The translations under genes and the position numbers were made by a program. Shown here piece by piece: positions 1 to 64,000 of a DNA stretch of 64,000 nt. The notes beneath the pieces were generated by a model. It worked only from the letters and a program-made list of their open reading frames with translations. It did not search any database and was not told where the DNA came from. Numbering within the stretch: the first letter of the stretch is position 1; each line of letters opens with the position of its first letter. This DNA comes from Psychroserpens mesophilus (GTDB lineage Bacteria > Bacteroidota > Bacteroidia > Flavobacteriales > Flavobacteriaceae): positions 248,001 to 312,000 of the forward strand of contig NZ_JXJP01000002.1 of assembly GCF_000826645.1 (NCBI RefSeq), in the 5' to 3' direction.

Positions 1-392
1 CAGTAAATGTGTATCTTGATGATGTGGTTGAAAATACGTCAACATTATTAAATACTGGCGAATATGTGATTACTCCACTTACAAATTTATCTGGAACAGG
101 TCGTTTTTACTTAAGAACATCAGAAGATGCTTTATCAACGATTGAAAACAGTTTGAATACGTTGAACATATTTGCATTAAACAGGGCTAAAGAACTCGTC
201 ATAACTGGAGAACTCAAAGATATTACATTATTAAATCTCTATGATATTAGAGGAAGAACAATACTGACAACCAAACTTGATGCTACTAAACTTGAAAATC
301 GGATTGATGTTTCTAATTTAAATACAGGTATGTATGTCGTGAATGTTCAAAACACTACGCAACAAAAATCGCAGAAAGTAATTATTAAATAA
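1..392 (+). CDS. C-terminal end of a T9SS-secreted protein (partial)
   Basis: The reading frame is open at the left edge of the window, so only the last ~130 residues are visible. The final ~75 residues look like a type A sorting domain of the type IX secretion system: a hydrophobic strand, the pattern LYDIRGR, then the NLNTGMYVVNV block and a closing KVIIK. In this family the domain directs export across the outer membrane and is then removed or attached to the surface. What the protein itself does cannot be told, because its functional part lies outside the window. It is not part of the era transcript: a 112-base gap with its own promoter-like box follows. Confidence 0.85.
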   Translation, partial: VNVYLDDVVENTSTLLNTGEYVITPLTNLSGTGRFYLRTSEDALSTIENSLNTLNIFALNRAKELVITGELKDITLLNLYDIRGRTILTTKLDATKLENRIDVSNLNTGMYVVNVQNTTQQKSQKVIIK

Positions 393-474
393 TGTACTGA
401 CATTAAGTTACTAAGACAACACAGGCTTTTTTTAAATGAAACCATACATATTATTTATTGTTTGATAAAGGTCG

Positions 475-482
475 TAACTTTG
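475..482 (+). promoter_or_regulatory. Candidate -7 promoter element for era
   Basis: TAACTTTG matches the Bacteroidota -7 consensus TAnnTTTG and lies 22 bases before the era ATG. No TTG is seen at a good -33 distance, so this is a one-element call. Confidence 0.45.
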
Positions 483-504
483 TAACCAGTTATAAAAGGG
501 TATT

Positions 505-1389
505 ATGAGTCATAAAGCAGGTTTTGTAAATATTATTGGAAATCCAAATGTTGGTAAGTCAACGTTAATGAATGCCTTTGTTGGTGAAAAATTATCCATC
601 ATCACGTCCAAAGCGCAAACCACTAGACATCGTATTTTGGGTATTGTTAATGGTGAAAATTTTCAGATGATTCTTAGTGATACTCCTGGAATTATCAAGC
701 CAGCTTATGAGCTGCAAGCATCAATGATGGATTTTGTAAAGTCGGCTTTTGATGATGCTGATGTGCTTGTTTATATGGTTGAAATTGGTGAAAAGGAATT
801 AAAAGATGAAGCTTTTTTTAATAAAATTACCAATTCAAAAATTCCGGTTTTATTGTTGCTGAATAAAATCGATAATTCAAATCAGGAACAACTAGAAGAA
901 CAAGCCGAATTATGGCAGCAAAAAGTACCAAATGCTGAATTCTTTCCTATTTCAGCTTTGCAAGGCTTTAATGTGCAGAATGTTTTTAATAGAATTATAG
1001 AATTATTACCAGAATCTCCACCTTTTTATCCTAAAGATCAATTAACAGATAAACCAGAACGTTTTTTTGTAAACGAAGCAATTCGCGAAAAAATCCTTAT
1101 GCATTACAAAAAGGAAATTCCTTATGCTGTTGAAGTCGATACTGAAGAGTTTTTTGAAGAAGAAAACATCATCAGAATGCGATCGGTTATTATGGTCGAA
1201 CGCGACACTCAAAAAGGAATTATAATTGGTCATAAAGGCTCAGCATTGAAACGAGTAGGTGTCGAAGCGAGGAAAGATTTAGAGAAATTCTTTGGAAAAC
1301 AAGTCCATTTAGAATTGTACGTTAAAGTGAATAAAAACTGGAGAAACGATCAAAGACAACTAAAGCGCTTCGGATACAATCAGAAGTAA
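505..1389 (+). CDS. era: GTPase Era
   Basis: Ras-like GTPase that binds the 3' end of 16S rRNA and acts in 30S subunit maturation. The GTP-binding motifs are all present: G1 GNPNVGKS at residues 12-19, G3 DTPG at 59-62, G4 NKID at 120-123. The C-terminal KH RNA-binding domain carries its GHKG turn at 242-245. At 294 residues it has the usual family length. The stop codon directly abuts the stop of the convergent gene on the other strand, with no intergenic base. Der lies 0.7 kb downstream, so two ribosome-assembly GTPases flank one small membrane gene. Confidence 0.97.
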   Translation: MSHKAGFVNIIGNPNVGKSTLMNAFVGEKLSIITSKAQTTRHRILGIVNGENFQMILSDTPGIIKPAYELQASMMDFVKSAFDDADVLVYMVEIGEKELKDEAFFNKITNSKIPVLLLLNKIDNSNQEQLEEQAELWQQKVPNAEFFPISALQGFNVQNVFNRIIELLPESPPFYPKDQLTDKPERFFVNEAIREKILMHYKKEIPYAVEVDTEEFFEEENIIRMRSVIMVERDTQKGIIIGHKGSALKRVGVEARKDLEKFFGKQVHLELYVKVNKNWRNDQRQLKRFGYNQK

Positions 1390-1908
1390 TTAGTCTTCGG
1401 CATGAATACCAACACTTCTTAGAGTATCTCGCATAAAATGATGTAATTCATGCATTTCAGCCATTCCGGCTTTTTTTCCTAAACGTCCACCAAAATAAAG
1501 GGCAAACCAAATAACGACTGCAAATAAGGTGAAAAACAACTGGAACGTATAGGAATCACCTAAAGACCAATTCACATAAGCCCAAATACCAAAAGCGATA
1601 AATAATCCTGCGACGAGAAAGTGAAAAAACATAAACATCGTCCAAACTGTAGGATTTGGGCCAAATAAGCCATAAATAACACTACCTTCTTTGTCAAATT
1701 CCTTGTTGATCTCTAAATGGAGTTGAGGTGACCAAAAATGTTGCTTATCCTTCGGAATTCTTATAAATACGTGGTCATCAATTCGAGATACTATATAATC
1801 AGATTGTGTTGTTTTTTTGTCTTCGAATAGCTTCAAAAGCATGTTATTATCTTGCTTGACATAAAATTTAAAGCGAGGCCTTAAAACAATAGTATTAGTT
1901 GTTGACAT
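1390..1908 (-). CDS. Small membrane protein between era and der
   Basis: 172 residues, not assigned to a named family. The first ~85 residues are soluble, rich in charged and beta-prone sequence. Two hydrophobic segments follow at about 88-112 and 119-140, separated by a short loop (NWSLGDSYT), then a basic turn GGRLGKK and a short acidic, His-containing tail. This suggests an inner-membrane protein with both ends on the same side. It is convergent with era (zero spacing) and divergent from der. The location between the two GTPases may be simple synteny; no functional link is visible. Confidence 0.8.
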   Translation of the reverse strand: MSTTNTIVLRPRFKFYVKQDNNMLLKLFEDKKTTQSDYIVSRIDDHVFIRIPKDKQHFWSPQLHLEINKEFDKEGSVIYGLFGPNPTVWTMFMFFHFLVAGLFIAFGIWAYVNWSLGDSYTFQLFFTLFAVVIWFALYFGGRLGKKAGMAEMHELHHFMRDTLRSVGIHAED

Positions 1909-2008
1909 TTTAACTTGAAATGGTTACTCAAAGTACTATTTTTTATTTAATTAATAATTAAAAAAATAGGTTTACTCTAAAATAACCAATTCATCTATAC
2001 ATATTTAG

Positions 2009-2016
2009 TATCTTTG
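2009..2016 (+). promoter_or_regulatory. -7 promoter element for der
   Basis: TATCTTTG is a perfect match to TAnnTTTG and is followed by CAGCC, the same extension seen at the rpsL promoter. It lies 41 bases before the der ATG. No clear -33 TTG. Confidence 0.6.
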
Positions 2017-2057
2017 CAGCCGCTTACAGGATATGTAATGCAGATAAAAATAAAATT

Positions 2058-3365
2058 ATGAGTAATATAGTTGCTATAGTAGGAAGACCAAATGTTGGAA
2101 AATCAACATTTTTTAACCGTTTAATTCAACGTCGTGAAGCCATTGTTGACGCTGTGAGTGGTGTGACACGTGACAGACATTACGGGAAAAGTGATTGGAA
2201 CGGAAAAGAGTTTTCATTAATTGATACAGGTGGTTACGTTAAAGGAAGTGATGATATATTTGAAGCTGAAATTGATAAACAGGTTGAATTAGCAATCGAT
2301 GAAGCTGATGCCATCATTTTTATGGTAGATGTTGAAACTGGTGTTACTGGGATGGATGAAGACGTAGCAAAACTACTCCGTAAAGTCGATAAACCCGTTT
2401 TTTTAGCCGTCAATAAAGTTGATAACGGAAAACGTGCTGAAGATGCAGTGGAGTTTTATTCACTGGGTTTAGGTGAATATTTTACCATCGCGAGTATTAA
2501 TGGCAGTGGCACTGGAGATCTCCTTGATGCACTAGTTGAAGCCTTACCAGAAAAGGAAGAAGAGGAAGAGAAAGATGAACTGCCACGTTTCGCAGTTGTT
2601 GGCCGTCCAAATGCTGGTAAATCATCTTTTATAAACGCACTTATTGGTGAAGAGCGTTACATCGTTACAGATATCGCTGGAACTACCAGAGATTCAATTG
2701 ATACAAAATATAACCGTTATGGTTTCGAGTTTAATTTAGTGGATACCGCTGGTATCAGACGAAAATCTAAAGTTAAAGAAGATCTTGAGTTTTATTCAGT
2801 AATGCGAAGCGTAAGAGCTATTGAGCATTGTGATGTTTGCTTATTGGTTTTAGATGCTACGAGAGGTTTCGACGGACAAGTACAAAATATATTCTGGTTA
2901 GCACAACGTAACCGAAAAGGGATTGTGATATTAGTCAATAAATGGGATTTAGTTGAAAAAGATACCATGACTACTCGTGATTTTGAAAGAAAAATAAGAG
3001 AGGAAATAGCACCTTTTACAGATGTGCCTATTGTGTTTATTTCAGTATTGAATAAACAGCGTATTTTTAAAGCAATCGAAACTGCTGTTGAAGTTTATAA
3101 CAACCGAACTAAAAAGATTAAAACAAGTAAGCTTAACGAGGTACTATTACCAATTATTGAAAATTATCCGCCTCCAGCATATAAAGGTAAATTTGTGAAG
3201 ATTAAATATATCATGCAATTACCAACACCTCAACCTCAATTTGCATTTTTCTGTAACTTGCCACAATATGTAAGAGATCCATACAAGCGGTACTTAGAAA
3301 ACCAATTAAGAGATCATTTTGATTTTAAAGGTGTTCCAATTAGCGTTTATATGCGTAAGAAGTAA
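2058..3365 (+). CDS. der: Ribosome-assembly GTPase Der (EngA)
   Basis: Double-GTPase needed for late 50S subunit assembly. Two G domains stand in tandem: the first with GRPNVGKS at residues 9-16 and DTGG, the second with GRPNAGKS at 182-189 and DTAG. An acidic linker rich in Glu (around residues 163-177) joins them, and a KH-like domain fills the last ~85 residues. The 435-residue length is normal. It has its own promoter and a strong terminator just after the stop, so it is probably monocistronic. Confidence 0.97.
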
Positions 3366-3387
3366 AACATAGAATCAAATATCAGTG

Positions 3388-3420
3388 AAACACTATTCTG
3401 TAAAAAGATAGTGTTTTTTT
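3388..3420 (+). terminator. Intrinsic terminator after der
   Basis: A 9-base-pair stem AAACACTAT (3388-3396) / ATAGTGTTT (3408-3416) with an 11-base loop, running into a T tract to 3420. It starts 22 bases past the der stop. Confidence 0.85.
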
Positions 3421-3428
3421 ATTTTGCA

Positions 3429-3470
3429 CTAACAACTAACAACTAACAACTAACAACTAACAACTAACAA
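3429..3470. repeat. Six-copy heptamer tandem repeat (CTAACAA)
   Basis: Exactly six uninterrupted copies of the 7-mer CTAACAA (42 bases). The array ends one base before the stop codon of the minus-strand TPM gene and begins just after the der terminator. It is intergenic, so copy-number change would not alter a protein. Confidence 0.95.
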
Positions 3471-3471
3471 C

Positions 3472-4323
3472 CTACCAGCTTCCACCAGCACCTCCGCCAG
3501 AGAAACCGCCTCCTCCGAAGCCTCCTCCAAATCCGCCACCACCAAAGCTTCCGCCTGAGCTGCTCCCAAAGCCACCTGAGCGACCTCCATAACTTCCACG
3601 TCCCATATTACTTAAGATAATAGCATCAAGAATACTAGTACCATCAGTTCGATGTCCACCTCTTCCATTATTACCACCTCGTCTGTTTTTAGAAATAGCA
3701 ATCAAGAAAATGATAAAAATGATAAATAATAAGAAAAAGAGACCTACAGGAAATGGGTTTTGTGAATTACTTTGTCTTGTACCTTGATAAGCTCCAGTTA
3801 ATACTTCAAAAATAGCATCAGAACCTTTATTAAGTCCTTGGTAATAATCTCCTTTTTTAAACTCTGGTATGATAACATTTCTTACTAATTCACCAGTAAC
3901 TCCAGCCGTAAGTCGGTCTTCAACACCATAGCCTGGTGAAATCCAGATTTTACGATCATCTCTGGCAAGTAAAATAAACACACCGTTATCTTCTTTGGAC
4001 TGGCCAATTCCCCATTCATGAGCCCATTTTGGAGTGAGCAATCCTATGTTTTCGCCTTTGGTAGTTGGTATTATGGCTATGACAATTTGTGTAGATGTAG
4101 TATCAGAATATCGAATGAGTTTTTGTTCTAAATTCTGTTTTTCAGAAGCAGAAAGTAAGTTAGCATAGTCATAAACACTCGTTTCTTCCTTTGGAATAGG
4201 AGGAATATCAAATTGAGCAAGTACGGTTTGCGAACTCAGTAAAAGCATAGCTAACAGGCATAACATTTTGGCGTGATGCATAACTTTAAATTTGTGTTTT
4301 ATACTATTCGCTACGTATGACAT
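3472..4323 (-). CDS. TPM-domain membrane protein with Gly-rich tail (YgcG-like)
   Basis: A hydrophobic signal segment (around residues 20-36, ending LAQ) is followed by a TPM domain (about 45-170, formerly DUF477) with the family patterns DYANLL and DNGVFILLARDDRKIWI. A membrane helix lies at about 190-208. The last ~45 residues are almost only Gly, Ser and Phe. The ATG at 4323 is used here, but Met15 or Met20 would give a more standard signal peptide. It is the last gene of the M23-MerR-LemA-TPM-TPM operon. TPM proteins are proposed to help membrane-protein or photosystem turnover in other organisms; the role here is unknown. Confidence 0.9.
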   Translation of the reverse strand: MSYVANSIKHKFKVMHHAKMLCLLAMLLLSSQTVLAQFDIPPIPKEETSVYDYANLLSASEKQNLEQKLIRYSDTTSTQIVIAIIPTTKGENIGLLTPKWAHEWGIGQSKEDNGVFILLARDDRKIWISPGYGVEDRLTAGVTGELVRNVIIPEFKKGDYYQGLNKGSDAIFEVLTGAYQGTRQSNSQNPFPVGLFFLLFIIFIIFLIAISKNRRGGNNGRGGHRTDGTSILDAIILSNMGRGSYGGRSGGFGSSSGGSFGGGGFGGGFGGGGFSGGGAGGSW

Positions 4324-4350
4324 TTTATTTTAAATACTTTTGCTTACCAT

Positions 4351-4788
4351 CTATCCTTTAGAAATATCGTCAGGTAATTGATTTGTATCACCATGAATCC
4401 ATGGGAAATGAGTTTCTAATTGTTTGCCAGCTTTAAGAACACCTTCAATAAGTCCTTGTTTAAAATTACCATGCTTAAAATGAGATTGGATAACATCTTT
4501 AGTGCTGTCCCAAAATCCTTTTGGAACAACATCGTTAACACCTTTGTCACCATAAATGACAAAGGTTTTATCTTCTACAGCAACATAAATGAGAACACCG
4601 TTTTGCTGTTTGGTATTATCCATTTTGAGGAAGTGAAAGACCTCCATCGCACGATTAAAAGCATCTAGTTTTGATGAGTTTTCAATATGAATTCTAATCT
4701 CACCAGATGTGTTTTGTTCTGCAGTTCGAATTGCTTCAATGATTTCTTGCTCCTCATCGACAGAGAGGAAAGCTTCCACTTTAGACAT
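4351..4788 (-). CDS. TPM-domain protein, soluble paralogue
   Basis: About 145 residues, almost all TPM domain, with the family patterns TSGEIRIHIE, NGVLIYVAVEDKTFVIYGDKG and KGFWDS. No signal peptide or membrane helix is seen, unlike the neighbouring TPM protein. I place the start at the internal Met (MSKVEAF) rather than 18 bases earlier, because it leaves one base after the LemA stop instead of a 17-base overlap. Together with LemA and the second TPM gene this is the common lemA-TPM pairing of Bacteroidota. Confidence 0.88.
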   Translation of the reverse strand: MSKVEAFLSVDEEQEIIEAIRTAEQNTSGEIRIHIENSSKLDAFNRAMEVFHFLKMDNTKQQNGVLIYVAVEDKTFVIYGDKGVNDVVPKGFWDSTKDVIQSHFKHGNFKQGLIEGVLKAGKQLETHFPWIHGDTNQLPDDISKG

Positions 4789-4789
4789 C

Positions 4790-5392
4790 TTAATTGTTGA
4801 AATCAAATTCTACATCAACAGGTTTTTCAGCACCAGCTTCTGAATCAAAATATGGCTTTTCATCAAAATTTAAAATTCCAGCTAAAATAGAGTTTGGGAA
4901 TTCTTTTACATGAATATTATAAGGCTTTATGGCTTCATTATAGCGTGTTCTGGCTGTTTGAATAGTATTTTCAGTGCTTGTTAATTCGTCCTGAAGTTTA
5001 AGAAAGTTTTGGTTCGATTTTAAATCAGGATAACGCTCAACCGTTACTAATAAACTTTTTAAAGCGCCACTCAATCCACCTTGTACTTGATTGTATTGAG
5101 CCAGTTGCTCAGGTGTTACATTGGATGGATCAATATTAATAGAGGTTGCTTTTGCTCTGGCTTCAATAACATCTTTTAATGTGTTGCGTTCAAAGTCAGC
5201 AGCACCTTTTACAGTATTAACTAAATTACCAATAAGGTCATTTCGTCTTTGGTAAGATGTTTGAACATTTCCCCATGCTTCACTCACATTTTCATTTAGC
5301 TGAACTGCAGTATTATTAAATCCTTTAACCCAGGAATAAGATCCTATTGCTAAAATAGCAATGATAATAACAGGAATGAGCCATTTTTTCAT
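4790..5392 (-). CDS. lemA: LemA family protein
   Basis: 200 residues. An N-terminal membrane helix (about 4-22) is followed by the LemA helical domain with its typical block of AWGNVQ, YQRRNDLI and NLVNTVKG, then a long helical stretch to the end. LemA proteins are anchored in the inner membrane and project helices into the periplasm; their biochemical role is not settled. It is followed after one base by a TPM-domain gene and preceded by a MerR-type regulator 52 bases upstream. No promoter match is seen in that gap, so co-transcription with merR is likely. Confidence 0.92.
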   Translation of the reverse strand: MKKWLIPVIIIAILAIGSYSWVKGFNNTAVQLNENVSEAWGNVQTSYQRRNDLIGNLVNTVKGAADFERNTLKDVIEARAKATSINIDPSNVTPEQLAQYNQVQGGLSGALKSLLVTVERYPDLKSNQNFLKLQDELTSTENTIQTARTRYNEAIKPYNIHVKEFPNSILAGILNFDEKPYFDSEAGAEKPVDVEFDFNN

Positions 5393-5444
5393 AATGATAT
5401 AGTTTTAAAGTTGTGTTTTATTAGTTGTAGTAATATTGCATATG

Positions 5445-5774
5445 TTACAACTGTGATTTAATTTTTATTAGCTGGGCTTTTATACCTTCTAACTTATTTA
5501 TTATTTCAAAGTTGTTAAGTGTTTGTTGTTTTTCTTCTTTAAGATGTGTTTTTGCACCTTCAAGTGTAAATCCGCGCTCTTTTACCAAATGATAAATGAA
5601 TTGTAGATTCTTAATGTCTTCAGGAGTGAACTTCCGATTTCCTTTTGCATTTTTTTTAGGCTTAATAACATCAAATTCTTTTTCCCAAAATCGGATTAAA
5701 GAGGTGTTTACATCAAATGCCTTAGCTACTTCGCCAATACTGTAATATCTTTTTTCAGGTAAATCTATATGCAT
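5445..5774 (-). CDS. MerR family transcriptional regulator
   Basis: 109 residues. The N-terminal ~75 residues form a MerR winged helix: YYSIGEVAKAF, then SLIRFWEKEF and the wing GNRKFTPEDI. The rest is a short dimerisation helix. There is no effector-binding domain and no Cys cluster, so a metal sensor is unlikely. The start overlaps the stop of the M23 gene by one base (TAATG), indicating translational coupling. A gene of this type next to an M23 peptidase is common in Flavobacteriaceae; its target is not known. Confidence 0.92.
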   Translation of the reverse strand: MHIDLPEKRYYSIGEVAKAFDVNTSLIRFWEKEFDVIKPKKNAKGNRKFTPEDIKNLQFIYHLVKERGFTLEGAKTHLKEEKQQTLNNFEIINKLEGIKAQLIKIKSQL

Positions 5775-6745
5775 TAGTCTAAGGATTGGTTTTCTAAAGA
5801 TGCTTTTTCTAACAGTCTTGCATATTCGTCTGCAGATAGGTTTCCGTAGTAAAAATTAATTGGATTAATACGCTCACCATCTTTAAATACTTCATAGTGA
5901 AGATGAGGTGCTTCAGAACGTCCTGTACTTCCTACAAAACCTATTAAATCACCACGTTTCACCTTTTGATTAGAACGCACATTGTATTTGTATAAATGCG
6001 CATAGAGTGATACATAACCGTAGCCATGATCTATTCTGATGTGTTTGCCATATCCAGAGGCATTATTATCTGCGCGAGTGACAACACCATCTCCTGAAGC
6101 ATAAACTGGTGTGCCTCTTGGAGCTGTAAAATCCATACCAAAATGAAATTTTCTAACTTTAGTAAAAGGGTCAGTTCTATAGCCATAGCCAGAAGCCATG
6201 TATTTTAAGTCTTCATTTTTTACAGGTTGAATAGCAGGTATGGCTGATAAGAATTTTTCTTTGTCTTCTGCTAAAACAGCAATTTCATCTAAGGATTTTG
6301 ATTGCACGACAATTGCTTTTTGAAGTAAATCTAAACGTTTGTTACTTTCAATGATCAATTTCGAATTATCGTACCCTTCATATTTTTTATAGCGATTAAT
6401 ACCACCAAAACCAGCTCGTCGTTGTTCAGAAGGGATTGGGTTAGCTTCAAAATATAACCGATAAATTGCATTGTCGCGTTCTTCAACACTTTCCAAAACT
6501 GCAAAGGCATTGTCTACACGCTTATTGAGTAGTTTATACTGTAATTGTAAATTAGCTAATTCTCGTTTTAAAGCACGTTCTTTTGGTGATTCAATATACT
6601 GGCTTGCAATAAAAACAAAAAGAAATCCGAATAAAGCTGCTGCTAATAAAAACAGCATGGTAAACTTTATTGTAGTTCTTTTTTTACGCTCTATTTTCCG
6701 GTAAGAAAGCGTTTCAGAATCGTAATAATATTTTACTTTAGCCAT
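5774..6745 (-). CDS. M23 family metallopeptidase (murein endopeptidase)
   Basis: 323 residues. A basic cytoplasmic start is followed by one membrane helix (about 29-51) and a helical, probably coiled-coil region to ~155. The peptidase M23 domain has the zinc ligands HFGMD (H201, D205) and HLH (H281, H283). These proteins cut peptide cross-links in peptidoglycan from the periplasmic side. The intact ligands suggest an active enzyme rather than an EnvC-type activator. It is first in the operon with merR, lemA and two TPM genes. Confidence 0.95.
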   Translation of the reverse strand: MAKVKYYYDSETLSYRKIERKKRTTIKFTMLFLLAAALFGFLFVFIASQYIESPKERALKRELANLQLQYKLLNKRVDNAFAVLESVEERDNAIYRLYFEANPIPSEQRRAGFGGINRYKKYEGYDNSKLIIESNKRLDLLQKAIVVQSKSLDEIAVLAEDKEKFLSAIPAIQPVKNEDLKYMASGYGYRTDPFTKVRKFHFGMDFTAPRGTPVYASGDGVVTRADNNASGYGKHIRIDHGYGYVSLYAHLYKYNVRSNQKVKRGDLIGFVGSTGRSEAPHLHYEVFKDGERINPINFYYGNLSADEYARLLEKASLENQSLD

Positions 6746-6788
6746 ATCTTAAAAAGTTCTATTTTTGCAGGAATAATAGAACAACACA

Positions 6789-6796
6789 CAAATATA
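6789..6796 (-). promoter_or_regulatory. Candidate -7 element for the M23-merR-lemA operon
   Basis: On the minus strand this reads TATATTTG, a perfect TAnnTTTG match, 43 bases before the M23 start codon. No -33 TTG found at the right distance. Confidence 0.45.
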
Positions 6797-6898
6797 TAAA
6801 TTGTTTCACACTTTGAAGTCATTTGGCCTTTAGTTTTAGAGGTTTTCATCAGTTTAAGTGTTGCAATGGGTTAATTTACAAGGATTTAATTTCTAATT

Positions 6899-9511
6899 AT
6901 GAAGTCTCAAGACATTCGCCAAACATTTTTAAACTTCTTTCATGAAAAGAAGCATAGTATAGTACCATCAGCACCAATGGTGTTAAAAAACGATCCAACA
7001 CTCATGTTCGTTAACTCTGGGATGGCGCCTTTTAAAGAATTCTTTTTAGGAAATGCCGAACCAAAAAACATTAGAATTGCCGATACCCAAAAATGTTTGC
7101 GTGTTTCTGGTAAACATAACGATCTAGAGGAAGTAGGTTACGATACCTATCATCATACTTTATTTGAAATGTTAGGAAACTGGAGTTTTGGTGATTACTT
7201 TAAGAATGAAGCCATTGCTTGGGCTTGGGAGTTGTTGACTGAAGTTTACGGCATCAACAAAGACATCCTTTATGTTACCGTTTTTGAAGGTAGTGACGAT
7301 GACAATCTTCCAATGGATCAGGAAGCATATGATTTTTGGAAAGCATTCATTTCTGAAGATCGCATTCTTATGGGAAATAAAAAGGATAATTTCTGGGAAA
7401 TGGGAGACCAAGGTCCTTGTGGTCCTTGTAGCGAAATTCATGTTGATATTCGTTCTGAAGAAGAAAAAGCTAAGGTTGACGGCAAGTCATTAGTAAATAT
7501 GGATCATCCTCAGGTTGTTGAAATCTGGAACCTCGTATTTATGCAATACAATCGTAAAGCTAATGGGAGTTTAGAAAACTTACCTGCGAAGCATATCGAT
7601 ACTGGAATGGGCTTTGAGCGCTTATGTATGGTCTTGCAAGGTGTTCAATCTAATTATGATACAGACGTGTTTACGCCAATCATTAGAGAGATTGAAACCA
7701 TCACTAATAAGGAATACGGAACAAACGACAAAGTGGATATCGCTATTCGTGTTATTTCAGATCACGTTAGAGCTGTGGCATTTTCAATAGCAGATGGTCA
7801 ATTACCTAGCAACACTGGTGCAGGTTATGTAATTCGAAGAATTTTGCGTAGAGCAGTGCGTTATGGCTTTACCTTTTTAGATAAAAAGGAGCCTTTTATT
7901 TATAGATTGGTTGATGTACTTATTAAAAAAATGGGTAAAGCATTCCCAGAATTGAAAGAACAAAAGCAACTGATTGAAAACGTAATTAAAGAAGAGGAGT
8001 CTTCTTTTTTACGAACTTTAGATCAAGGTTTGTTACTTCTAGATCGAATTATTACAAGTTCAAAATCTAAAGAAATTTCAGGAAAAAAAGTCTTTGAACT
8101 TAAAGACACTTATGGTTTTCCTGAAGATTTAACCGATTTAATTCTTCGTGAAAAAGGCTATACATACAATCATGATGAGTTTCAATTAAAGTTGAAAGAA
8201 CAACAGGAAAGAGGCAAACAAGCGTCACAACTCAAATCGGATGACTGGACAGTTTTAATTGAAGATGAAGAGCAAGAGTTTATTGGGTATGATGCTATTG
8301 AGGCTAATGTTAAATTGGTACAATATCGTAAAGTAACGTCAAAAAAGAATGGAGAAATGTATCAATTGGTCTTTAATCTAACGCCATTTTATGCTGAAGG
8401 TGGTGGGCAAGTAGGAGACAAGGGCTATTTGGAAGATGCTTCAGGTGATATCGTTTATATTGTTGATACTAAAAAGGAAAACAATGTCATTATTCATTTT
8501 GCTAAAAACTTACCGAAAGATATTCATGCAACGTTTAAAGCGTCTGTAGACATTAAACAGCGTAACAGAACGGAATGCAACCATACGGCAACCCATTTAT
8601 TGCATCAGGCTCTACGAGAAGTTCTTGGAACACATGTGGAGCAAAAAGGGTCTGCGGTCCATTCAAAATACTTACGTTTCGACTTTTCTCATTTTGCCAA
8701 ACTTACAGTTGAAGAATTGCGCGACGTTGAGAATTTTGTCAACTCCAGAATTGAAGGTAAACTTCCACTTCAAGAACAACGTAATATTCCTATGGAAAAA
8801 GCAATTGAAGAAGGTGCTATGGCCTTATTTGGAGAAAAATATGGAGATACGGTTCGCACAGTACGCTTCGGACAATCGATTGAGCTTTGCGGAGGAACAC
8901 ATGTTAAAAATACTGGAGATATCTGGCATTTTAAGATTGTTTCAGAAGGAGCAGTTGCTGCCGGAATTCGTCGTATTGAAGCGATAACAAACGATGCTGT
9001 AAAAGATTTCTATTTTGAAAATAACAGAGCGTATTTTGAAATGAAAGATTTGCTCAACAACGCTAAAGAGCCCGTTAAAGCATTGCAAAATCTTCAGGAA
9101 GAGAATTCAGATTTAAAGAAGCAGATTGAGAACTTACTGAAAGAGAAAGCGAAGCACATTAAAGGTGATTTAAAAAATGAAATCGCTGAAATTAATGGCA
9201 TTCAGTTTTTAGCTAAGAAAATCGATTTAGATGCTTCTGGAATCAAAGATTTATGTTTTGAATTGGGCAGTCAATTCGATAATCTGTTTTTACTCTTTGG
9301 TACAGAAAATGATGGTAAAGCATTATTATCGTGTTATATTTCAAAAGAACTGGTTGCCAGTAAAGATTTAAATGCAGGAACCATCGTTAGAGATTTAGGA
9401 AAACACATCCAAGGTGGAGGTGGAGGTCAACCATTCTTCGCTACAGCTGGTGGAAAAAATCCTGATGGATTAGACAAAGCTTTAGAAGCTGTAAAATCAT
9501 ATATTGTATAG
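6899..9511 (+). CDS. alaS: Alanyl-tRNA synthetase
   Basis: Charges tRNA-Ala and hydrolyses mischarged Ser/Gly-tRNA. The class II catalytic domain is at the N terminus (FLNFF.EKKHS start, TGMGFERL near residue 236). The editing domain carries its zinc/active-site residues HTATH (H562, H566) and CGGTH (C664, H668). A DHHA1 domain closes the protein, with the poly-Gly motif GGGGGQP near residue 840. At 870 residues it is full length. mpl follows 24 bases later, probably in the same transcript. Confidence 0.98.
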
Positions 9512-9535
9512 ATTTAATTTTCAAACCAACTAACC

Positions 9536-10891
9536 ATGAACGTACATTTTATAGCCATTGGTGGAGCTGCAATGCACAATCTCGCAATCGCATTACACAA
9601 CAAAGGATATAAAGTCACTGGCAGTGATGATACTATATTTGATCCTTCAAAGTCACGTTTGAAGGCTAAGGGTTTGTTGCCTGAAACATTTGGTTGGTTT
9701 CCCGAGAAAATCACAAATTCATTAGATGCCATTGTTTTAGGAATGCATGCGAAAGCTGATAATCCGGAATTGTTAAAAGCACAAGACCTAGGTCTGAAAA
9801 TCTATAGCTATCCTGAATTTTTATACGAACAATCCAAACATAAAACACGAGTGGTTATTGGTGGAAGTCATGGAAAAACGACGATTACATCTATGATTTT
9901 ACATGTGATGCATTACCACGATCGTGATGTTGATTATATGGTTGGTGCGCAGCTGGAAGGGTTTGATGTCATGGTAAAACTTACTGAAGATAACGATTTT
10001 ATTGTGTTGGAAGGTGACGAGTATTTAAGTTCGCCAATTGACAGACGACCAAAATTTCATTTATACAAGCCTAATATTGCCTTATTAAGCGGCATTGCTT
10101 GGGATCATATCAACGTATTTCCAACTTATGAAAACTATGTAGAGCAATTCTCCATTTTTGTCGATAGTATTGTGAATGGCGGAAGTATCAATTATAACGA
10201 AGAAGATCTGGAAGTAAAACGTGTTGTTGAAGCAAGCGAAAACCCAATTCGAAAACTTGCTTATCATACGCCTGAATATCGTGTTGAAAACGGACAAACT
10301 TTATTAGAAACGCCAGAAGGGGATTTGCCTGTTGAGATCTTCGGAAAGCATAATCTTAATAACCTTGCTGGTGCCAAATGGATTTGTCAGCATATGGGAA
10401 TTGATGAAGATGATTTTTATGAAGCTATTGCGACTTTTAAGGGCGCAAGCAAACGTCTGGAAAAAATCGCTGAGTCGTCTCAAAGTGTTGCTTACAAAGA
10501 TTTTGCACATTCGCCAAGTAAGGTGGAGGCAACAACCAATGCTGTAAAAGAACAATATAGCGATAGAACGCTTGTTGCATGTTTAGAACTTCATACCTAC
10601 AGCAGTTTAAATGCTGAATTTTTAAAAGAATATAAAGGCGCTTTAAATGCCGCAGATGTAGCTATTGTATTTTATTCTCCTCATGCTGTTGAAATCAAAA
10701 AATTAGATGAAGTCACTCACGAACAAATTGCCAATGCCTTTGAACGTGATGATTTAATAATTTATACCAATCCAGAAGACTTTAAAAACTATTTATTCTC
10801 TCAAAATTTCGATAACAAAGCCTTGTTACTTATGAGTTCTGGTAATTATGGAGGTTTGGATTTTGATGAGGTAAAGAAGTTATTCGTCTAA
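9536..10891 (+). CDS. mpl: UDP-MurNAc:tripeptide ligase Mpl (Mur ligase family)
   Basis: Joins recycled L-Ala-gamma-D-Glu-meso-DAP to UDP-N-acetylmuramate in peptidoglycan recycling. The N-terminal Rossmann domain has IAIGGAAMHNLA, the central ATPase domain has GGSHGKTT at residues 109-116, and the C-terminal Mur domain has KDFAHSPSKVEAT. The sequence HDPAH-like position reads FAHSPSK, as expected for Mpl rather than MurC. 451 residues is normal. The frame is closely spaced after alaS. Confidence 0.93.
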   Translation: MNVHFIAIGGAAMHNLAIALHNKGYKVTGSDDTIFDPSKSRLKAKGLLPETFGWFPEKITNSLDAIVLGMHAKADNPELLKAQDLGLKIYSYPEFLYEQSKHKTRVVIGGSHGKTTITSMILHVMHYHDRDVDYMVGAQLEGFDVMVKLTEDNDFIVLEGDEYLSSPIDRRPKFHLYKPNIALLSGIAWDHINVFPTYENYVEQFSIFVDSIVNGGSINYNEEDLEVKRVVEASENPIRKLAYHTPEYRVENGQTLLETPEGDLPVEIFGKHNLNNLAGAKWICQHMGIDEDDFYEAIATFKGASKRLEKIAESSQSVAYKDFAHSPSKVEATTNAVKEQYSDRTLVACLELHTYSSLNAEFLKEYKGALNAADVAIVFYSPHAVEIKKLDEVTHEQIANAFERDDLIIYTNPEDFKNYLFSQNFDNKALLLMSSGNYGGLDFDEVKKLFV

Positions 10892-10948
10892 TTCCTTTTT
10901 GTAACGTTTAGTCTTAAGTTTATACTTACCTAATATAAACTTACGAGA

Positions 10949-12331
10949 ATGAAATTCAATAGACTATTTTATGATGACCATTTGAATTTTAGAAATTTTT
11001 CTAAGTTTAAAACCTTCGCCTTCATTTGCATAAGTGTTTTCTCAGCATTCGTTACCTATAGTTTTTCACAAGCTATTTTTGAAACGGAAAGAGTTATTTC
11101 CTTCAGTTTTGATTTAATACCAAATATAATTAGTGAAGATTCTAGAAATTTTTATAATCTATTTTTTGCTAGTGTATCATTTATTTTAGGACATTCAATA
11201 GCAGTTAGTTTCTTATTTAGCCGACCAGGTAATTTAATGTCAAGGAGAAGCCTAAAGCGAAAGCGAATTGTAAACGAACAAATTTTCTTAGGGTTTAATT
11301 TTGCACATTGGTTTTTAAAATTAGGTTGGATGTTTGGCACATTTGCTATGTGTTGTATGGATTTTGAATTTACGTCAACAGCAAAACTTATAGCAATTCT
11401 TTTAATTATTGTTTTATACCTAGAATCATGGAAGACATTAAAAAGCGTATTCAATAAACAGAAATGGAAGTACATATGTATTCATGCTTTACTGTTTTGT
11501 AGTCTTTCGTATGGATTAAGTAAAATCAATATTATTAATTACAAAGCGATTGATAATATGGCTTTAGAAGCGAATCCAATTGTTGATCTACCTAAATCAT
11601 TGTATCATCAAAATTTGGATTACAGGTATCCTACGATCAGTTTTAAAATTCTTCAGGATGATAATGGTGAGTTGATCATAAGAAACCAATACAATGAAGT
11701 CATTGAGATGCATGAAATTTCTAATGAAATTATAAATGAACGTGCTTCACTCAGAGAAGAGCTATATTCACGTCTCAATGTAATAGTTTCTGCAGATAAA
11801 AACATAACCTTAAAAAATATTAAGCAAATTGAGGTTGTGCTGTTTTCAATCGGTCAAAGGCGAATAACTTATGAGGTGCGTAATGAGAATTTATTAACTC
11901 GTAGCTTTCAACGAAAAGCAATAGCTAAGACAATAGCATATAATATTCTTCAATTTAGACCAAAGGAAGCGAGTTTTTACCCACCATTTCCTGATAGGAT
12001 ATTTAAAGAGCCTGTATTTAAAGATACTCTTAATGTATATGTTGAAAATTCAGTAATTATCGATGGTGTAAAAGTTCCTAAAATTATGTTGGTTGACAAA
12101 TTTAAGGATAATGTTTCGATAGATATTTTGATTAATTATTTGATATCAGAAAATACGACATATCAAGATTATATTACAGTGTTGTCAGCCCACTTTAAAG
12201 CTGTTGATGAGTTGCAGAAAAAAGAACAAGTTATTGAAGATTCCTACGAGTTGTATGAGGATTTTATGAAAGAGCAATCTGAATTAAAACTTAAATTCCC
12301 GATTATTACTGCGGAAACTTATACTAATTAA
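10949..12331 (+). CDS. Multi-pass membrane protein with a possible ExbD-like C-terminal domain
   Basis: 460 residues, not recognised as a named family. The first ~200 residues contain about five hydrophobic segments (near 25-45, 65-90, 115-135, 150-165, 174-190). The remaining ~260 residues are soluble. Within them, around residues 272-310, the pattern VSADKN followed by a helix, an IGQRRI turn and a beta strand (A282-D283-K284) resembles the periplasmic domain of ExbD/TolR. That likeness is my inference from pattern alone. There are no exbB or tonB genes nearby. It is unusual for such a domain to follow a five-helix membrane part. Codon use resembles that of its neighbours. Confidence 0.75.
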   Translation: MKFNRLFYDDHLNFRNFSKFKTFAFICISVFSAFVTYSFSQAIFETERVISFSFDLIPNIISEDSRNFYNLFFASVSFILGHSIAVSFLFSRPGNLMSRRSLKRKRIVNEQIFLGFNFAHWFLKLGWMFGTFAMCCMDFEFTSTAKLIAILLIIVLYLESWKTLKSVFNKQKWKYICIHALLFCSLSYGLSKINIINYKAIDNMALEANPIVDLPKSLYHQNLDYRYPTISFKILQDDNGELIIRNQYNEVIEMHEISNEIINERASLREELYSRLNVIVSADKNITLKNIKQIEVVLFSIGQRRITYEVRNENLLTRSFQRKAIAKTIAYNILQFRPKEASFYPPFPDRIFKEPVFKDTLNVYVENSVIIDGVKVPKIMLVDKFKDNVSIDILINYLISENTTYQDYITVLSAHFKAVDELQKKEQVIEDSYELYEDFMKEQSELKLKFPIITAETYTN

Positions 12332-12426
12332 AATATCTGTTCGTTATTATTCCAACCATTCAATTCAACAACACTTATACTGCACAATTACGTTTATTAA
12401 CCAATTTCTAAAATCAATAAATTATT

Positions 12427-13068
12427 ATGAAACGTATTCTTATCACAGTATGTATTATTTCTCTATTTTTTTCATGTTCTAATGATGATAACTCTGTTAA
12501 TCAGGAAGTTCAAGAAGATAACTTCTACGCTTTACGTGTAGGGAATTCCTGGGTTTATAAAAACTATAAATACGATATAAACTCCCAAACTTATGAAGAT
12601 ACTGGAGTCGTAGATCAAGTCAGTATTGTTGGTATGGAAACTATTTCAGGAATTGAATATTATAAGTTTAGAAGACTAACAACAGGTAACGAAGAAGGCA
12701 TTACTTTGTGCAATCCAAACGGTGAACATTTCGAATATTTAAGGGAACAAGATGGCAACCTTATTTGGGATACTGGTGAAGTGAAATTCACTAATAATGA
12801 TTATTCTGAACGTACGCTTGATGAAAATGATTGGGGAAATATCGTAGAAAAATTAACAGAGGATTCAACGACACTCAATGTTGAAGCTGGAACTTTTGAG
12901 TGTATATATTCTGAGCGTTATGTTATTTTACCAGATGGAGAACAGGCGCCAAGTTTAGATACGTTTTATTATTCAGATGGTATCGGGCTTATTTATGATA
13001 CATCGTCTTTTGTATCACAAGAAACGCCTAGTGTTATTAGGCGTTTAGATTCTTATAATGTGCAATAA
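12427..13068 (+). CDS. Lipoprotein of unknown function
   Basis: 213 residues. The signal peptide ends in a lipobox LFFSC with the lipidated Cys at position 17, followed by SNDDN. Acidic residues directly after the Cys resemble the flavobacterial surface lipoprotein export signal, so surface exposure is plausible. The body is predicted mostly beta, beginning with RVGNSWVYKNY, a pattern common in short secreted Bacteroidota proteins. It is convergent with the DUF4476 gene, ten bases apart. No function can be assigned. Confidence 0.82.
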   Translation: MKRILITVCIISLFFSCSNDDNSVNQEVQEDNFYALRVGNSWVYKNYKYDINSQTYEDTGVVDQVSIVGMETISGIEYYKFRRLTTGNEEGITLCNPNGEHFEYLREQDGNLIWDTGEVKFTNNDYSERTLDENDWGNIVEKLTEDSTTLNVEAGTFECIYSERYVILPDGEQAPSLDTFYYSDGIGLIYDTSSFVSQETPSVIRRLDSYNVQ

Positions 13069-13078
13069 GGTGATAAAA

Positions 13079-13981
13079 TTAATGTCCTAAAGAGGCTATA
13101 TATTCGTCTAGTTCTTCAATTGTAGATTCAAATTGAAAAGAGTTATTGACCTTCCAGTAATTTTCAGGATTGAAACAATAGATATAAGCAAATTTAGCAT
13201 ATTCTAATCGTGTGTCTTCAAAATCAAATAAGCTGGTTATATGAGCAATTTGACCTGAGTTCAAGCAATTGCTTTTAGTAATTTGCTTAGCGAGTGTTAA
13301 TCTAGAATCTGAAAAGGTTTTGCTTTCAATCGAAGCAAGTGCCTGATTGAAATCTGGACGAGACATTTCATAACAACCCGTGTCTTCAACAATAACAACA
13401 TCAGTTGGTGTTCCAATAGTTGTAGTCGTGGTTTGAGTTGTTGTGGTTGACATACCTGAATTCACATTAATTCCAACGCCAACATTAGTGCCTCCTGCAT
13501 TTACGCCAACACCAATATTAATTTGATCACCATTACCCGAAGATGTCGTAGTTGTAGTCGTTTGAGTTACTGTTTGAATAGGCGGTAAAGGTGTTGCATT
13601 GTAATGAATTACAGATACATTACTTGGAGGAGGCATAATGGCTTGAAAAGGTGTAAAAGAGAAAAAACGTAATTTTCTACCACGTTTAGTATCTTTAATT
13701 TTATAAACAACTTCTCCTCTTTGGTTATCTACATCAACAACCATAAGATGTTTCTTTTCCAACACTGGAATTGACTCATCAGCAAATATAATTTTAGTGT
13801 CATAGTAATCGTTAACCAGATAATCTACAGCAATATTAACTACTGGTTCTTCATTTTGTCTAATGCCATTTAAAATAACATAAAATGCATCTCCATCTTC
13901 AGAGAAAATTGTTAATCTGGATTCTTGAGCATTTGAAAATAAGCTCACTAAAAGCAATGTAAGGAATGTAATTTTTTTCAT
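13079..13981 (-). CDS. DUF4476 domain secreted protein with Thr-rich linker
   Basis: I start at the Met of MKKITFLTLLL, giving a clean signal peptide ending SNAQ; a start 45 bases further upstream would bury it. In this numbering (300 residues) residues 20-110 form a beta-rich domain, 136-190 form a low-complexity section with poly-Thr runs around the Gly/Asn/Val block NIGVGVNAGGTNVGVG, and ~204-295 match the DUF4476 helical domain (two Cys, TLAKQI, FAYIYC). The function of DUF4476 is unknown. It is probably periplasmic or surface-located. Confidence 0.85.
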   Translation of the reverse strand: MKKITFLTLLLVSLFSNAQESRLTIFSEDGDAFYVILNGIRQNEEPVVNIAVDYLVNDYYDTKIIFADESIPVLEKKHLMVVDVDNQRGEVVYKIKDTKRGRKLRFFSFTPFQAIMPPPSNVSVIHYNATPLPPIQTVTQTTTTTTSSGNGDQINIGVGVNAGGTNVGVGINVNSGMSTTTTQTTTTTIGTPTDVVIVEDTGCYEMSRPDFNQALASIESKTFSDSRLTLAKQITKSNCLNSGQIAHITSLFDFEDTRLEYAKFAYIYCFNPENYWKVNNSFQFESTIEELDEYIASLGH

Positions 13982-14023
13982 GATAGTTGATTTTAAAAAA
14001 CTTAAGCTTTCCAAAAGCTGTGC

Positions 14024-14031
14024 CAAAAATA
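14024..14031 (-). promoter_or_regulatory. Candidate -7 element for the DUF4476 gene
   Basis: Minus-strand TATTTTTG matches TAnnTTTG and lies 42 bases before the chosen start at 13981, which supports that start over the one at 14026. Confidence 0.4.
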
Positions 14032-14074
14032 ATATTTATTTAAATATGATTGCTAAAATTTGAATAATGTGAAG

Positions 14075-14965
14075 CTAGTTTTCTAAATGAAGTTTAAAAA
14101 AGGCTATAGTTCGTTCCCAAGATAAATCTGCTGCTTCTTTATCAAATCTTGGTGTGGTATTATTATGAAATCCGTGATTTACTCCTGGATAAATATAGGC
14201 TTGGTACTCAATGTCGTTAGCTTTCAATACAGTTTCAAAAGCTGGCCATCCTTCATTAACTCTGGTATCTAATTCTGCATACTGTAATAATAAAGGCGTT
14301 TTTATCTTCGCTGCATCTTCATCAGAAGGTTGTCTACCATAATAAGGAACTGCAGCATCTAATTCTGGTAAACGTACAGCTATCATGTTTGACATCCAAC
14401 CACCAAAGCAAAAGCCAACGACACCAATACTACCATTACAATGTTCATGGCTTTTAAGATAATGGTATGCAGCTATAAAATCTTCAATCATTTCATTTCG
14501 ATCACGTTTTTTCTGCATTGTTCTGCCGTCATCATCATTACCAGGATAACCACCTAAAGGCGTTAAAGCATCTGGAGCTAAACTAATAAAGCCTTCTTTT
14601 GCAACTCGACGACCAACGTCTTCAATGTAAGGATTAAGACCTCTGTTTTCGTGTATAACAATGACACCAGGTAATTTTGTTGTATTTGCTTTAGGTTGAG
14701 ACAGCAAACCTTTTATAGTTCCACCACCTTTAGGAGAATCATAGGTGATGTATTGTGAATCTAACGTTGGGTCATCAGGTTGTACTAGCAAGGTGTCTAT
14801 ATAGTTTGGTGAGATGAAACTCAAAAGGGAAGTCACAGTTAAACCTCCAACGGCATACAAGGAAAGCTTTTCAACAAACTGACGACGATTTAGATTATTG
14901 TGAGCGTAATCATCATATAAGTCAAATATATCTTGACTAATATCTTCTTTTTTTAATTCTTTCAT
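14075..14965 (-). CDS. Dienelactone hydrolase family protein with Tat-type signal
   Basis: 296 residues, alpha/beta hydrolase. The nucleophile elbow reads GFCFGG with Cys186, the dienelactone hydrolase form of the catalytic residue; the acid and base are likely in AELDTR and GVNHGFH. After ~25 charged residues comes NRRQFVEKL and a hydrophobic run, which looks like a twin-arginine signal, so the enzyme may be exported folded. The natural substrate is not known. The next genes on the same strand (PaiB-like, DUF1569) are closely spaced upstream, 20 bases away, forming a probable three-gene operon. Confidence 0.9.
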   Translation of the reverse strand: MKELKKEDISQDIFDLYDDYAHNNLNRRQFVEKLSLYAVGGLTVTSLLSFISPNYIDTLLVQPDDPTLDSQYITYDSPKGGGTIKGLLSQPKANTTKLPGVIVIHENRGLNPYIEDVGRRVAKEGFISLAPDALTPLGGYPGNDDDGRTMQKKRDRNEMIEDFIAAYHYLKSHEHCNGSIGVVGFCFGGWMSNMIAVRLPELDAAVPYYGRQPSDEDAAKIKTPLLLQYAELDTRVNEGWPAFETVLKANDIEYQAYIYPGVNHGFHNNTTPRFDKEAADLSWERTIAFFKLHLEN

Positions 14966-14985
14966 AATCCTATGATTTTAGCTAA

Positions 14986-15576
14986 TTAAAACACCTTATC
15001 CAAAAAATGTTTGATGCTTTCTTGGTTAGCTCTTATTAATTCCGTTCGGGCGGCTTCAGTATCACTTGGCTTTTTGTCTTGAGATAACTTAAATTTACCT
15101 TCCCAATTGGTTATGGTAATTTCAAACATTTTAATATAGTTGAGGTTTCTGTCCAGCTTTGGATTATCAGGTTCTAAGACATACTTGTAATCTGGAGCTT
15201 CTAAAAATTCAGTCATGCGTATTAGCGATTGTTTTAAAGCTGCTTTACTGTCAATAGCTTTAACCGTTCCTTTTAAATGTACTTTGATGTAATTCCATGT
15301 TGGTAATTGAGAGGTTGCGTAAACACTTGGAGAAATATAACATTCAGGTCCTGAAAAAATTAGTGTAACATCACAATCGTTTTTTAAATAATTTGCTTGT
15401 GGATTATGTATATCAATATGACCAATAAGCTTTCCATCTTCAAAAATTAAAGGTAAATGGGTAATTAGAGGTTGATTCTCACTAACCGAAATCACAGTGG
15501 CCAAAGGATAAGCATTTATCACTTCAATTATGTGATTTATATTGTCATCCTGATGATGTTTTGGAGGATAATTCAT
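14986..15576 (-). CDS. FMN-binding PaiB-like protein
   Basis: 196 residues starting at MNYPPKHHQ. It has the split-barrel FMN-binding fold of the PaiB family: YPLATVISV, THLPLIFED, GHIDIHNPQ, then the Trp-containing PTWNYIKVHLKG and a C-terminal KLSQDK segment. PaiB was described as a negative regulator of sporulation and protease genes in Bacillus, but most relatives are uncharacterised flavoproteins. The start shares one base with the upstream stop (TAATG at 15574-15578), which fixes the start and shows coupling; a longer open frame upstream would overlap the DUF1569 gene by 99 bases. Confidence 0.9.
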   Translation of the reverse strand: MNYPPKHHQDDNINHIIEVINAYPLATVISVSENQPLITHLPLIFEDGKLIGHIDIHNPQANYLKNDCDVTLIFSGPECYISPSVYATSQLPTWNYIKVHLKGTVKAIDSKAALKQSLIRMTEFLEAPDYKYVLEPDNPKLDRNLNYIKMFEITITNWEGKFKLSQDKKPSDTEAARTELIRANQESIKHFLDKVF

Positions 15577-16025
15577 TAGGCTCCGAATTGTTTTAAATGA
15601 TGATCTAAATGTTTGTATTGCATTTTTCCCCATTGCTCTTGAGTGAATGCTCCAAACATTGGATGTGGAGGCCACTCTAATCTTGTCTTTTCATTGTGAA
15701 ACCTTTCAATTATTTTTTTTAATCTGGACTTTTCAGTGGTAAATTCTTTACAGTCATGTACAATGAATTCTTTAGAAGTTGGTAAACTTTGCTTCCATGG
15801 TTTGTCATCATATAAAGATGATTTAAAAAAAGAAAATAACCAGCGTTTGAAAGCATTAGGTTTCTCTAACTTCAGATCCTGTAATGCCACTTGCAAAGGG
15901 AAATTGCAATGAGCTAACATTTGAGAAACGTTCATTTTTCCCCACTTTGCTTTAGCATTTCCATCAAGTTTTTCAATTCTACTCATAATTTCATTATAAG
16001 CATCAGAAGTAAAAAGTGATTCCAT
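15576..16025 (-). CDS. DUF1569 (DinB-like) protein
   Basis: 149 residues. The helical pattern AKWGKMNVSQMLAHC, the central PFAFKRW-like region and the closing QWGKMQYKHLDHHLKQFG match the DUF1569 group of DinB-like four-helix proteins. These often bind a metal through His residues at helix ends; H in MLAHC, and the HLDHH cluster near the C terminus are candidates. No reaction is known. First gene of the three-gene minus-strand run; radC diverges 69 bases away. Confidence 0.87.
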   Translation of the reverse strand: MESLFTSDAYNEIMSRIEKLDGNAKAKWGKMNVSQMLAHCNFPLQVALQDLKLEKPNAFKRWLFSFFKSSLYDDKPWKQSLPTSKEFIVHDCKEFTTEKSRLKKIIERFHNEKTRLEWPPHPMFGAFTQEQWGKMQYKHLDHHLKQFGA

Positions 16026-16094
16026 AATAATATAGTATTTTTTCTATATAATGTATATATTTATGCACAGAAAGTTACGATATATCTTTTTATA

Positions 16095-16793
16095 ATGACC
16101 AAGAAACCAACTTCATTTTCTATTAAAAATTGGTCACAGGATGATCAACCTCGTGAGAAACTTCGTGATAAAGGGAAGTCTAGTCTTAGTGATGCCGAAC
16201 TGGTAGCCATACTCATTGGTTCAGGAAACAGAGAGGAAAGTGCTGTCACACTTAGCAAACGTATTTTAGCAAGCGTAAATAATAACCTTAATGCCTTGGG
16301 AAAACTGTCATTAAAACAACTCATGACCTTTAAAGGAATTGGAGAAGCTAAAGCTATTTCCATAGCTGCTGCATTAGAAATAGGGCGACGACGACGAGGA
16401 AATGAAGCACTCGAACAAAATAAAATTAGCTCTAGTGTTTCGGTCTTTGAACTTATGCAACCCATTATTGGAGAGTTGCCTCATGAAGAATTCTGGATTA
16501 TTTATTTGAATAATTCCAATAAAGTCATTCAAAAAAATCAATTGAGTAAAGGAGGAATCACAGGCACATTAGTCGACGTTCGATTGGCTCTTAAAACCGC
16601 TTTAGAAGTTGGGGCTGTGGGATTAATATTAGCTCATAATCATCCTTCTGGAACTTTAAAACCCAGTGAAGCAGATAAGAATCTGACCCAAAAGTTGAAA
16701 GTAGCTGCGCAAAGTTTAGATATAAAGGTTTTAGATCATTTAATAATTACAGAAAGCAGTTACTTTAGTTTTGCAGATGAATCACTTTTGTGA
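16095..16793 (+). CDS. radC: RadC family JAB1/MPN protein
   Basis: 232 residues. An N-terminal UPF0758 helix-hairpin-helix region (KLRDKG, LSDAELVAILIGSG, MTFKGIGEAKA) precedes the metal-binding JAMM domain with AHNHPSG and Asp (H181, H183, D194). The ligands are intact, so this is likely a metalloprotein. The early link to DNA repair in E. coli was later attributed to another gene, and the role of RadC is unsettled. Chromosomal context here is plain, with no mobile element next to it, unlike many plasmid-borne RadC copies. Confidence 0.93.
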   Translation: MTKKPTSFSIKNWSQDDQPREKLRDKGKSSLSDAELVAILIGSGNREESAVTLSKRILASVNNNLNALGKLSLKQLMTFKGIGEAKAISIAAALEIGRRRRGNEALEQNKISSSVSVFELMQPIIGELPHEEFWIIYLNNSNKVIQKNQLSKGGITGTLVDVRLALKTALEVGAVGLILAHNHPSGTLKPSEADKNLTQKLKVAAQSLDIKVLDHLIITESSYFSFADESLL

Positions 16794-16883
16794 AATCTAA
16801 TTGATTTTCTAAATTCCATTTATAAAATGACTGTTTTCATTTGGTAATTTGGTACTTTTAAAAGCTAGAATCTGAGATTAGGT

Positions 16884-18185
16884 ATGCTCCTCGTTTATTC
16901 ACATAAAATAACACCAAGATTACGTTACACATTTAAACATTTGTGCACACGAATTTTAGGTGTTCCAGTAACGTTTACCACGACTATTGAAGATTTTATT
17001 GCTCATGACAGTATCAAAATGTCCTATACCAAACAACCACTTAGTAACGAGGTGTTTATTAGAAGCCACGAGTTGCTTTTTGAGCAAGGGCTTTCAGATA
17101 TTGATATTAATGTTCAGGATTGGGATGAAACCAAATGCTTTTTTGCCACTGGCGAAAAGAGTGCTTTGCCATTTGATATTTTTGCAGCTTCGTTTTATTT
17201 ATTAAGTCGTTATGAGGAATATTTGCCTCATGTAAAAGATGATTATGGTCGATTTACGGCTTCTGAAAGTATAGCCTTTAAGAATAACTTTTTGCAACAA
17301 CCTGTTGTAGATATCTGGGCTTATAAACTCAAAGCTGTTTTAGAAGAAAAGTTTGAAGATTTTAAGTTTACTGATAGAAATTATACGGTTCAACCTGTTA
17401 TTGATGTGCCAAGAGCGTACTACTTTAGAAAAAAAGGCTTATTAAGAACATTTGGAGGTATTTTCAATGATTTGATACGTTTAAGATTGGGGCGACTTTA
17501 CCAAAGAGCTATGGTATTGTCAGGTTTTAAACGTGATCCTCATGATACGTTTAAATGGATAATCAATAAACAGAAAAATTGCGATTTCAAGTTCATCGTC
17601 CTTTTTTTAATAGGTGATTATTCAACCTATGACAAAAATATTAGTATTAATAAAAAAGAATTTGTATCGCTCATTAAATCTGTGGCAGATTATTCTAAAG
17701 TCGGATTAAAAGCCTCCTATTTCGCACTTGACGATATTGCTATATTGAAAAAGGAAAAGAAAGCGATGGAATCTATAATTAATTATGAACTACAAGCATC
17801 GCGTCATTCATTTTCAAAGTTAAATTTGCCTAAGTCCTATCGGCATTTAGTAGAACTTGAAATCCATCAGGATTTTACCATGGGCTATATTAAAGAATTA
17901 GGCTTTAGAGCAGGTACTTGTACACCGTTTTTATTTTACGACTTAGATTATGAAGTTCAAACACCGCTGCAAATTCATTCGTTTCATTGCTTAGATTCTG
18001 CGTTGTTAAAATACCAGTCTCAACTAGATAAAAAAGAAGCCTTACAACGTATTATAAAACAAGTCAAACAAGTCAATGGTACGTTCACACCTATTTTTCA
18101 TAATTATAGTTTTAGTGACGATGCACTTTGGAACGGCTACCGAGAATTATTCACTTTGATATTAGATTCTGCAAATGAAGATTAA
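16884..18185 (+). CDS. Polysaccharide deacetylase-like protein, probably degenerate
   Basis: 433 residues. The N-terminal ~150 residues match the DUF7033-type region seen in Bacteroidota deacetylases (LPFDIFAASFYLLSRYEEY, DYGRF, PVVDIWAYKLK). The NodB-like part follows, with GFRAGTC and FYDLDYE recognisable near residue 345-360. Motif 1, expected as Asp-Val-Asp, reads DVPR at 174-177, so one metal-binding Asp is missing. Whether it still acts on a polysaccharide is uncertain. The last 11 bases overlap the YjjG gene, indicating co-translation. Confidence 0.82.
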   Translation: MLLVYSHKITPRLRYTFKHLCTRILGVPVTFTTTIEDFIAHDSIKMSYTKQPLSNEVFIRSHELLFEQGLSDIDINVQDWDETKCFFATGEKSALPFDIFAASFYLLSRYEEYLPHVKDDYGRFTASESIAFKNNFLQQPVVDIWAYKLKAVLEEKFEDFKFTDRNYTVQPVIDVPRAYYFRKKGLLRTFGGIFNDLIRLRLGRLYQRAMVLSGFKRDPHDTFKWIINKQKNCDFKFIVLFLIGDYSTYDKNISINKKEFVSLIKSVADYSKVGLKASYFALDDIAILKKEKKAMESIINYELQASRHSFSKLNLPKSYRHLVELEIHQDFTMGYIKELGFRAGTCTPFLFYDLDYEVQTPLQIHSFHCLDSALLKYQSQLDKKEALQRIIKQVKQVNGTFTPIFHNYSFSDDALWNGYRELFTLILDSANED

Positions 18186-18864
18186 AAACATAAAACACGT
18201 ATTCTTCGATCTCGATCATACGCTTTGGGATTTTGATAAAAACTCAGCATTAACATTTGATAAAATATTTCACTTACATCAAATCGATATTGACAGAAAT
18301 CAATTTTTGTCGGTTTATGAACCTATCAATTTAGACTATTGGAAACTATATCGTGATGAAAAAATTGACAAACCCAATTTGCGTTACAGTCGCTTGAAAG
18401 ACACTTTTGACGCAATTAGTTTCAAAATTTCAGACGATACGATACATAAGTTATCTGAAGATTATATAGCGTATTTAACAACATTTAATCATTTGTTTGA
18501 AGGTACTTTTGATATTTTAGAACATTTGAAGGATCGCTATCAGTTACACATCATTACCAACGGATTTGATGAAGCGCAACAAAAGAAGATGGATAATGCT
18601 AAGATTGCTCAGTATTTCAAAACGGTTACCAATTCTGAAATTGCTGGTGTCAAAAAGCCCAATCCAATAATTTTTAACTACGCTTTAGAAGCTGCAAAAG
18701 CTAAACCGCACGAAAGTATAATGATTGGCGATAGTCTTGAAGCTGATGTTTTAGGAGCACTTGATGTTGGTTTTGACGCCATTTTATTTAATTACCATAA
18801 CCACAATCCAGAATCTCATATCAAACAGATAAAGACTTTGTTAGATATAAAATTGTATCTTTAA
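18175..18864 (+). CDS. yjjG: YjjG-family noncanonical pyrimidine nucleotidase (HAD)
   Basis: 229 residues, haloacid-dehalogenase fold. Motif I FFDLDHTLWDFD carries the nucleophile Asp12 and Asp14; motif II is HIITNGF; motif III/IV is KKPNP and MIGDSLEADVLGA. YjjG enzymes dephosphorylate pyrimidine nucleoside monophosphates, including damaged or non-standard ones. The gene begins inside the end of the deacetylase-like gene (11-base overlap) although the two have no obvious functional link. Confidence 0.92.
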   Translation: MKIKNIKHVFFDLDHTLWDFDKNSALTFDKIFHLHQIDIDRNQFLSVYEPINLDYWKLYRDEKIDKPNLRYSRLKDTFDAISFKISDDTIHKLSEDYIAYLTTFNHLFEGTFDILEHLKDRYQLHIITNGFDEAQQKKMDNAKIAQYFKTVTNSEIAGVKKPNPIIFNYALEAAKAKPHESIMIGDSLEADVLGALDVGFDAILFNYHNHNPESHIKQIKTLLDIKLYL

Positions 18865-18901
18865 TTTCTTCTCATTATAATTAAAAATAAAACTAATTTA
18901 C

Positions 18902-19789
18902 ATGAAACATATCGCCTTAATTTTTTCAATGGTAGTCCTTATTTCTTTCAATGGTTTTTCCCAAGATGAAGTCATAAATGTTGAAGCTATCGATAATTAT
19001 AAATATATCATTGTACCATTGAAATATGAATTTTTGAGTGATACAGATCAATATCAAATAAATTCCCTGACTAAATTTTTGTTCAATAAATATGGTTACA
19101 CAGCTTTTTTAGAAAATGATCCGTTCCCAGAAGATTTAAGAAGGAATAGATGTTTGGCTTTAAAAGCTGAAGTGGTAAAAGACAGAGGTGGTTTTTTAAG
19201 TACAAAACTTATTATAAACCTAATGGATTGTAACGGACAGCTAATTGTGGCCTCAAAAGTTGGAAAATCCAGAGAAAAAGAATTTAAAATATCATACAAT
19301 TTAGCACTTAGGAATGCTTTTGAAACGTTTCAGTTTCACAATTATAACTATAAATCAGACCCTAAAATTGAAGCATTATCTTCTAACTTAAATAATGAGT
19401 CTTCCAATATCAGTAATGAAGAAACTAAAAAGGCAGAGGAAGAAATTGAACGCTTAAAACAAGAAGTGGCAGCTTTAAAACAAGAAAAAGTAGAAGAGAA
19501 ATCAGCTATGGTTGCTGTTCCTGAGCCTATAGCAAAAGATGAAAAGTTAGCGCATACTAAAGTTTTGTCAGAAGCTAGTCATGTGTTATTTGCTCAACCA
19601 ATATCCAACGGATTTCAAGTGGTTGATACAACACCAAAAGTCGTTATGATTCTTCTAGAAACCCCTAAAACAAATACCTTTATCGTAAAAGATCAAAATG
19701 CAATCGTTTATAAGGAGGATGGATTTTGGTATTTGTCTAAAAATGACGGTAAATCAACATCCCTTGAAACCTTAAACATCAAATTTTAA
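18902..19789 (+). CDS. Secreted protein of unknown function with coiled coil
   Basis: 295 residues. The signal peptide ends NGFSQ at about residue 21. Residues 30-150 form a mixed domain beginning NYKYIIVPLKYEF that is often seen in flavobacterial periplasmic proteins without a name. A charged helix rich in Lys/Glu (EEEIERLKQEVAALKQEK, about 178-196) predicts a coiled coil. The final ~70 residues are beta-rich. Its stop overlaps the stop of rarA on the other strand by four bases (TTAA). Function unknown. Confidence 0.83.
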   Translation: MKHIALIFSMVVLISFNGFSQDEVINVEAIDNYKYIIVPLKYEFLSDTDQYQINSLTKFLFNKYGYTAFLENDPFPEDLRRNRCLALKAEVVKDRGGFLSTKLIINLMDCNGQLIVASKVGKSREKEFKISYNLALRNAFETFQFHNYNYKSDPKIEALSSNLNNESSNISNEETKKAEEEIERLKQEVAALKQEKVEEKSAMVAVPEPIAKDEKLAHTKVLSEASHVLFAQPISNGFQVVDTTPKVVMILLETPKTNTFIVKDQNAIVYKEDGFWYLSKNDGKSTSLETLNIKF

Positions 19790-21066
19790 TAACCGTACTT
19801 ATCTTTCCAGCGAAGCTTTAAAAATTCGCGTTGTGCATTTTCACGTGCATTATTTCCAGGATTATAAAGTTTTGTGTTTTGAATCTCTTCTGGTAAGAAT
19901 TCCTGATTTGCAAAATTGTTATCGTAACTGTGTGCATATTTATAAGCGTCGCCATAGCCTAATTCTTTCATTAATTTGGTTGGCGCATTTCTTATAGACA
20001 ATGGAACAGATAAATCGCCTGTCTCTTTTACAAGTTGTTGAGCCTTACCAATAGCTTCATAAGCTGCGTTGCTTTTTGGCGAAGTTGCTAAATACGTTGC
20101 GCACTGACTCAAAATTATTCGAGATTCTGGAAATCCTATAACAGTTACTGCCTGAAATGTGTTGTTTGCAATTACCAATGCTGTAGGATTTGCATTGCCA
20201 ATATCTTCACTTGCTAAGATAATTAAACGTCTTGCAATAAATTTAACATCTTCTCCACCTTCAATCATTCGTGCTAACCAGTACACAGCAGCATTAGGAT
20301 CACTACCTCGAATCGATTTTATAAATGCCGAAATAATGTCATAGTGTTGTTCTCCAGTTTTATCATATCGAACTGTATTGTTTTGAACTTTTTCTGAAAC
20401 AACGTCATTTGTTATTACAATCGTGTCATCACTGTTATATGAGGTAACAATAAGTTCAAATACATTTAAAAGCTTCCTGGCATCACCTCCTGAAAGTCTG
20501 ATAAGAGCTTCCGTTTCTTTTAATTTAATGGTGCGTTTTGAAAGTATTTCATCGTCCTTAATAGCACGTTTTAAAAGCGCTTCCAAATCGGTTTTGTCAA
20601 AGGCATTCAAGACATAGACCTGACATCTGGAAAGAAGTGCAGGAATCACTTCAAAACTCGGGTTTTCAGTTGTGGCACCAATAAGAGTTACCCATCCTTT
20701 TTCAACAGCTTGTAACAAGGAATCTTGCTGAGATTTACTAAACCTATGTATCTCATCAATGAATAAAATGGGGTTTTTTGTTGTAAATAAACCACCACTT
20801 TGCTTGGCTTTATCAATAACATCTCTAATGTCTTTAACACCAGAGTTTATAGCACTCAAGGTGTAAAAAGGTCGTTTAGATTCGTTGGCTATAATATTAG
20901 CAAGTGTCGTTTTTCCTGTGCCTGGAGGACCCCAAAAAATCATAGAGGCAATAACACCATGTTGCAATTGCTGAGTTAAAACACCAGTTTTGCCCACTAA
21001 ATGTGACTGACTTAAGTAATCGTCAAGCGTTTGTGGGCGTAATCGTTCTGCTAATGGTTCATTCAT
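19786..21066 (-). CDS. rarA: Replication-associated recombination protein RarA (MgsA)
   Basis: 426 residues, AAA+ ATPase of the clamp-loader group that acts at stalled replication forks. Walker A GPPGTGKT is at residues 46-53, Walker [12 protein letters not shown] follows, sensor 1 is GATTENPSF, and the C-terminal half has the RarA tetramer domain with [17 protein letters not shown] and GNANPTAL. All key ATPase residues are present. It is convergent with the coiled-coil protein and divergent from the rhomboid gene. Confidence 0.96.
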
Positions 21067-21142
21067 ACCGTAAAATTACAAAAATGAACGTGACAATATT
21101 TCATAGTTTTAATAAATGGAGAGCAATTTGCTAATTATATTT

Positions 21143-21150
21143 TAAATTTG
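21143..21150 (+). promoter_or_regulatory. Candidate -7 element close to the rhomboid start
   Basis: TAAATTTG matches TAnnTTTG perfectly and ends three bases before the ATG at 21154. A start site at the usual distance would make the mRNA leaderless. No well-spaced -33 TTG. Confidence 0.45.
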
Positions 21151-21153
21151 AAG

Positions 21154-21900
21154 ATGAGTCACAACCAACAGCATTTTAGATATTCTACAGGAGTCGTTGC
21201 CTACCCTGTGTTTTTTGTGCTGTCAATCTGGATAGTATTTTGGTTGCAGGTTCGTTTTTTTCCTGCTATTAAAACTTTTGGCGTGTATCCTCAAAAGTTG
21301 GAAGGCTTGAGTGGCATCTTTTTTAGTCCGTTTATTCATGCCGATATTCAGCACTTATATCACAATAGTATTCCGCTATTTATTTTGTCTGTTGCTTTAT
21401 TTTATTTCTATCGGAAAATATCCTGGAAAGTTATTCTCTACGGAATTATTTTATCAGGATTAATCACCTGGATTATCGGACGACCTTCAAATCATATTGG
21501 TGCCAGCGGATTGGTTTATGTGCTGGTGAGTTTTATTTTCTTTAAAGGTGTCTTCGCTAAACATTATCGTTTAGTAGCGTTATCTCTGATGATTATTTTT
21601 CTCTATGGAAGCATGATTTGGTATGTGTTTCCCGTTAAGGAAGGCATGTCTTGGGAAGGGCATTTAGGCGGATTAATTTCTGGATTGCTATTTGCTTTAA
21701 TTTTTAGAAAATCGGTAGCAAAGCCAGAACGCTATGTTTGGCAACAACCAGATTATAACGAAGATGATGATCCGTTTTTGAAACACTTTGATGAAAATGG
21801 AAACTTTATCGAAAACCTCGAACCAGAAATAGAAGAAGAGATGTCTTCTGAAGAAAACCAATTAAATATTACCTATACGTTTAAAAAAAGAGAAGACTAA
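21154..21900 (+). CDS. Rhomboid family intramembrane serine protease
   Basis: 248 residues with about six membrane helices. The catalytic Ser lies in GASGLVY (Ser118) and the catalytic His in GHLGG (His170); the conserved HxxxN of the second helix reads HLYHNS. Rhomboids cut single-pass membrane proteins inside the lipid bilayer. The C-terminal ~50 residues are acidic and cytoplasmic. I use the ATG at 21154 rather than a TTG two codons earlier, because the TTG overlaps the promoter box. Confidence 0.94.
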   Translation: MSHNQQHFRYSTGVVAYPVFFVLSIWIVFWLQVRFFPAIKTFGVYPQKLEGLSGIFFSPFIHADIQHLYHNSIPLFILSVALFYFYRKISWKVILYGIILSGLITWIIGRPSNHIGASGLVYVLVSFIFFKGVFAKHYRLVALSLMIIFLYGSMIWYVFPVKEGMSWEGHLGGLISGLLFALIFRKSVAKPERYVWQQPDYNEDDDPFLKHFDENGNFIENLEPEIEEEMSSEENQLNITYTFKKRED

Positions 21901-21919
21901 TACCTGTGCCTGATGTTGT

Positions 21920-22657
21920 TTACTTCATTCTTTGTCTAACAGCTTCATAAAGGAAAGCGCCACAAGCTACCGAAACATTTAAAGATTCAATCTCTCCAAG
22001 AATAGGAAGCTTGGCCTGATCATCGGCAACTTTTAAAACTGACGGATTAATACCTTTTCCTTCAGAACCCATTACAATGGCACAAGGTTCCTTAAAAGAA
22101 ACATCATAAATGGTATGTTCGGCTTTTTCAGTAGCTGCAATAACTTTAATTCCTGAGGCTTGCATATAAAATACAGCGTCTTTAATATGATCTACTTTAC
22201 AAATTGGGATTTTGAAAATTGCACCAGCACTCGTTTTAATAGTATCACCATTGACTGGAGCACCACCTTTTTTCTGAATGATAATTCCTGAAACTCCTGT
22301 GCATTCCGCAGTTCTTATAATGGCACCAAAATTTCGTACATCACTTAATTGGTCGAGTAGAAGAAATAGTGGTGTTTTATCAGATTCTAATACAGTTTCA
22401 ACAAGGTTTTCAAGTGTATAAAATGAAATTGGAGCAATTTGAGCAATAGCACCTTGGTGATTTTGTTTGGAAAGCCTGTTTAGTTTTTCAACTGGAACAT
22501 AAGAGACATTGAGACGTTCTTTTCTCAGTAAGTCTTCCAATTCAGTAAATAAATCACCTCTCAATCCTTTTTGAAGAAATACCTTATCGATATTTTCTCC
22601 AGATTTTACGGCTTCTATAATAGCACGAATACCAAAAATTGTTGTCTCTTTTTCCAT
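21920..22657 (-). CDS. rlmB: 23S rRNA (guanosine-2'-O) methyltransferase, RlmB-type
   Basis: 245 residues of the SpoU/TrmH family. The N-terminal substrate-binding domain begins TTIFGIRAIIEA; the knotted SAM-binding domain has DQLSDVRNFGAIIRTAE, GSEGKGINP and LPILGEIESLNVSVA, motifs 1-3 of the family. RlmB methylates G2251 in the peptidyl-transferase region in E. coli. The ATG at 22657 gives the standard start MEKETTIFG; an upstream in-frame GTG would lie inside the preceding terminator. A -7 box ends only four bases before this ATG. Confidence 0.93.
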   Translation of the reverse strand: MEKETTIFGIRAIIEAVKSGENIDKVFLQKGLRGDLFTELEDLLRKERLNVSYVPVEKLNRLSKQNHQGAIAQIAPISFYTLENLVETVLESDKTPLFLLLDQLSDVRNFGAIIRTAECTGVSGIIIQKKGGAPVNGDTIKTSAGAIFKIPICKVDHIKDAVFYMQASGIKVIAATEKAEHTIYDVSFKEPCAIVMGSEGKGINPSVLKVADDQAKLPILGEIESLNVSVACGAFLYEAVRQRMK

Positions 22658-22661
22658 GCGC

Positions 22662-22669
22662 CAAAGGTA
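22662..22669 (-). promoter_or_regulatory. -7 element of rlmB, fused to the preceding terminator
   Basis: Minus-strand TACCTTTG (perfect TAnnTTTG) lies one base after the T tract of the terminator at 22671-22696 and four bases before the rlmB ATG. Confidence 0.55.
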
Positions 22670-22670
22670 T

Positions 22671-22696
22671 AAAAAAACCACCTCATAAAAGGTGGT
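22671..22696 (-). terminator. Intrinsic terminator after the arylsulfotransferase gene
   Basis: On the minus strand AGGTGGT and ACCACCT form a 7-base-pair stem (22677-22683 / 22690-22696) with a six-base loop and a T tract at 22671-22677. It lies 20 bases past the stop at 22717. Confidence 0.85.
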
Positions 22697-22716
22697 CTTA
22701 GTTGATGTATTAAAAA

Positions 22717-24360
22717 TTAATGTTTAATAATTTTTTTCGTAATCGATCTGGTATTTGAAGAAATCCGTAAAAAATATATACCTGAATCAAAATTCGAAAC
22801 ATTGATCTTATGTGTATCATTAACTTGAAGAATTAAGGCTCCAAGACTATTATAAACTTCAATCCTATTGATACTACGAGATGAATTTATGTTTATAATG
22901 TCTGAAGCAGGATTTGGGTAAATCGCTACATCTTGAATTGAAAATTCTTCAGTACTTAGAACATCACAAGGCGCATTGTTTTCTGAATTGAGTTCTATTG
23001 GATTTCCTGGAGTTAAATCTCTTCCTGTAAAAGCAGGGTGATCAAGACTGTATTTTGTAGCTCTAAATACGGTGTTTGGAACAGCTTCAGGATCATCACC
23101 TTGAGCCATAATTCCAGATGTTCCTGTAGGATTAATGTATTCCCAGACAATGTTGTCGTTAGTGTCGATTTCGAAAAAATAACCAGAATCGCCATCGCAA
23201 ATCAAAATATTTCCGTTAGGCAACATTTGCGCACTGGATAATATTCTAGAAAAGAAATTAGTTGGGTCGTCTGGATTCGTATAGGTGTAATCGGTAGTTG
23301 CTGGTCCATAAGCCGTGTTAGAAGTGTAATCATAAACACCAGGAGCTGTTGTTGGAGGGGTCAAAATAAATATTTCAGAAAAGCTTGGCGTTCTTGTAAA
23401 TCCATTATTATATAAAATCAACTGACCAGCATTTGGTAAGCCATCTGGAATCCAATGAGGATAGTGCTGACCGAAAAGTTTTTGATCACTTTGAGTACCT
23501 TGTTTATAGGCTTGAGGATTTCCCCATCTGTATAAAAGGTCACCACCTTTCCCATAAGTGCCACCAAGATTGCTGGAAGCTTCAGAAGTCGTTGTCGAGT
23601 GATCAATAATATAAATTTCACTTAAGTGTCTTGAACTCATTACAATTTGGTCAAGATTCTCATTATATTGAATAGAATTCATGTGAAGCCAGTTGGCACT
23701 TCCACTTAAACCTCCTAAAAAGTTGATGTCAAGTAATTGTGGATTGTCCTCAACAACACCAAAATTGTCTTTTGTAGCATCAAAATCTTGAATTAAATGG
23801 TCTTTAATATTCCATTCCCAAACAATATTAGCCTGATTCGTACCAACAGGTTCAATCTCTAAAATTTGTTCATTGTAAAGTACACCATCAGTTATTAAGT
23901 TAGGATTGCGTCCTGCTTGGATAGCTTCTGCACTAGACATAACGTTTAATACAAGAACAAGAATGTTTCCGTTGGGCATTGGAAAAATATCATGATGTTG
24001 CAATTCAGTATCACTCGAAATAGTGTAAGTCCAAGTTATATTGCCATCCCAATCGTATTTTTCAATAATGCCTCCTGCACCACCAATAGACAGAGTCGTA
24101 TTTCCTACTCTTCCAGCCCTTAATAAAGAGCCATCTTCCAATAAATAAACGGCATGTCCTGATGGGTAAGCGCTAGTCCATTGATTAACAGCTTCTCCAC
24201 AACTATTGATTAGATAAGTTTCAGTTTGCGACGTAAACAAAGTTAAGGCATTGTAGGTGTCATTTTGATTATAAGATATGACTCCAACTGTGTTTTGAGC
24301 AACTAATCCTAAATACGAAGTAATAAATACGAGTAAAAATGTAATTTTTTTTAGATTCAT
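22717..24360 (-). CDS. T9SS-secreted arylsulfotransferase-like protein
   Basis: 547 residues. A signal peptide (ends GLVAQ) is followed by a beta-propeller of the ASST family: repeated W-containing blades such as DWDGNITWTY, LQHHDIFPMPNGNILVL, MLPNGNILICDGDSGYFFEID and NIVWEY. The last ~75 residues are a T9SS type A sorting domain (IYPNPASD, then SGIYFLRI). Known ASST enzymes transfer sulfate from one phenol to another in the periplasm; here the protein is probably exported to the surface. I cannot confirm the catalytic His by eye. Terminators lie on both sides, so it is likely transcribed alone. Confidence 0.88.
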   Translation of the reverse strand: MNLKKITFLLVFITSYLGLVAQNTVGVISYNQNDTYNALTLFTSQTETYLINSCGEAVNQWTSAYPSGHAVYLLEDGSLLRAGRVGNTTLSIGGAGGIIEKYDWDGNITWTYTISSDTELQHHDIFPMPNGNILVLVLNVMSSAEAIQAGRNPNLITDGVLYNEQILEIEPVGTNQANIVWEWNIKDHLIQDFDATKDNFGVVEDNPQLLDINFLGGLSGSANWLHMNSIQYNENLDQIVMSSRHLSEIYIIDHSTTTSEASSNLGGTYGKGGDLLYRWGNPQAYKQGTQSDQKLFGQHYPHWIPDGLPNAGQLILYNNGFTRTPSFSEIFILTPPTTAPGVYDYTSNTAYGPATTDYTYTNPDDPTNFFSRILSSAQMLPNGNILICDGDSGYFFEIDTNDNIVWEYINPTGTSGIMAQGDDPEAVPNTVFRATKYSLDHPAFTGRDLTPGNPIELNSENNAPCDVLSTEEFSIQDVAIYPNPASDIININSSRSINRIEVYNSLGALILQVNDTHKINVSNFDSGIYFLRISSNTRSITKKIIKH

Positions 24361-24465
24361 CAGTAAGTTATTGTTGAATATATTAATTGTTTTTAAGACT
24401 GAAAGTCAGGAGGTTATTAGCAAAACAATAATTAATTCAAAAATTATTTTTCTTTTTCAATGCCA

Positions 24466-24473
24466 TAAAGGTA
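24466..24473 (-). promoter_or_regulatory. Weak -7-like element before the arylsulfotransferase gene
   Basis: Minus-strand TACCTTTA differs from TAnnTTTG in the last base. It directly follows the T tract of the preceding terminator, as at rlmB; the leader would be ~100 bases. Confidence 0.3.
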
Positions 24474-24474
24474 T

Positions 24475-24498
24475 AAAAAAAGACCATTTTTTTTGGTC
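24475..24498 (-). terminator. Intrinsic terminator after the outer-membrane barrel gene
   Basis: Minus-strand GACCA (24498-24494) / TGGTC (24486-24482) with a seven-base A-rich loop, followed by a T tract at 24481-24475. The stem is short but sits 31 bases past the stop. Confidence 0.6.
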
Positions 24499-24528
24499 AA
24501 TTTCAAGGATAAGAAATATCATCTACTA

Positions 24529-26217
24529 TTAAAATGTAGCTGTAAGGCTTAAGTGAACTTTAGAATCTGATAATCTGAAGCGTTGATTTTCGGTTTTTCC
24601 ACTGGTGTAATTAAAACGGAAGAGTCCAGCTTTACTGAGAAAACCAAATCCGAAGCCAAAACCAAACAATTTGCCTTTCTGATCGCTTATCTTGTTTTCA
24701 AAGTAAGCTGCATCAATAACAGAATGAACATAAATATCACGATTTAAGCGATAGCGATACTCCGTATTAATAACTCCAAATAAGTTTGCAAATAAGCTGT
24801 TTTCTTCAAAACCTCGAATAGAGTTAATGCCTCCAAATCTTGGAAGTTCATTTTCTAGAAATGTTTCAGAATCTATAATTTGACCACTTCCTCTTACAAA
24901 AATACTATTCCGATCATTTAGATTAAATATTTTAAAAGTATGTAAAGCGAACTTGGTTTGATTTTCATCTATGGTATCAAATGTTCGGCTACCAAATCCA
25001 GCAGTAATGTCAAATAAAAAGTTGATAGGAAATAAGAAGTCATAGCTCTGACGCTTCGTATAAACATAATTACTAAAGTAATAACTCGAATTAAAATCGT
25101 TAATGGAAGATATTTCAGTATCTAATAGGTTGGAAGATCTTACGCCACTAATGCCAACACCAATAAGGTGATTAGAGTTAATTTGATAATTGAGTTTTGC
25201 AGATTGCCTTGCAGTAACAAACGTAGAATCTTTTCTAAAAATATTAAGGTTGAGTTCTACACCCAAAGGCGAGCCAAACATATAAGGCATATCAACATTG
25301 CCATCGAAGGTTTGTTGATCATTTTCATCACTTTTATAAAGTAATTTTAGAGTTTCACCATAATTAAGATTATTCGTTAAGCTTAAATTTAGATAACCAT
25401 CAAATTCAATTTTGTTGGTATCTTCATTGGTTCCAAAACCTAAAAACCCATCAAATGCATTGCTCTTGGTTTTTTCTATATACATGTATAGTATGGTTGA
25501 ATCTTTTGTAAATAAGACTTCAGGTTCTTTAATTTGATTGGCAAAACGTAAGTCATTAAGCTCAGATGTTTTTTCTTTGATACGAGCTAAATTAAATCGT
25601 TGTCCGATTTTTATCTTCATATAGCGCTTTACAAAAGCTTCTGGAAATTTGTCATAGCCTTTAATAATGATTTTATCAATAAAACGCTCTGAAGGTTGCG
25701 ATAATTCTAAACGTGCTGAAAGATGGGTTTCACTTTCGCGTTTGATATCTATAAGTTGAAGTGTCGAAAAAGGATTGCCTTGATTGGCGATTTCTGCATT
25801 TATAAATTTAAGGGTTTGTTCTAATTTTGAAATAGGAAGTGTAAATGAGGTGTCACCAGATGTTAAATCGCTCAATTTCAATATATCTTCATCAATCAAG
25901 CCATGATGTTGTATCGTAATTGACTTAAATTGAGTTTTCAAATTAAATTTAGCATGAAATAGGGAGTCATGCTGTTTTTTAAGTTCTATTAATTTACTAT
26001 TAATATAGCCAATAGATAATAAACGTTTCGTTAATGAGTCTGTTTCTGTTTGAAGAGATTTGTAATCTTTGAATTTTTTTTCATAACCCAAAGAATCAAT
26101 TACTTTGGTTTCAGTAGAATCATTTCCAGTAATCTTCAATTCTAAATTTTGCGAATGAACTTCTACAAAACATAGTGTGATGACTAAAACTATATATAGA
26201 CGAAATTGAAAAGACAT
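24529..26217 (-). CDS. BamA/TamA-like outer-membrane beta-barrel protein
   Basis: 562 residues. A signal peptide (ends EVHSQ) is followed by a helical stretch, POTRA-like units (for example ISKLEQTLKFINAEIANQGNP and KIIIKGYDKFPEAFVKRYM) and a C-terminal barrel with alternating strands. The barrel has the family pattern LPRFGGINSIRGFEENS and ends in a Phe (SLTATF), as outer-membrane proteins do. The short POTRA section suggests a specialised relative, not the essential BamA. The substrate is unknown. Confidence 0.85.
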   Translation of the reverse strand: MSFQFRLYIVLVITLCFVEVHSQNLELKITGNDSTETKVIDSLGYEKKFKDYKSLQTETDSLTKRLLSIGYINSKLIELKKQHDSLFHAKFNLKTQFKSITIQHHGLIDEDILKLSDLTSGDTSFTLPISKLEQTLKFINAEIANQGNPFSTLQLIDIKRESETHLSARLELSQPSERFIDKIIIKGYDKFPEAFVKRYMKIKIGQRFNLARIKEKTSELNDLRFANQIKEPEVLFTKDSTILYMYIEKTKSNAFDGFLGFGTNEDTNKIEFDGYLNLSLTNNLNYGETLKLLYKSDENDQQTFDGNVDMPYMFGSPLGVELNLNIFRKDSTFVTARQSAKLNYQINSNHLIGVGISGVRSSNLLDTEISSINDFNSSYYFSNYVYTKRQSYDFLFPINFLFDITAGFGSRTFDTIDENQTKFALHTFKIFNLNDRNSIFVRGSGQIIDSETFLENELPRFGGINSIRGFEENSLFANLFGVINTEYRYRLNRDIYVHSVIDAAYFENKISDQKGKLFGFGFGFGFLSKAGLFRFNYTSGKTENQRFRLSDSKVHLSLTATF

Positions 26218-26233
26218 GTACTGGATTATTTTT

Positions 26234-26241
26234 CAAAACTA
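26234..26241 (-). promoter_or_regulatory. Candidate -7 element for the outer-membrane barrel gene
   Basis: Minus-strand TAGTTTTG matches TAnnTTTG, 16 bases before the start codon. A 10-base palindrome GCAAATTTGC (26244-26253) directly overlaps the upstream side. Confidence 0.4.
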
Positions 26242-26314
26242 ACGCAAATTTGCAAGTTAAAATATGGAAGAGATAAAATAAATTTGAAAACTTTTGAAAA
26301 TTAATGGCTTTGCG

Positions 26315-26345
26315 TTTGAAAAATTGATATTTATTTCTACCTTTG
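26315..26345 (+). promoter_or_regulatory. Promoter of the str operon (rpsL)
   Basis: TTTG at 26315-26318 and TACCTTTG at 26338-26345 fit the Bacteroidota -33 / -7 elements with a 19-base spacer, the best complete promoter in the window. The 5' end of the mRNA should fall near 26349, where a CCCTC / GAGGG stem begins. Confidence 0.75.
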
Positions 26346-26348
26346 CAG

Positions 26349-26364
26349 CCCTCAAAGTAGAGGG
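26349..26364 (+). promoter_or_regulatory. 5'-end hairpin in the rpsL leader
   Basis: CCCTC (26349-26353) and GAGGG (26360-26364) pair across a six-base loop AAAGTA. It would sit at the very 5' end of the str transcript, where such stems often protect against decay. Confidence 0.5.
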
Positions 26365-26389
26365 TTAAATAATAATTATATAGAAATAT

Positions 26390-26764
26390 ATGCCAACAAT
26401 TTCACAATTAGTACGAAAAGGAAGAGCCAAAATAACCAAGAAGAGTAAATCGGCTGCTTTAGATTCGTGTCCACAAAGACGTGGTGTGTGTACTCGTGTT
26501 TACACAACGACGCCTAAGAAACCTAACTCAGCAATGCGTAAGGTAGCAAGGGTTCGTTTAACAAACGGAAACGAGGTTAATGCATACATCGGTGGAGAAG
26601 GACACAATTTACAAGAGCACTCGATAGTATTGGTTAGAGGTGGAAGGGTAAAAGATTTGCCAGGAGTTAGATATCACATCGTTCGTGGTGCCTTAGACAC
26701 AGCAGGTGTTGCAGGTAGAACACAACGTAGATCTAAGTATGGTGCAAAACGCCCTAAGAAGTAA
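26390..26764 (+). CDS. rpsL: Ribosomal protein S12
   Basis: 124 residues, decoding-centre protein of the 30S subunit. The conserved [19 protein letters not shown] segment carries Lys43, and the second streptomycin-related region reads [13 protein letters not shown]; both have the wild-type, drug-sensitive residues. First gene of the str operon; rpsG follows after 23 bases. Confidence 0.98.
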
Positions 26765-26787
26765 TTTAAAAACTTTAAGAAGAAGAC

Positions 26788-27264
26788 ATGAGAAAAAGAG
26801 CAGCAAAAAAGAGACCGCTTTTACCAGATCCACGTTTTAACGATCAGTTAGTAACTCGTTTCGTTAACATGATGATGTGGGATGGAAAAAAGTCTGTCGC
26901 TTTCAAAGTATTCTATGATGCCATTGATATTGTAGAAGCAAAGAAAACTGACGAAGAAAAAACAGCTTTAGAAACTTGGAAAGACGCTTTATCAAACGTA
27001 ATGCCTCACGTAGAAGTACGTAGTCGTCGTGTTGGTGGTGCTACATTCCAGATTCCAATGCAAATTCGTCCAGATCGTAAAGTATCAACAGCAATGAAGT
27101 GGTTGATATCTTACTCAAGAAAAAGAAATGAAAAATCAATGCCACAAAAATTAGCTGCTGAAATTTTAGCTGCAGCTAAAGAAGAAGGAGCAGCTGTAAA
27201 GAAAAGAGTTGATACTCACAAAATGGCTGAAGCAAACAAGGCATTCTCTCACTTTAGATTTTAA
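26788..27264 (+). CDS. rpsG: Ribosomal protein S7
   Basis: 158 residues. It nucleates assembly of the 30S head and, in E. coli, represses the str operon. Family patterns [33 protein letters not shown] and the closing [10 protein letters not shown] are clear. Six bases separate it from fusA. Confidence 0.98.
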
Positions 27265-27270
27265 TTACAC

Positions 27271-29397
27271 ATGGCAAGAGATTTAAAATACACAAGAAAT
27301 ATTGGTATTGCTGCACATATTGATGCAGGAAAAACTACTACAACAGAGCGTATTCTTTATTATACAGGAGTTTCTCATAAAATTGGTGAAGTACATGATG
27401 GTGCTGCAACAATGGACTGGATGGAGCAAGAGCAGGAAAGAGGTATCACAATTACTTCTGCTGCGACAACTTGTACATGGAAGTTTCCATTAGAAAATGC
27501 TGAGCCTACTCCAGAAACTAAAGATTATCATTTCAATATTATTGATACTCCTGGTCACGTTGATTTTACGGTTGAAGTAAACCGTTCATTACGTGTATTA
27601 GATGGTTTGGTGTTCTTGTTTAGTGCAGTTGATGGTGTTGAGCCTCAATCTGAAACTAACTGGAGGCTAGCTGATAACTATAAAGTTCCTAGAATTGGTT
27701 TCGTTAATAAAATGGACCGTCAAGGATCTAATTTCCTTGCTGTTTGTCAGCAAGTTAAAGATATGTTGAAATCTAATGCAGTGCCAATCGTATTAAATAT
27801 TGGTGATGAAGCAGATTTTAAAGGTATCATTGATTTAGTAAAAAACAGAGCTATCGTATGGCATGATGAAACTCAAGGGGCGACTTTTGATGTTATCGAC
27901 ATCCCAGAAGATATGAAAGCGGAAGCTCGTAAGTATCGTGCAATGTTAATTGAAGAGGTTGCAACTTACGATGAAAATCTTTTAGAAAAATTCATGGAAG
28001 ATGAAGATTCGATTACAGAAGAAGAAGTGCATGCTGCACTTAGAGCTGCTGTAATGGATATGGCTATCATTCCTATGATTTGTGGTTCTGCATTTAAAAA
28101 TAAAGGTGTTCAGTTCTTATTAGATGCTGTATGTCGTTACTTACCTTCTCCAACAGATAAAGAGGGTATCAGAGGTATTAATCCAGATACTGAGAAAGAA
28201 GAATTGCGTAAGCCAAGTGTTGATGAACCTTTTGCAGCATTAGCATTTAAGATTGCTACTGATCCTTTCGTAGGACGTTTAGCTTTCTTTAGAGCATATT
28301 CTGGTCGTTTAGATGCTGGTTCTTATATTTTGAACAATCGTTCAGGAAAGAAAGAACGTATCTCTCGTATTTATCAAATGCACTCTAATAAGCAAAATGC
28401 TATCGATTTTATCGAAGCAGGAGATATTGGAGCAGCTGTAGGATTTAAAGATATTAAGACTGGTGATACCATGTCTGATGAAAAACATCCAATTGTTTTA
28501 GAATCTATGGACTTCCCAGATCCAGTAATTGGTATTGCGGTTGAACCTAAAACTAAAGCAGATGTTGATAAGTTAGGTATGGCTTTGTCTAAATTAGCTG
28601 AAGAAGATCCAACATTTACAGCAAGAACTGATGAAGCTTCAGGACAGACTATTATTTCTGGAATGGGTGAGCTTCACTTAGATATTATTGTTGATCGTTT
28701 GAAGCGTGAGTTTAAGGTTGAGGTTAATCAAGGTCAACCACAAGTAGAATACAAAGAAGCTATAACACAACGTGCAGAACACAGAGAAGTTTACAAGAAA
28801 CAATCTGGTGGACGTGGTAAATTTGCTGATATCGTATTTACATTGGAGCCAGCAGAAGAAGGAAAAGTTGGTTTAGAATTCGTTTCTGAAATTAAAGGTG
28901 GTAACGTTCCTAAAGAATTTATCCCTTCAATTGAGAAAGGATTCAAAATGGCAATGGTGAATGGACCATTAGCAGGATACGAAGTTGATGCTATGAAAGT
29001 AACATTAACAGACGGTTCTTACCACGATGTGGATTCTGATCAATTATCATTCGAATTAGCAGCGAAACTTGGATTTAAAAATTCAGCAAAAGCAGCTAAA
29101 GCGGTAATCATGGAGCCAATCATGAAACTTGAAGTTATTACTCCTGAAGAAAACATGGGTGATATTGTAGGTGACTTAAACCGTCGCCGTGGTCAAGTTA
29201 GTGATATGGGTGACAGAGCTGGAGCAAAAACTGTTAAAGCTACTGTGCCATTATCTGAAATGTTCGGTTATGTTACAACATTAAGAACATTATCTTCAGG
29301 TCGTGCGACATCAACAATGGAATTTTCACATTATGCTGAAACTCCTTCTAACATTTCAGAAGAAGTTATTAAAGCAGCTAAAGGCGTAGAAGCTTAA
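27271..29397 (+). CDS. fusA: Elongation factor G
   Basis: 708 residues, the GTPase that drives ribosomal translocation. GTP-binding motifs: AHIDAGKTT at residues 15-23, DTPGH at 92-96, NKMD at 146-149. Domains II-V follow with normal length. In this operon tuf is absent: fusA is followed directly by rpsJ, so the str and S10 operons run together. Confidence 0.98.
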
Positions 29398-29409
29398 AAC
29401 TAAAAGAAA

Positions 29410-29715
29410 ATGAGTCAGAAAATTAGAATAAAATTAAAGTCTTACGATCACAATTTAGTTGATAAGTCTGCTGATAAGATTGTAAAAACAGTAAAAAGTA
29501 CAGGTGCTGTTGTAACTGGTCCAATTCCATTACCAACACACAAAAAGATTTTCACTGTATTACGTTCACCACACGTAAATAAGAAGTCTAGAGAACAATT
29601 TCAATTAAGCTCTTACAAGCGTTTATTAGATATTTACTCTTCATCTTCTAAAACAATTGATGCATTAATGAAACTTGAATTGCCAAGTGGAGTTGAGGTT
29701 GAGATTAAAGTGTAA
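29410..29715 (+). CDS. rpsJ: Ribosomal protein S10
   Basis: 101 residues with the S10 signature ([44 protein letters not shown]). It lies 12 bases after fusA, and a 141-base structured gap separates it from rplC. So in this genome rpsJ belongs with the str operon and the rest of the S10 operon starts at rplC. Confidence 0.98.
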
Positions 29716-29725
29716 GTGAATCTTA

Positions 29726-29746
29726 TCGCTTAAAAGATAAAAGCGA
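29726..29746 (+). promoter_or_regulatory. Stem-loop 1 in the rpsJ-rplC gap
   Basis: TCGCTT (29726-29731) and AAGCGA (29741-29746) pair across nine bases. An alternative pairing of TTATC with GATAA in the same stretch is mutually exclusive with it, as in an RNA switch. The stretch TATCGCTTA recurs after rpsN. Confidence 0.4.
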
Positions 29747-29789
29747 AACATGTCCGGAGCTGCGTGCGAAGGAAAAACGGTTAAAATAC

Positions 29790-29823
29790 AATTCAAGGTC
29801 GAATGTATTTTCGGCCTTGAATT
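29790..29823 (+). promoter_or_regulatory. Stem-loop 2 (14 base pairs) before rplC
   Basis: AATTCAAGGTCGAA (29790-29803) pairs with TTCGGCCTTGAATT (29810-29823), with one G-U pair and a loop TGTATT. Only a weak T tract follows (four T, then AATAA). It could be a terminator after rpsJ or a leader element for the rplC operon. It ends 33 bases before the rplC ATG. Confidence 0.6.
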
Positions 29824-29856
29824 TTAATAAATAGTAATAATTAATAATTAATAAAT

Positions 29857-30474
29857 ATGTCTGGGTTAATAGGAAAAAAGATCGGTATGACCAGCATTTT
29901 CGATGAAAATGGAAAAAACATTCCATGTACAGTAATCGAAGCTGGACCATGTATCGTTACCCAAGTCAGAACCGAAGAGGTCGACGGGTACAGTGCCCTT
30001 CAACTTGGTTTCGATGACAAGACAGAGAAAAGTGCTACAAAAGCTGAAATTGGTCACGCCAAAAAAGCTGGTACTTCTGTTAAGAGAAAAGTCGCGGAAT
30101 TTCAAGGATTTGAAGGAGATTACAAATTAGGAGATGCCATAACAGTAGAGCACTTTATTGAAGGTGAGTTTGTTGATATTGCAGGAACTTCTAAAGGAAA
30201 AGGTTTCCAAGGTGTTGTAAAACGTCATGGATTTGGTGGAGTTGGTCAAGCAACGCATGGTCAACACAACCGTTTAAGAGCTCCAGGTTCTATTGGTGCT
30301 GCTTCATATCCTGCGAGAGTATTCAAAGGAATGAAAATGGCAGGACGAATGGGAGGCGAAAGAGTGAATGTTGAAAATTTAAGAGTCTATAAAGTAGTCC
30401 CTGAAAAGAACTTACTTGTAGTAAAAGGATGTGTTCCAGGACACAAAAACTCTTATGTAATTATTCAGAAATAA
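29857..30474 (+). CDS. rplC: Ribosomal protein L3
   Basis: 205 residues, one of the first proteins to bind 23S rRNA. The start [18 protein letters not shown] and the central loop [15 protein letters not shown] are typical of the family. Its stop shares a base with the start of rplD (TAATG), so the two are translationally coupled. Confidence 0.98.
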
Positions 30475-31103
30475 TGAAAGTAGCAGTTTTAGATATAAAC
30501 GGAAAAGACACAGGTAGAAAAGCAGAGCTTTCTAAAGATGTGTTCGCTATAGAGCCTAATAACCACGCAGTTTACTTAGATGTTAAGCAGTATTTAGCTA
30601 ACCAACGTCAAGGTACACATAAGTCTAAGGAAAGAGCTGAAATTTCAGGAAGTACACGTAAGATTAAAAAACAGAAAGGTACTGGTACTGCAAGAGCAGG
30701 TAGTATTAAATCTGGTGTGTTTAGAGGTGGTGGACGTATGTTCGGACCAAGACCAAGAAATTATAGCATTAAATTAAACAAAAACCTTAAGCGTCTGGCT
30801 CGTAAATCGGCTTTGACAATGAAGGCGAATGCTGAAGATATCGTTGTTTTAGAAGACTTCAATTTTGATACTCCTAAAACGAAAAACTTCACAGCAGTAT
30901 TGAAAGCGCTTGATATTCAAGACAAAAAATCACTGTTTGTGTTGGGTGCTTCAAATAATAATGTATATTTGTCATCACGAAATTTTAAAGGGTCTGATGT
31001 TGTAACAAACTCAGAATTAAACACTTATAAGATTTTGAATGCTAATAAATTAATTCTTTTAGAGAGTTCTTTAGAAGGAATTGAATCGAATTTAAGTAAA
31101 TAG
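30474..31103 (+). CDS. rplD: Ribosomal protein L4
   Basis: 209 residues, starting at [10 protein letters not shown]; a longer frame reaching 45 bases into rplC is rejected because the TAATG junction fits and the extra residues match no L4. In E. coli L4 represses the S10 operon through its leader RNA. The exit-tunnel loop reads [17 protein letters not shown], near residues 70-86. rplW follows after six bases. Confidence 0.97.
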
Positions 31104-31109
31104 AAAGTC

Positions 31110-31400
31110 ATGAGTATCTTAATTAAACCGATAATCACCGAAAAAGCAACCATGCAAAGTGAGTTGTTAAATGCGTATGCATTTGAAGTGAACACTAAGG
31201 CGAACAAGGTAGAAATCAAAAAGGCTGTGGAAGCAACCTATGGCGTTTCTGTTGAAAAAGTTCGTACTATAAATGTCCGTCCAGATAGAAGAACCCGTTT
31301 TACAAAAACAGGTATTCAACATGGTAAAACAAATGCTGTTAAAAAAGCAATTGTACAACTGGCGGAAGGTGAAGTAATTGATTTATACACTAACATGTAA
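31110..31400 (+). CDS. rplW: Ribosomal protein L23
   Basis: 96 residues. L23 lies at the tunnel exit and is the docking point for trigger factor and SRP. The family pattern IIKPIITEKAT-like start (ILIKPIITEKATMQ) and the YGVSVEKVRTINVRP segment are present. Ten bases to rplB. Confidence 0.97.
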   Translation: MSILIKPIITEKATMQSELLNAYAFEVNTKANKVEIKKAVEATYGVSVEKVRTINVRPDRRTRFTKTGIQHGKTNAVKKAIVQLAEGEVIDLYTNM

Positions 31401-31410
31401 TTAGACAAGA

Positions 31411-32238
31411 ATGTCAGTAAGAAAATTAAAACCAATCACATCAGCTCAGCGTTTTAGAGTAGTAAATGGATTCGATGCCATCACTACTGATAAGCCGGAG
31501 AAGAGTTTACTCGCTCCGAACAAAAGATCTGGTGGTAGAAACAATCGAGGAAAAATGACCATGCGCCAAATTGGTGGAGGTCATAAAAGAAAGTATCGTA
31601 TTATCGATTTCAAACGTAGCAAAACCGGTATTCCTGGTGAAGTTATGTCTATCGAGTACGATCCAAACAGAACAGCTTTTATCGCGTTATTGAATTATCA
31701 AGATGGTGAAAAGAGTTACATCATTGCTCAAAATGGTTTACAGGTAGGGCAAAATGTAGTGTCTGGTAGAGAAGGAATTGCTCCAGAAATTGGAAACGCA
31801 ATGCCTTTGAGTCAAATACCTTTAGGTACAATTATTTCTTGTATAGAGTTACGTCCAGGACAAGGAGCTGTAATGGCTAGAAGTGCTGGAGCATTTGCTC
31901 AGCTTATGGCGAGAGATGGTAAGTTTGCAACTGTAAAATTACCTTCAGGAGAAACAAGATTAGTGCTTACAGAATGTATGGCAACTATTGGAGTTATTTC
32001 TAACTCTGATCATCAGTTAACTGTTTCTGGTAAAGCAGGACGTACAAGATGGTTAGGTAGAAGACCAAGAGTAAGACCAGTGGTAATGAATCCAGTCGAT
32101 CACCCAATGGGTGGTGGTGAAGGTAAATCTTCAGGAGGACACCCAAGATCTAGAAATGGTATTCCAGCTAAAGGTTACAGAACACGTTCTAAGACTAAAG
32201 CGAGTAATAAGTATATTGTAGAACGTAGAAAGAAATAA
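31411..32238 (+). CDS. rplB: Ribosomal protein L2
   Basis: 275 residues, near the peptidyl-transferase centre. The C-terminal block [19 protein letters not shown] contains the conserved His shown to matter for peptide-bond formation in other bacteria. Length and order match the S10 operon. Confidence 0.98.
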
Positions 32239-32248
32239 TTGAGATAAT

Positions 32249-32527
32249 ATGGCACGTTCATTAAAAAAAGGACCTTACATCCATTATAAATTGAGTAAAA
32301 AAGTTGAAGAGAATGTAGCTTCAAACAAAAAGACAGTCATCAAAACGTGGTCTAGAGCCTCTATGATTTCTCCAGATTTTGTTGGACAAACAATCGCTGT
32401 TCATAATGGTCGTCAATTTGTACCAGTTTACGTAACTGAAAACATGGTAGGTCATAAGTTAGGAGAATTTTCACCAACACGATCTTTTAGAGGTCACGCA
32501 GGTGCAAAAAATAAAGGAAAAAAATAG
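32249..32527 (+). CDS. rpsS: Ribosomal protein S19
   Basis: 92 residues; SRSLKKGPY-type start ([12 protein letters not shown]), [16 protein letters not shown] and the [16 protein letters not shown] signature. It sits in the 30S head with S13. Six bases to rplV. Confidence 0.98.
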
Positions 32528-32533
32528 TAAGCT

Positions 32534-32941
32534 ATGGGAAGTCGTAAAAAACAAATGGCAGACGCTATTAAGGAAGACAGAAAGAAAGTTGCTTTTGCAA
32601 AGTTGAATAACTGTCCTACCTCGCCAAGAAAAATGCGTTTAGTTGCAGACTTGGTAAGAGGAAAAGAAGCTGAAAAAGCACTACAAATCTTAAGATTCAG
32701 TTCTAAAGAAGCATCACGTCGTTTAGAAAAATTAGTATTGTCAGCTATTGCTAACTGGCAAGCTAAAAACGAAGATGCAAGTATTGAAGATGCAGATTTA
32801 TTTGTACAAGAGATTAGAGTTGACGGAGGATCTATGTTAAAAAGATTACGTCCAGCACCTCAAGGTCGTGCTCACAGAATTAGAAAAAGATCTAATCACG
32901 TTACAGTTGTGATTGGAGCAAAAAATAACATACAAGCTTAA
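32534..32941 (+). CDS. rplV: Ribosomal protein L22
   Basis: 135 residues. The signature region near the C terminus ([21 protein letters not shown]) forms the tunnel-lining beta hairpin where macrolide resistance mutations occur in other bacteria; no insertion is seen. The ~20-residue basic N-terminal extension is common in Bacteroidota. Eight bases to rpsC. Confidence 0.97.
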
Positions 32942-32949
32942 ATAGAGAT

Positions 32950-33672
32950 ATGGGACAAAAGACAAATCCAATCGGAAATCGTTTAGGAATTATCAGAGGA
33001 TGGGAATCTAACTGGTATGGAGGAAATGACTATGGCGATAAATTAGCTGAAGACGATAAGATTAGAAAATACGTTCACGCTCGTTTATCAAAAGCAAGTG
33101 TGTCACGAGTAATAATTGAGCGTACGCTTAAACTTGTAACCGTTACTATCACTACTGCTAGACCTGGTATTATTATCGGTAAAGGTGGTCAAGAGGTAGA
33201 CAAGTTAAAAGAAGAGCTTAAGAAAATTACTGGTAAAGAAGTTCAGTTAAACATCTTTGAAATTAAAAGACCTGAACTCGATGCGTTTTTAGTAGGATCA
33301 AGCGTTGCACGTCAAATAGAGAATCGTATCTCTTACAGACGAGCAATCAAAATGGCAATCGCTGCTGCTATGCGTATGAATGCTGAAGGAATTAAAATCC
33401 AGATCAGTGGTCGTTTAAATGGTGCTGAAATGGCACGTAGTGAACACTATAAGGAAGGACGTATTCCTTTATCAACTTTTAGAGCCGATATTGACTATGC
33501 TTTAGTTGAAGCACATACTACTTACGGTAGATTAGGTGTAAAAGTATGGATCATGAAAGGTGAAGTATATGGAAAAAGAGAACTTTCTCCATTAGTTGGC
33601 TTGTCTAAGAAGCAAGGTGGCAAGACTGGAGGACGTGGCGGAAACGCTAACAAATCTCGTCGTAGAAAGTAA
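32950..33672 (+). CDS. rpsC: Ribosomal protein S3
   Basis: 240 residues. The KH type 2 domain carries [14 protein letters not shown] and the C-terminal half has [17 protein letters not shown]3 helps form the mRNA entry channel and its helicase activity. The tail ends in a basic Gly/Lys/Arg run. Confidence 0.98.
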
Positions 33673-33691
33673 TTTTTAAAGACAAAGAACA

Positions 33692-34111
33692 ATGTTACAA
33701 CCGAAAAGAACAAAATTTCGTAAAGTCCAAAAAGGACGTATGAAAGGAAATACCGGAAGAGGACACCAGCTTTCTTATGGTATGTTTGGTATAAAATCTC
33801 TAGACTCAAATTTCTTAACGTCACGTCAAATCGAGGCAGCTCGTATTGCAGCAACACGTTACATGAAAAGAGAAGGTCAATTATGGATTAAAGTATTTCC
33901 AGACAAACCAATTACTAAAAAGCCTTTAGAGGTTCGTATGGGTAAAGGAAAAGGTGCTGTTGAATACTGGGTAGCTGTAGTGAAGCCAGGAAGAATCCTT
34001 TTTGAAGTTGGTGGAGTACCAATGGATGTTGCTAAAGAAGCATTACGTTTGGCAGCTCAAAAGTTACCAGTGAAAACTAAGTTTTTAATAGCTCGGGATT
34101 ACGAGGCTTAA
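33692..34111 (+). CDS. rplP: Ribosomal protein L16
   Basis: 139 residues. Signature regions [29 protein letters not shown] and [20 protein letters not shown]16 helps place the A-site tRNA. The Arg81-equivalent region is intact. rpmC follows after 12 bases. Confidence 0.98.
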
Positions 34112-34123
34112 TATAAAGAAATT

Positions 34124-34315
34124 ATGAAGCAAGCAGAAATTACACAGCTATCAGTAACTGAGTTACAAGAGAAACTTAGCGAGACCAAAAAGAGTTATGC
34201 AGACCTTAAAATGGCACATGCAATCTCTCCATTAGAAAATCCAATTCAGTTACGTAACGTTAGACGTTCAGTAGCAAGAATTGCAACAGAATTAACTAAA
34301 AGAGAAATACAATAA
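34124..34315 (+). CDS. rpmC: Ribosomal protein L29
   Basis: 63 residues, two helices, with the signature ENPIQLRNVRRSVARIATEL. It lies at the tunnel exit beside L23. Spacing to rpsQ is 18 bases. Confidence 0.97.
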   Translation: MKQAEITQLSVTELQEKLSETKKSYADLKMAHAISPLENPIQLRNVRRSVARIATELTKREIQ

Positions 34316-34333
34316 TTGTATTCTGGCTGAAAG

Positions 34334-34591
34334 ATGGAAAAAAGAAACTTAAGAAAAGAACGTATAGGAGTAGTTACTAGTAACAAAATGATGAAATCAA
34401 TCGTTGTTGCCGAAGTAAAAAAAGTAAAACATCCTATGTATGGAAAATTCGTTTTGAAAACAAAGAAATATGTTGCTCATGACGAAACAAATGACTGCAA
34501 TATTGGAGATACAGTAAAGATCATGGAAACACGACCTTTAAGTAAATCTAAGTGTTGGAGATTAGTAGAAATAATTGAAAGAGCTAAATAA
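34334..34591 (+). CDS. rpsQ: Ribosomal protein S17
   Basis: 85 residues; OB-fold protein with the family pattern [16 protein letters not shown] and [20 protein letters not shown]. Primary binder of 16S rRNA. Two bases separate it from rplN. Confidence 0.97.
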
Positions 34592-34593
34592 TT

Positions 34594-34962
34594 ATGGTAC
34601 AACAAGAATCTAGATTAAAAGTAGCTGATAACACAGGAGCAAAAGAAGTATTAACAATACGTGTTCTTGGTGGTACAAAAAGAAGATATGCTTCCATAGG
34701 AGATAAAATAGTAGTATCTGTTAAGGATGCAACACCTAACGGAAACATTAAGAAAGGTGCAGTTTCAACTGCAGTAGTGGTTCGTACTAAAAAAGAAGTA
34801 AGACGTCCAGATGGATCTTACATTCGTTTTGACGATAATGCTTGTGTGCTTTTAAATCCAACAGGAGAAATGAGAGGAACACGTGTATTCGGACCAGTAG
34901 CTAGAGAACTTCGTGACAAACAGTTCATGAAAATTGTATCATTAGCACCAGAAGTGCTTTAA
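34594..34962 (+). CDS. rplN: Ribosomal protein L14
   Basis: 122 residues; start [18 protein letters not shown] and the signature [16 protein letters not shown]14 is the docking site for the silencing factor RsfS, whose gene is also in this window at 62543. The stop shares one base with the rplX start (TAATG). Confidence 0.98.
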
Positions 34963-35285
34963 TGACTAAAAAAATGACAAAGCTTAAAATTAAATCAGGA
35001 GATACAGTTAAAGTAATTGCTGGAGACCATAAAGGTACAGAAGGTAAAGTGCTTAAAGTATTTGTAGATAAAAACAAAGCCATCGTAGAAGGAGTGAACA
35101 TGGTTAAGAAACACACGAAACCAAGTGCACAAAATCCTCAAGGTGGAATTGTAGAGAAAGAAGCACCTATGCATATTTCTAACTTGTCGTTGTTAACTTC
35201 AAAAGGAGACGCAACCAGAGTTGGTTTTAAAATGGAAGGTGATAAAAAAGTTAGATTTTCCAAAAAATCAAATGAAGTAATATAG
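34962..35285 (+). CDS. rplX: Ribosomal protein L24
   Basis: 107 residues; KOW motif region [21 protein letters not shown], assembly initiator of the 50S subunit. The start at 34962 is chosen for the one-base coupling with rplN; the Met five codons in is also possible. Confidence 0.96.
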
Positions 35286-35287
35286 TT

Positions 35288-35839
35288 ATGGCTTATATTC
35301 CAAGATTAAAACAAGAGTACAAGGACAAAGTAGTTTCTGCTCTTACAGAAGAATTCGGATATAAAAATGTAATGCAAGTTCCTAAACTTAAAAAGATAGT
35401 AATATCTAAAGGTGTTGGAGCAGCTGTTGCAGATAAGAAATTAATTGATCACGCTGTTGATGAATTGACAAAAATTTCTGGTCAAAAAGCCGTAGCAACG
35501 TTGTCTAAAAAGGATGTTGCATCATTCAAATTACGTAAAGGAATGCCAATTGGTACTCGTGTAACGTTAAGAGGTGAGCAAATGTATGAGTTTTTAGATC
35601 GTTTAGTGACTTCAGCATTACCTCGAGTAAGAGATTTTAGCGGAATCAAAGCTACAGGTTTTGATGGACGTGGAAACTATAACTTAGGTATCGTTGAACA
35701 AATCATCTTCCCAGAAATTGACATTGATAAAATCAATAAAATATCTGGTATGGATATCACATTTGTAACATCAGCAGATACAGATAAAGAAGCAAAATCG
35801 TTATTAACTGAATTGGGATTACCTTTTCAAAAGAACTAA
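35288..35839 (+). CDS. rplE: Ribosomal protein L5
   Basis: 183 residues; binds 5S rRNA and contacts S13 across the subunit bridge. Signature [14 protein letters not shown] and [20 protein letters not shown]. Three bases to rpsN. Confidence 0.98.
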
Positions 35840-35842
35840 GAT

Positions 35843-36112
35843 ATGGCTAAAGAATCAATGAAAGCCCGTGAGGTTAAAAGAGCAAAAACAGTAGCTAAAT
35901 ATGCTGAGAAACGTAAAGCTTTAAAAGAAGCTGGAGATTACGAAGCACTTCAAAAGTTACCAAAAAATGCTTCTCCTGTTCGTCAACATAATAGATGTAA
36001 ATTGACAGGAAGACCTAAGGGGTATATGAGAACTTTTGGTATTTCACGTGTTACATTCCGTGAAATGGCTAACCAAGGTTTGATTCCAGGTGTTAAAAAA
36101 GCATCTTGGTAA
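35843..36112 (+). CDS. rpsN: Ribosomal protein S14, zinc-free (C-minus) type
   Basis: 89 residues. The C-terminal signature region [18 protein letters not shown] is present, but the two CxxC pairs of the short zinc-binding form are absent, and the length is that of the longer zinc-free form. A structured 86-base gap follows before rpsH. Confidence 0.96.
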
Positions 36113-36116
36113 ACAC

Positions 36117-36174
36117 TATCGCTTAGCGATAAACAACGAATTATAAATTGGTCTCAGGTTCGAGAAATTTCGAA
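36117..36174 (+). promoter_or_regulatory. Two stem-loops in the rpsN-rpsH gap
   Basis: Hairpin A: TATCGC (36117-36122) / GCGATA (36126-36131), three-base loop. Hairpin B: TTCGA (36159-36163) / TCGAA (36170-36174), six-base loop, with GG / CC able to extend it across two unpaired A. No T tract follows either, so leader or processing structures are more likely than terminators. S8 is a known repressor of this operon half in E. coli. Confidence 0.45.
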
Positions 36175-36198
36175 AACCGTTACCGCAAATTAATATAA

Positions 36199-36597
36199 AT
36201 GAATACAGATCCAATTGCTGATTTTTTAACAAGAATCAGAAATGCAGTGAAAGCTAATCACAGAGTGGTTGAGATTCCTGCATCAAACCTTAAAAAAGAA
36301 ATGACTAAAATATTATTCGATCAAGGATATATTTTAAGTTATAAGTTCGACGATTCAACTGTGCAAGGAACAATTAAAATTGCCCTGAAGTACAACAAGG
36401 AAACGAAAGAATCGGTAATTAAGAAAATACAAAGAATAAGTACACCAGGTTTACGTAAGTACGCTGGCGCTAATGAAATGCCAAGAATCTTAAACGGATT
36501 AGGTATTGCTATTGTTTCTACATCTAAAGGTGTAATTACTGGTAAGCAGGCGCAAAGAGAAAACGTAGGTGGCGAATTATTGTGTTACGTTTACTAA
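36199..36597 (+). CDS. rpsH: Ribosomal protein S8
   Basis: 132 residues; NTDPIADFLTRIRNA start and the signature KGVITGKQAQRENVGGELLCYVY. In E. coli S8 represses the spc operon by binding its mRNA. Here the gene follows a structured gap, so it may head its own regulated segment. Confidence 0.98.
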   Translation: MNTDPIADFLTRIRNAVKANHRVVEIPASNLKKEMTKILFDQGYILSYKFDDSTVQGTIKIALKYNKETKESVIKKIQRISTPGLRKYAGANEMPRILNGLGIAIVSTSKGVITGKQAQRENVGGELLCYVY

Positions 36598-36614
36598 TTT
36601 AAAGAAGAAAGAAT

Positions 36615-37157
36615 ATGTCAAGAATAGGAAATAATCCAGTTGCAATTCCAGAAGGAGTTACTGTTGACGTTAAAGATAACGTTGTGACAGTAAAAGGTAA
36701 ATTAGGTGAATTAACACAACCATATGATACTGTTGAAATTAAAGTTGAAGACGGAAACGTACTTGTAACAAGATCATCAGATACAAAAGAACAAAAAGCT
36801 AAACACGGTTTATACAGGTCTTTAATGCACAACATGATTGAAGGTGTATCTAAAGGATGGACGAAACAATTAGAACTTGTTGGTGTAGGTTATAGAGCAT
36901 CTAACCAAGGTCAAAAATTAGACTTGGCTCTAGGATTCTCTCATAATATCGTTTTAGATATTGCTCCAGAAGTTAAAATTGAAACGATTTCAGAAAAAAG
37001 TAAAAACCCAATAGTAAAACTAACATCTCACGATAAACAATTAGTTGGTCAAGTTGCTGCAAAAATACGTGGCTTCAGAAAACCTGAACCTTACAAAGGA
37101 AAAGGTATCAAGTTTGTTGGTGAAGAATTAAGAAGAAAAGCAGGTAAATCAGCTTAA
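36615..37157 (+). CDS. rplF: Ribosomal protein L6
   Basis: 180 residues in two similar domains; [14 protein letters not shown] start and the signature [19 protein letters not shown]. Located near the factor-binding site of the 50S subunit. Confidence 0.98.
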
Positions 37158-37167
37158 AAAATTAGTT

Positions 37168-37524
37168 ATGGCATTAACAAAGAACGAAAAAAGACTAAGA
37201 ATAAAAAGCAGAATCCGTAAGGTTGTTTCTGGAACAGAAGCAAGACCACGTTTAGCTGTATATAGAAGTAATAAAGAAATTTATGCTCAGGTAGTTGATG
37301 ATGTTACGGGTAAAACCTTAGCATCTGCATCTTCAAGAGATAAAGATATTGCTTCTGCAAAAGGAACTAAATCAGAAAAAGCGACCTTAGTAGGTAAAGC
37401 TGTTGCTGAACGATCAATAAAAGCTGGTATCAATACCATTTCTTTTGATAGAGGTGGATACCAATACCACGGAAGAGTAAAATCATTAGCTGAAGGCGCA
37501 AGAGAAGGCGGACTTAAATTCTAA
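37168..37524 (+). CDS. rplR: Ribosomal protein L18
   Basis: 118 residues; 5S rRNA-binding protein. [20 protein letters not shown] and the closing [23 protein letters not shown]-type region identify it. Six bases to rpsE. Confidence 0.98.
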
Positions 37525-37530
37525 GACACT

Positions 37531-38055
37531 ATGTATCAAAAATATAAAAACGCAGAATTAGTAAAACCAAGTGGAATAGATCTAAAAGATCGTTTAGTTG
37601 GTGTACAGAGAGTTACCAAAGTAACAAAAGGTGGTAGAGCTTTTGGTTTTTCAGCGATCGTAGTGGTTGGTGATGAAGCTGGAGTTGTAGGTCACGGTTT
37701 AGGAAAATCTAAAGATGTAGCTACTGCAATTGCTAAAGCAGTTGAAGATGCTAAGAAAAACTTAGTAAGAATTCCTATTATCAAAGGAACCTTACCTCAC
37801 GAACAAAAAGGTAAATTTGGAGGTGCTAGAGTTAATATTATTCCTGCTGCTCCTGGTACAGGTGTAATTGCTGGTGGTGCTGTGAGAACAGTATTAGAAG
37901 CCGTTGGTGTTCACGATGTATTATCTAAATCTCAAGGATCTTCTAACCCACACAACGTTGTAAAAGCAACTTTTGATGCTTTATTACAACTAAGAGATGC
38001 AAATACGATTGCAAAGGATAGAGGAATATCTCTTGAAAAAGTGTTTAACGGTTAA
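37531..38055 (+). CDS. rpsE: Ribosomal protein S5
   Basis: 174 residues; fidelity protein with the double-stranded RNA-binding-like motif [20 protein letters not shown] and a C-terminal [19 protein letters not shown]. Eleven bases to rpmD. Confidence 0.98.
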
Positions 38056-38066
38056 TCAAAAGGACG

Positions 38067-38249
38067 ATGGGTAAGATAAAAGTAACAAAGGTTAAAAGTG
38101 CAATCAATCGTACTAAAAACCAAAAAAGAATATTAGAAGCTCTTGGACTAAGAAAAATTGGTCAAACAATTGAGCATGATGCTTCACCAAGTATTCTTGG
38201 TATGGTAAATAAAGTTTCACATTTAGTTTCTGTTGAAGAAACAAAATAA
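38067..38249 (+). CDS. rpmD: Ribosomal protein L30
   Basis: 60 residues, GKIKVTKVKSAINRTKNQKR and ALGLRKIGQTIEHD. Short but in its usual place between rpsE and rplO. Confidence 0.97.
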   Translation: MGKIKVTKVKSAINRTKNQKRILEALGLRKIGQTIEHDASPSILGMVNKVSHLVSVEETK

Positions 38250-38258
38250 TAATATAGA

Positions 38259-38711
38259 ATGGACTTAAGTAATTTAAAACCAGCAGAAGGTTCTACTAAG
38301 AATCAAGGTAAAAGAATAGGTCGAGGACAAGGTTCTGGAAAAGGTGGTACTGCAACACGTGGTCACAAAGGAGCAAAATCTCGTTCTGGGTATTCTAAAA
38401 AATTAGGTTTTGAAGGTGGTCAAATGCCACTTCAAAGACGTGTACCAAAATTCGGATTTACAAATGTTAATCGCGTAGAGTATCAAGGTGTGAACTTAGA
38501 TAAATTACAAGAATTAGCAGACAATAAGAAAATAAAAGATGCAGTTGATTTTCAAACACTAGTTGATCTAGGTTTGGCGGGAAAGAACGATTTAGTTAAA
38601 ATTCTTGGTCGCGGTGAATTAAAATCAAAATTAAAAGTATCTGCTCATAAATTTACTGCTTCAGCAAAAGCTGCAATTGAAGCCGCAGGAGGAGAAGCTG
38701 TAACTTTATAA
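38259..38711 (+). CDS. rplO: Ribosomal protein L15
   Basis: 150 residues; the basic Gly-rich N terminus (GRGQGSGKGGTATRGHKGAK) and the C-terminal signature region KLKVSAHKFTASAKAAIEAAGG. secY follows 13 bases later. Confidence 0.98.
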   Translation: MDLSNLKPAEGSTKNQGKRIGRGQGSGKGGTATRGHKGAKSRSGYSKKLGFEGGQMPLQRRVPKFGFTNVNRVEYQGVNLDKLQELADNKKIKDAVDFQTLVDLGLAGKNDLVKILGRGELKSKLKVSAHKFTASAKAAIEAAGGEAVTL

Positions 38712-38724
38712 GACAACTTAGAGT

Positions 38725-40074
38725 ATGAAATTTATAGAAACATTAAAAAATGTTTGGAAAATAACCGAACTAAAAGACAGAATCATTCTAACGCTTGGTT
38801 TACTTTTAGTGTACCGTTTTGGTGCTCAGGTTGTACTTCCAGGTATTGATGCAAGTCAACTTAGCAATTTACAAGCTGGTGCTGGAGAAGGTATTCTTGG
38901 TTTATTAAACATGTTTACTGGAGGTGCTTTTGCTAATGCTTCTGTATTTGCTTTAGGTATTATGCCATACATTTCTGCTTCTATTGTAGTGCAGTTGATG
39001 GGAATCGCTATTCCTTATCTTCAAAAATTACAAAAAGAAGGAGCGAGTGGTCAAAAGAAAATCACTCAGATTACACGTTGGTTAACCATCGTTATCTGTT
39101 TATTTCAGGCACCAGGTTACTTGGCCAGTTTACCAACAGCGTTTGGTATTCCTCAATCGGCATTCTTATTAGGTACTGGACCTACATTCTATATTTCTTC
39201 AGTTATTATTTTAGTGACTGGATGTATATTTGCAATGTGGTTAGGGGAAAAAATTACAGATAAAGGTATTGGTAATGGTATTTCATTATTAATTATGGTA
39301 GGTATAATTGCAACTCTACCAGCGTCATTTATCCAAAATGCTGCATCTCGTTTGAGTGGTGGTGGAAATGGTGGATTAATGATGATCTTAATTGAATTGG
39401 TAATATGGTTTGTAATCATTATGGCATCTGTAATGTTAGTTATGGCTGTTCGTAAAATTGCAGTGCAATATGCAAGAAGAACTGCTTCTGGTGGATACGA
39501 GAAAAACGTATTTGGTTCAAGACAGTTCTTACCATTAAAATTAAATGCATCTGGTGTAATGCCAATTATCTTTGCTCAGGCAATTATGTTTGTGCCAAGT
39601 TTAATTGGAAAATCAATTGATGGTAGTGATGCTGGTCAGTGGATGATTGCACAATTCTCAGATATTTTCGGATTATGGTATAATGTGGTATTTGCATTAT
39701 TGATTATCATATTCACCTATTTCTATACTGCTATAACTGTTCCAACAAACAAAATGGCAGATGATTTAAAACGTAGTGGTGGTTTTATTCCAGGGATTAG
39801 ACCAGGAACTGAAACTTCAGAATATTTAGACAAAATTATGTCTCAAATTACTTTACCAGGTTCTATATTCTTGGCATTGATAGCTGTGTTCCCAGCAATT
39901 ATTGTAAAGCTTATGGACGTTCAAGCTGGTTGGGCTTTATTCTTTGGTGGTACATCACTATTAATTATGGTTGGAGTTGCAATAGACACAATGCAGCAGG
40001 TCAATTCATATTTGTTGAATAAACATTATGATGGCTTGATGAAAACTGGTAAAAATAGAAAAGCAGTAGCTTAA
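38725..40074 (+). CDS. secY: Preprotein translocase subunit SecY
   Basis: 449 residues with ten membrane helices, the protein-conducting channel of the Sec system. Helix 2 region FTGGAFANASVFALGIMPYISASI and the cytoplasmic GIRPGTETSEYLD loop are typical. All secreted proteins in this window, including T9SS cargo and lipoproteins, depend on it for the first membrane crossing. infA follows after eight bases. Confidence 0.98.
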   Translation: MKFIETLKNVWKITELKDRIILTLGLLLVYRFGAQVVLPGIDASQLSNLQAGAGEGILGLLNMFTGGAFANASVFALGIMPYISASIVVQLMGIAIPYLQKLQKEGASGQKKITQITRWLTIVICLFQAPGYLASLPTAFGIPQSAFLLGTGPTFYISSVIILVTGCIFAMWLGEKITDKGIGNGISLLIMVGIIATLPASFIQNAASRLSGGGNGGLMMILIELVIWFVIIMASVMLVMAVRKIAVQYARRTASGGYEKNVFGSRQFLPLKLNASGVMPIIFAQAIMFVPSLIGKSIDGSDAGQWMIAQFSDIFGLWYNVVFALLIIIFTYFYTAITVPTNKMADDLKRSGGFIPGIRPGTETSEYLDKIMSQITLPGSIFLALIAVFPAIIVKLMDVQAGWALFFGGTSLLIMVGVAIDTMQQVNSYLLNKHYDGLMKTGKNRKAVA

Positions 40075-40082
40075 TTTAAACT

Positions 40083-40298
40083 ATGGCAAAACAAGCAGCA
40101 ATAGAACAAGACGGATCAATCATTGAAGCATTATCAAATGCTATGTTTCGTGTTGAACTTGAAAATGGTCACATTGTGACTGCACATATCTCTGGTAAAA
40201 TGCGTATGCATTATATTAAATTGTTACCAGGTGATAAAGTAAAATTAGAAATGAGTCCTTACGATTTAACTAAGGCTCGCATAACTTATAGATACTAA
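40083..40298 (+). CDS. infA: Translation initiation factor IF-1
   Basis: 71 residues; OB-fold with [31 protein letters not shown] and the closing [10 protein letters not shown]. Four bases separate it from rpmJ. Confidence 0.98.
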
Positions 40299-40302
40299 TA
40301 CG

Positions 40303-40419
40303 ATGAAGGTAAGAGCATCAGTTAAAAAAAGAAGCGCAGACTGTAAATTAGTGCGCAGAAAAGGTAGACTTTACGTCATTAACAAAAAGAATCCTAGATT
40401 CAAACAAAGACAAGGGTAA
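40303..40419 (+). CDS. rpmJ: Ribosomal protein L36, zinc-ligand-poor form
   Basis: 38 codons, translated directly from the sequence: starts [15 protein letters not shown] and ends NPRFKQRQG. It fills the space between infA and rpsM (two bases to rpsM). Canonical L36 binds zinc through C11, C14, C27 and H33; here these are Ser, Cys, Asn and Phe, so only one ligand remains. This is the zinc-independent version, matching the zinc-free S14 in the same cluster. Confidence 0.96.
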
Positions 40420-40421
40420 TT

Positions 40422-40796
40422 ATGGCAAGAATTGCAGGTGTAGACATACCAAAAAACAAAAGAGGAGTAATCTCTTTAACTTATATCTACGGAGTAGGTA
40501 GAAGTAGAGCAAAAGAAATTTTAGCAGCTGCTAAAGTAGACGAAAGCATCAAAGTAGATGATTGGACAGATGATCAAATTGGAGCAATCCGTGACGCTGT
40601 TGGAACATACACTATTGAAGGTGAATTACGTTCTGAAACGCAAATAAACATCAAACGTTTGATGGATATTGGATGTTACAGAGGTATTCGTCACAGAGCT
40701 GGTTTACCTTTAAGAGGTCAACGTACTAAAAACAACTCTAGAACGAGAAAAGGTAGAAGAAAAACTGTTGCTAACAAGAAAAAAGCAACCAAATAA
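40422..40796 (+). CDS. rpsM: Ribosomal protein S13
   Basis: 124 residues; start [23 protein letters not shown], and C-terminal [25 protein letters not shown]-type basic region. It bridges the 30S head to the 50S. Two stop codons stand in tandem (TAATAA), and a structured 99-base gap follows. Confidence 0.98.
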
Positions 40797-40798
40797 TA

Positions 40799-40870
40799 AA
40801 TAGTCTTTAGTCTTTAGACGTTGGAAAGAATCTGTTTGAAATTTAACGGTTTAGGATTCTAGCGACTATT
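40799..40870 (+). promoter_or_regulatory. Candidate structured leader RNA before rpsK
   Basis: A 7-base-pair closing stem AATAGTC (40799-40805) / GACTATT (40864-40870) encloses a 6-base-pair stem AGAATC (40827-40832) / GATTCT (40855-40860) with a 22-base loop, and a small hairpin GTC-TTTA-GAC (40810-40819). This folds as a three-way junction. No T tract follows, and no -7 box is seen, so it should lie within the transcript between rpsM and rpsK. Confidence 0.5.
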
Positions 40871-40895
40871 AACTAATACTAAAAGCTAAAAATAT

Positions 40896-41279
40896 ATGGC
40901 AAAGTCAAGTACTAAAAAACGTAAAGTAATAGTAGATGCTATTGGTGAAGCGCACGTTGCGGCTTCTTTTAACAATATCATTATCTCTTTAACGAACAAA
41001 AAAGGTGACGTAATTTCATGGTCATCTGCAGGAAAAATGGGATTCAGAGGTTCTAAAAAGAACACACCTTACGCTGCTCAATTAGCTGCAGAAGATGCTG
41101 CTGGAGTTGCAAAGGAAGCTGGTCTTAAAAAAGTAAAAGTGTACGTTAAAGGTCCAGGAAATGGTAGAGAATCTGCTATCAGATCTATCCATAATGCAGG
41201 TATCGAGGTAACAGAAATTATTGATGTTACGCCATTACCACACAATGGATGTCGTCCTCCTAAACGTAGAAGAGTTTAA
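40896..41279 (+). CDS. rpsK: Ribosomal protein S11
   Basis: 127 residues; the signature region [21 protein letters not shown] and the C-terminal [18 protein letters not shown] are clear. S11 lies in the 30S platform. It stands alone between two structured gaps, unlike the tight spacing elsewhere in the cluster. Confidence 0.98.
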
Positions 41280-41340
41280 TCTGAACATACTTCAGATGCT
41301 GCATGATTTGTATTGTGCAATCTCAACAAAATTTAAGGTA

Positions 41341-41381
41341 AACTAATAATCATACATTTATGTATGTTATTAGTTTATTTT
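41341..41381 (+). terminator. Strong hairpin after rpsK
   Basis: AACTAATAATCATACA (41341-41356) pairs with TGTATGTTATTAGTT (41361-41375), with one bulged T and a TTTA loop, followed by TATTTT. It starts 61 bases after the stop. A -7 box follows at 41385, so the hairpin is upstream of the next start site and most likely ends the rpsK transcript. Confidence 0.65.
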
Positions 41382-41384
41382 GCA

Positions 41385-41392
41385 TAAATTTG
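41385..41392 (+). promoter_or_regulatory. -7 promoter element for rpsD-rpoA-rplQ
   Basis: TAAATTTG is a perfect TAnnTTTG match nine bases after the rpsK hairpin. It leaves a leader of about 97 bases before rpsD. Confidence 0.6.
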
Positions 41393-41436
41393 CAAACTGA
41401 AAAATAATAAACAAGTATCAACAGAGAGATCAACGT

Positions 41437-41450
41437 TTATCGAAGGATAA
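41437..41450 (+). promoter_or_regulatory. Small hairpin in the rpsD leader
   Basis: TTATC (41437-41441) and GATAA (41446-41450) enclose the tetraloop GAAG. Free S4 represses its own mRNA in other bacteria, so the ~97-base leader is a candidate target; this stem alone is weak. Confidence 0.3.
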
Positions 41451-41494
41451 GATTAAGACCTTAATTCATAAACACTCTCAAAACAAATTTTAAA

Positions 41495-42100
41495 ATGGCA
41501 AGATATACTGGTCCTAAAACTAAAATAGCCCGAAAATTCGGTGAAGCTATTTTTGGAGATGACAAAGCTTTCGAAAAAAGAAACTATCCTCCAGGTCAAC
41601 ACGGAAACGCAAGACGTCGTGGAAAAAAGTCTGAATATGCAATCCAGTTAATGGAAAAGCAAAAAGCTAAATATACGTATGGTATATTAGAAAAGCAATT
41701 CAGAAACATGTTCAAAAAAGCAACTGCTGCACAAGGTATTACTGGTGAAGTATTATTACAATTATGTGAGTCTCGTTTAGATAACGTAGCTTACAGAATG
41801 GGTTTATCACCTTCTCGTAGTGGTGCAAGACAATTAGTATCTCACAGACACATCACTGTAAATGGTGAAATCGTAAACATTCCTTCTTACCAATTGAAAG
41901 CTGGAGATGTTGTTGCAGTAAGAGAAAAATCTAAATCTTTAGAAGCTATTCAGAATTCATTAGCTAATTCTAGCAATGTTTATGAGTGGATTACTTGGAA
42001 TAACGATACAAAACAAGGAACTTATGTTTCTGTTCCAGAACGTATCCAAATCCCAGAAAATATCAATGAGCAATTCATTGTTGAATTATACTCTAAATAA
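41495..42100 (+). CDS. rpsD: Ribosomal protein S4
   Basis: 201 residues; N-terminal [16 protein letters not shown] lacks the CxxC zinc site of the C-plus form, and the S4 RNA-binding domain has [19 protein letters not shown] and [14 protein letters not shown]. Starts the 30S assembly and acts as translational repressor in E. coli. It has its own promoter here. Confidence 0.98.
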
Positions 42101-42194
42101 TAAATAATCACATTGGTATTTAGCCAAAGGATTTATTAGTGTTCTTCAAACTTTTAAATCGCGCAACTAAATAACAATTAAAACGAAGAAAACT

Positions 42195-43187
42195 ATGGCA
42201 ATATTAAATTTTCAGAAACCAGACAAAGTAATCATGATTGATTCTACTGAGTTCGAAGGTAAATTCGAATTCAGACCTTTAGAACCAGGATACGGATTAA
42301 CAGTTGGTAATGCACTTAGACGTGTGTTATTATCATCTCTAGAAGGTTTCGCAATAACTTCAATTAGAATTGAAGGTGTAGATCACGAATTTTCTACAAT
42401 CGCAGGTGTAGTGGAAGACGTAACAGAAATGATTTTGAACTTAAAGCAAGTTAACTTTAAGCGTCAAATTGATGAGGTTGATAACGAGTCTGTATCAATT
42501 TCAATTTCTGGACAAGATCAAATTACAGCTGGAGATTTCCAAAAATTCATCTCAGGTTTCCAAGTATTAAACAAAGACTTAGTCATTTGTAACTTAGATC
42601 CTAAAGTGAGCATTAATATGGAAATCACTATTGAAAAAGGAAGAGGTTATGTTCCTGCCGAAGAAAACAAAAAAGCTTCTGCACCAATTGGAACTATCTT
42701 TACAGATTCAATTTACACGCCAATAAAAAATGTAAAGTATAGCATTGAAAACTTCCGTGTTGAACAAAAAACCGATTTTGAAAAATTAGTTTTTGAAATC
42801 ATCACTGACGGTTCAATTGCACCAAAAGATGCTTTAACAGAAGCAGCTAAAATATTAATTCACCACTTCATGTTATTCTCGGATGAGCGAATCACTCTTG
42901 AAGCTGATGAAATTGCACAAACTGAAACTTATGATGAAGAATCACTTCACATGAGACAATTATTGAAGACTAAATTAGTCGATATGGACCTTTCTGTACG
43001 TGCATTAAACTGTTTAAAAGCTGCTGAAGTAGATACTCTAGGCGACTTAGTATCTTTCAATAAGAATGACTTAATGAAGTTCCGTAACTTTGGTAAGAAA
43101 TCTTTAACTGAGCTTGAAGAGCTTGTAAATGTTAAAGGTCTTAACTTCGGAATGGATTTAGCAAAATACAAATTAGATAAAGATTAA
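42195..43187 (+). CDS. rpoA: RNA polymerase alpha subunit
   Basis: 330 residues. The N-terminal assembly domain has [21 protein letters not shown]; the C-terminal domain (about 255-320) has the helix-hairpin-helix [19 protein letters not shown], where the Arg equivalent to E. coli Arg265 is present. The linker is acidic. It lies between rpsD and rplQ, as in most bacteria. Confidence 0.98.
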
Positions 43188-43209
43188 TTTAAATTATAAC
43201 AATCATATT

Positions 43210-43239
43210 TTGCTCCTCAGAAATTGAGTTTGGAAGCAA
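43210..43239 (+). promoter_or_regulatory. Stem-loop before rplQ
   Basis: An outer stem TTGCT (43210-43214) / AGCAA (43235-43239) and an inner stem CTCA (43216-43219) / TGAG (43225-43228) enclose a five-base loop; an asymmetric bulge separates them. No T tract. It ends 18 bases before the rplQ ATG, so it may control rplQ translation. Confidence 0.4.
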
Positions 43240-43257
43240 GATGATAAATAGAAAGTC

Positions 43258-43728
43258 ATGAGACACGGAAAGAAATTTAACCATTTAGGAAGACAAACTG
43301 CGCATAGAAAAGCAATGTTAGCTAATATGGCCTGTTCATTAATTGAACACAAACGTATCAACACAACGGTTGCTAAAGCAAAAGCTTTAAAACAATTTGT
43401 TGAGCCAATGATTACAAAATCTAAGTCAGATACAACACATAACAGACGTATCGTTATGGCTAAGTTAAGACAAAAAGATGCCGTCGCTGAATTGTTCAGA
43501 GATGTGGCTCCTAAAATTGGTGATCGTCCAGGTGGTTATACAAGAATCATCAAATTAGGAAACCGACTTGGTGATAATGCTGATATGGCAATGATCGAGC
43601 TAGTAGACTATAATGAAATCTACAACGCTGGTAAGAAAGAAAAGAAAACAACCAGAAGAAGTAGAAGAGGAGGTTCAAAACCAGCAGCTGCACCAGTTGC
43701 TCCAGTAGCAACTAACGAAGAAGAATAA
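43258..43728 (+). CDS. rplQ: Ribosomal protein L17
   Basis: 156 residues; start [20 protein letters not shown] and the conserved [18 protein letters not shown] Pro/Ala-rich acidic tail ([15 protein letters not shown]) extends past the core, common in Bacteroidota. Last gene of the ribosomal cluster. Confidence 0.98.
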
Positions 43729-43751
43729 ATGTTAATAAGCATTTCATATAA

Positions 43752-43785
43752 AAAGGATAATCTGTTTTAGATTATCCTTTTTTTT
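43752..43785 (+). terminator. Terminator of the ribosomal cluster
   Basis: A perfect 12-base-pair stem AAAGGATAATCT (43752-43763) / AGATTATCCTTT (43769-43780), loop GTTTT, then T to 43785. The clearest terminator in the window. Confidence 0.95.
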
Positions 43786-43814
43786 ATGCAATTTTGTAAA
43801 ACTTTTCTATAAAA

Positions 43815-44918
43815 ATGATATACTTAAAACGTAAAAAAGCCCTTATCTTACTCGCAGACGGAACGATTTTTCATGGCAAATCAATCGGAAAAGAAGGTAC
43901 TGCCTTTGGCGAAGTTTGTTTCAACACTGGTACAACAGGTTACCAGGAAATTTTTACAGATCCATCATACTATGGTCAGCTCATGGTAACTACCAATGCG
44001 CATATTGGTAACTACGGAACAAAAAATGATGAAGTCGAATCTGATTCCATCAAAATCGCTGGACTCATTTGTAAAAACTTTAGTTTCAATTATTCACGTC
44101 CTTCTGGAGATAAATCCTTAGAAGAATTTCTAAATGATAATAATTTGTTGGCCATTTCAGATGTTGACACCAGAGCACTTGTAAGTCATATTAGAGATCA
44201 TGGCGCAATGAATGCTGTAATTTCTACTGAAGTTGATAATATTGAAGGATTAAAGAAACAACTGGCTGAAGTACCAAGTATGGAAGGCTTAGAATTGGCT
44301 TCTCAGGTTTCAACGAAAGAACCTTACTATTATGGCGACAAAGATGCCAAGTATAAAATAGCCGCTTTAGATATCGGAATAAAAAAGAATATTCTTCGCA
44401 ATCTGGCAAAACGGGATGCTTACATTAAAGTATTTCCGTACAATTCAAAGTTTGAAGATTTGGAAGCTTTTAAACCTGATGGTTATTTTCTGTCTAACGG
44501 ACCAGGCGATCCTGAACCTTTAGTGGAAGCCCAAACCGTTGCTAAAGAAATTATCAAAAGAGATTTGCCTCTATTTGGAATTTGCTTAGGACATCAAGTC
44601 ATAGCATTAGCAAACGGAATTTCAACGTATAAAATGCATAATGGTCATAGAGGTATTAATCATCCTGTAAAGAATTTGGTTACAACTAAAGGAGAAATTA
44701 CATCACAAAATCATGGTTTCGCGATCAATAGAGAAGAAACTGAAGCACATCCTGATATTGAAATCACACATGTGCATTTAAATGATCACACTGTGGCAGG
44801 TATCAAAATGAAAAACAAAAACTGTTTTTCAGTACAATACCATCCGGAAGCAAGTCCTGGGCCAAACGATTCAACCTATTTATTTGATGAGTTTATTCAG
44901 AATATTCAAAACAACTAA
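43815..44918 (+). CDS. carA: Carbamoyl-phosphate synthase small subunit
   Basis: 367 residues. It releases ammonia from glutamine for carbamoyl phosphate, the shared precursor of arginine and pyrimidines. The N-terminal CarA domain has GTTGYQEIFTDPSYYGQ; the class I glutamine amidotransferase domain has the nucleophile C257 in GICLGHQ and the His-Glu pair H343/E345 in YHPEAS. The large subunit gene carB is not in this window. It is flanked by terminators, so it is probably transcribed alone. Confidence 0.97.
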   Translation: MIYLKRKKALILLADGTIFHGKSIGKEGTAFGEVCFNTGTTGYQEIFTDPSYYGQLMVTTNAHIGNYGTKNDEVESDSIKIAGLICKNFSFNYSRPSGDKSLEEFLNDNNLLAISDVDTRALVSHIRDHGAMNAVISTEVDNIEGLKKQLAEVPSMEGLELASQVSTKEPYYYGDKDAKYKIAALDIGIKKNILRNLAKRDAYIKVFPYNSKFEDLEAFKPDGYFLSNGPGDPEPLVEAQTVAKEIIKRDLPLFGICLGHQVIALANGISTYKMHNGHRGINHPVKNLVTTKGEITSQNHGFAINREETEAHPDIEITHVHLNDHTVAGIKMKNKNCFSVQYHPEASPGPNDSTYLFDEFIQNIQNN

Positions 44919-44922
44919 TAAC

Positions 44923-44958
44923 AAAAAAGCAACGATTGTAAAGATTTGTTGCTTTTTT
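44923..44958 (+). terminator. Terminator after carA
   Basis: AAAAAAGCAAC (44923-44933) pairs with GTTGCTTTTTT (44948-44958), 14-base loop, T tract included in the right arm. Four bases past the carA stop. Confidence 0.85.
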
Positions 44959-45033
44959 TATTTTACGAAAACATTATCGTTGACATATAATACAATTCTG
45001 CTTAGTCAAATGAGTTTTAGGTCAACTATTTCG

Positions 45034-45041
45034 TAAATTTG
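45034..45041 (+). promoter_or_regulatory. Candidate -7 element for eno
   Basis: TAAATTTG, a perfect TAnnTTTG match, 33 bases before the eno ATG. No good -33 TTG. Confidence 0.5.
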
Positions 45042-45044
45042 TAA

Positions 45045-46367
<1,323 letters not shown>

Positions 46368-46385
46368 TTCATTTGAAACAATACT

Positions 46386-46419
46386 AAAAAACCTATTTGT
46401 TGATTCAAGTAGGTTTTTT
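46386..46419. terminator. Bidirectional terminator between eno and the DUF481 gene
   Basis: AAAAAACCTATTTG (46386-46399) pairs with CAAGTAGGTTTTTT (46406-46419) with one G-U pair and a six-base loop. A-rich on the left and T-rich on the right, so it can work for both converging genes. Confidence 0.88.
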
Positions 46420-46434
46420 TATGAAGTAAATTAT

Positions 46435-47187
46435 TTAAAAACTATACAACAACCCATTAGTTAACTCATATTGTGTCTTCGGAATTTCAGTAGTAACCGG
46501 AAAAGCATCAAAGAAGTAATTAAATGAAGTTTTGAAAGCTAAGTCGTCTAAGATTTTAAAAAGTACTGAAGTATTACTTGACAACCGATAATCTTTAAAC
46601 TTATCAATTCTGGGTTGATAGTAACTGGTACTGATAATGCTTAAAGTTTTTGTAGGATATAAACTAAACGACAAATACGCACTACCTCTTATATCTTCCT
46701 GAAGTCGATTCACAACAGCATCTGAAGCTTTTTCATGTTCATACATCACTAAAGTTCCTAAATAAAACTTATAGTTATCATTTTCACTTAGCTTAAAACG
46801 TGGTCCAGTACCTACCAAAGCCCTCAGGTTTATATCTGAAATGGCATCATACTGCGCTTGGACAAACGCTTCCCATTTTACCATTTGTGAAAGTCTTCTG
46901 TTATATCTTAAGTGTTGTGTACCTCTGTTGACTAATGAGTTTCCTTCAATCTTTTGTAAATTAATGTCATTTACAAACAACCATAAATTCATAGAATCTT
47001 TGTACTGAACATGAGCTTTATTTGCAATTCTGAAGATATCATTTCTGTTTTTTATTAAAGAGATATCTAAACTTACAGAACCTGTCCATTTTGTGGAGTC
47101 AGATGGCTTCCTTAGAGTCTCTACATTGATTACCTGAGCATGAGTAAATGAAGTCACTAGAAGTAATGCTAAAAAAAATCGTAACAT
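46435..47187 (-). CDS. DUF481 family outer-membrane protein
   Basis: 250 residues. A signal peptide (ends FTHAQ) is followed by strands with the family patterns KWTGSVSLDISLIKNRND, LWLFVNDINLQKIEGNSLVNRG, KWEAFVQAQYD and RALVGTGPRFKL, then YLSFSLYPTKTLSIISTSYYQPR. The last residue is Phe. DUF481 proteins are likely small outer-membrane barrels of unknown role. Convergent with eno, divergent from gltA. Confidence 0.85.
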   Translation of the reverse strand: MLRFFLALLLVTSFTHAQVINVETLRKPSDSTKWTGSVSLDISLIKNRNDIFRIANKAHVQYKDSMNLWLFVNDINLQKIEGNSLVNRGTQHLRYNRRLSQMVKWEAFVQAQYDAISDINLRALVGTGPRFKLSENDNYKFYLGTLVMYEHEKASDAVVNRLQEDIRGSAYLSFSLYPTKTLSIISTSYYQPRIDKFKDYRLSSNTSVLFKILDDLAFKTSFNYFFDAFPVTTEIPKTQYELTNGLLYSF

Positions 47188-47397
47188 GTAATTCAGTTTT
47201 AAGGCAAAAATACTATTTAACTCCTAAAAGTCAATACATCTTTTTTTAAGACATTCTGAATAAGATTATCAGCGATTAGTAATTAGCATCTATTTTATCA
47301 ATCTAATAATTGTTAAAACCATTATAAATTGACTTCATAAATCATAAGATATTTCGTAATTTTACAAGACTTAAAAAACAATATAAAACATCAACAA

Positions 47398-48684
47398 ATG
47401 TCAGATAAAGCTACGTTAGAGATTAATGGTAAAAAATATGAATTTCCAATAGTTATAGGTTCAGAAAATGAAGTTGCGATAGATATTAAAAATCTACGAG
47501 GAGATACTGGAGGCGTGATTACTATTGATCCTGGTTATAAAAATACAGGAAGTTGCGAAAGTGCAATTACATTCTTAGATGGTGAAAAAGGAATTTTAAG
47601 ATATAGAGGATACTCAATTGAAGAATTAGCTGAAAAAGCTGATTTCTTAGAGGTAGCTTATTTGCTAATATTTGGTGAATTACCAACTCAAGACGAGTTA
47701 TACCAATTTCACTCAGATATCAAAAAGCACTCAGTAGTTGATGATGATGTTAAGAAAATATTAGATGCATTTCCTAAGTCGGCACATCCAATGGGAGTTC
47801 TAGCTTCCTTAACAAGTGCATTGACCGCTTTTAATCCTAGTTCTGTAAATGTAGATTCAGAAGAGGAAATGTATAATGCAATTGTTAGAATCTTAGGTAA
47901 ATTTCCAATTCTTGTGGCATGGACAATGCGTAAAAAACATGGAATGCCACTAGATTATGGTAGTTCGTCTTTAGGTTATGTTGAAAACATTTTACACATG
48001 ATGTTTAAACGCCCTAATGAAGACTATACTCAAAATAAAATTTTAATTAACGCTTTAGATAAGTTATTAATTCTTCATGCAGACCATGAGCAAAACTGTT
48101 CGACTTCAACTGTAAGAATCACAGGTTCATCTCACGCTGGATTATTCGTTTCATTATCTGCAGGAATTTCTGCACTTTGGGGACCATTACATGGTGGAGC
48201 CAATCAGGCCGTTCTAGAAATGCTTGAGGCTATAAAAGAAGATGGTGGTGATACTAAAAAGTACATGGCAAAAGCTAAAGATAAAGATGATCCTTTCCGT
48301 TTAATGGGCTTTGGTCATAGAGTGTATAAAAACTTTGATCCTAGAGCAAAAATTATCAAAGCTGCTGCAGATGAAGTATTAAGTGATTTAGGTGTTGATG
48401 ATCCAATTCTTGATATTGCTAAAGGTCTTGAAAAAGAAGCTTTAGAAGATCAATACTTCGTTGATAGAAAGTTATATCCTAACGTTGATTTCTACTCAGG
48501 AATAATCTACAGAGCAATGGGTATTCCAACAGAAATGTTTACCGTAATGTTTGCATTAGGACGTTTACCAGGTTGGATTTCTCAATGGCGAGAAATGCGT
48601 ATGCGTAAAGAACCAATTGGTCGTCCTCGTCAGTTATACACTGGGGAAACGTACAGACCATTTAAAGATATTTCAAAGAGATAA
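47398..48684 (+). CDS. gltA: Citrate synthase
   Basis: 428 residues, type II hexameric-type citrate synthase; condenses acetyl-CoA with oxaloacetate. An N-terminal beta domain (TLEINGKKYEFPI) is present as in the E. coli enzyme that is inhibited by NADH. Catalytic regions: ILHADHEQNCSTSTVR, GFGHRVYKNFDPRAK and NVDFYSGI. The 210-base gap before it has only a near-match to the -7 box (TAATTTTA at 47357-47364). Confidence 0.97.
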   Translation: MSDKATLEINGKKYEFPIVIGSENEVAIDIKNLRGDTGGVITIDPGYKNTGSCESAITFLDGEKGILRYRGYSIEELAEKADFLEVAYLLIFGELPTQDELYQFHSDIKKHSVVDDDVKKILDAFPKSAHPMGVLASLTSALTAFNPSSVNVDSEEEMYNAIVRILGKFPILVAWTMRKKHGMPLDYGSSSLGYVENILHMMFKRPNEDYTQNKILINALDKLLILHADHEQNCSTSTVRITGSSHAGLFVSLSAGISALWGPLHGGANQAVLEMLEAIKEDGGDTKKYMAKAKDKDDPFRLMGFGHRVYKNFDPRAKIIKAAADEVLSDLGVDDPILDIAKGLEKEALEDQYFVDRKLYPNVDFYSGIIYRAMGIPTEMFTVMFALGRLPGWISQWREMRMRKEPIGRPRQLYTGETYRPFKDISKR

Positions 48685-48706
48685 GGGCTCTTAGTAAAGA
48701 TTTATT

Positions 48707-48735
48707 AAGCTTCATAAGGAATTATGGGGCTTTTT
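48707..48735 (+). terminator. Terminator after gltA
   Basis: An 11-base-pair stem AAGCTTCATAA (48707-48717) / TTATGGGGCTT (48722-48732), two G-U pairs, GGAA tetraloop, T to 48735. Two bases later the next promoter box begins. Confidence 0.8.
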
Positions 48736-48736
48736 C

Positions 48737-48744
48737 TATATTTG
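48737..48744 (+). promoter_or_regulatory. -7 element for the DDAH-family gene
   Basis: TATATTTG, a perfect TAnnTTTG match, six bases before the ATG at 48751 and directly after the gltA terminator. Confidence 0.55.
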
Positions 48745-48750
48745 TAATAT

Positions 48751-49662
48751 ATGAAACTAAACATACAGAACGAAACCTCTCGCTTAAAAGCTGTTATTCT
48801 TGGAACTGCCAAAAGTAATGGGCCAACGCCTACTATAGAGGAAGCTTACGATCCAAAATCGATGGAACACATCAAAGCAGGAACTTATCCTAAAGAAGAC
48901 GATATGGTTAAAGAAATGGAAGCTGTTGCTGAGGTTTTAAAAAAGTATGATGTTAAAGTTTACAGACCCGAGATTATCGAGAACTGTAATCAGATCTTTT
49001 CCAGAGATATCGGTTTTGTAATTGATGATGTGTTTGTCAAAGCTAACATCTTACCAGATCGAGAGGAAGAGTTAGATGCCATTCAGTATATAATTGACCA
49101 AATTGATACTGATAAAGTGATTCGACCACCAGCAGAGTGTCATATTGAAGGTGGTGACGTAATCGTATGGAACGATCATATTTTTATAGGGACTTACAGA
49201 GAAGCAGATTATGCTAATTATATAGTTGCCCGAACAAATATGGAAGGTGTCGATTGGGTAGCTCAACAATTTCCACACAAAAAAATTAAGAGTTTTAATC
49301 TTCGTAAATCGCAAATCGATCCTAAAGAAAACGCCTTACATCTAGATTGCTGTTTTCAACCTGTCGGAAAAGACAAAGCCATTATTCATAAAAATGGGTT
49401 TTTGGTGGAAAGTGAATACCAATGGTTGATTGATTTCTTCGGAAAGGATAACGTTTTCGAAATCACAAAAGAAGAAATGTACCATATGAATAGCAATATT
49501 TTTTCAATATCTGAAGATGTCATAATTTCCGAACGTAATTTTACCAGATTAAATACTTGGCTTCGAGAACACGGATTTACAGTTGAAGAAGTCCCTTATG
49601 CCGAAATTGCCAAACAAGAAGGATTGCTGCGCTGTTCAACTTTGCCCTTATTACGGGATTAA
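48751..49662 (+). CDS. Dimethylarginine dimethylaminohydrolase / amidinotransferase family enzyme
   Basis: 303 residues of the guanidino-group modifying superfamily. Family regions: NCNQIFSRDIGFVIDD, AECHIEGGDVIVW, HLDCCFQPVG and the C-terminal LLRCSTLPLLRD, where Cys295 stands at the nucleophile position. The His of HLDCC is the probable general base. The precise substrate (arginine, methylarginine or another guanidine) cannot be told from sequence. No arginine-pathway genes are next to it except carA, 4 kb away. The -7 box lies so close that the mRNA may be leaderless. Confidence 0.9.
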   Translation: MKLNIQNETSRLKAVILGTAKSNGPTPTIEEAYDPKSMEHIKAGTYPKEDDMVKEMEAVAEVLKKYDVKVYRPEIIENCNQIFSRDIGFVIDDVFVKANILPDREEELDAIQYIIDQIDTDKVIRPPAECHIEGGDVIVWNDHIFIGTYREADYANYIVARTNMEGVDWVAQQFPHKKIKSFNLRKSQIDPKENALHLDCCFQPVGKDKAIIHKNGFLVESEYQWLIDFFGKDNVFEITKEEMYHMNSNIFSISEDVIISERNFTRLNTWLREHGFTVEEVPYAEIAKQEGLLRCSTLPLLRD

Positions 49663-49689
49663 TTTTTCTTATTCCAGATTTAGACTGTA

Positions 49690-50166
49690 TTAATGATTTG
49701 AAAATAGAGCTTTAAACGCATTCCAATGCTCTTCATTTCCCTTTATATCATAGGTTTTTCGATTTTTAAATAGTCCAAAGATGCCTCCAGCAGCTGAGCC
49801 CAAAGGTGCACCAATTAAGATGCCAGCACCTAAACCTTGACTAGGACTATGACTAAGAAAACCTCGATCGGTAGATGTCGTAACTCCAATAAGTCCAAAT
49901 GTTCCTGCTCCTATAGCAGCTCCTGTTAATAAATTATTTCCTAGAGAACGTTTGGTTTTTATTACACCAATATCACGAAATACGACCTCTACTGTGTCTT
50001 TGTTTTTTCTTAGAGTTAGCGTTGAGTCTGTAACTTGAACAAGTCTTCCTTTAGCTATTTTTTCACCATCTAAATTAAGCACTCTTAAAAAAGGAGCTTT
50101 AGATGTATCCTGTGCATATACATTAAAACATAAAATTAGGGCAAGTGAAAATAGTAGAGTCTTCAT
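49690..50166 (-). CDS. Secreted small protein with glycine-zipper-like segment
   Basis: 158 residues. A signal peptide (ends NVYAQ), a short beta domain with GRLVQVTDSTLTLRKNKDTVEVVFRDI, and then Gly/Ala-rich hydrophobic stretches (LLTGAAIGAGTFGLIG, GAGILIGAPLGSAAGGIFG) that look like a glycine zipper inserting in a membrane. No family assigned. A perfect 8+2+8 palindrome lies ~90 bases upstream. Confidence 0.78.
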   Translation of the reverse strand: MKTLLFSLALILCFNVYAQDTSKAPFLRVLNLDGEKIAKGRLVQVTDSTLTLRKNKDTVEVVFRDIGVIKTKRSLGNNLLTGAAIGAGTFGLIGVTTSTDRGFLSHSPSQGLGAGILIGAPLGSAAGGIFGLFKNRKTYDIKGNEEHWNAFKALFSNH

Positions 50167-50256
50167 CTGGATGCGATTTTGATATTAAACTTAGTATAAA
50201 TCATTTTTTTCTGATCGAAATATGAAGTAATATACGTAGAAAATTTACTAAATACA

Positions 50257-50274
50257 ATGCGTAGTTCTACGCAT
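50257..50274. repeat. Perfect inverted repeat, possible operator
   Basis: ATGCGTAG-TT-CTACGCAT, 8-base arms and a two-base centre. It lies upstream of the gene starting at 50166 (minus strand), next to a near-consensus -7 box (minus TAAATTTT at 50240-50247). The position fits an operator; no T tract follows, so a terminator is unlikely. Confidence 0.6.
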
Positions 50275-50324
50275 GAATCGTTTAATCAAATATTATAGGA
50301 AACTGTTTGAAAAAAAAAACAATT

Positions 50325-50834
50325 TTAAAAGTCCATAATCCAGTCGTCAATGGTTTTGTCATCTGCTGCATGCAACACAGAAATATCTCCAGTAGATTCA
50401 AATACCACAGCTTTAACTTCACTTAATTGAATTACATTGGCTTCACGAAGTTTAGCTTTTAAATCAGACTCAGTCACCTTACATTTTTTAAGACTGCCTT
50501 CAATAATTTTACCGTTTTGCATTAATAGCGTTGGCTTATTATCCATTAATTCTCTAATAGGTTTCCATCGTCGTGCTGTTGCAACCAAAAGCTGTAATGC
50601 ATAAATAACAACTAAACCTGTAATTCCATGTTGTAGCGATACCGATTTTGAAATTATAACTGTTGCTAAAACAGAACCAATGGCTACAGTCATTGCAAAA
50701 TCAAAACTGGACATCTTTGAAAAACTACGTTTACCACTTATTCGGGTTAAAATAACTAAAGCGATGTAAATACCTATAGCTGTAAGTACAATTGCTATTA
50801 GTCCATCTGAAGAAAATTTAAACCATTTATCCAT
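50325..50834 (-). CDS. DUF421 (YetF-like) membrane protein
   Basis: 169 residues. Three membrane helices in the first ~85 residues (LIAIVLTAIGIYIALVILTR, the FAMTVAIGSVLATVII stretch and LVVIYALQLLVAT) precede the cytoplasmic DUF421 domain with PTLLMQNGKIIEGSLKKCKVTESDLKAKLRE-type sequence and EVKAVVFESTGDISVL. YetF-like proteins have been tied to spore and membrane functions in Bacillus; the role here is unknown. Confidence 0.9.
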   Translation of the reverse strand: MDKWFKFSSDGLIAIVLTAIGIYIALVILTRISGKRSFSKMSSFDFAMTVAIGSVLATVIISKSVSLQHGITGLVVIYALQLLVATARRWKPIRELMDNKPTLLMQNGKIIEGSLKKCKVTESDLKAKLREANVIQLSEVKAVVFESTGDISVLHAADDKTIDDWIMDF

Positions 50835-51007
50835 AATTGAGTTTTTTTACAATATCCTATATATCAATCTAAACTTTTACTCCAAAAGCGATTAAAATTA
50901 ATCAGTATGCTTATTAATGGAATGAGTTAATGCTTTTAGCTATTAGAATAATAGGTTTAAGATCAATTTCGGAAATTTACTTATCTAGAAATCAAATACT
51001 ATAAATT

Positions 51008-51325
51008 ATGAAAATATCTTATAAGTCATGTCTTGAAGCATGTCAACAATGTTTAGTTGATTGTCAAAACTGTCTGATTAAAATGGCTGGTCAAGAGAGT
51101 ATCAATGATTGTCCGCAATGCTGTGTAGAATGTATTGATGCGTGTTTGGCGTGTATAAAATTTATGGCAGCAGATAGTGCCTATGCAAAACAATATGCCC
51201 TTTTATGTGCTGAAATTTGTGAGTATTGTGCAGATCATTGTAACGCACATGAACACGACCATTGTAAACGATGTGCAGAATCTTGTAAAAAATGCGCTGA
51301 AGAATGCAGAAAAATTGCTGCATAA
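51008..51325 (+). CDS. Four-helix Cys-rich copper-binding protein (Csp-like)
   Basis: 105 residues with 20 Cys, spaced mostly as CxxxC and CxxC along predicted helices (CLEACQQCLVDCQNC near the start, CKRCAESCKKCAEEC at the end), plus a His cluster NAHEHDHC. This matches the DUF326 / copper storage protein (Csp) group, in which Cys line the core of a four-helix bundle and hold many Cu(I) ions. There is no signal peptide, so it would be cytosolic, like Csp3. No copper exporter or regulator is adjacent. Confidence 0.9.
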   Translation: MKISYKSCLEACQQCLVDCQNCLIKMAGQESINDCPQCCVECIDACLACIKFMAADSAYAKQYALLCAEICEYCADHCNAHEHDHCKRCAESCKKCAEECRKIAA

Positions 51326-51367
51326 TTGACTTAATGTACCATCTAACACTTTAATATAATTAAAAAC

Positions 51368-52894
51368 ATGGCTATCATCGGAAATATCATCAAAGGCGTC
51401 ATTGGTTTAAAGGATGCTCTAACAGCAGCACCGAATCATTTTGAAAATCAACAAAACGTTTTAAAACACCTCTTAGAAACTGCTAAAAACACCCAATTTG
51501 GGAAGTATTATTCATTTGACCAATTACTCACTTCAGATGATGTATCCAAAGCTTTTTCTGAAATGGTACCTTATTTCGATTATGATAAAATTAATTCACA
51601 GTGGTGGAGCAAATTGCATGAAGGTGAAACTGATGTGACCTGGCCTGGTAATCCAACTTATTTTGCTTTAAGTTCAGGTACTACAGGAAAAACGAGCAAA
51701 CGAATTCCTGTAACCGATGATATGATTGAAGCCATTCGTCAGTCTGGAATTAAGCAAGTATTTGCGCTGAAAAATTTCGATTTACCTGCCGATTTTTTTG
51801 AAAAAGAAATTATGATGTTAGGAAGTTCAACAGATTTAGACGAACGAAATAATCATTTAGAAGGTGAAATTAGTGGTATTAGTGCTAGTAATATTCCCTC
51901 ATGGTTTCGAGGGTATTACAAGCCTGGTGAAGACATTGCAAAAATTGATGATTGGGACGAACGTGTGCGTCATATTGCCAAACGAGCCAAAGATTGGGAT
52001 ATTGGAGCACTAAGTGGTATTCCATCCTGGATTGAACTCATGCTTCAGGAAGTTATAACCTATCATAATTTAAACCACATTCATGACATCTGGCCTAATT
52101 TACAAGTATATACTTCTGGAGGTGTTGCATTCGGTCCTTATGAGAAAAGCTTTCATGCTTTAATGGGAAAACCAGTAACAGTTATTGATACGTATTTGGC
52201 TTCAGAAGGCTATATCGCCACGCAAATACGTCCTGAAACTGATGCTATGCAACTTAATACAGACAACGGAATTTACTTTGAGTTTGTTCCGTTTAAACCT
52301 GAATACATTAATCAAGATGGCTCTTTAACAGATGATGCACCATCAATAGGTTTATCAGAAGTTGAAACAAATCAAGATTATGTGCTAATTATAAGTACTG
52401 TAAGTGGCGCATGGCGTTACCTTATAGGAGATACCATTGAGTTTACTGATGTCGAACGTGCTGAAATCAAAATCACTGGTCGTACGAAGTTCTTTCTGAA
52501 TACGGTTGGTTCTCAATTGTCTGTCAATAAAATGGATGCTGCAATGAAAGTATTAGAAAAGAAATTCGATACGACAATTCCAGAATATACCATTTGCGCA
52601 CAACGAGGAGAAGATGGTGAATTTTACCACTATTGGTATCTAGGTTCCGAACTCGTTGATATTGATGAACAGACCATTTCAAATGCCCTCGACGAAGCTT
52701 TAAAAGAGGCTAATAATAATTATAAGGTAGCACGAAGCAAAGCTTTAAAAGGCGTCAAAGTGAAACTGATTTCAACTGAAAAATTTTACGACTGGAATGC
52801 TCAGAACAAAAAGAAAGGTGGTCAGGTTAAGATGGAACGCGTGATGAGTGAGGAGAAGTTTGCCGATTGGGAAACTTTTGTCAATGGTAGTTAG
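51368..52894 (+). CDS. GH3-type auxin-responsive promoter family protein
   Basis: 508 residues. The ATP-binding loop YFALSSGTTGKTSKRIPVT, LYKARSGG-like YTSGGVAFGPY, and DTYLASEGYIATQ with YRLIGDTIEFT-type region match the plant GH3 acyl-adenylase family. In plants these join amino acids to jasmonate or auxin; bacterial members have no proven substrate. The gene is 42 bases after the copper-binding protein but with no logical tie. Its stop overlaps the stop of the next gene on the other strand. Confidence 0.9.
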   Translation: MAIIGNIIKGVIGLKDALTAAPNHFENQQNVLKHLLETAKNTQFGKYYSFDQLLTSDDVSKAFSEMVPYFDYDKINSQWWSKLHEGETDVTWPGNPTYFALSSGTTGKTSKRIPVTDDMIEAIRQSGIKQVFALKNFDLPADFFEKEIMMLGSSTDLDERNNHLEGEISGISASNIPSWFRGYYKPGEDIAKIDDWDERVRHIAKRAKDWDIGALSGIPSWIELMLQEVITYHNLNHIHDIWPNLQVYTSGGVAFGPYEKSFHALMGKPVTVIDTYLASEGYIATQIRPETDAMQLNTDNGIYFEFVPFKPEYINQDGSLTDDAPSIGLSEVETNQDYVLIISTVSGAWRYLIGDTIEFTDVERAEIKITGRTKFFLNTVGSQLSVNKMDAAMKVLEKKFDTTIPEYTICAQRGEDGEFYHYWYLGSELVDIDEQTISNALDEALKEANNNYKVARSKALKGVKVKLISTEKFYDWNAQNKKKGGQVKMERVMSEEKFADWETFVNGS

Positions 52895-53514
52895 TCTGAT
52901 GACTTATTGTTCCTGTCCTCTACTAATTCCATTATTTCTTCAGGAGACAGGTAATATTTTTTGATTCGGTCTTTATAGGATTGGGTGATGTTAGCGTGAT
53001 TTAAAATGAAATTTTTTGTTTTCAATATATACGATTCCATACCATGAGCTACTGCAAAGCTATCGGCAGTTCGTTCGGCTTCAACTATATAAGATTCAGA
53101 AAATATATAATTGAATCCAAATCTAATAAGATTCAGGTTACTTCTTGTTTGGTAATCAGTGATGTGTCCAAGTTCATGACCAATCCAGCCAATAAAAATA
53201 TCGTCTGGTATATCTCTGGTTGAAAATTCTTTATCTGCAATTTTAAAGGTTTCACTAATCAGTATTACATAAGATCTGTTTTTTCGACTTCTGAAGAAAC
53301 TGGCAAACTTGGGCTGTGCTTGCATGGTAGATTTCTTAATATTTTTTTTGAACTTAAATTCGATGGCTGTATTCTTTAATTGTGGATAGAACGATAAAGC
53401 CATTTCAACATGGTCTTTTATTGATGCAGGAATTTTATGATGAGAATTTATAGGCATATATCGAACAATTAGAATGATTACAATTACTACTATTAAGAAT
53501 TTTAAATACTTCAT
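52891..53514 (-). CDS. Membrane-anchored HELGH protein (putative metalloprotease)
   Basis: 207 residues. An N-terminal membrane helix (about 3-20) is followed by a soluble domain with the zincin motif HELGH at residues 113-117 and further conserved-looking SYIVEAERTADSFAV, which could supply the third ligand (Glu) as in M48/gluzincin-type enzymes. I start at MKYLKF: the frame could be extended six codons, but only with a TTG start. No named family is certain. Confidence 0.8.
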   Translation of the reverse strand: MKYLKFLIVVIVIILIVRYMPINSHHKIPASIKDHVEMALSFYPQLKNTAIEFKFKKNIKKSTMQAQPKFASFFRSRKNRSYVILISETFKIADKEFSTRDIPDDIFIGWIGHELGHITDYQTRSNLNLIRFGFNYIFSESYIVEAERTADSFAVAHGMESYILKTKNFILNHANITQSYKDRIKKYYLSPEEIMELVEDRNNKSSD

Positions 53515-53671
53515 AGGGTTACAAAATAGCAATTGTAGTGGTTACTGATTGAATGAATTCATCAAATTATTGCTTCATTTGAAAATTACCCATGATTCAA
53601 ACATATGTTATAAAATTATTAGTATTGTTTGAATTATTTTACGATATTTATCCGCTCAATTAATCCTACTT

Positions 53672-54934
53672 ATGTCCTTCGAACGTACTCAAGAAAAACT
53701 TAAAATTTTAGCTGATGCTGCCAAATATGATGTGTCTTGTTCATCAAGTGGAAGTAATCGAAAAAATAGTAATAAAGGTCTTGGTGATGCCTCAGGAATG
53801 GGTATTTGTCATTCATACACCGAAGATGGACGATGTGTATCCTTATTAAAAATTCTACTTACCAATTACTGCATATTCGATTGTGCCTATTGTGTGACTC
53901 GTAAGAGTAATGATATCAAAAGAGCGGCTTTTAAGGTTCAGGAAGTGGTTGATTTGACCATAAATTTTTATCGAAGAAATTATATTGAAGGCTTGTTTCT
54001 AAGTTCTGGTATTTTTAAAAGTGCCGATTATACGATGGAAAGGCTAGTTGCTGTAGCAAAAAAGTTGCGTTTAGAGGAAAATTTTAATGGTTATATTCAT
54101 TTAAAATCTATTCCTGGAGCTTCAGATGAACTCATGAGAGAAGCCGGTTTATATGCGGATCGCTTAAGTGTTAATATTGAAATCCCTACAGAATCAGGTT
54201 TGAAACGACTGGCTCCAGATAAAAATCGTGAAGATTTTATTAAACCAATGGTAAAAGTTAAAAATGAAATTATTCAATATAAAGCGGAAAAGAAAGTTAT
54301 AAAAAGCACTCCTAAATATGCACCTGCAGGACAAAGCACACAGATGATTATTGGTGCAAGTGGTGAAAATGATTTCCAGATTATGCAGACTTCAAATCAT
54401 TTTTATAAGCAGTTTAATTTAAAGCGAGTGTATTACTCAGGATATGTGCCAATTAGTTATGATGAACGCTTACCACAAATAGGAAGCGCTGTACCAATGC
54501 TTCGTGAAAATCGTTTGTATCAAACTGATTGGTTGATGCGTTTTTATGGGTTTGATGTGAGTGAAATTTTAAATCAGCAACATCAAAACCTTGATCTAGA
54601 TATCGATCCAAAATTGAGTTGGGCACTACGAAACTTACATGAGTTTCCTGTGGATGTTAATACTGCAGATAAACGTATGCTGGCCAGAATTCCTGGTTTA
54701 GGAATGCGGTCGGTTCATAAAATCTTAAATGCCAGACGGTTCAGAAGACTCAATTGGGAGCATCTCAAAAAGATAGGTTTGGCGTTGAATAGAGCGCAAT
54801 ATTTTATCGTTTGTGATAGTCATATTTTTGAGCGTCGCGATTTATCTTCAGAAAAAATTAAAGGCCTAATTTTGCAAAATTCAACCAGCAAATATCAAAA
54901 GACCTTAAGTAACCAATTAAGTCTTTTTGCCTAA
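53672..54934 (+). CDS. Putative DNA modification/repair radical SAM protein
   Basis: 420 residues. The iron-sulfur cluster motif C67-x3-C71-x2-C74 (NYCIFDCAYCVTRK) is intact; the barrel continues with FLSSGIFKSADYTMERL and HLKSIPGASDELM. A helix-hairpin-helix DNA-binding stretch is at the C terminus (RMLARIPGLGMRSVHKIL). The family (TIGR03916) is almost always next to the TIGR03915 gene, as here with no base between them. The chemical reaction is unproven; a role in DNA repair or modification is inferred from the pairing and the helix-hairpin-helix. Confidence 0.93.
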   Translation: MSFERTQEKLKILADAAKYDVSCSSSGSNRKNSNKGLGDASGMGICHSYTEDGRCVSLLKILLTNYCIFDCAYCVTRKSNDIKRAAFKVQEVVDLTINFYRRNYIEGLFLSSGIFKSADYTMERLVAVAKKLRLEENFNGYIHLKSIPGASDELMREAGLYADRLSVNIEIPTESGLKRLAPDKNREDFIKPMVKVKNEIIQYKAEKKVIKSTPKYAPAGQSTQMIIGASGENDFQIMQTSNHFYKQFNLKRVYYSGYVPISYDERLPQIGSAVPMLRENRLYQTDWLMRFYGFDVSEILNQQHQNLDLDIDPKLSWALRNLHEFPVDVNTADKRMLARIPGLGMRSVHKILNARRFRRLNWEHLKKIGLALNRAQYFIVCDSHIFERRDLSSEKIKGLILQNSTSKYQKTLSNQLSLFA

Positions 54935-55708
54935 ATGAAACACAAAAATTTACGTTACGATGGTACTTTTGATGGATTTTTAACTGCAGTTTTTACTGTA
55001 TTTGAACAGAAACTTACTCAGGTAGACCTTCAAAAGGAATCAGACTTACAAGGTGGTTTGTTTTCTGAAATTGAAATTATTATTACAGACGAATCTAAAG
55101 CCAATCGTGTTTGGAAAGGAATAAAATCTAAATTATCTCCTCAAGGAAGTTACCAATTGTATTATGCGTTTTTAAGTGAACAAGATGGCGTAGAAGCTCT
55201 ATTGTTGGATTATATTACATATGCCTTCGCTTCAGATGAAAATGTCGATAAAGATTATTCACATCCTTCCATTTTAAAGATTGCACAAATAGCAAAAATG
55301 GTTGGTCGTGAAAAGCATCGTATGGAAGCCTTTGTACGTTTTAAATTGACTAAAGATGATGTATACTTTGCTAATATAGAACCAGACTTTAATGTTTTAC
55401 CTCTCATTTCAAAACATTTCAAAAATCGTTATGCAGATCAAAAGTGGATGATTTATGATATCAAACGACAATACGGTTTGTACTATGATTTGCAGACTGT
55501 ATCGCTTATGCAAATGTATTTGCCAAAGGATTTCAACTTTACTAAAACAGATGAAAATTATTTTGCTGCGGAAGATTTGGACTTTCAAACCCTTTGGCAG
55601 GACTATTTTAAAAGTACCAATATAGCATCTCGCAAAAACATGAAATTACATGTAAGACATGTACCAAAACGCTATTGGAAATACTTAAGTGAAAAGCAAC
55701 CTAATTAA
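54935..55708 (+). CDS. TIGR03915 family putative DNA-repair protein
   Basis: 257 residues, DUF4130. Start RYDGTFDGFLTAVFTVFE, the central VGREKHRMEAFVRFKLTKDD and the closing NMKLHVRHVPKRYWKYLSEK mark the family. It starts on the base after the radical SAM stop, so the two are surely co-expressed. The protein has similarity in layout to uracil-DNA-glycosylase-associated proteins, but the function is not shown. Confidence 0.92.
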   Translation: MKHKNLRYDGTFDGFLTAVFTVFEQKLTQVDLQKESDLQGGLFSEIEIIITDESKANRVWKGIKSKLSPQGSYQLYYAFLSEQDGVEALLLDYITYAFASDENVDKDYSHPSILKIAQIAKMVGREKHRMEAFVRFKLTKDDVYFANIEPDFNVLPLISKHFKNRYADQKWMIYDIKRQYGLYYDLQTVSLMQMYLPKDFNFTKTDENYFAAEDLDFQTLWQDYFKSTNIASRKNMKLHVRHVPKRYWKYLSEKQPN

Positions 55709-55710
55709 GT

Positions 55711-56790
55711 TTATTCAGCTACAAAACCATCCCAACGTTTCATATAAGTTACAAACTTGTCACTTAAGCCTTCTTTGTGTAAATAGTGTTCTGATACAGG
55801 AATCGCAACAGGCTCAAAGTCAGGATTGGCAAGGACTAATTTTGGAAAATCATGATGTAAAATCGCTGCTCGACCAATAGAAACGAAATCGACATTAGCA
55901 TTCAGAATTGTTTGTACATCGGTTCCTGTTCTAATATTTCCGGCAACGGTTAGTTTAACATGCTCATAATCTAAATTTGTAAAATGTTCTAATAAGGTTT
56001 TGTCTTGAAAATCTTCTTCTTCGGGAAATTTAAAACAATCCCAAAGAGAGATATCCAAAAAGTCTATTTGATTCTCATCAATAAACCGTTTACAAACAGT
56101 TTTAACTTCGTTAAGTTTCATGCCAAAACGTTCAGGAGATAACCGAACACCTAATACAAAATCTGGTCCACAAGCCTGTCTGATACCGTTGGTAATTTCA
56201 AATAGCAATCGCGCTCTGTTGTCTAGATTGCCTCCATAATTATCAGTACGTGAATTAATTTCTGCACTTAAAAATTGAGATATAATATAACCATGTGCAC
56301 CATGCACTTCAACACCATCATAACCACTTTTCTGAGCCCTTAGAGCTGCTGAAATAAAATCGTTTTTAAGTTGTTTCACTTCTTCAAGTGACAATTCACG
56401 AGCATTGTGTTTTTTTATAGATGAAGCAGACACTGGCTGACCTTCAATTAAATCTTCTGGTGAGCGCATGCCAGCATGATGCAATTGCACAACAGCCAAA
56501 CTTCCATTTGATTTGATTTCTGTAGCAAGACGTTTATGACCTTCAATGTGTTTATCTGAGAAAATACCTAACTGACCAGGAAACCCTTTTCCGTTGGCTT
56601 GCACATGCGAAGCACAAGTCATTGTTAGTCCAAAACCTCCTTTAGCACGCATTGTTAACCAATGGTATTCTTCATTAGAAAGCGTTCCATCGTCATGACT
56701 TTGAGTATTTGTCATTGGTGCCAGCATAAAACGATTTGGCATCGTTTTTCCACATGAAAAAGTCAGTGGTTCATTAAAAAAATCTCTCAT
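55711..56790 (-). CDS. NADH:flavin oxidoreductase (Old Yellow Enzyme family)
   Basis: 359 residues, FMN-containing TIM barrel. Family patterns NRFMLAPMTNTQSHDDG, GKGFPGQLGIF, LHHAGMRS, the catalytic-region YDGVEVHGAHGYIISQFLS and the phosphate-binding end VDFVSIGRAAILHHDF are present. OYE proteins reduce activated C=C bonds and may act in oxidative stress. Convergent with the TIGR03915 gene with a two-base gap. Confidence 0.93.
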   Translation of the reverse strand: MRDFFNEPLTFSCGKTMPNRFMLAPMTNTQSHDDGTLSNEEYHWLTMRAKGGFGLTMTCASHVQANGKGFPGQLGIFSDKHIEGHKRLATEIKSNGSLAVVQLHHAGMRSPEDLIEGQPVSASSIKKHNARELSLEEVKQLKNDFISAALRAQKSGYDGVEVHGAHGYIISQFLSAEINSRTDNYGGNLDNRARLLFEITNGIRQACGPDFVLGVRLSPERFGMKLNEVKTVCKRFIDENQIDFLDISLWDCFKFPEEEDFQDKTLLEHFTNLDYEHVKLTVAGNIRTGTDVQTILNANVDFVSIGRAAILHHDFPKLVLANPDFEPVAIPVSEHYLHKEGLSDKFVTYMKRWDGFVAE

Positions 56791-56895
56791 TAGTCATTGG
56801 TTTAATAGGCCAGGCATCAAATACATCAAGCTTAATTTTTAGCATTATAAAAATTCAAAAAAATTAACCTCAAACAAAGTATTTAAGCGTTATAA

Positions 56896-58059
56896 TTAAT
56901 ATTCAATGATAAGCCGTTTGATAAATCGCTTATTTTCAAGTTTAAATACAGCAAAGTACGGCGCAGCAGCTAGTTTGTCTATTGAAATGGTTTGTCTTTG
57001 TTGGCTAAGTTTGGTTTCATAGACTTGTTTACCTAACATATCAACAAGCTTAAATTCAACTGTTTCTTCTAAAGGATCGTTGAAGGCTATTTCTAAAAAC
57101 CCATCAGAAGGGTTAGGACTAATGCGTATTTGATTATTGATATGGGTTTCTTCTTCTATACTTAATGTTTCATAAGCTTTTGCAAATTCCATCGCAGCTC
57201 CTAAAGCCCCTTTGGTTACCTGATACAAATAAGGTACGTCCATATTCACTAACAAATCATTCGCAGTGTGTGCATAAGGCGTTTCATTTTTTTCATATAT
57301 ACCAGTAATAATTTCACCATTATTCTCAAAAGGAATATAATCTGAAGCATAAGCATAAGAGATTTCAGTATTCAAGGTTGAATACAATTCGAAAAGCGTT
57401 GCTAAGTCATTTGTAAATGCATTAGAAGCTGCATTATTTGAAGCAGGAGAACTTTGATCACGTTCGCAAACAATGGTATTATTATTAGTTCCGGCAAGAC
57501 CACCAACTTCATCAATATTAAAAACCAGTCTAATGTCTAAGTTTTGAGGAATTACGGTATTGTTTACATAGTAATTGCTTCCGACCAGACCATCTTCTTC
57601 GCCAGAAAAATGAATGAATTTGATAGAGTATTCAGTATTAATATCTTTTAATAAACGCGCTAATTCCATAATCAAAACCGTTCCAGAGCCATTATCGTTG
57701 GTTCCTGGACCATTGATGGTATCGTAATGTCCGTCAATAATTAAAAAAGTATTTGGGTATACAGTTCCGGTTTTGGTGATGATGATATTGTTACTCGTGC
57801 CTGATGAATAGCTGAAAGGTTGCAAGACAATATCTGTATAGCCTAAACTTTGATAACGAGCAGTAATCCAGTTTTCAGCATCAGTTAGACGAGTAGACCC
57901 TACGTTTTTTATTCCGAAGCTTTCAAAGGTTGTTAAGTCATTTAAAATATTTGCTTGTGAAGTGTTCTCAACAATACTAGCATAAAATGAATTGAATGTT
58001 TGAGCGTATAACGAGATTGAAACTAATGATATAAGACAGGCTAAAGATATTTTTTTCAT
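56896..58059 (-). CDS. M28 family metallopeptidase with T9SS sorting domain
   Basis: 387 residues. Signal peptide (ends LYAQ, position 20). Zinc-aminopeptidase domain: H111 in DGHYDT, D122 in GTNDNGSG, E154-E155 in SGEED, D183 in NIDEVGG, and a His in YAHTANDL. The last ~75 residues are a T9SS type A tail (ISPNPSDG, LEIAFND, YFAVFKLENKRFIKRL). It is likely secreted to the medium or surface and cuts N-terminal residues from peptides. The preceding gene (acyl-CoA-binding protein) is 27 bases away, so this may be the last gene of that operon. Confidence 0.92.
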   Translation of the reverse strand: MKKISLACLISLVSISLYAQTFNSFYASIVENTSQANILNDLTTFESFGIKNVGSTRLTDAENWITARYQSLGYTDIVLQPFSYSSGTSNNIIITKTGTVYPNTFLIIDGHYDTINGPGTNDNGSGTVLIMELARLLKDINTEYSIKFIHFSGEEDGLVGSNYYVNNTVIPQNLDIRLVFNIDEVGGLAGTNNNTIVCERDQSSPASNNAASNAFTNDLATLFELYSTLNTEISYAYASDYIPFENNGEIITGIYEKNETPYAHTANDLLVNMDVPYLYQVTKGALGAAMEFAKAYETLSIEEETHINNQIRISPNPSDGFLEIAFNDPLEETVEFKLVDMLGKQVYETKLSQQRQTISIDKLAAAPYFAVFKLENKRFIKRLIIEY

Positions 58060-58086
58060 GCGTTGGTAATTCGTGAAATTTGGGAC

Positions 58087-58353
58087 TTATTCTCTGTATA
58101 AAAAGTAATTATTTACCAAATCAATATATACTTGTTTGGCCTCATCTTGAGTAACATCTTGAATTTGAAACAAGGCATTGGTTTTAAAGGCATTAATGAT
58201 AGGTTTACTGCTACTCGGACGACCATAATTATTAGTCGCTTTTTTATAATAGGCATATAAACGAAGTAGAAAATCGGCTGGAAACGGTTGTGTGTGCGCG
58301 TTAATTCGTGCAACAGCGTCTTGAAATGCAGTATCTAATTCTTCTGAATTCAT
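58087..58353 (-). CDS. Acyl-CoA-binding protein
   Basis: 88 residues. The ACBP four-helix domain has LDTAFQDAVARIN, LRLYAYYKKATNNYG (ligand-contacting Tyr/Lys motif) and VYIDLVNNYF. It binds long-chain acyl-CoA in the cytosol. Its start overlaps the psd stop by four bases (ATGA), so it is translationally coupled to phospholipid synthesis genes. Confidence 0.93.
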   Translation of the reverse strand: MNSEELDTAFQDAVARINAHTQPFPADFLLRLYAYYKKATNNYGRPSSSKPIINAFKTNALFQIQDVTQDEAKQVYIDLVNNYFLYRE

Positions 58354-59003
58354 AGTTTTTCGGCAATGATACTTTCACCACCTCGTACTTTTTGATTGAG
58401 CTTTACTTTAATATTGGCATCTAAAGGTAAAAATAAATCTACTCGACTTCCAAATTTAATAAAACCAGAATCACTGCCTTGAACAGCTTCATCATCAACT
58501 TTAGCATAGTTTACGATGCGTTTGGCTAATGCTCCAGCAATTTGTCTGTATAATATTTGTCCGAAATTTTTGTTATCAACCACAACTGTTGTTCGTTCAT
58601 TTTCTTCGCTGGCTTTAGGATGCCAAGCCACCAAATACTTTCCAGGATGATATTTACTGTAACTCACTTTTCCACTTATCGGATAACGAGTGACATGCAC
58701 ATTAATAGGAGACATAAATACAGACACTTGTATACGTTTATCTTTAAAAACTTCTTTTTCAAAAACTTCTTCAATGACAACTACTTTACCATCTACTGGA
58801 GAAACTGCAGTATGATTTTCAAGTTTAGTATGACGTTTAGGATTTCTGAAAAATTGTAAAATTAGAATCAGAAATATCAATAGAGTGACAGATAGCAATA
58901 GCCTGAGCCATTCCATAGTTATAAACCAATCGATAACTAAAACTCCTGCAATGACAAGAACTAGTGTGATAACTATAATTTTATAACCTTCTTTATGAAA
59001 CAT
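58350..59003 (-). CDS. psd: Phosphatidylserine decarboxylase (Psd)
   Basis: 217 residues. Two membrane segments at the N terminus (about 8-26 and 33-50), then the decarboxylase domain with VSPVDGKVVVIEE, FMSPINVHVTRYPISG and the self-cleavage site FGSR at Ser186; cleavage between Gly and Ser makes the pyruvoyl group. The product is phosphatidylethanolamine, the main lipid of Bacteroidota. Its first 11 bases overlap cdsA. Confidence 0.95.
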   Translation of the reverse strand: MFHKEGYKIIVITLVLVIAGVLVIDWFITMEWLRLLLSVTLLIFLILILQFFRNPKRHTKLENHTAVSPVDGKVVVIEEVFEKEVFKDKRIQVSVFMSPINVHVTRYPISGKVSYSKYHPGKYLVAWHPKASEENERTTVVVDNKNFGQILYRQIAGALAKRIVNYAKVDDEAVQGSDSGFIKFGSRVDLFLPLDANIKVKLNQKVRGGESIIAEKL

Positions 59004-59814
59004 ACGTTACAAGTCTTAAAAATAAAAATATAAATGGTGCCGCAAAGATAATACTATCTAGGCGATCTAGTAAACCACCATGTCCAGGCATGATAACGCC
59101 ACTGTCTTTTACATTTGCCTGACGCTTAAATTTAGATTCTATCAAATCACCAAGAGTTCCAAAGACACTAACAATAATTGCTAATATGAGCCAAATGGTA
59201 AAATTAAGAATTTCGGTATATTCAGCAATAAAATAACTGGCAACACACGCAAAAAACAAACCACCTAGAAATCCTTCAACAGTTTTTTTAGGGGAAACAC
59301 TTGGAAAAAGTTTTTGTTTTCCGAAATTTTTTCCCACCAGAAAGGCAAAGGTATCATTCACCCAAACCAAAACAAATGAGCCCAATAAAAGTAGAGGAGT
59401 GAATGTATGTCCAAAATTGGCAATAGAAATTAAAAAAACAAATCCACTTGACAAATAAAATGTTGTGATGATAAATCGCTTGGACTCAAATAGAGGTATG
59501 GTTTTTTCTGAAAACAGATCTTTAATTAAAATGAGCTGAACAAATATGGTAATAACCAATAGAATTTGTGAAGCTTCCTCATAGCCATTTGTTGTACTTG
59601 AAATTATTTCCCAATAAGCGAAACCTAAATACAATATTGAGTATACGATATATGGAGAAATACTTTTAAGATTAATAAGTTTTTTAAACTCAGCCATAGC
59701 AATGAGACCGAATATATAAAAGAGGCCTATAAGTGCGTGTTGCCAATAAAGAGATGCAATAAGAAGTGAAATATATAATAGTCCAGAGAGCGCTCTTGTA
59801 AGGGTTTCTTTCAT
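58993..59814 (-). CDS. cdsA: Phosphatidate cytidylyltransferase
   Basis: 273 residues with about eight membrane helices. Makes CDP-diacylglycerol from phosphatidic acid and CTP. The CDS signature SKFKRQANVKDSGVIMPGHG, with Lys/Asp and the PGHGG metal-binding part, is intact near residue 230-255. Next gene is psd (overlap), so the operon runs CDP-DAG to phosphatidylethanolamine; pssA is not in the window. Confidence 0.96.
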   Translation of the reverse strand: MKETLTRALSGLLYISLLIASLYWQHALIGLFYIFGLIAMAEFKKLINLKSISPYIVYSILYLGFAYWEIISSTTNGYEEASQILLVITIFVQLILIKDLFSEKTIPLFESKRFIITTFYLSSGFVFLISIANFGHTFTPLLLLGSFVLVWVNDTFAFLVGKNFGKQKLFPSVSPKKTVEGFLGGLFFACVASYFIAEYTEILNFTIWLILAIIVSVFGTLGDLIESKFKRQANVKDSGVIMPGHGGLLDRLDSIIFAAPFIFLFLRLVTYVS

Positions 59815-60420
59815 CTATAAATCTTCTAGGAGCAGCAAATATAAGTTTTTAGAGCTACTTCCATAGGTGAGAAAATCTTTGTCTTCAATAGTTTTGAAGT
59901 GCTTTATTGTGGTGATATTGGTAGGAATCTTTTCTTTGTTTTTTCCTTTAATTCCTCTTAAACCTTCTCCAATATTTTGAACAAACTGGCTTGTAGTTGC
60001 GTAAATTATAAAGTTAGCTGGAAGTTCTTTTAGCTTTTTTTCAGCAATTTGATTTGAAGAAATTAAAAGGGATCCATCATCCGAAATCAAGTATTCACAA
60101 GTGGAAAGGAAATATATGCTTTCAGAAACATTTCTAGTAGATTTAAAGTTGAAATCCTTGAACATTTCATTCAGACGTTCATCAAAGATTAAAACCTTTT
60201 CGTCTTTCCAGTTATTTTCCTTTAAAATATTATTGAGACTATTATTAACTTCTTGCATATTTTCACAATACAAAAACTTACCGCCATTTGCTTTAAAATT
60301 GATTGTAAATTGCTCGTCTATAGGCAGTTTTATTTCAGGCATATATTTGCCTCTCTCTTCGCTTTTTATGTGATCTTCGGGCGTGTCTTTTAAACCGAAG
60401 ATTTTACGAAATAGACTCAT
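59815..60420 (-). CDS. LUD domain protein (LutC/YkgG-like)
   Basis: 201 residues. The LUD domain fold is seen in NVSESIYFLSTCEYLISDDGSLLIS, the NFIIYATTSQFVQNIGEGLRG segment and the Ile/Thr-rich end. LUD proteins include LutB/LutC of lactate utilisation, but no lactate genes are adjacent, and the link is not proven. It is separated from cdsA by zero bases and has a promoter box 42 bases upstream. Confidence 0.85.
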   Translation of the reverse strand: MSLFRKIFGLKDTPEDHIKSEERGKYMPEIKLPIDEQFTINFKANGGKFLYCENMQEVNNSLNNILKENNWKDEKVLIFDERLNEMFKDFNFKSTRNVSESIYFLSTCEYLISDDGSLLISSNQIAEKKLKELPANFIIYATTSQFVQNIGEGLRGIKGKNKEKIPTNITTIKHFKTIEDKDFLTYGSSSKNLYLLLLEDL

Positions 60421-60461
60421 TTAAAGAATTGCTAATAATCAAGTTTTAAAATAGTATTTAT

Positions 60462-60469
60462 CAAATATA
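60462..60469 (-). promoter_or_regulatory. -7 element for the LUD-cdsA-psd operon
   Basis: Minus-strand TATATTTG, a perfect TAnnTTTG match, overlapping by one base the T-rich side of the ftsH terminator. Confidence 0.5.
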
Positions 60470-60507
60470 AAAAACTTAAATTAAACATAAGTCAATTTAA
60501 GTTTTTT
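60469..60507 (-). terminator. Terminator after ftsH
   Basis: A perfect 14-base-pair stem AAAAAACTTAAATT (60469-60482) / AATTTAAGTTTTTT (60494-60507) with an 11-base loop; read on the minus strand the T tract ends at 60469. Confidence 0.85.
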
Positions 60508-60523
60508 ATAGGAAATTAAAGGA

Positions 60524-62512
60524 TTACTCTTCTTCAGATTGAGATGCCTTATTATCATCAGTAACGATACTTGGCTTTGGTTCTACAAGTTCTTGTTTAG
60601 CAAAAGGACGTTTTCCAAAGATTTTCTCAAGATTGTCTTTAAAAATGACTTCTTTTTCTAGAAGCACTTCTGCTAACTGAGTTAATTTGTCTTTGTGTTG
60701 TTCTAACAAATTAATAGCACGTTGGTATTGTTTTTCTATGATGTCTGATATCTCCTTATCAATGAGTTCAGCAGTTTGCTCACTGTATGGTTTAGTAAAA
60801 CCGTATTCAGATTGACCTGAAGAATCATAATAGGTTAGGTTACCCACTTTATCACTTAAACCATAAATAGTAACCATAGCTCTGGCTTGCTTTGTCACCT
60901 TTTCGAGATCACTTAAAGCACCTGTTGAAATTTTATTGAAAATCACTTTTTCGGCAGCTCTACCACCAAGAGCAGCACACATTTCGTCAAGCATTTGTTC
61001 TGGACGAACTATAAGTCGTTCTTCAGGTAGGTACCATGCAGCACCTAGCGATTGTCCACGAGGTACAATTGTTACTTTTACTAATGGTGCAGCATGTTCA
61101 AGCATCCAACTTACCGTTGCGTGACCAGCTTCATGAAAAGCAATTGCTTTCTTTTCCTCTTTAGTAATGATTTTATTTTTCTTTTCCAGACCACCAACAA
61201 TTCGATCTACAGCATCCAGAAAATCTTGTTTTCCAACAGCCTTTTTACCTCCACGTGCAGCAATAAGGGCGGCTTCGTTACAGACATTAGCGATATCTGC
61301 ACCAGAGAAACCAGGAGTTTGTTTTGCCAGGAAATCGATATCTAACTTTTCAGATTGTTTGATAGGTCTTAAATGAACTTCAAAAATTTCTTTACGTTCT
61401 CTTACATCTGGTAAATCGACAAAAATCTGTCTGTCAAAACGTCCAGCACGCATTAAAGCTTTATCTAAAACATCGGCTCTGTTGGTTGCAGCTAAAACAA
61501 TGACATTTGTATTTGTACCGAAACCATCCATTTCAGTTAATAGTTGGTTTAATGTATTTTCACGTTCATCATTAGAACCAGAGAAATTGTTTTTACCACG
61601 AGCTCTTCCAATAGCATCAATCTCATCAATAAAGATAATTGCAGGTGATTTTTCTTTAGCTTGTTTGAATAAATCTCGCACTCTTGAGGCGCCAACACCA
61701 ACAAACATTTCAACAAAATCTGAACCAGATAAAGAGAAGAATGGTACTTTAGCTTCTCCAGCTACAGCTTTTGCTAATAAAGTTTTACCAGTTCCCGGTT
61801 GCCCAACTAATAAAGCACCTTTAGGGATTTTGCCACCAAGAGAAGTATATTTCTCAGGGTTTTTAAGGAAATCTACAATTTCTTGAACTTCTTCTTTAGC
61901 ACCTTCTAAACCAGCAACGTCTTTGAACGATGTTTTTACATCAGTTTTTTCATCAAACAATTTCGCTTTAGATTTTCCTATATTGAAAATTTGTCCGCCA
62001 GCACCACCACCAGAACCTCCAGACATTCGTCTCATAATAAAAATCCAAACACCTATAATAAGAATAAATGGTAATAGCGAAAACAGGAAATTGCCCCAAT
62101 GATTTTCTTCTGTTTTAAAAGAGACAGGAACATTTAGGTTCGGGTTGTCTTCTAAAATTTTTTCTACTTTATTTTGAAATAATTCTAATTCACCAAATTC
62201 AAAGGTGTAGTTTGGTTGAGGTGTAACCGATGGTAATAAACTATTCGGTTTTGAGTTTTTATGGTTTTCTAATTCTTGAGCTTCTTTAGTAAGATACACA
62301 CGTGCTTCTCTGTCATTAACGATCACTAGTTTTGATACATCTCCTTTTTCAAGATATTGAAGAAATTCAGAAGGGTTTATTTTTTTCGTAGATGAATCAC
62401 TAAATCCTCCTGAAAACAATTGAATTCCAAGAAAAGCAGCAATGATAATTCCATATATCCAATACGGATTTAATTTAGGTTTCTTATTTAAATTTTTGTT
62501 GTCTTTTGCCAT
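60524..62512 (-). CDS. ftsH: ATP-dependent zinc metalloprotease FtsH
   Basis: 662 residues. Two N-terminal membrane helices (about 17-35 and 137-157) with a periplasmic domain between them, then an AAA+ ATPase (Walker A GQPGTGKT at 237-244, Walker B FIDEIDAIGR) and the zinc site HEAGH at 460-464. FtsH removes damaged or unassembled membrane proteins. It is preceded by rsfS by 30 bases. Confidence 0.97.
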   Translation of the reverse strand: MAKDNKNLNKKPKLNPYWIYGIIIAAFLGIQLFSGGFSDSSTKKINPSEFLQYLEKGDVSKLVIVNDREARVYLTKEAQELENHKNSKPNSLLPSVTPQPNYTFEFGELELFQNKVEKILEDNPNLNVPVSFKTEENHWGNFLFSLLPFILIIGVWIFIMRRMSGGSGGGAGGQIFNIGKSKAKLFDEKTDVKTSFKDVAGLEGAKEEVQEIVDFLKNPEKYTSLGGKIPKGALLVGQPGTGKTLLAKAVAGEAKVPFFSLSGSDFVEMFVGVGASRVRDLFKQAKEKSPAIIFIDEIDAIGRARGKNNFSGSNDERENTLNQLLTEMDGFGTNTNVIVLAATNRADVLDKALMRAGRFDRQIFVDLPDVRERKEIFEVHLRPIKQSEKLDIDFLAKQTPGFSGADIANVCNEAALIAARGGKKAVGKQDFLDAVDRIVGGLEKKNKIITKEEKKAIAFHEAGHATVSWMLEHAAPLVKVTIVPRGQSLGAAWYLPEERLIVRPEQMLDEMCAALGGRAAEKVIFNKISTGALSDLEKVTKQARAMVTIYGLSDKVGNLTYYDSSGQSEYGFTKPYSEQTAELIDKEISDIIEKQYQRAINLLEQHKDKLTQLAEVLLEKEVIFKDNLEKIFGKRPFAKQELVEPKPSIVTDDNKASQSEEE

Positions 62513-62542
62513 TATTTAAATGCCACAATGTGGCTAATTTTA

Positions 62543-62914
62543 TTAGTAACTTGTTTCTATAACTGTGGTCTTTGCGTCTCCCCAAAGACTTTCAATGTCA
62601 TAGTAAGATCTGATATGCTTCTGAAACACATGTACTACGACATTCACATAATCCATTAAAACCCATTCCGCATTATCAACACCTTCAACATGCCAAGGGT
62701 TATCTTTAAGCTCTTTACTTACTTTTTTCTGAATGGAGTTTACAATGGCGTTTACTTGTGTGTTGGAAGTACCTTCGCAAATAATGAAATAATCACAAAC
62801 CGTATTCTCAATTTCTCTTAAATCTAGAATTGTAATCTCTTTTCCTTTTACATCTTCAATACCAGCAATTACTGTTGCTATTAGTTCGTCTGGGCTCGTA
62901 TTTTTTTTCGCCAT
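62543..62914 (-). CDS. rsfS: Ribosomal silencing factor RsfS
   Basis: 123 residues. The RsfS/YbeB domain has DYFIICEGTSNTQVNAIVNSI, WHVEGVDNAEWVLMDYVNVVVHVF and YYDIESLWGDA. It binds L14 and stops subunit joining during starvation; rplN is in this window. First gene of the rsfS-ftsH transcript. Confidence 0.96.
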   Translation of the reverse strand: MAKKNTSPDELIATVIAGIEDVKGKEITILDLREIENTVCDYFIICEGTSNTQVNAIVNSIQKKVSKELKDNPWHVEGVDNAEWVLMDYVNVVVHVFQKHIRSYYDIESLWGDAKTTVIETSY

Positions 62915-62934
62915 TAAATTGATTTAATTTTGTG

Positions 62935-62942
62935 CAAAGTTA
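62935..62942 (-). promoter_or_regulatory. -7 element for rsfS-ftsH
   Basis: Minus-strand TAACTTTG, a perfect TAnnTTTG match, 20 bases before the rsfS ATG, and facing away from birA. Confidence 0.5.
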
Positions 62943-63010
62943 TTATTTTTTTTACTCTTATTATGCTTAATTGATTATAAGAAATTCTTAAAGTTTTTTA
63001 ACACAATACT

Positions 63011-63742
63011 ATGCGTATCATCAAACTTAATGCCATTGACTCGACGAACTCTTTTTTGCGCCAGTTGAGCGCTGAAGAATCGGTTGACGATTTCACAGTT
63101 GTCGTTGCGAATTATCAAACTGATGGTCGAGGTCAAATGGGCACACAGTGGCAATCTCAAAACGAAAAAAACCTTATGTTTAGTGTGTTTAAGGATATAA
63201 AAGGTTTAGATGTTAGGTCGCATTTTTCCTTGAGTATGGCTGTGTCTATTGCTGTTTTTGAAGCCCTAAAAGTGTTCCAAATAAACTCACTTAAAATCAA
63301 ATGGCCTAACGACATTTTGTCAGAGCAAAAAAAAATATGTGGTATTTTGATAGAAAATGTCATTAAACAAAACAAATTACAGTCTTCAATTATAGGAGTT
63401 GGACTTAATGTAAATCAAACGCATTTTAATGATTTACCAAATGCAACATCTATGCGTTCAGTTTCCGGTGAGAAATTTGATCGAGAATATGTGTTACAGG
63501 AAATTTTAAAACAGTTAACATACTATTTTTCATTAGTGAACTCTAAATCTTATCACATTTTAAAGAACGCTTATGAAACTAATTTATTTAGAAAAGATAA
63601 ACCTTCAACATTTAAGGATACCAATGGTAATCTGTTTTCGGGATATATAAAAGGCGTAAGTAGTTCAGGTCATCTAAAAGTACTAGTTGAAGATGGTATT
63701 ATAAAATTATTTGAACTTAAAGATGTGCAACTGCTTTTTTAA
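63011..63742 (+). CDS. birA: Biotin--[acetyl-CoA carboxylase] ligase
   Basis: 243 residues. Catalytic domain with DSTNSFLRQL, DGRGQMGTQWQS (biotinyl-AMP loop), KWPNDILSEQKKICGILIEN and GVGLNVNQTHF. There is no N-terminal DNA-binding domain, so it attaches biotin to carboxylase but does not act as a repressor. Convergent with the SRPBCC gene, sharing a TTAA stop overlap. Confidence 0.96.
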   Translation: MRIIKLNAIDSTNSFLRQLSAEESVDDFTVVVANYQTDGRGQMGTQWQSQNEKNLMFSVFKDIKGLDVRSHFSLSMAVSIAVFEALKVFQINSLKIKWPNDILSEQKKICGILIENVIKQNKLQSSIIGVGLNVNQTHFNDLPNATSMRSVSGEKFDREYVLQEILKQLTYYFSLVNSKSYHILKNAYETNLFRKDKPSTFKDTNGNLFSGYIKGVSSSGHLKVLVEDGIIKLFELKDVQLLF

Positions 63743-64000
63743 ACAGCTTTTGGAATATTTATCGATAAGGTCTCAATAAATTTACTGATTGGACCTTTAA
63801 TCATCATGGCCATCATAGCATTAAACTCACCATCAAACGTTAATTGAGCTTCACTTGTGTTCTCGTCAATAGGAGCAATGTCTGCAGTAAGTGAAAAATC
63901 TAATTTACCTCCAGCTGCACCTAAAACAATTTTATTAGGTGAAATAGCTTCTTTCTTTTTAAGCACGATTTCTGGCATACCTTTTAGCGCAAATACAAAC
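63739..64000 (-). CDS. SRPBCC family protein (partial, cut by the window edge)
   Basis: 87 residues are visible; the frame continues past the right edge, reading FVFALKG before the internal Met at 63978, so that Met is not the start. The closing SEAQLTFDGEFNAMMAMMIK and PISKFIETLSINI match the START-like SRPBCC proteins that are next to birA in many Flavobacteriaceae, often followed by pyrE. Probably a lipid- or hydrophobic-ligand-binding fold. Function not known. Confidence 0.85.
   Translation of the reverse strand, partial: FVFALKGMPEIVLKKKEAISPNKIVLGAAGGKLDFSLTADIAPIDENTSEAQLTFDGEFNAMMAMMIKGPISKFIETLSINIPKAV

Follow-up and report, generated by a model that had tools for sequence, protein, structure and literature searches.

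A radical SAM protein with a predicted clamp-binding tail and its DUF4130 partner as a putative DNA-damage repair pair in Psychroserpens mesophilus

We analyzed a 64,000-nt stretch of the Psychroserpens mesophilus genome (contig NZ_JXJP01000002.1; hereafter the window), in which a radical SAM (rSAM) gene is followed by a gene for a DUF4130 protein (Table 1). On balance, we favor the reading that the two proteins form a DNA-damage repair module in which a clamp-tethered radical enzyme would act on a replication-blocking lesion. A broader version of this reading is more tentative: the pair may represent a hitherto undescribed route of SOS-linked direct repair that spans at least four phyla, made up of a clamp-tethered rSAM protein with two clusters and a DHH-fold pseudo-nuclease partner, acting on a lesion that no known enzyme handles, with UdgX recognizing or holding the site in most of the Proteobacteria seen.

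Table 1. Positions of the two genes and their features in the window
Feature	Position	Strand	Remarks
Candidate operator palindrome AACATATGTT	53600..53609		Upstream in 8/11 same-genus loci, window included
Radical SAM protein, TIGR03916 (rSAM_link_UDG)	53672..54934	+	420 aa; ORF and HMM matches
N-terminal cysteines C23, C46, C55	53738..53836	+	Codons C23 to C55; possible second Fe-S cluster
CxxxCxxC for the SAM-binding [4Fe-4S] cluster	53870..53893	+	Codons C67-C74
Helix-hairpin-helix, residues ~324-382	54641..54817	+	Predicted DNA binding; HHH_3, ComEA structure, 2duy profile
QLSLF, Q415-F419, predicted DnaN sliding-clamp-binding motif	54914..54928	+	C-terminal tail; consensus from the available part of PMC12309361
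DUF4130 protein, TIGR03915	54935..55708	+	257 aa; reduced DHH/DHHA1-like fold predicted; no UDG domain
Conserved tail HxPxRYWKxLxEK, codons 229-254	55619..55696	+	pLDDT mostly <50 in isolated model; possible partner-binding segment

A preliminary description, made from the sequence alone, had placed a radical SAM gene and a TIGR03915 gene at these positions with zero spacing, which is exact: the TAA stop of the rSAM gene abuts the ATG start of the DUF4130 gene. The family names were borne out by curated HMMs: the rSAM protein scored 677.5 bits with TIGR03916, whose cut-off is 343.5, and its partner 289.1 bits with TIGR03915, whose cut-off is 112.25. In Pfam, the rSAM protein matched Radical_SAM at 39.2 bits (cut-off 29.5) and the partner matched DUF4130 at 178.5 bits (cut-off 27). 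The genes share the order, strand and abutting arrangement of the TIGR03916/TIGR03915 pair in NCBIfam, and we found no difference that would set the window pair apart as anything other than an ordinary member. The NCBIfam name for the family reads "putative DNA modification/repair". That the DNA lesion or modification is not established, as the preliminary description had it, agrees with the open-access literature, where we came across no biochemical or genetic experiment on either protein and where a search combining radical SAM, sliding clamp and DNA repair returned no title on the rSAM protein of the pair. What that description said of the families, the iron-sulfur motif, the helix-hairpin-helix and the pairing largely stood; it was incomplete in missing the SOS control already predicted in print, the clamp-binding motif at the C terminus, the three additional cysteines, the DHH-like partner fold and the proteobacterial UdgX fusion.

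The genome of the window carries one copy of each gene. The flanks are ordinary chromosome, with a GH3-like gene, a divergent M48-like peptidase gene (a weak assignment) and an OYE-family reductase gene, and ribosomal-protein genes lie farther upstream of the pair.

We surveyed the pair in 247 genomes of Bacteroidota, an uneven sample (48 of the 82 genomes with DUF4130 come from one family) whose rows are phylogenetically related, so that the counts are not independent; the pairing statistics apply to this phylum, and loci from other phyla come from plasmid-collection records. DUF4130 is present in 82/247 genomes and the rSAM gene likewise in 82 (80 score above the cut-off; of the other two, one is split and one truncated). 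Caulobacter vibrioides, a control genome, has both families. The earlier claim that the two proteins are always paired is nearly right, as 80 of the 84 genomes with either gene have both. Where both occur, DUF4130 lies downstream on the same contig and strand in 78/80, with at most 300 bases between the matched parts in 74 of these; the other two genomes (G178 and G233) have the genes on different contigs, and both read intact in G178.

The four exceptions are two rSAM genes at contig ends (G024 and G121) and two DUF4130 genes that lack an rSAM gene and show loss of conserved residues: of 32 positions, G033 retains 22 and G134 12, compared to at least 31 in the paired DUF4130 rows (n = 80, window included). 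A fifth case, locus L084 from outside the survey, has an intact DUF4130 gene (32/32) and no rSAM gene in the 12.7 kb seen. Among the best 80 of 564 relatives in a species collection, all from Bacteroidota, the rSAM gene is directly upstream on the same strand in 79. Of 23 genomes of the window's genus, 11 have the rSAM gene, which is thus dispensable. The rSAM protein is far more conserved than its partner: identity to the window proteins is 72-93% for rSAM (70 relatives) and 51-76% for DUF4130 (72 relatives).

Genes near the pair in the best 80 of 564 relatives include those for UvrA (15/80), MutS (7/80) and an AlkD-like protein (5/80), possibly through shared synteny. A role in anti-phage defense was considered and set aside, since neither protein had a PADLOC match and the viral contigs contained no DUF4130 relative. 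Ten records of a phage collection matched the rSAM protein, namely eight unannotated faecal pieces labeled "Bacteriophage sp." and two 240-kb records labeled "Acinetobacter phage"; we do not claim these as phage genes.

The tail of the rSAM protein is predicted to bind the DnaN sliding clamp. The available portions of two papers give the clamp-binding consensus as QL[S/D]LF or QxxLF (PMC12309361) and describe such motifs as often C-terminal (PMC4549789). We compared 103 rSAM sequences (97 from Bacteroidota, chiefly Flavobacteriia; the other 6 from three further phyla) with 794 other proteins encoded in the same loci. A broad form of the motif occurs in the last 50 residues of 102/103 rSAM proteins (the exception, L188, is a split frame that has no tail), compared to 1/794 of the other proteins; the strict form QL[SDAK]LF in the last 12 residues occurs in 53/103 and 0/794, respectively. 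Across the set, the motif columns are conserved at 99% (Q), 97% (L), 46% (position 3), 99% (L) and 97% (F), and eight flanking columns at 21-60%. Nine more loci (Alphaproteobacteria and one Clostridium) end in QL[SET]L[FL] or QLSIF, three with Leu and one with Ile-Phe, and all of 12 additional Bacteroidota sequences have QL[STN]LF. MutS proteins of the same loci carry QLSFF near their end (7/7), a plausible positive control. As judged from these comparisons, the tail fits the published motif, and the clamp-type tail of the rSAM protein is a new observation.

The iron-sulfur motif that had been called intact is CxxxCxxC at C67/C71/C74. Six cysteines, and no others, are shared by all of 12 sequences from Bacteroidota, Pseudomonadota, Bacillota and Fusobacteriota: these three and C23, C46 and C55. 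In the larger set, C23, C46, C55, C67 and C74 are each found in 102/103 sequences and C71 in 101/103; the gap at the N-terminal positions is L080, whose N-terminal part is lost at a contig start, and L075 has Ser at position 71. Two loci outside the set, L190 and L193, also have the cysteines, together with QLTLF or QLSLF. From this conservation, C23, C46 and C55 probably hold a second Fe-S cluster.

The helix-hairpin-helix, also claimed earlier, scored below threshold as HHH_3 (24.1 bits, cut-off 27) and emerged more clearly by structure comparison. Residues 324-382 of the predicted model aligned with ComEA at Z 7.0 (rmsd 1.6, 59 residues aligned), and a profile search matched the ComEA-related 2duy at E 0.00082. 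We used only this part of the model, which is poor outside residues ~280-400 (mean pLDDT 61). The domain is thus predicted to bind DNA.

A reading already in print holds that the rSAM protein is a photolyase; in the accessible text of PMC3765255, DUF4130 is a predicted enzyme related to mutagenesis, and the associated rSAM proteins are described as SplB-like photolyases. The pair would then directly reverse a thymine photoproduct in the manner of spore photoproduct lyase, with DUF4130 as a possible thymine modifier. Radical SAM chemistry in a DNA context speaks for this idea, and the two proteins are alike in being radical SAM enzymes with a presumed DNA substrate; however, we found no sequence match between them, and we consider the reading unlikely. 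A profile search carried to E 10 listed HydG, HydE and ThiH and no spore photoproduct lyase structure (the library may hold no such entry), and in NCBIfam the window protein matched, besides TIGR03916, only ThiH and a B12-binding ladder enzyme at E ≤ 0.001. Spore photoproduct lyase is also absent from the VIA list for the poor rSAM model, which we do not take as evidence. Spore photoproduct lyase has a conserved hydrogen-donor cysteine after its cluster, whereas no cysteine after residue 74 is invariant in the 12 rSAM sequences from four phyla, which have three extra N-terminal cysteines; C381 is Cys in 95 of the 103 sequences. To our knowledge, SplB lacks the extra cysteine triad, the helix-hairpin-helix and the clamp tail of the rSAM protein. 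Furthermore, holders of the pair include the gut species Bacteroides finegoldii and Parabacteroides distasonis as well as Pusillibacter faecalis from a human sample, which see little sunlight. Membership of the rSAM protein in the spore photoproduct lyase family is not supported.

The AlphaFold2 model of the DUF4130 protein has a mean pLDDT of 82.5, with residues 229-235 and 238-257 below 50 even though they are highly conserved. A Foldseek search of the PDB placed DHH/DHHA1-type phosphoesterases on top (best E 5.7e-4, TMq 0.41). VIA gave a PAP phosphatase (Z 8.9, near the search background; rmsd 4.9, 191 aligned), then RecJ and Cdc45, and many of the best-ranked named viral matches in BFVD are DHH proteins. 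We read the fold as DHH-like because these structure searches agree on one family; the Z score alone means little. The likeness covers residues 1-214 and stops at the predicted fold: unlike RecJ, the DHH/DHHA1 phosphoesterases and Cdc45, DUF4130 has no conserved DHH motif and no detectable profile similarity. The catalytic motif was found in 0/73 Bacteroidota members and in 1/13 of a second set, at residue 145 of that protein. Homology to RecJ, NrnA or AlaRS was rejected after profile-profile comparison with shallow templates gave no match, and PDB sequence searches with DUF4130 returned nothing of note. We thus predict that DUF4130 has a DHH/RecJ-like fold in reduced form and with no DHH motif, as either a relative or a look-alike. 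The absence of the motif makes a DNA- or lesion-handling subunit more likely than a nuclease.

In Proteobacteria, the partner often includes a further domain. DUF4130 is fused to UdgX in 8 of 9 annotated proteobacterial loci, the ninth (Acinetobacter) having an unfused, Bacteroidota-like partner. All eight fusions keep GEQPG; the R-loop is strict in six (KRRVH and KQRLH in the others) and motif B in five. As in the window, the DUF4130 half scores over the TIGR03915 cut-off (two scanned), and the upstream rSAM protein has a QLxL tail. These fusions, from Alpha- and Betaproteobacteria, differ from the window partner, which lacks a UDG domain: their DUF4130 parts are 19-21% identical to that of the window, and the N-terminal YDGxxxG is not kept. 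The UDG domain PF03167 is absent from the window partner and from 73/73 Bacteroidota partners scanned, and 80/80 full Bacteroidota partner ORFs are 250-295 aa long, with at most seven residues beyond the match.

The available text of PMC10359453 states that UdgX crosslinks abasic DNA through its R-loop histidine and that the resolution of UdgX complexes is an open question. The fusion suggests that the lesions handled in Proteobacteria are uracil-derived or abasic, and it raises the idea that UdgX captures a site and the rSAM and DUF4130 proteins resolve the covalent uracil-DNA complex or abasic site. The open question about UdgX and the frequency of the fusion favor such a role, but the Acinetobacter and Bacteroidota partners do without UdgX, and the two UDGs of the window's genome lack UdgX motifs. 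We consider this reading improbable and UdgX an optional module.

Evidence for damage control of the pair comes from regulation. COG4277 is presumably the TIGR03916 rSAM protein. In the portion of PMC8565304 available, a 2021 paper, SOS (LexA) control is predicted for a COG1573-COG4277 operon in Bacteroidetes and cited likewise for Verrucomicrobia and Alphaproteobacteria, and GGA-N5-TCC is identified by gel shift as the operator of a Bacteroidetes LexA. Many of the loci we analyzed resemble this operon in having two genes under GGA-N5-TCC boxes and an S24 LexA. They differ in that the paper names a uracil-DNA glycosylase; this label does not fit the Bacteroidota partners here, since 73/73 lack the UDG domain and the full ORFs run at most seven residues past the match.

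An HTH-S24 repressor gene lies near the pair in 39 of the best 80 of 564 relatives and is divergent and adjacent in 34. The repressor looks self-cleaving and LexA-type, with the A-G site, Ser and Lys kept in 39/39, and up to four GGA-N5-TCC palindromes lie between the repressor and rSAM genes. Within 300 bases of the rSAM gene, GGA-N5-TCC was found in 41/78 Bacteroidota loci (37 without): in 34/38 loci with a repressor nearby (0.9 in shuffles), compared to 7/40 without one (0.8 in shuffles).

In other lineages, the boxes match local forms. GAAC-N7-GAAC occurs in 10/10 alphaproteobacterial loci, in nine of them no more than 40 bases from the start used (with three of the starts estimated), compared to 0.08/11 in shuffles. 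CTGT-N8-ACAG and GAAC-N4-GTTC are LexA consensus forms; the first occurs in one betaproteobacterial locus and the second twice in one of two Clostridia. When four box types were searched on seven other loci, two had matches, and Fusobacterium, the other Clostridium, Bacteroides, Spirosoma and Acinetobacter had none; L182 had none of six box types.

The search for strict TTGGAWTATWTCCA gave 67 sites in 23 genomes compared to 14 for the reversed control. About half (33) lie in loci of the pair, one of these in L091, whose genome is outside the 23. We fetched 30 loci with TTGGAWTATWTCCA, of which 16 had no rSAM gene, and scanned the flanks for 6 of the 16. There, sites lie before genes for Y-family polymerases (L123, L126), Pol III alpha (L120, L142) and a GIY-YIG exonuclease (L121), and one lies by a mannosyltransferase-like gene (L129). 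We accordingly rejected the idea that the GGA-N5-TCC repressor is purely local. The polymerase and exonuclease genes belong to the SOS regulon published in PMC8565304, as far as its available text goes, so the polymerase-linked sites strengthen an SOS link that is already in print, without shifting the odds of the favored reading.

The window pair itself differs from the published operon in that its promoter lacks both LexA motifs: neither GGA-N5-TCC nor CTAA-N5-TTAG occurs in 400 bp, and both are absent within 220 bases in the window and ten same-genus loci. The damage link of the window pair thus comes from its relatives. Two S24 relatives encoded elsewhere in the window's genome share 28 and 32% identity with the repressor. 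The core ACATATGT of the candidate palindrome (Table 1) lies upstream in 9/11 same-genus loci, window included. We considered a local genus regulon through AACATATGTT and claim none, because the genes beside eight further sites (four in the window's genome, four more in the genus) look unrelated when their translations are read by eye.

Regulation also bears on whether the two proteins constitutively modify a DNA base instead of repairing one. The NCBIfam name leaves room for modification, and a second cluster ahead of the SAM cluster, if there is one, would be reminiscent of methylthiotransferases and lipoyl synthase. However, LexA-type boxes occur in several lineages, the pair is patchy even inside a genus, PADLOC gave no match, and no restriction gene was seen among eight window neighbors scanned. 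The published prediction of SOS control favors damage repair over constitutive modification, as do the boxes, the patchy distribution (11/23) and the UdgX fusion, which leaves modification a slim prospect. Action on RNA or protein near the replisome, where clamp binding would merely place an rSAM protein whose substrate is unproven, is the least probable reading, as the helix-hairpin-helix, UdgX fusion and SOS boxes all point to DNA.

We therefore return to repair as the favored reading and propose the following mechanism. In many relatives, LexA boxes would have the operon made after DNA damage. The rSAM protein would be the catalyst: a [4Fe-4S] cluster on C67/C71/C74 would cleave SAM to a 5'-deoxyadenosyl radical, the standard radical SAM chemistry, as its motif suggests, probably with a second cluster on C23/C46/C55. 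Its helix-hairpin-helix would grip DNA, and the QLSLF tail would hook the DnaN clamp, bringing the enzyme to replication forks and repair patches. DUF4130 would serve as a dedicated, near-obligate partner that handles DNA or the lesion, and its tail, conserved but modeled with low confidence, probably binds the rSAM protein. Most likely, the radical would serve to remove or reverse a base lesion that blocks replication. Counting against this proposal are the window promoter without LexA motifs, the intact DUF4130 of L084 without an rSAM gene, the dispensability of the rSAM gene within the genus, and a DHH-like fold that rests on a model.

The pair is of a known kind, with curated families and an SOS control predicted in the available part of the earlier paper, and that of the window is an ordinary member. 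New here are the predicted clamp tail, the six invariant cysteines, the predicted DHH-like partner fold and the lineage-matched LexA boxes in relatives. This is a widespread SOS-linked pair with curated names. Three additional cysteines and the absence of a detected spore photoproduct lyase match argue against a plain photolyase, and Bacteroidota partners without a glycosylase domain qualify the label "UDG base excision repair" for that phylum. The UdgX fusion gives a way to approach the purpose of UdgX. If confirmed, the clamp tail would place the site of action at DnaN, on DNA fresh from replication or repair.

Among the best 80 of 564 DUF4130 relatives, all from Bacteroidota, a HELGH metallopeptidase gene lies near the rSAM-DUF4130 pair at 11 loci, being its immediate neighbour at nine, and a GH3-family gene is likewise close to the pair at 11. 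The match of the window's GH3-family protein to OlsH scored 278 bits, below the cut-off of 620. Within the same 80 loci, five (L063, L072, L076, L078 and L100) carry an AlkD/HEAT-like gene directly 3′ of DUF4130 on the same strand, assigned to DNA_alkylation by a Pfam run on one of the five. The motif QLKLW is found close to the N-terminus of the AlkD/HEAT-like protein itself.

Upstream of the pair, the palindrome AACATATGTT recurs at 8/11 same-genus loci, and the window's genome holds only five such sites with flanking A/T. Its core resembles Gram-positive LexA boxes.

Coordinates of features in the window and at three related loci
Feature	Sequence	Position	Remark
HELGH metallopeptidase gene	window	52891-53532	small; divergent, adjoins pair
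GH3-family protein gene	window	51368-52894	match to lyso-ornithine lipid synthetase OlsH, below cut-off
Palindrome AACATATGTT	window	53600-53609	upstream of pair
Equivalent locus, genome G134	L181	3980-5693	rSAM absent
Acinetobacter pair	L118	4995-7057	Bacteroidota-like
Phaeobacter region with the pair	L116	1-8681	plasmid-borne

At L181, the S24 repressor (a self-cleaving LexA-type protein) is retained and DUF4130 is degraded, with 12 of the 32 conserved residues left; this locus is a snapshot of module loss.

The Phaeobacter pair is found near a damage-response ATP-dependent DNA ligase, that ligase's exonuclease and topoisomerase IB. The Acinetobacter pair, 64.7% (rSAM) and 47.2% (DUF4130) identical to that of the window, lacks the UDG-type domain UdgX, whereas the other proteobacterial loci seen differ from it, and it looks like a case of horizontal transfer.
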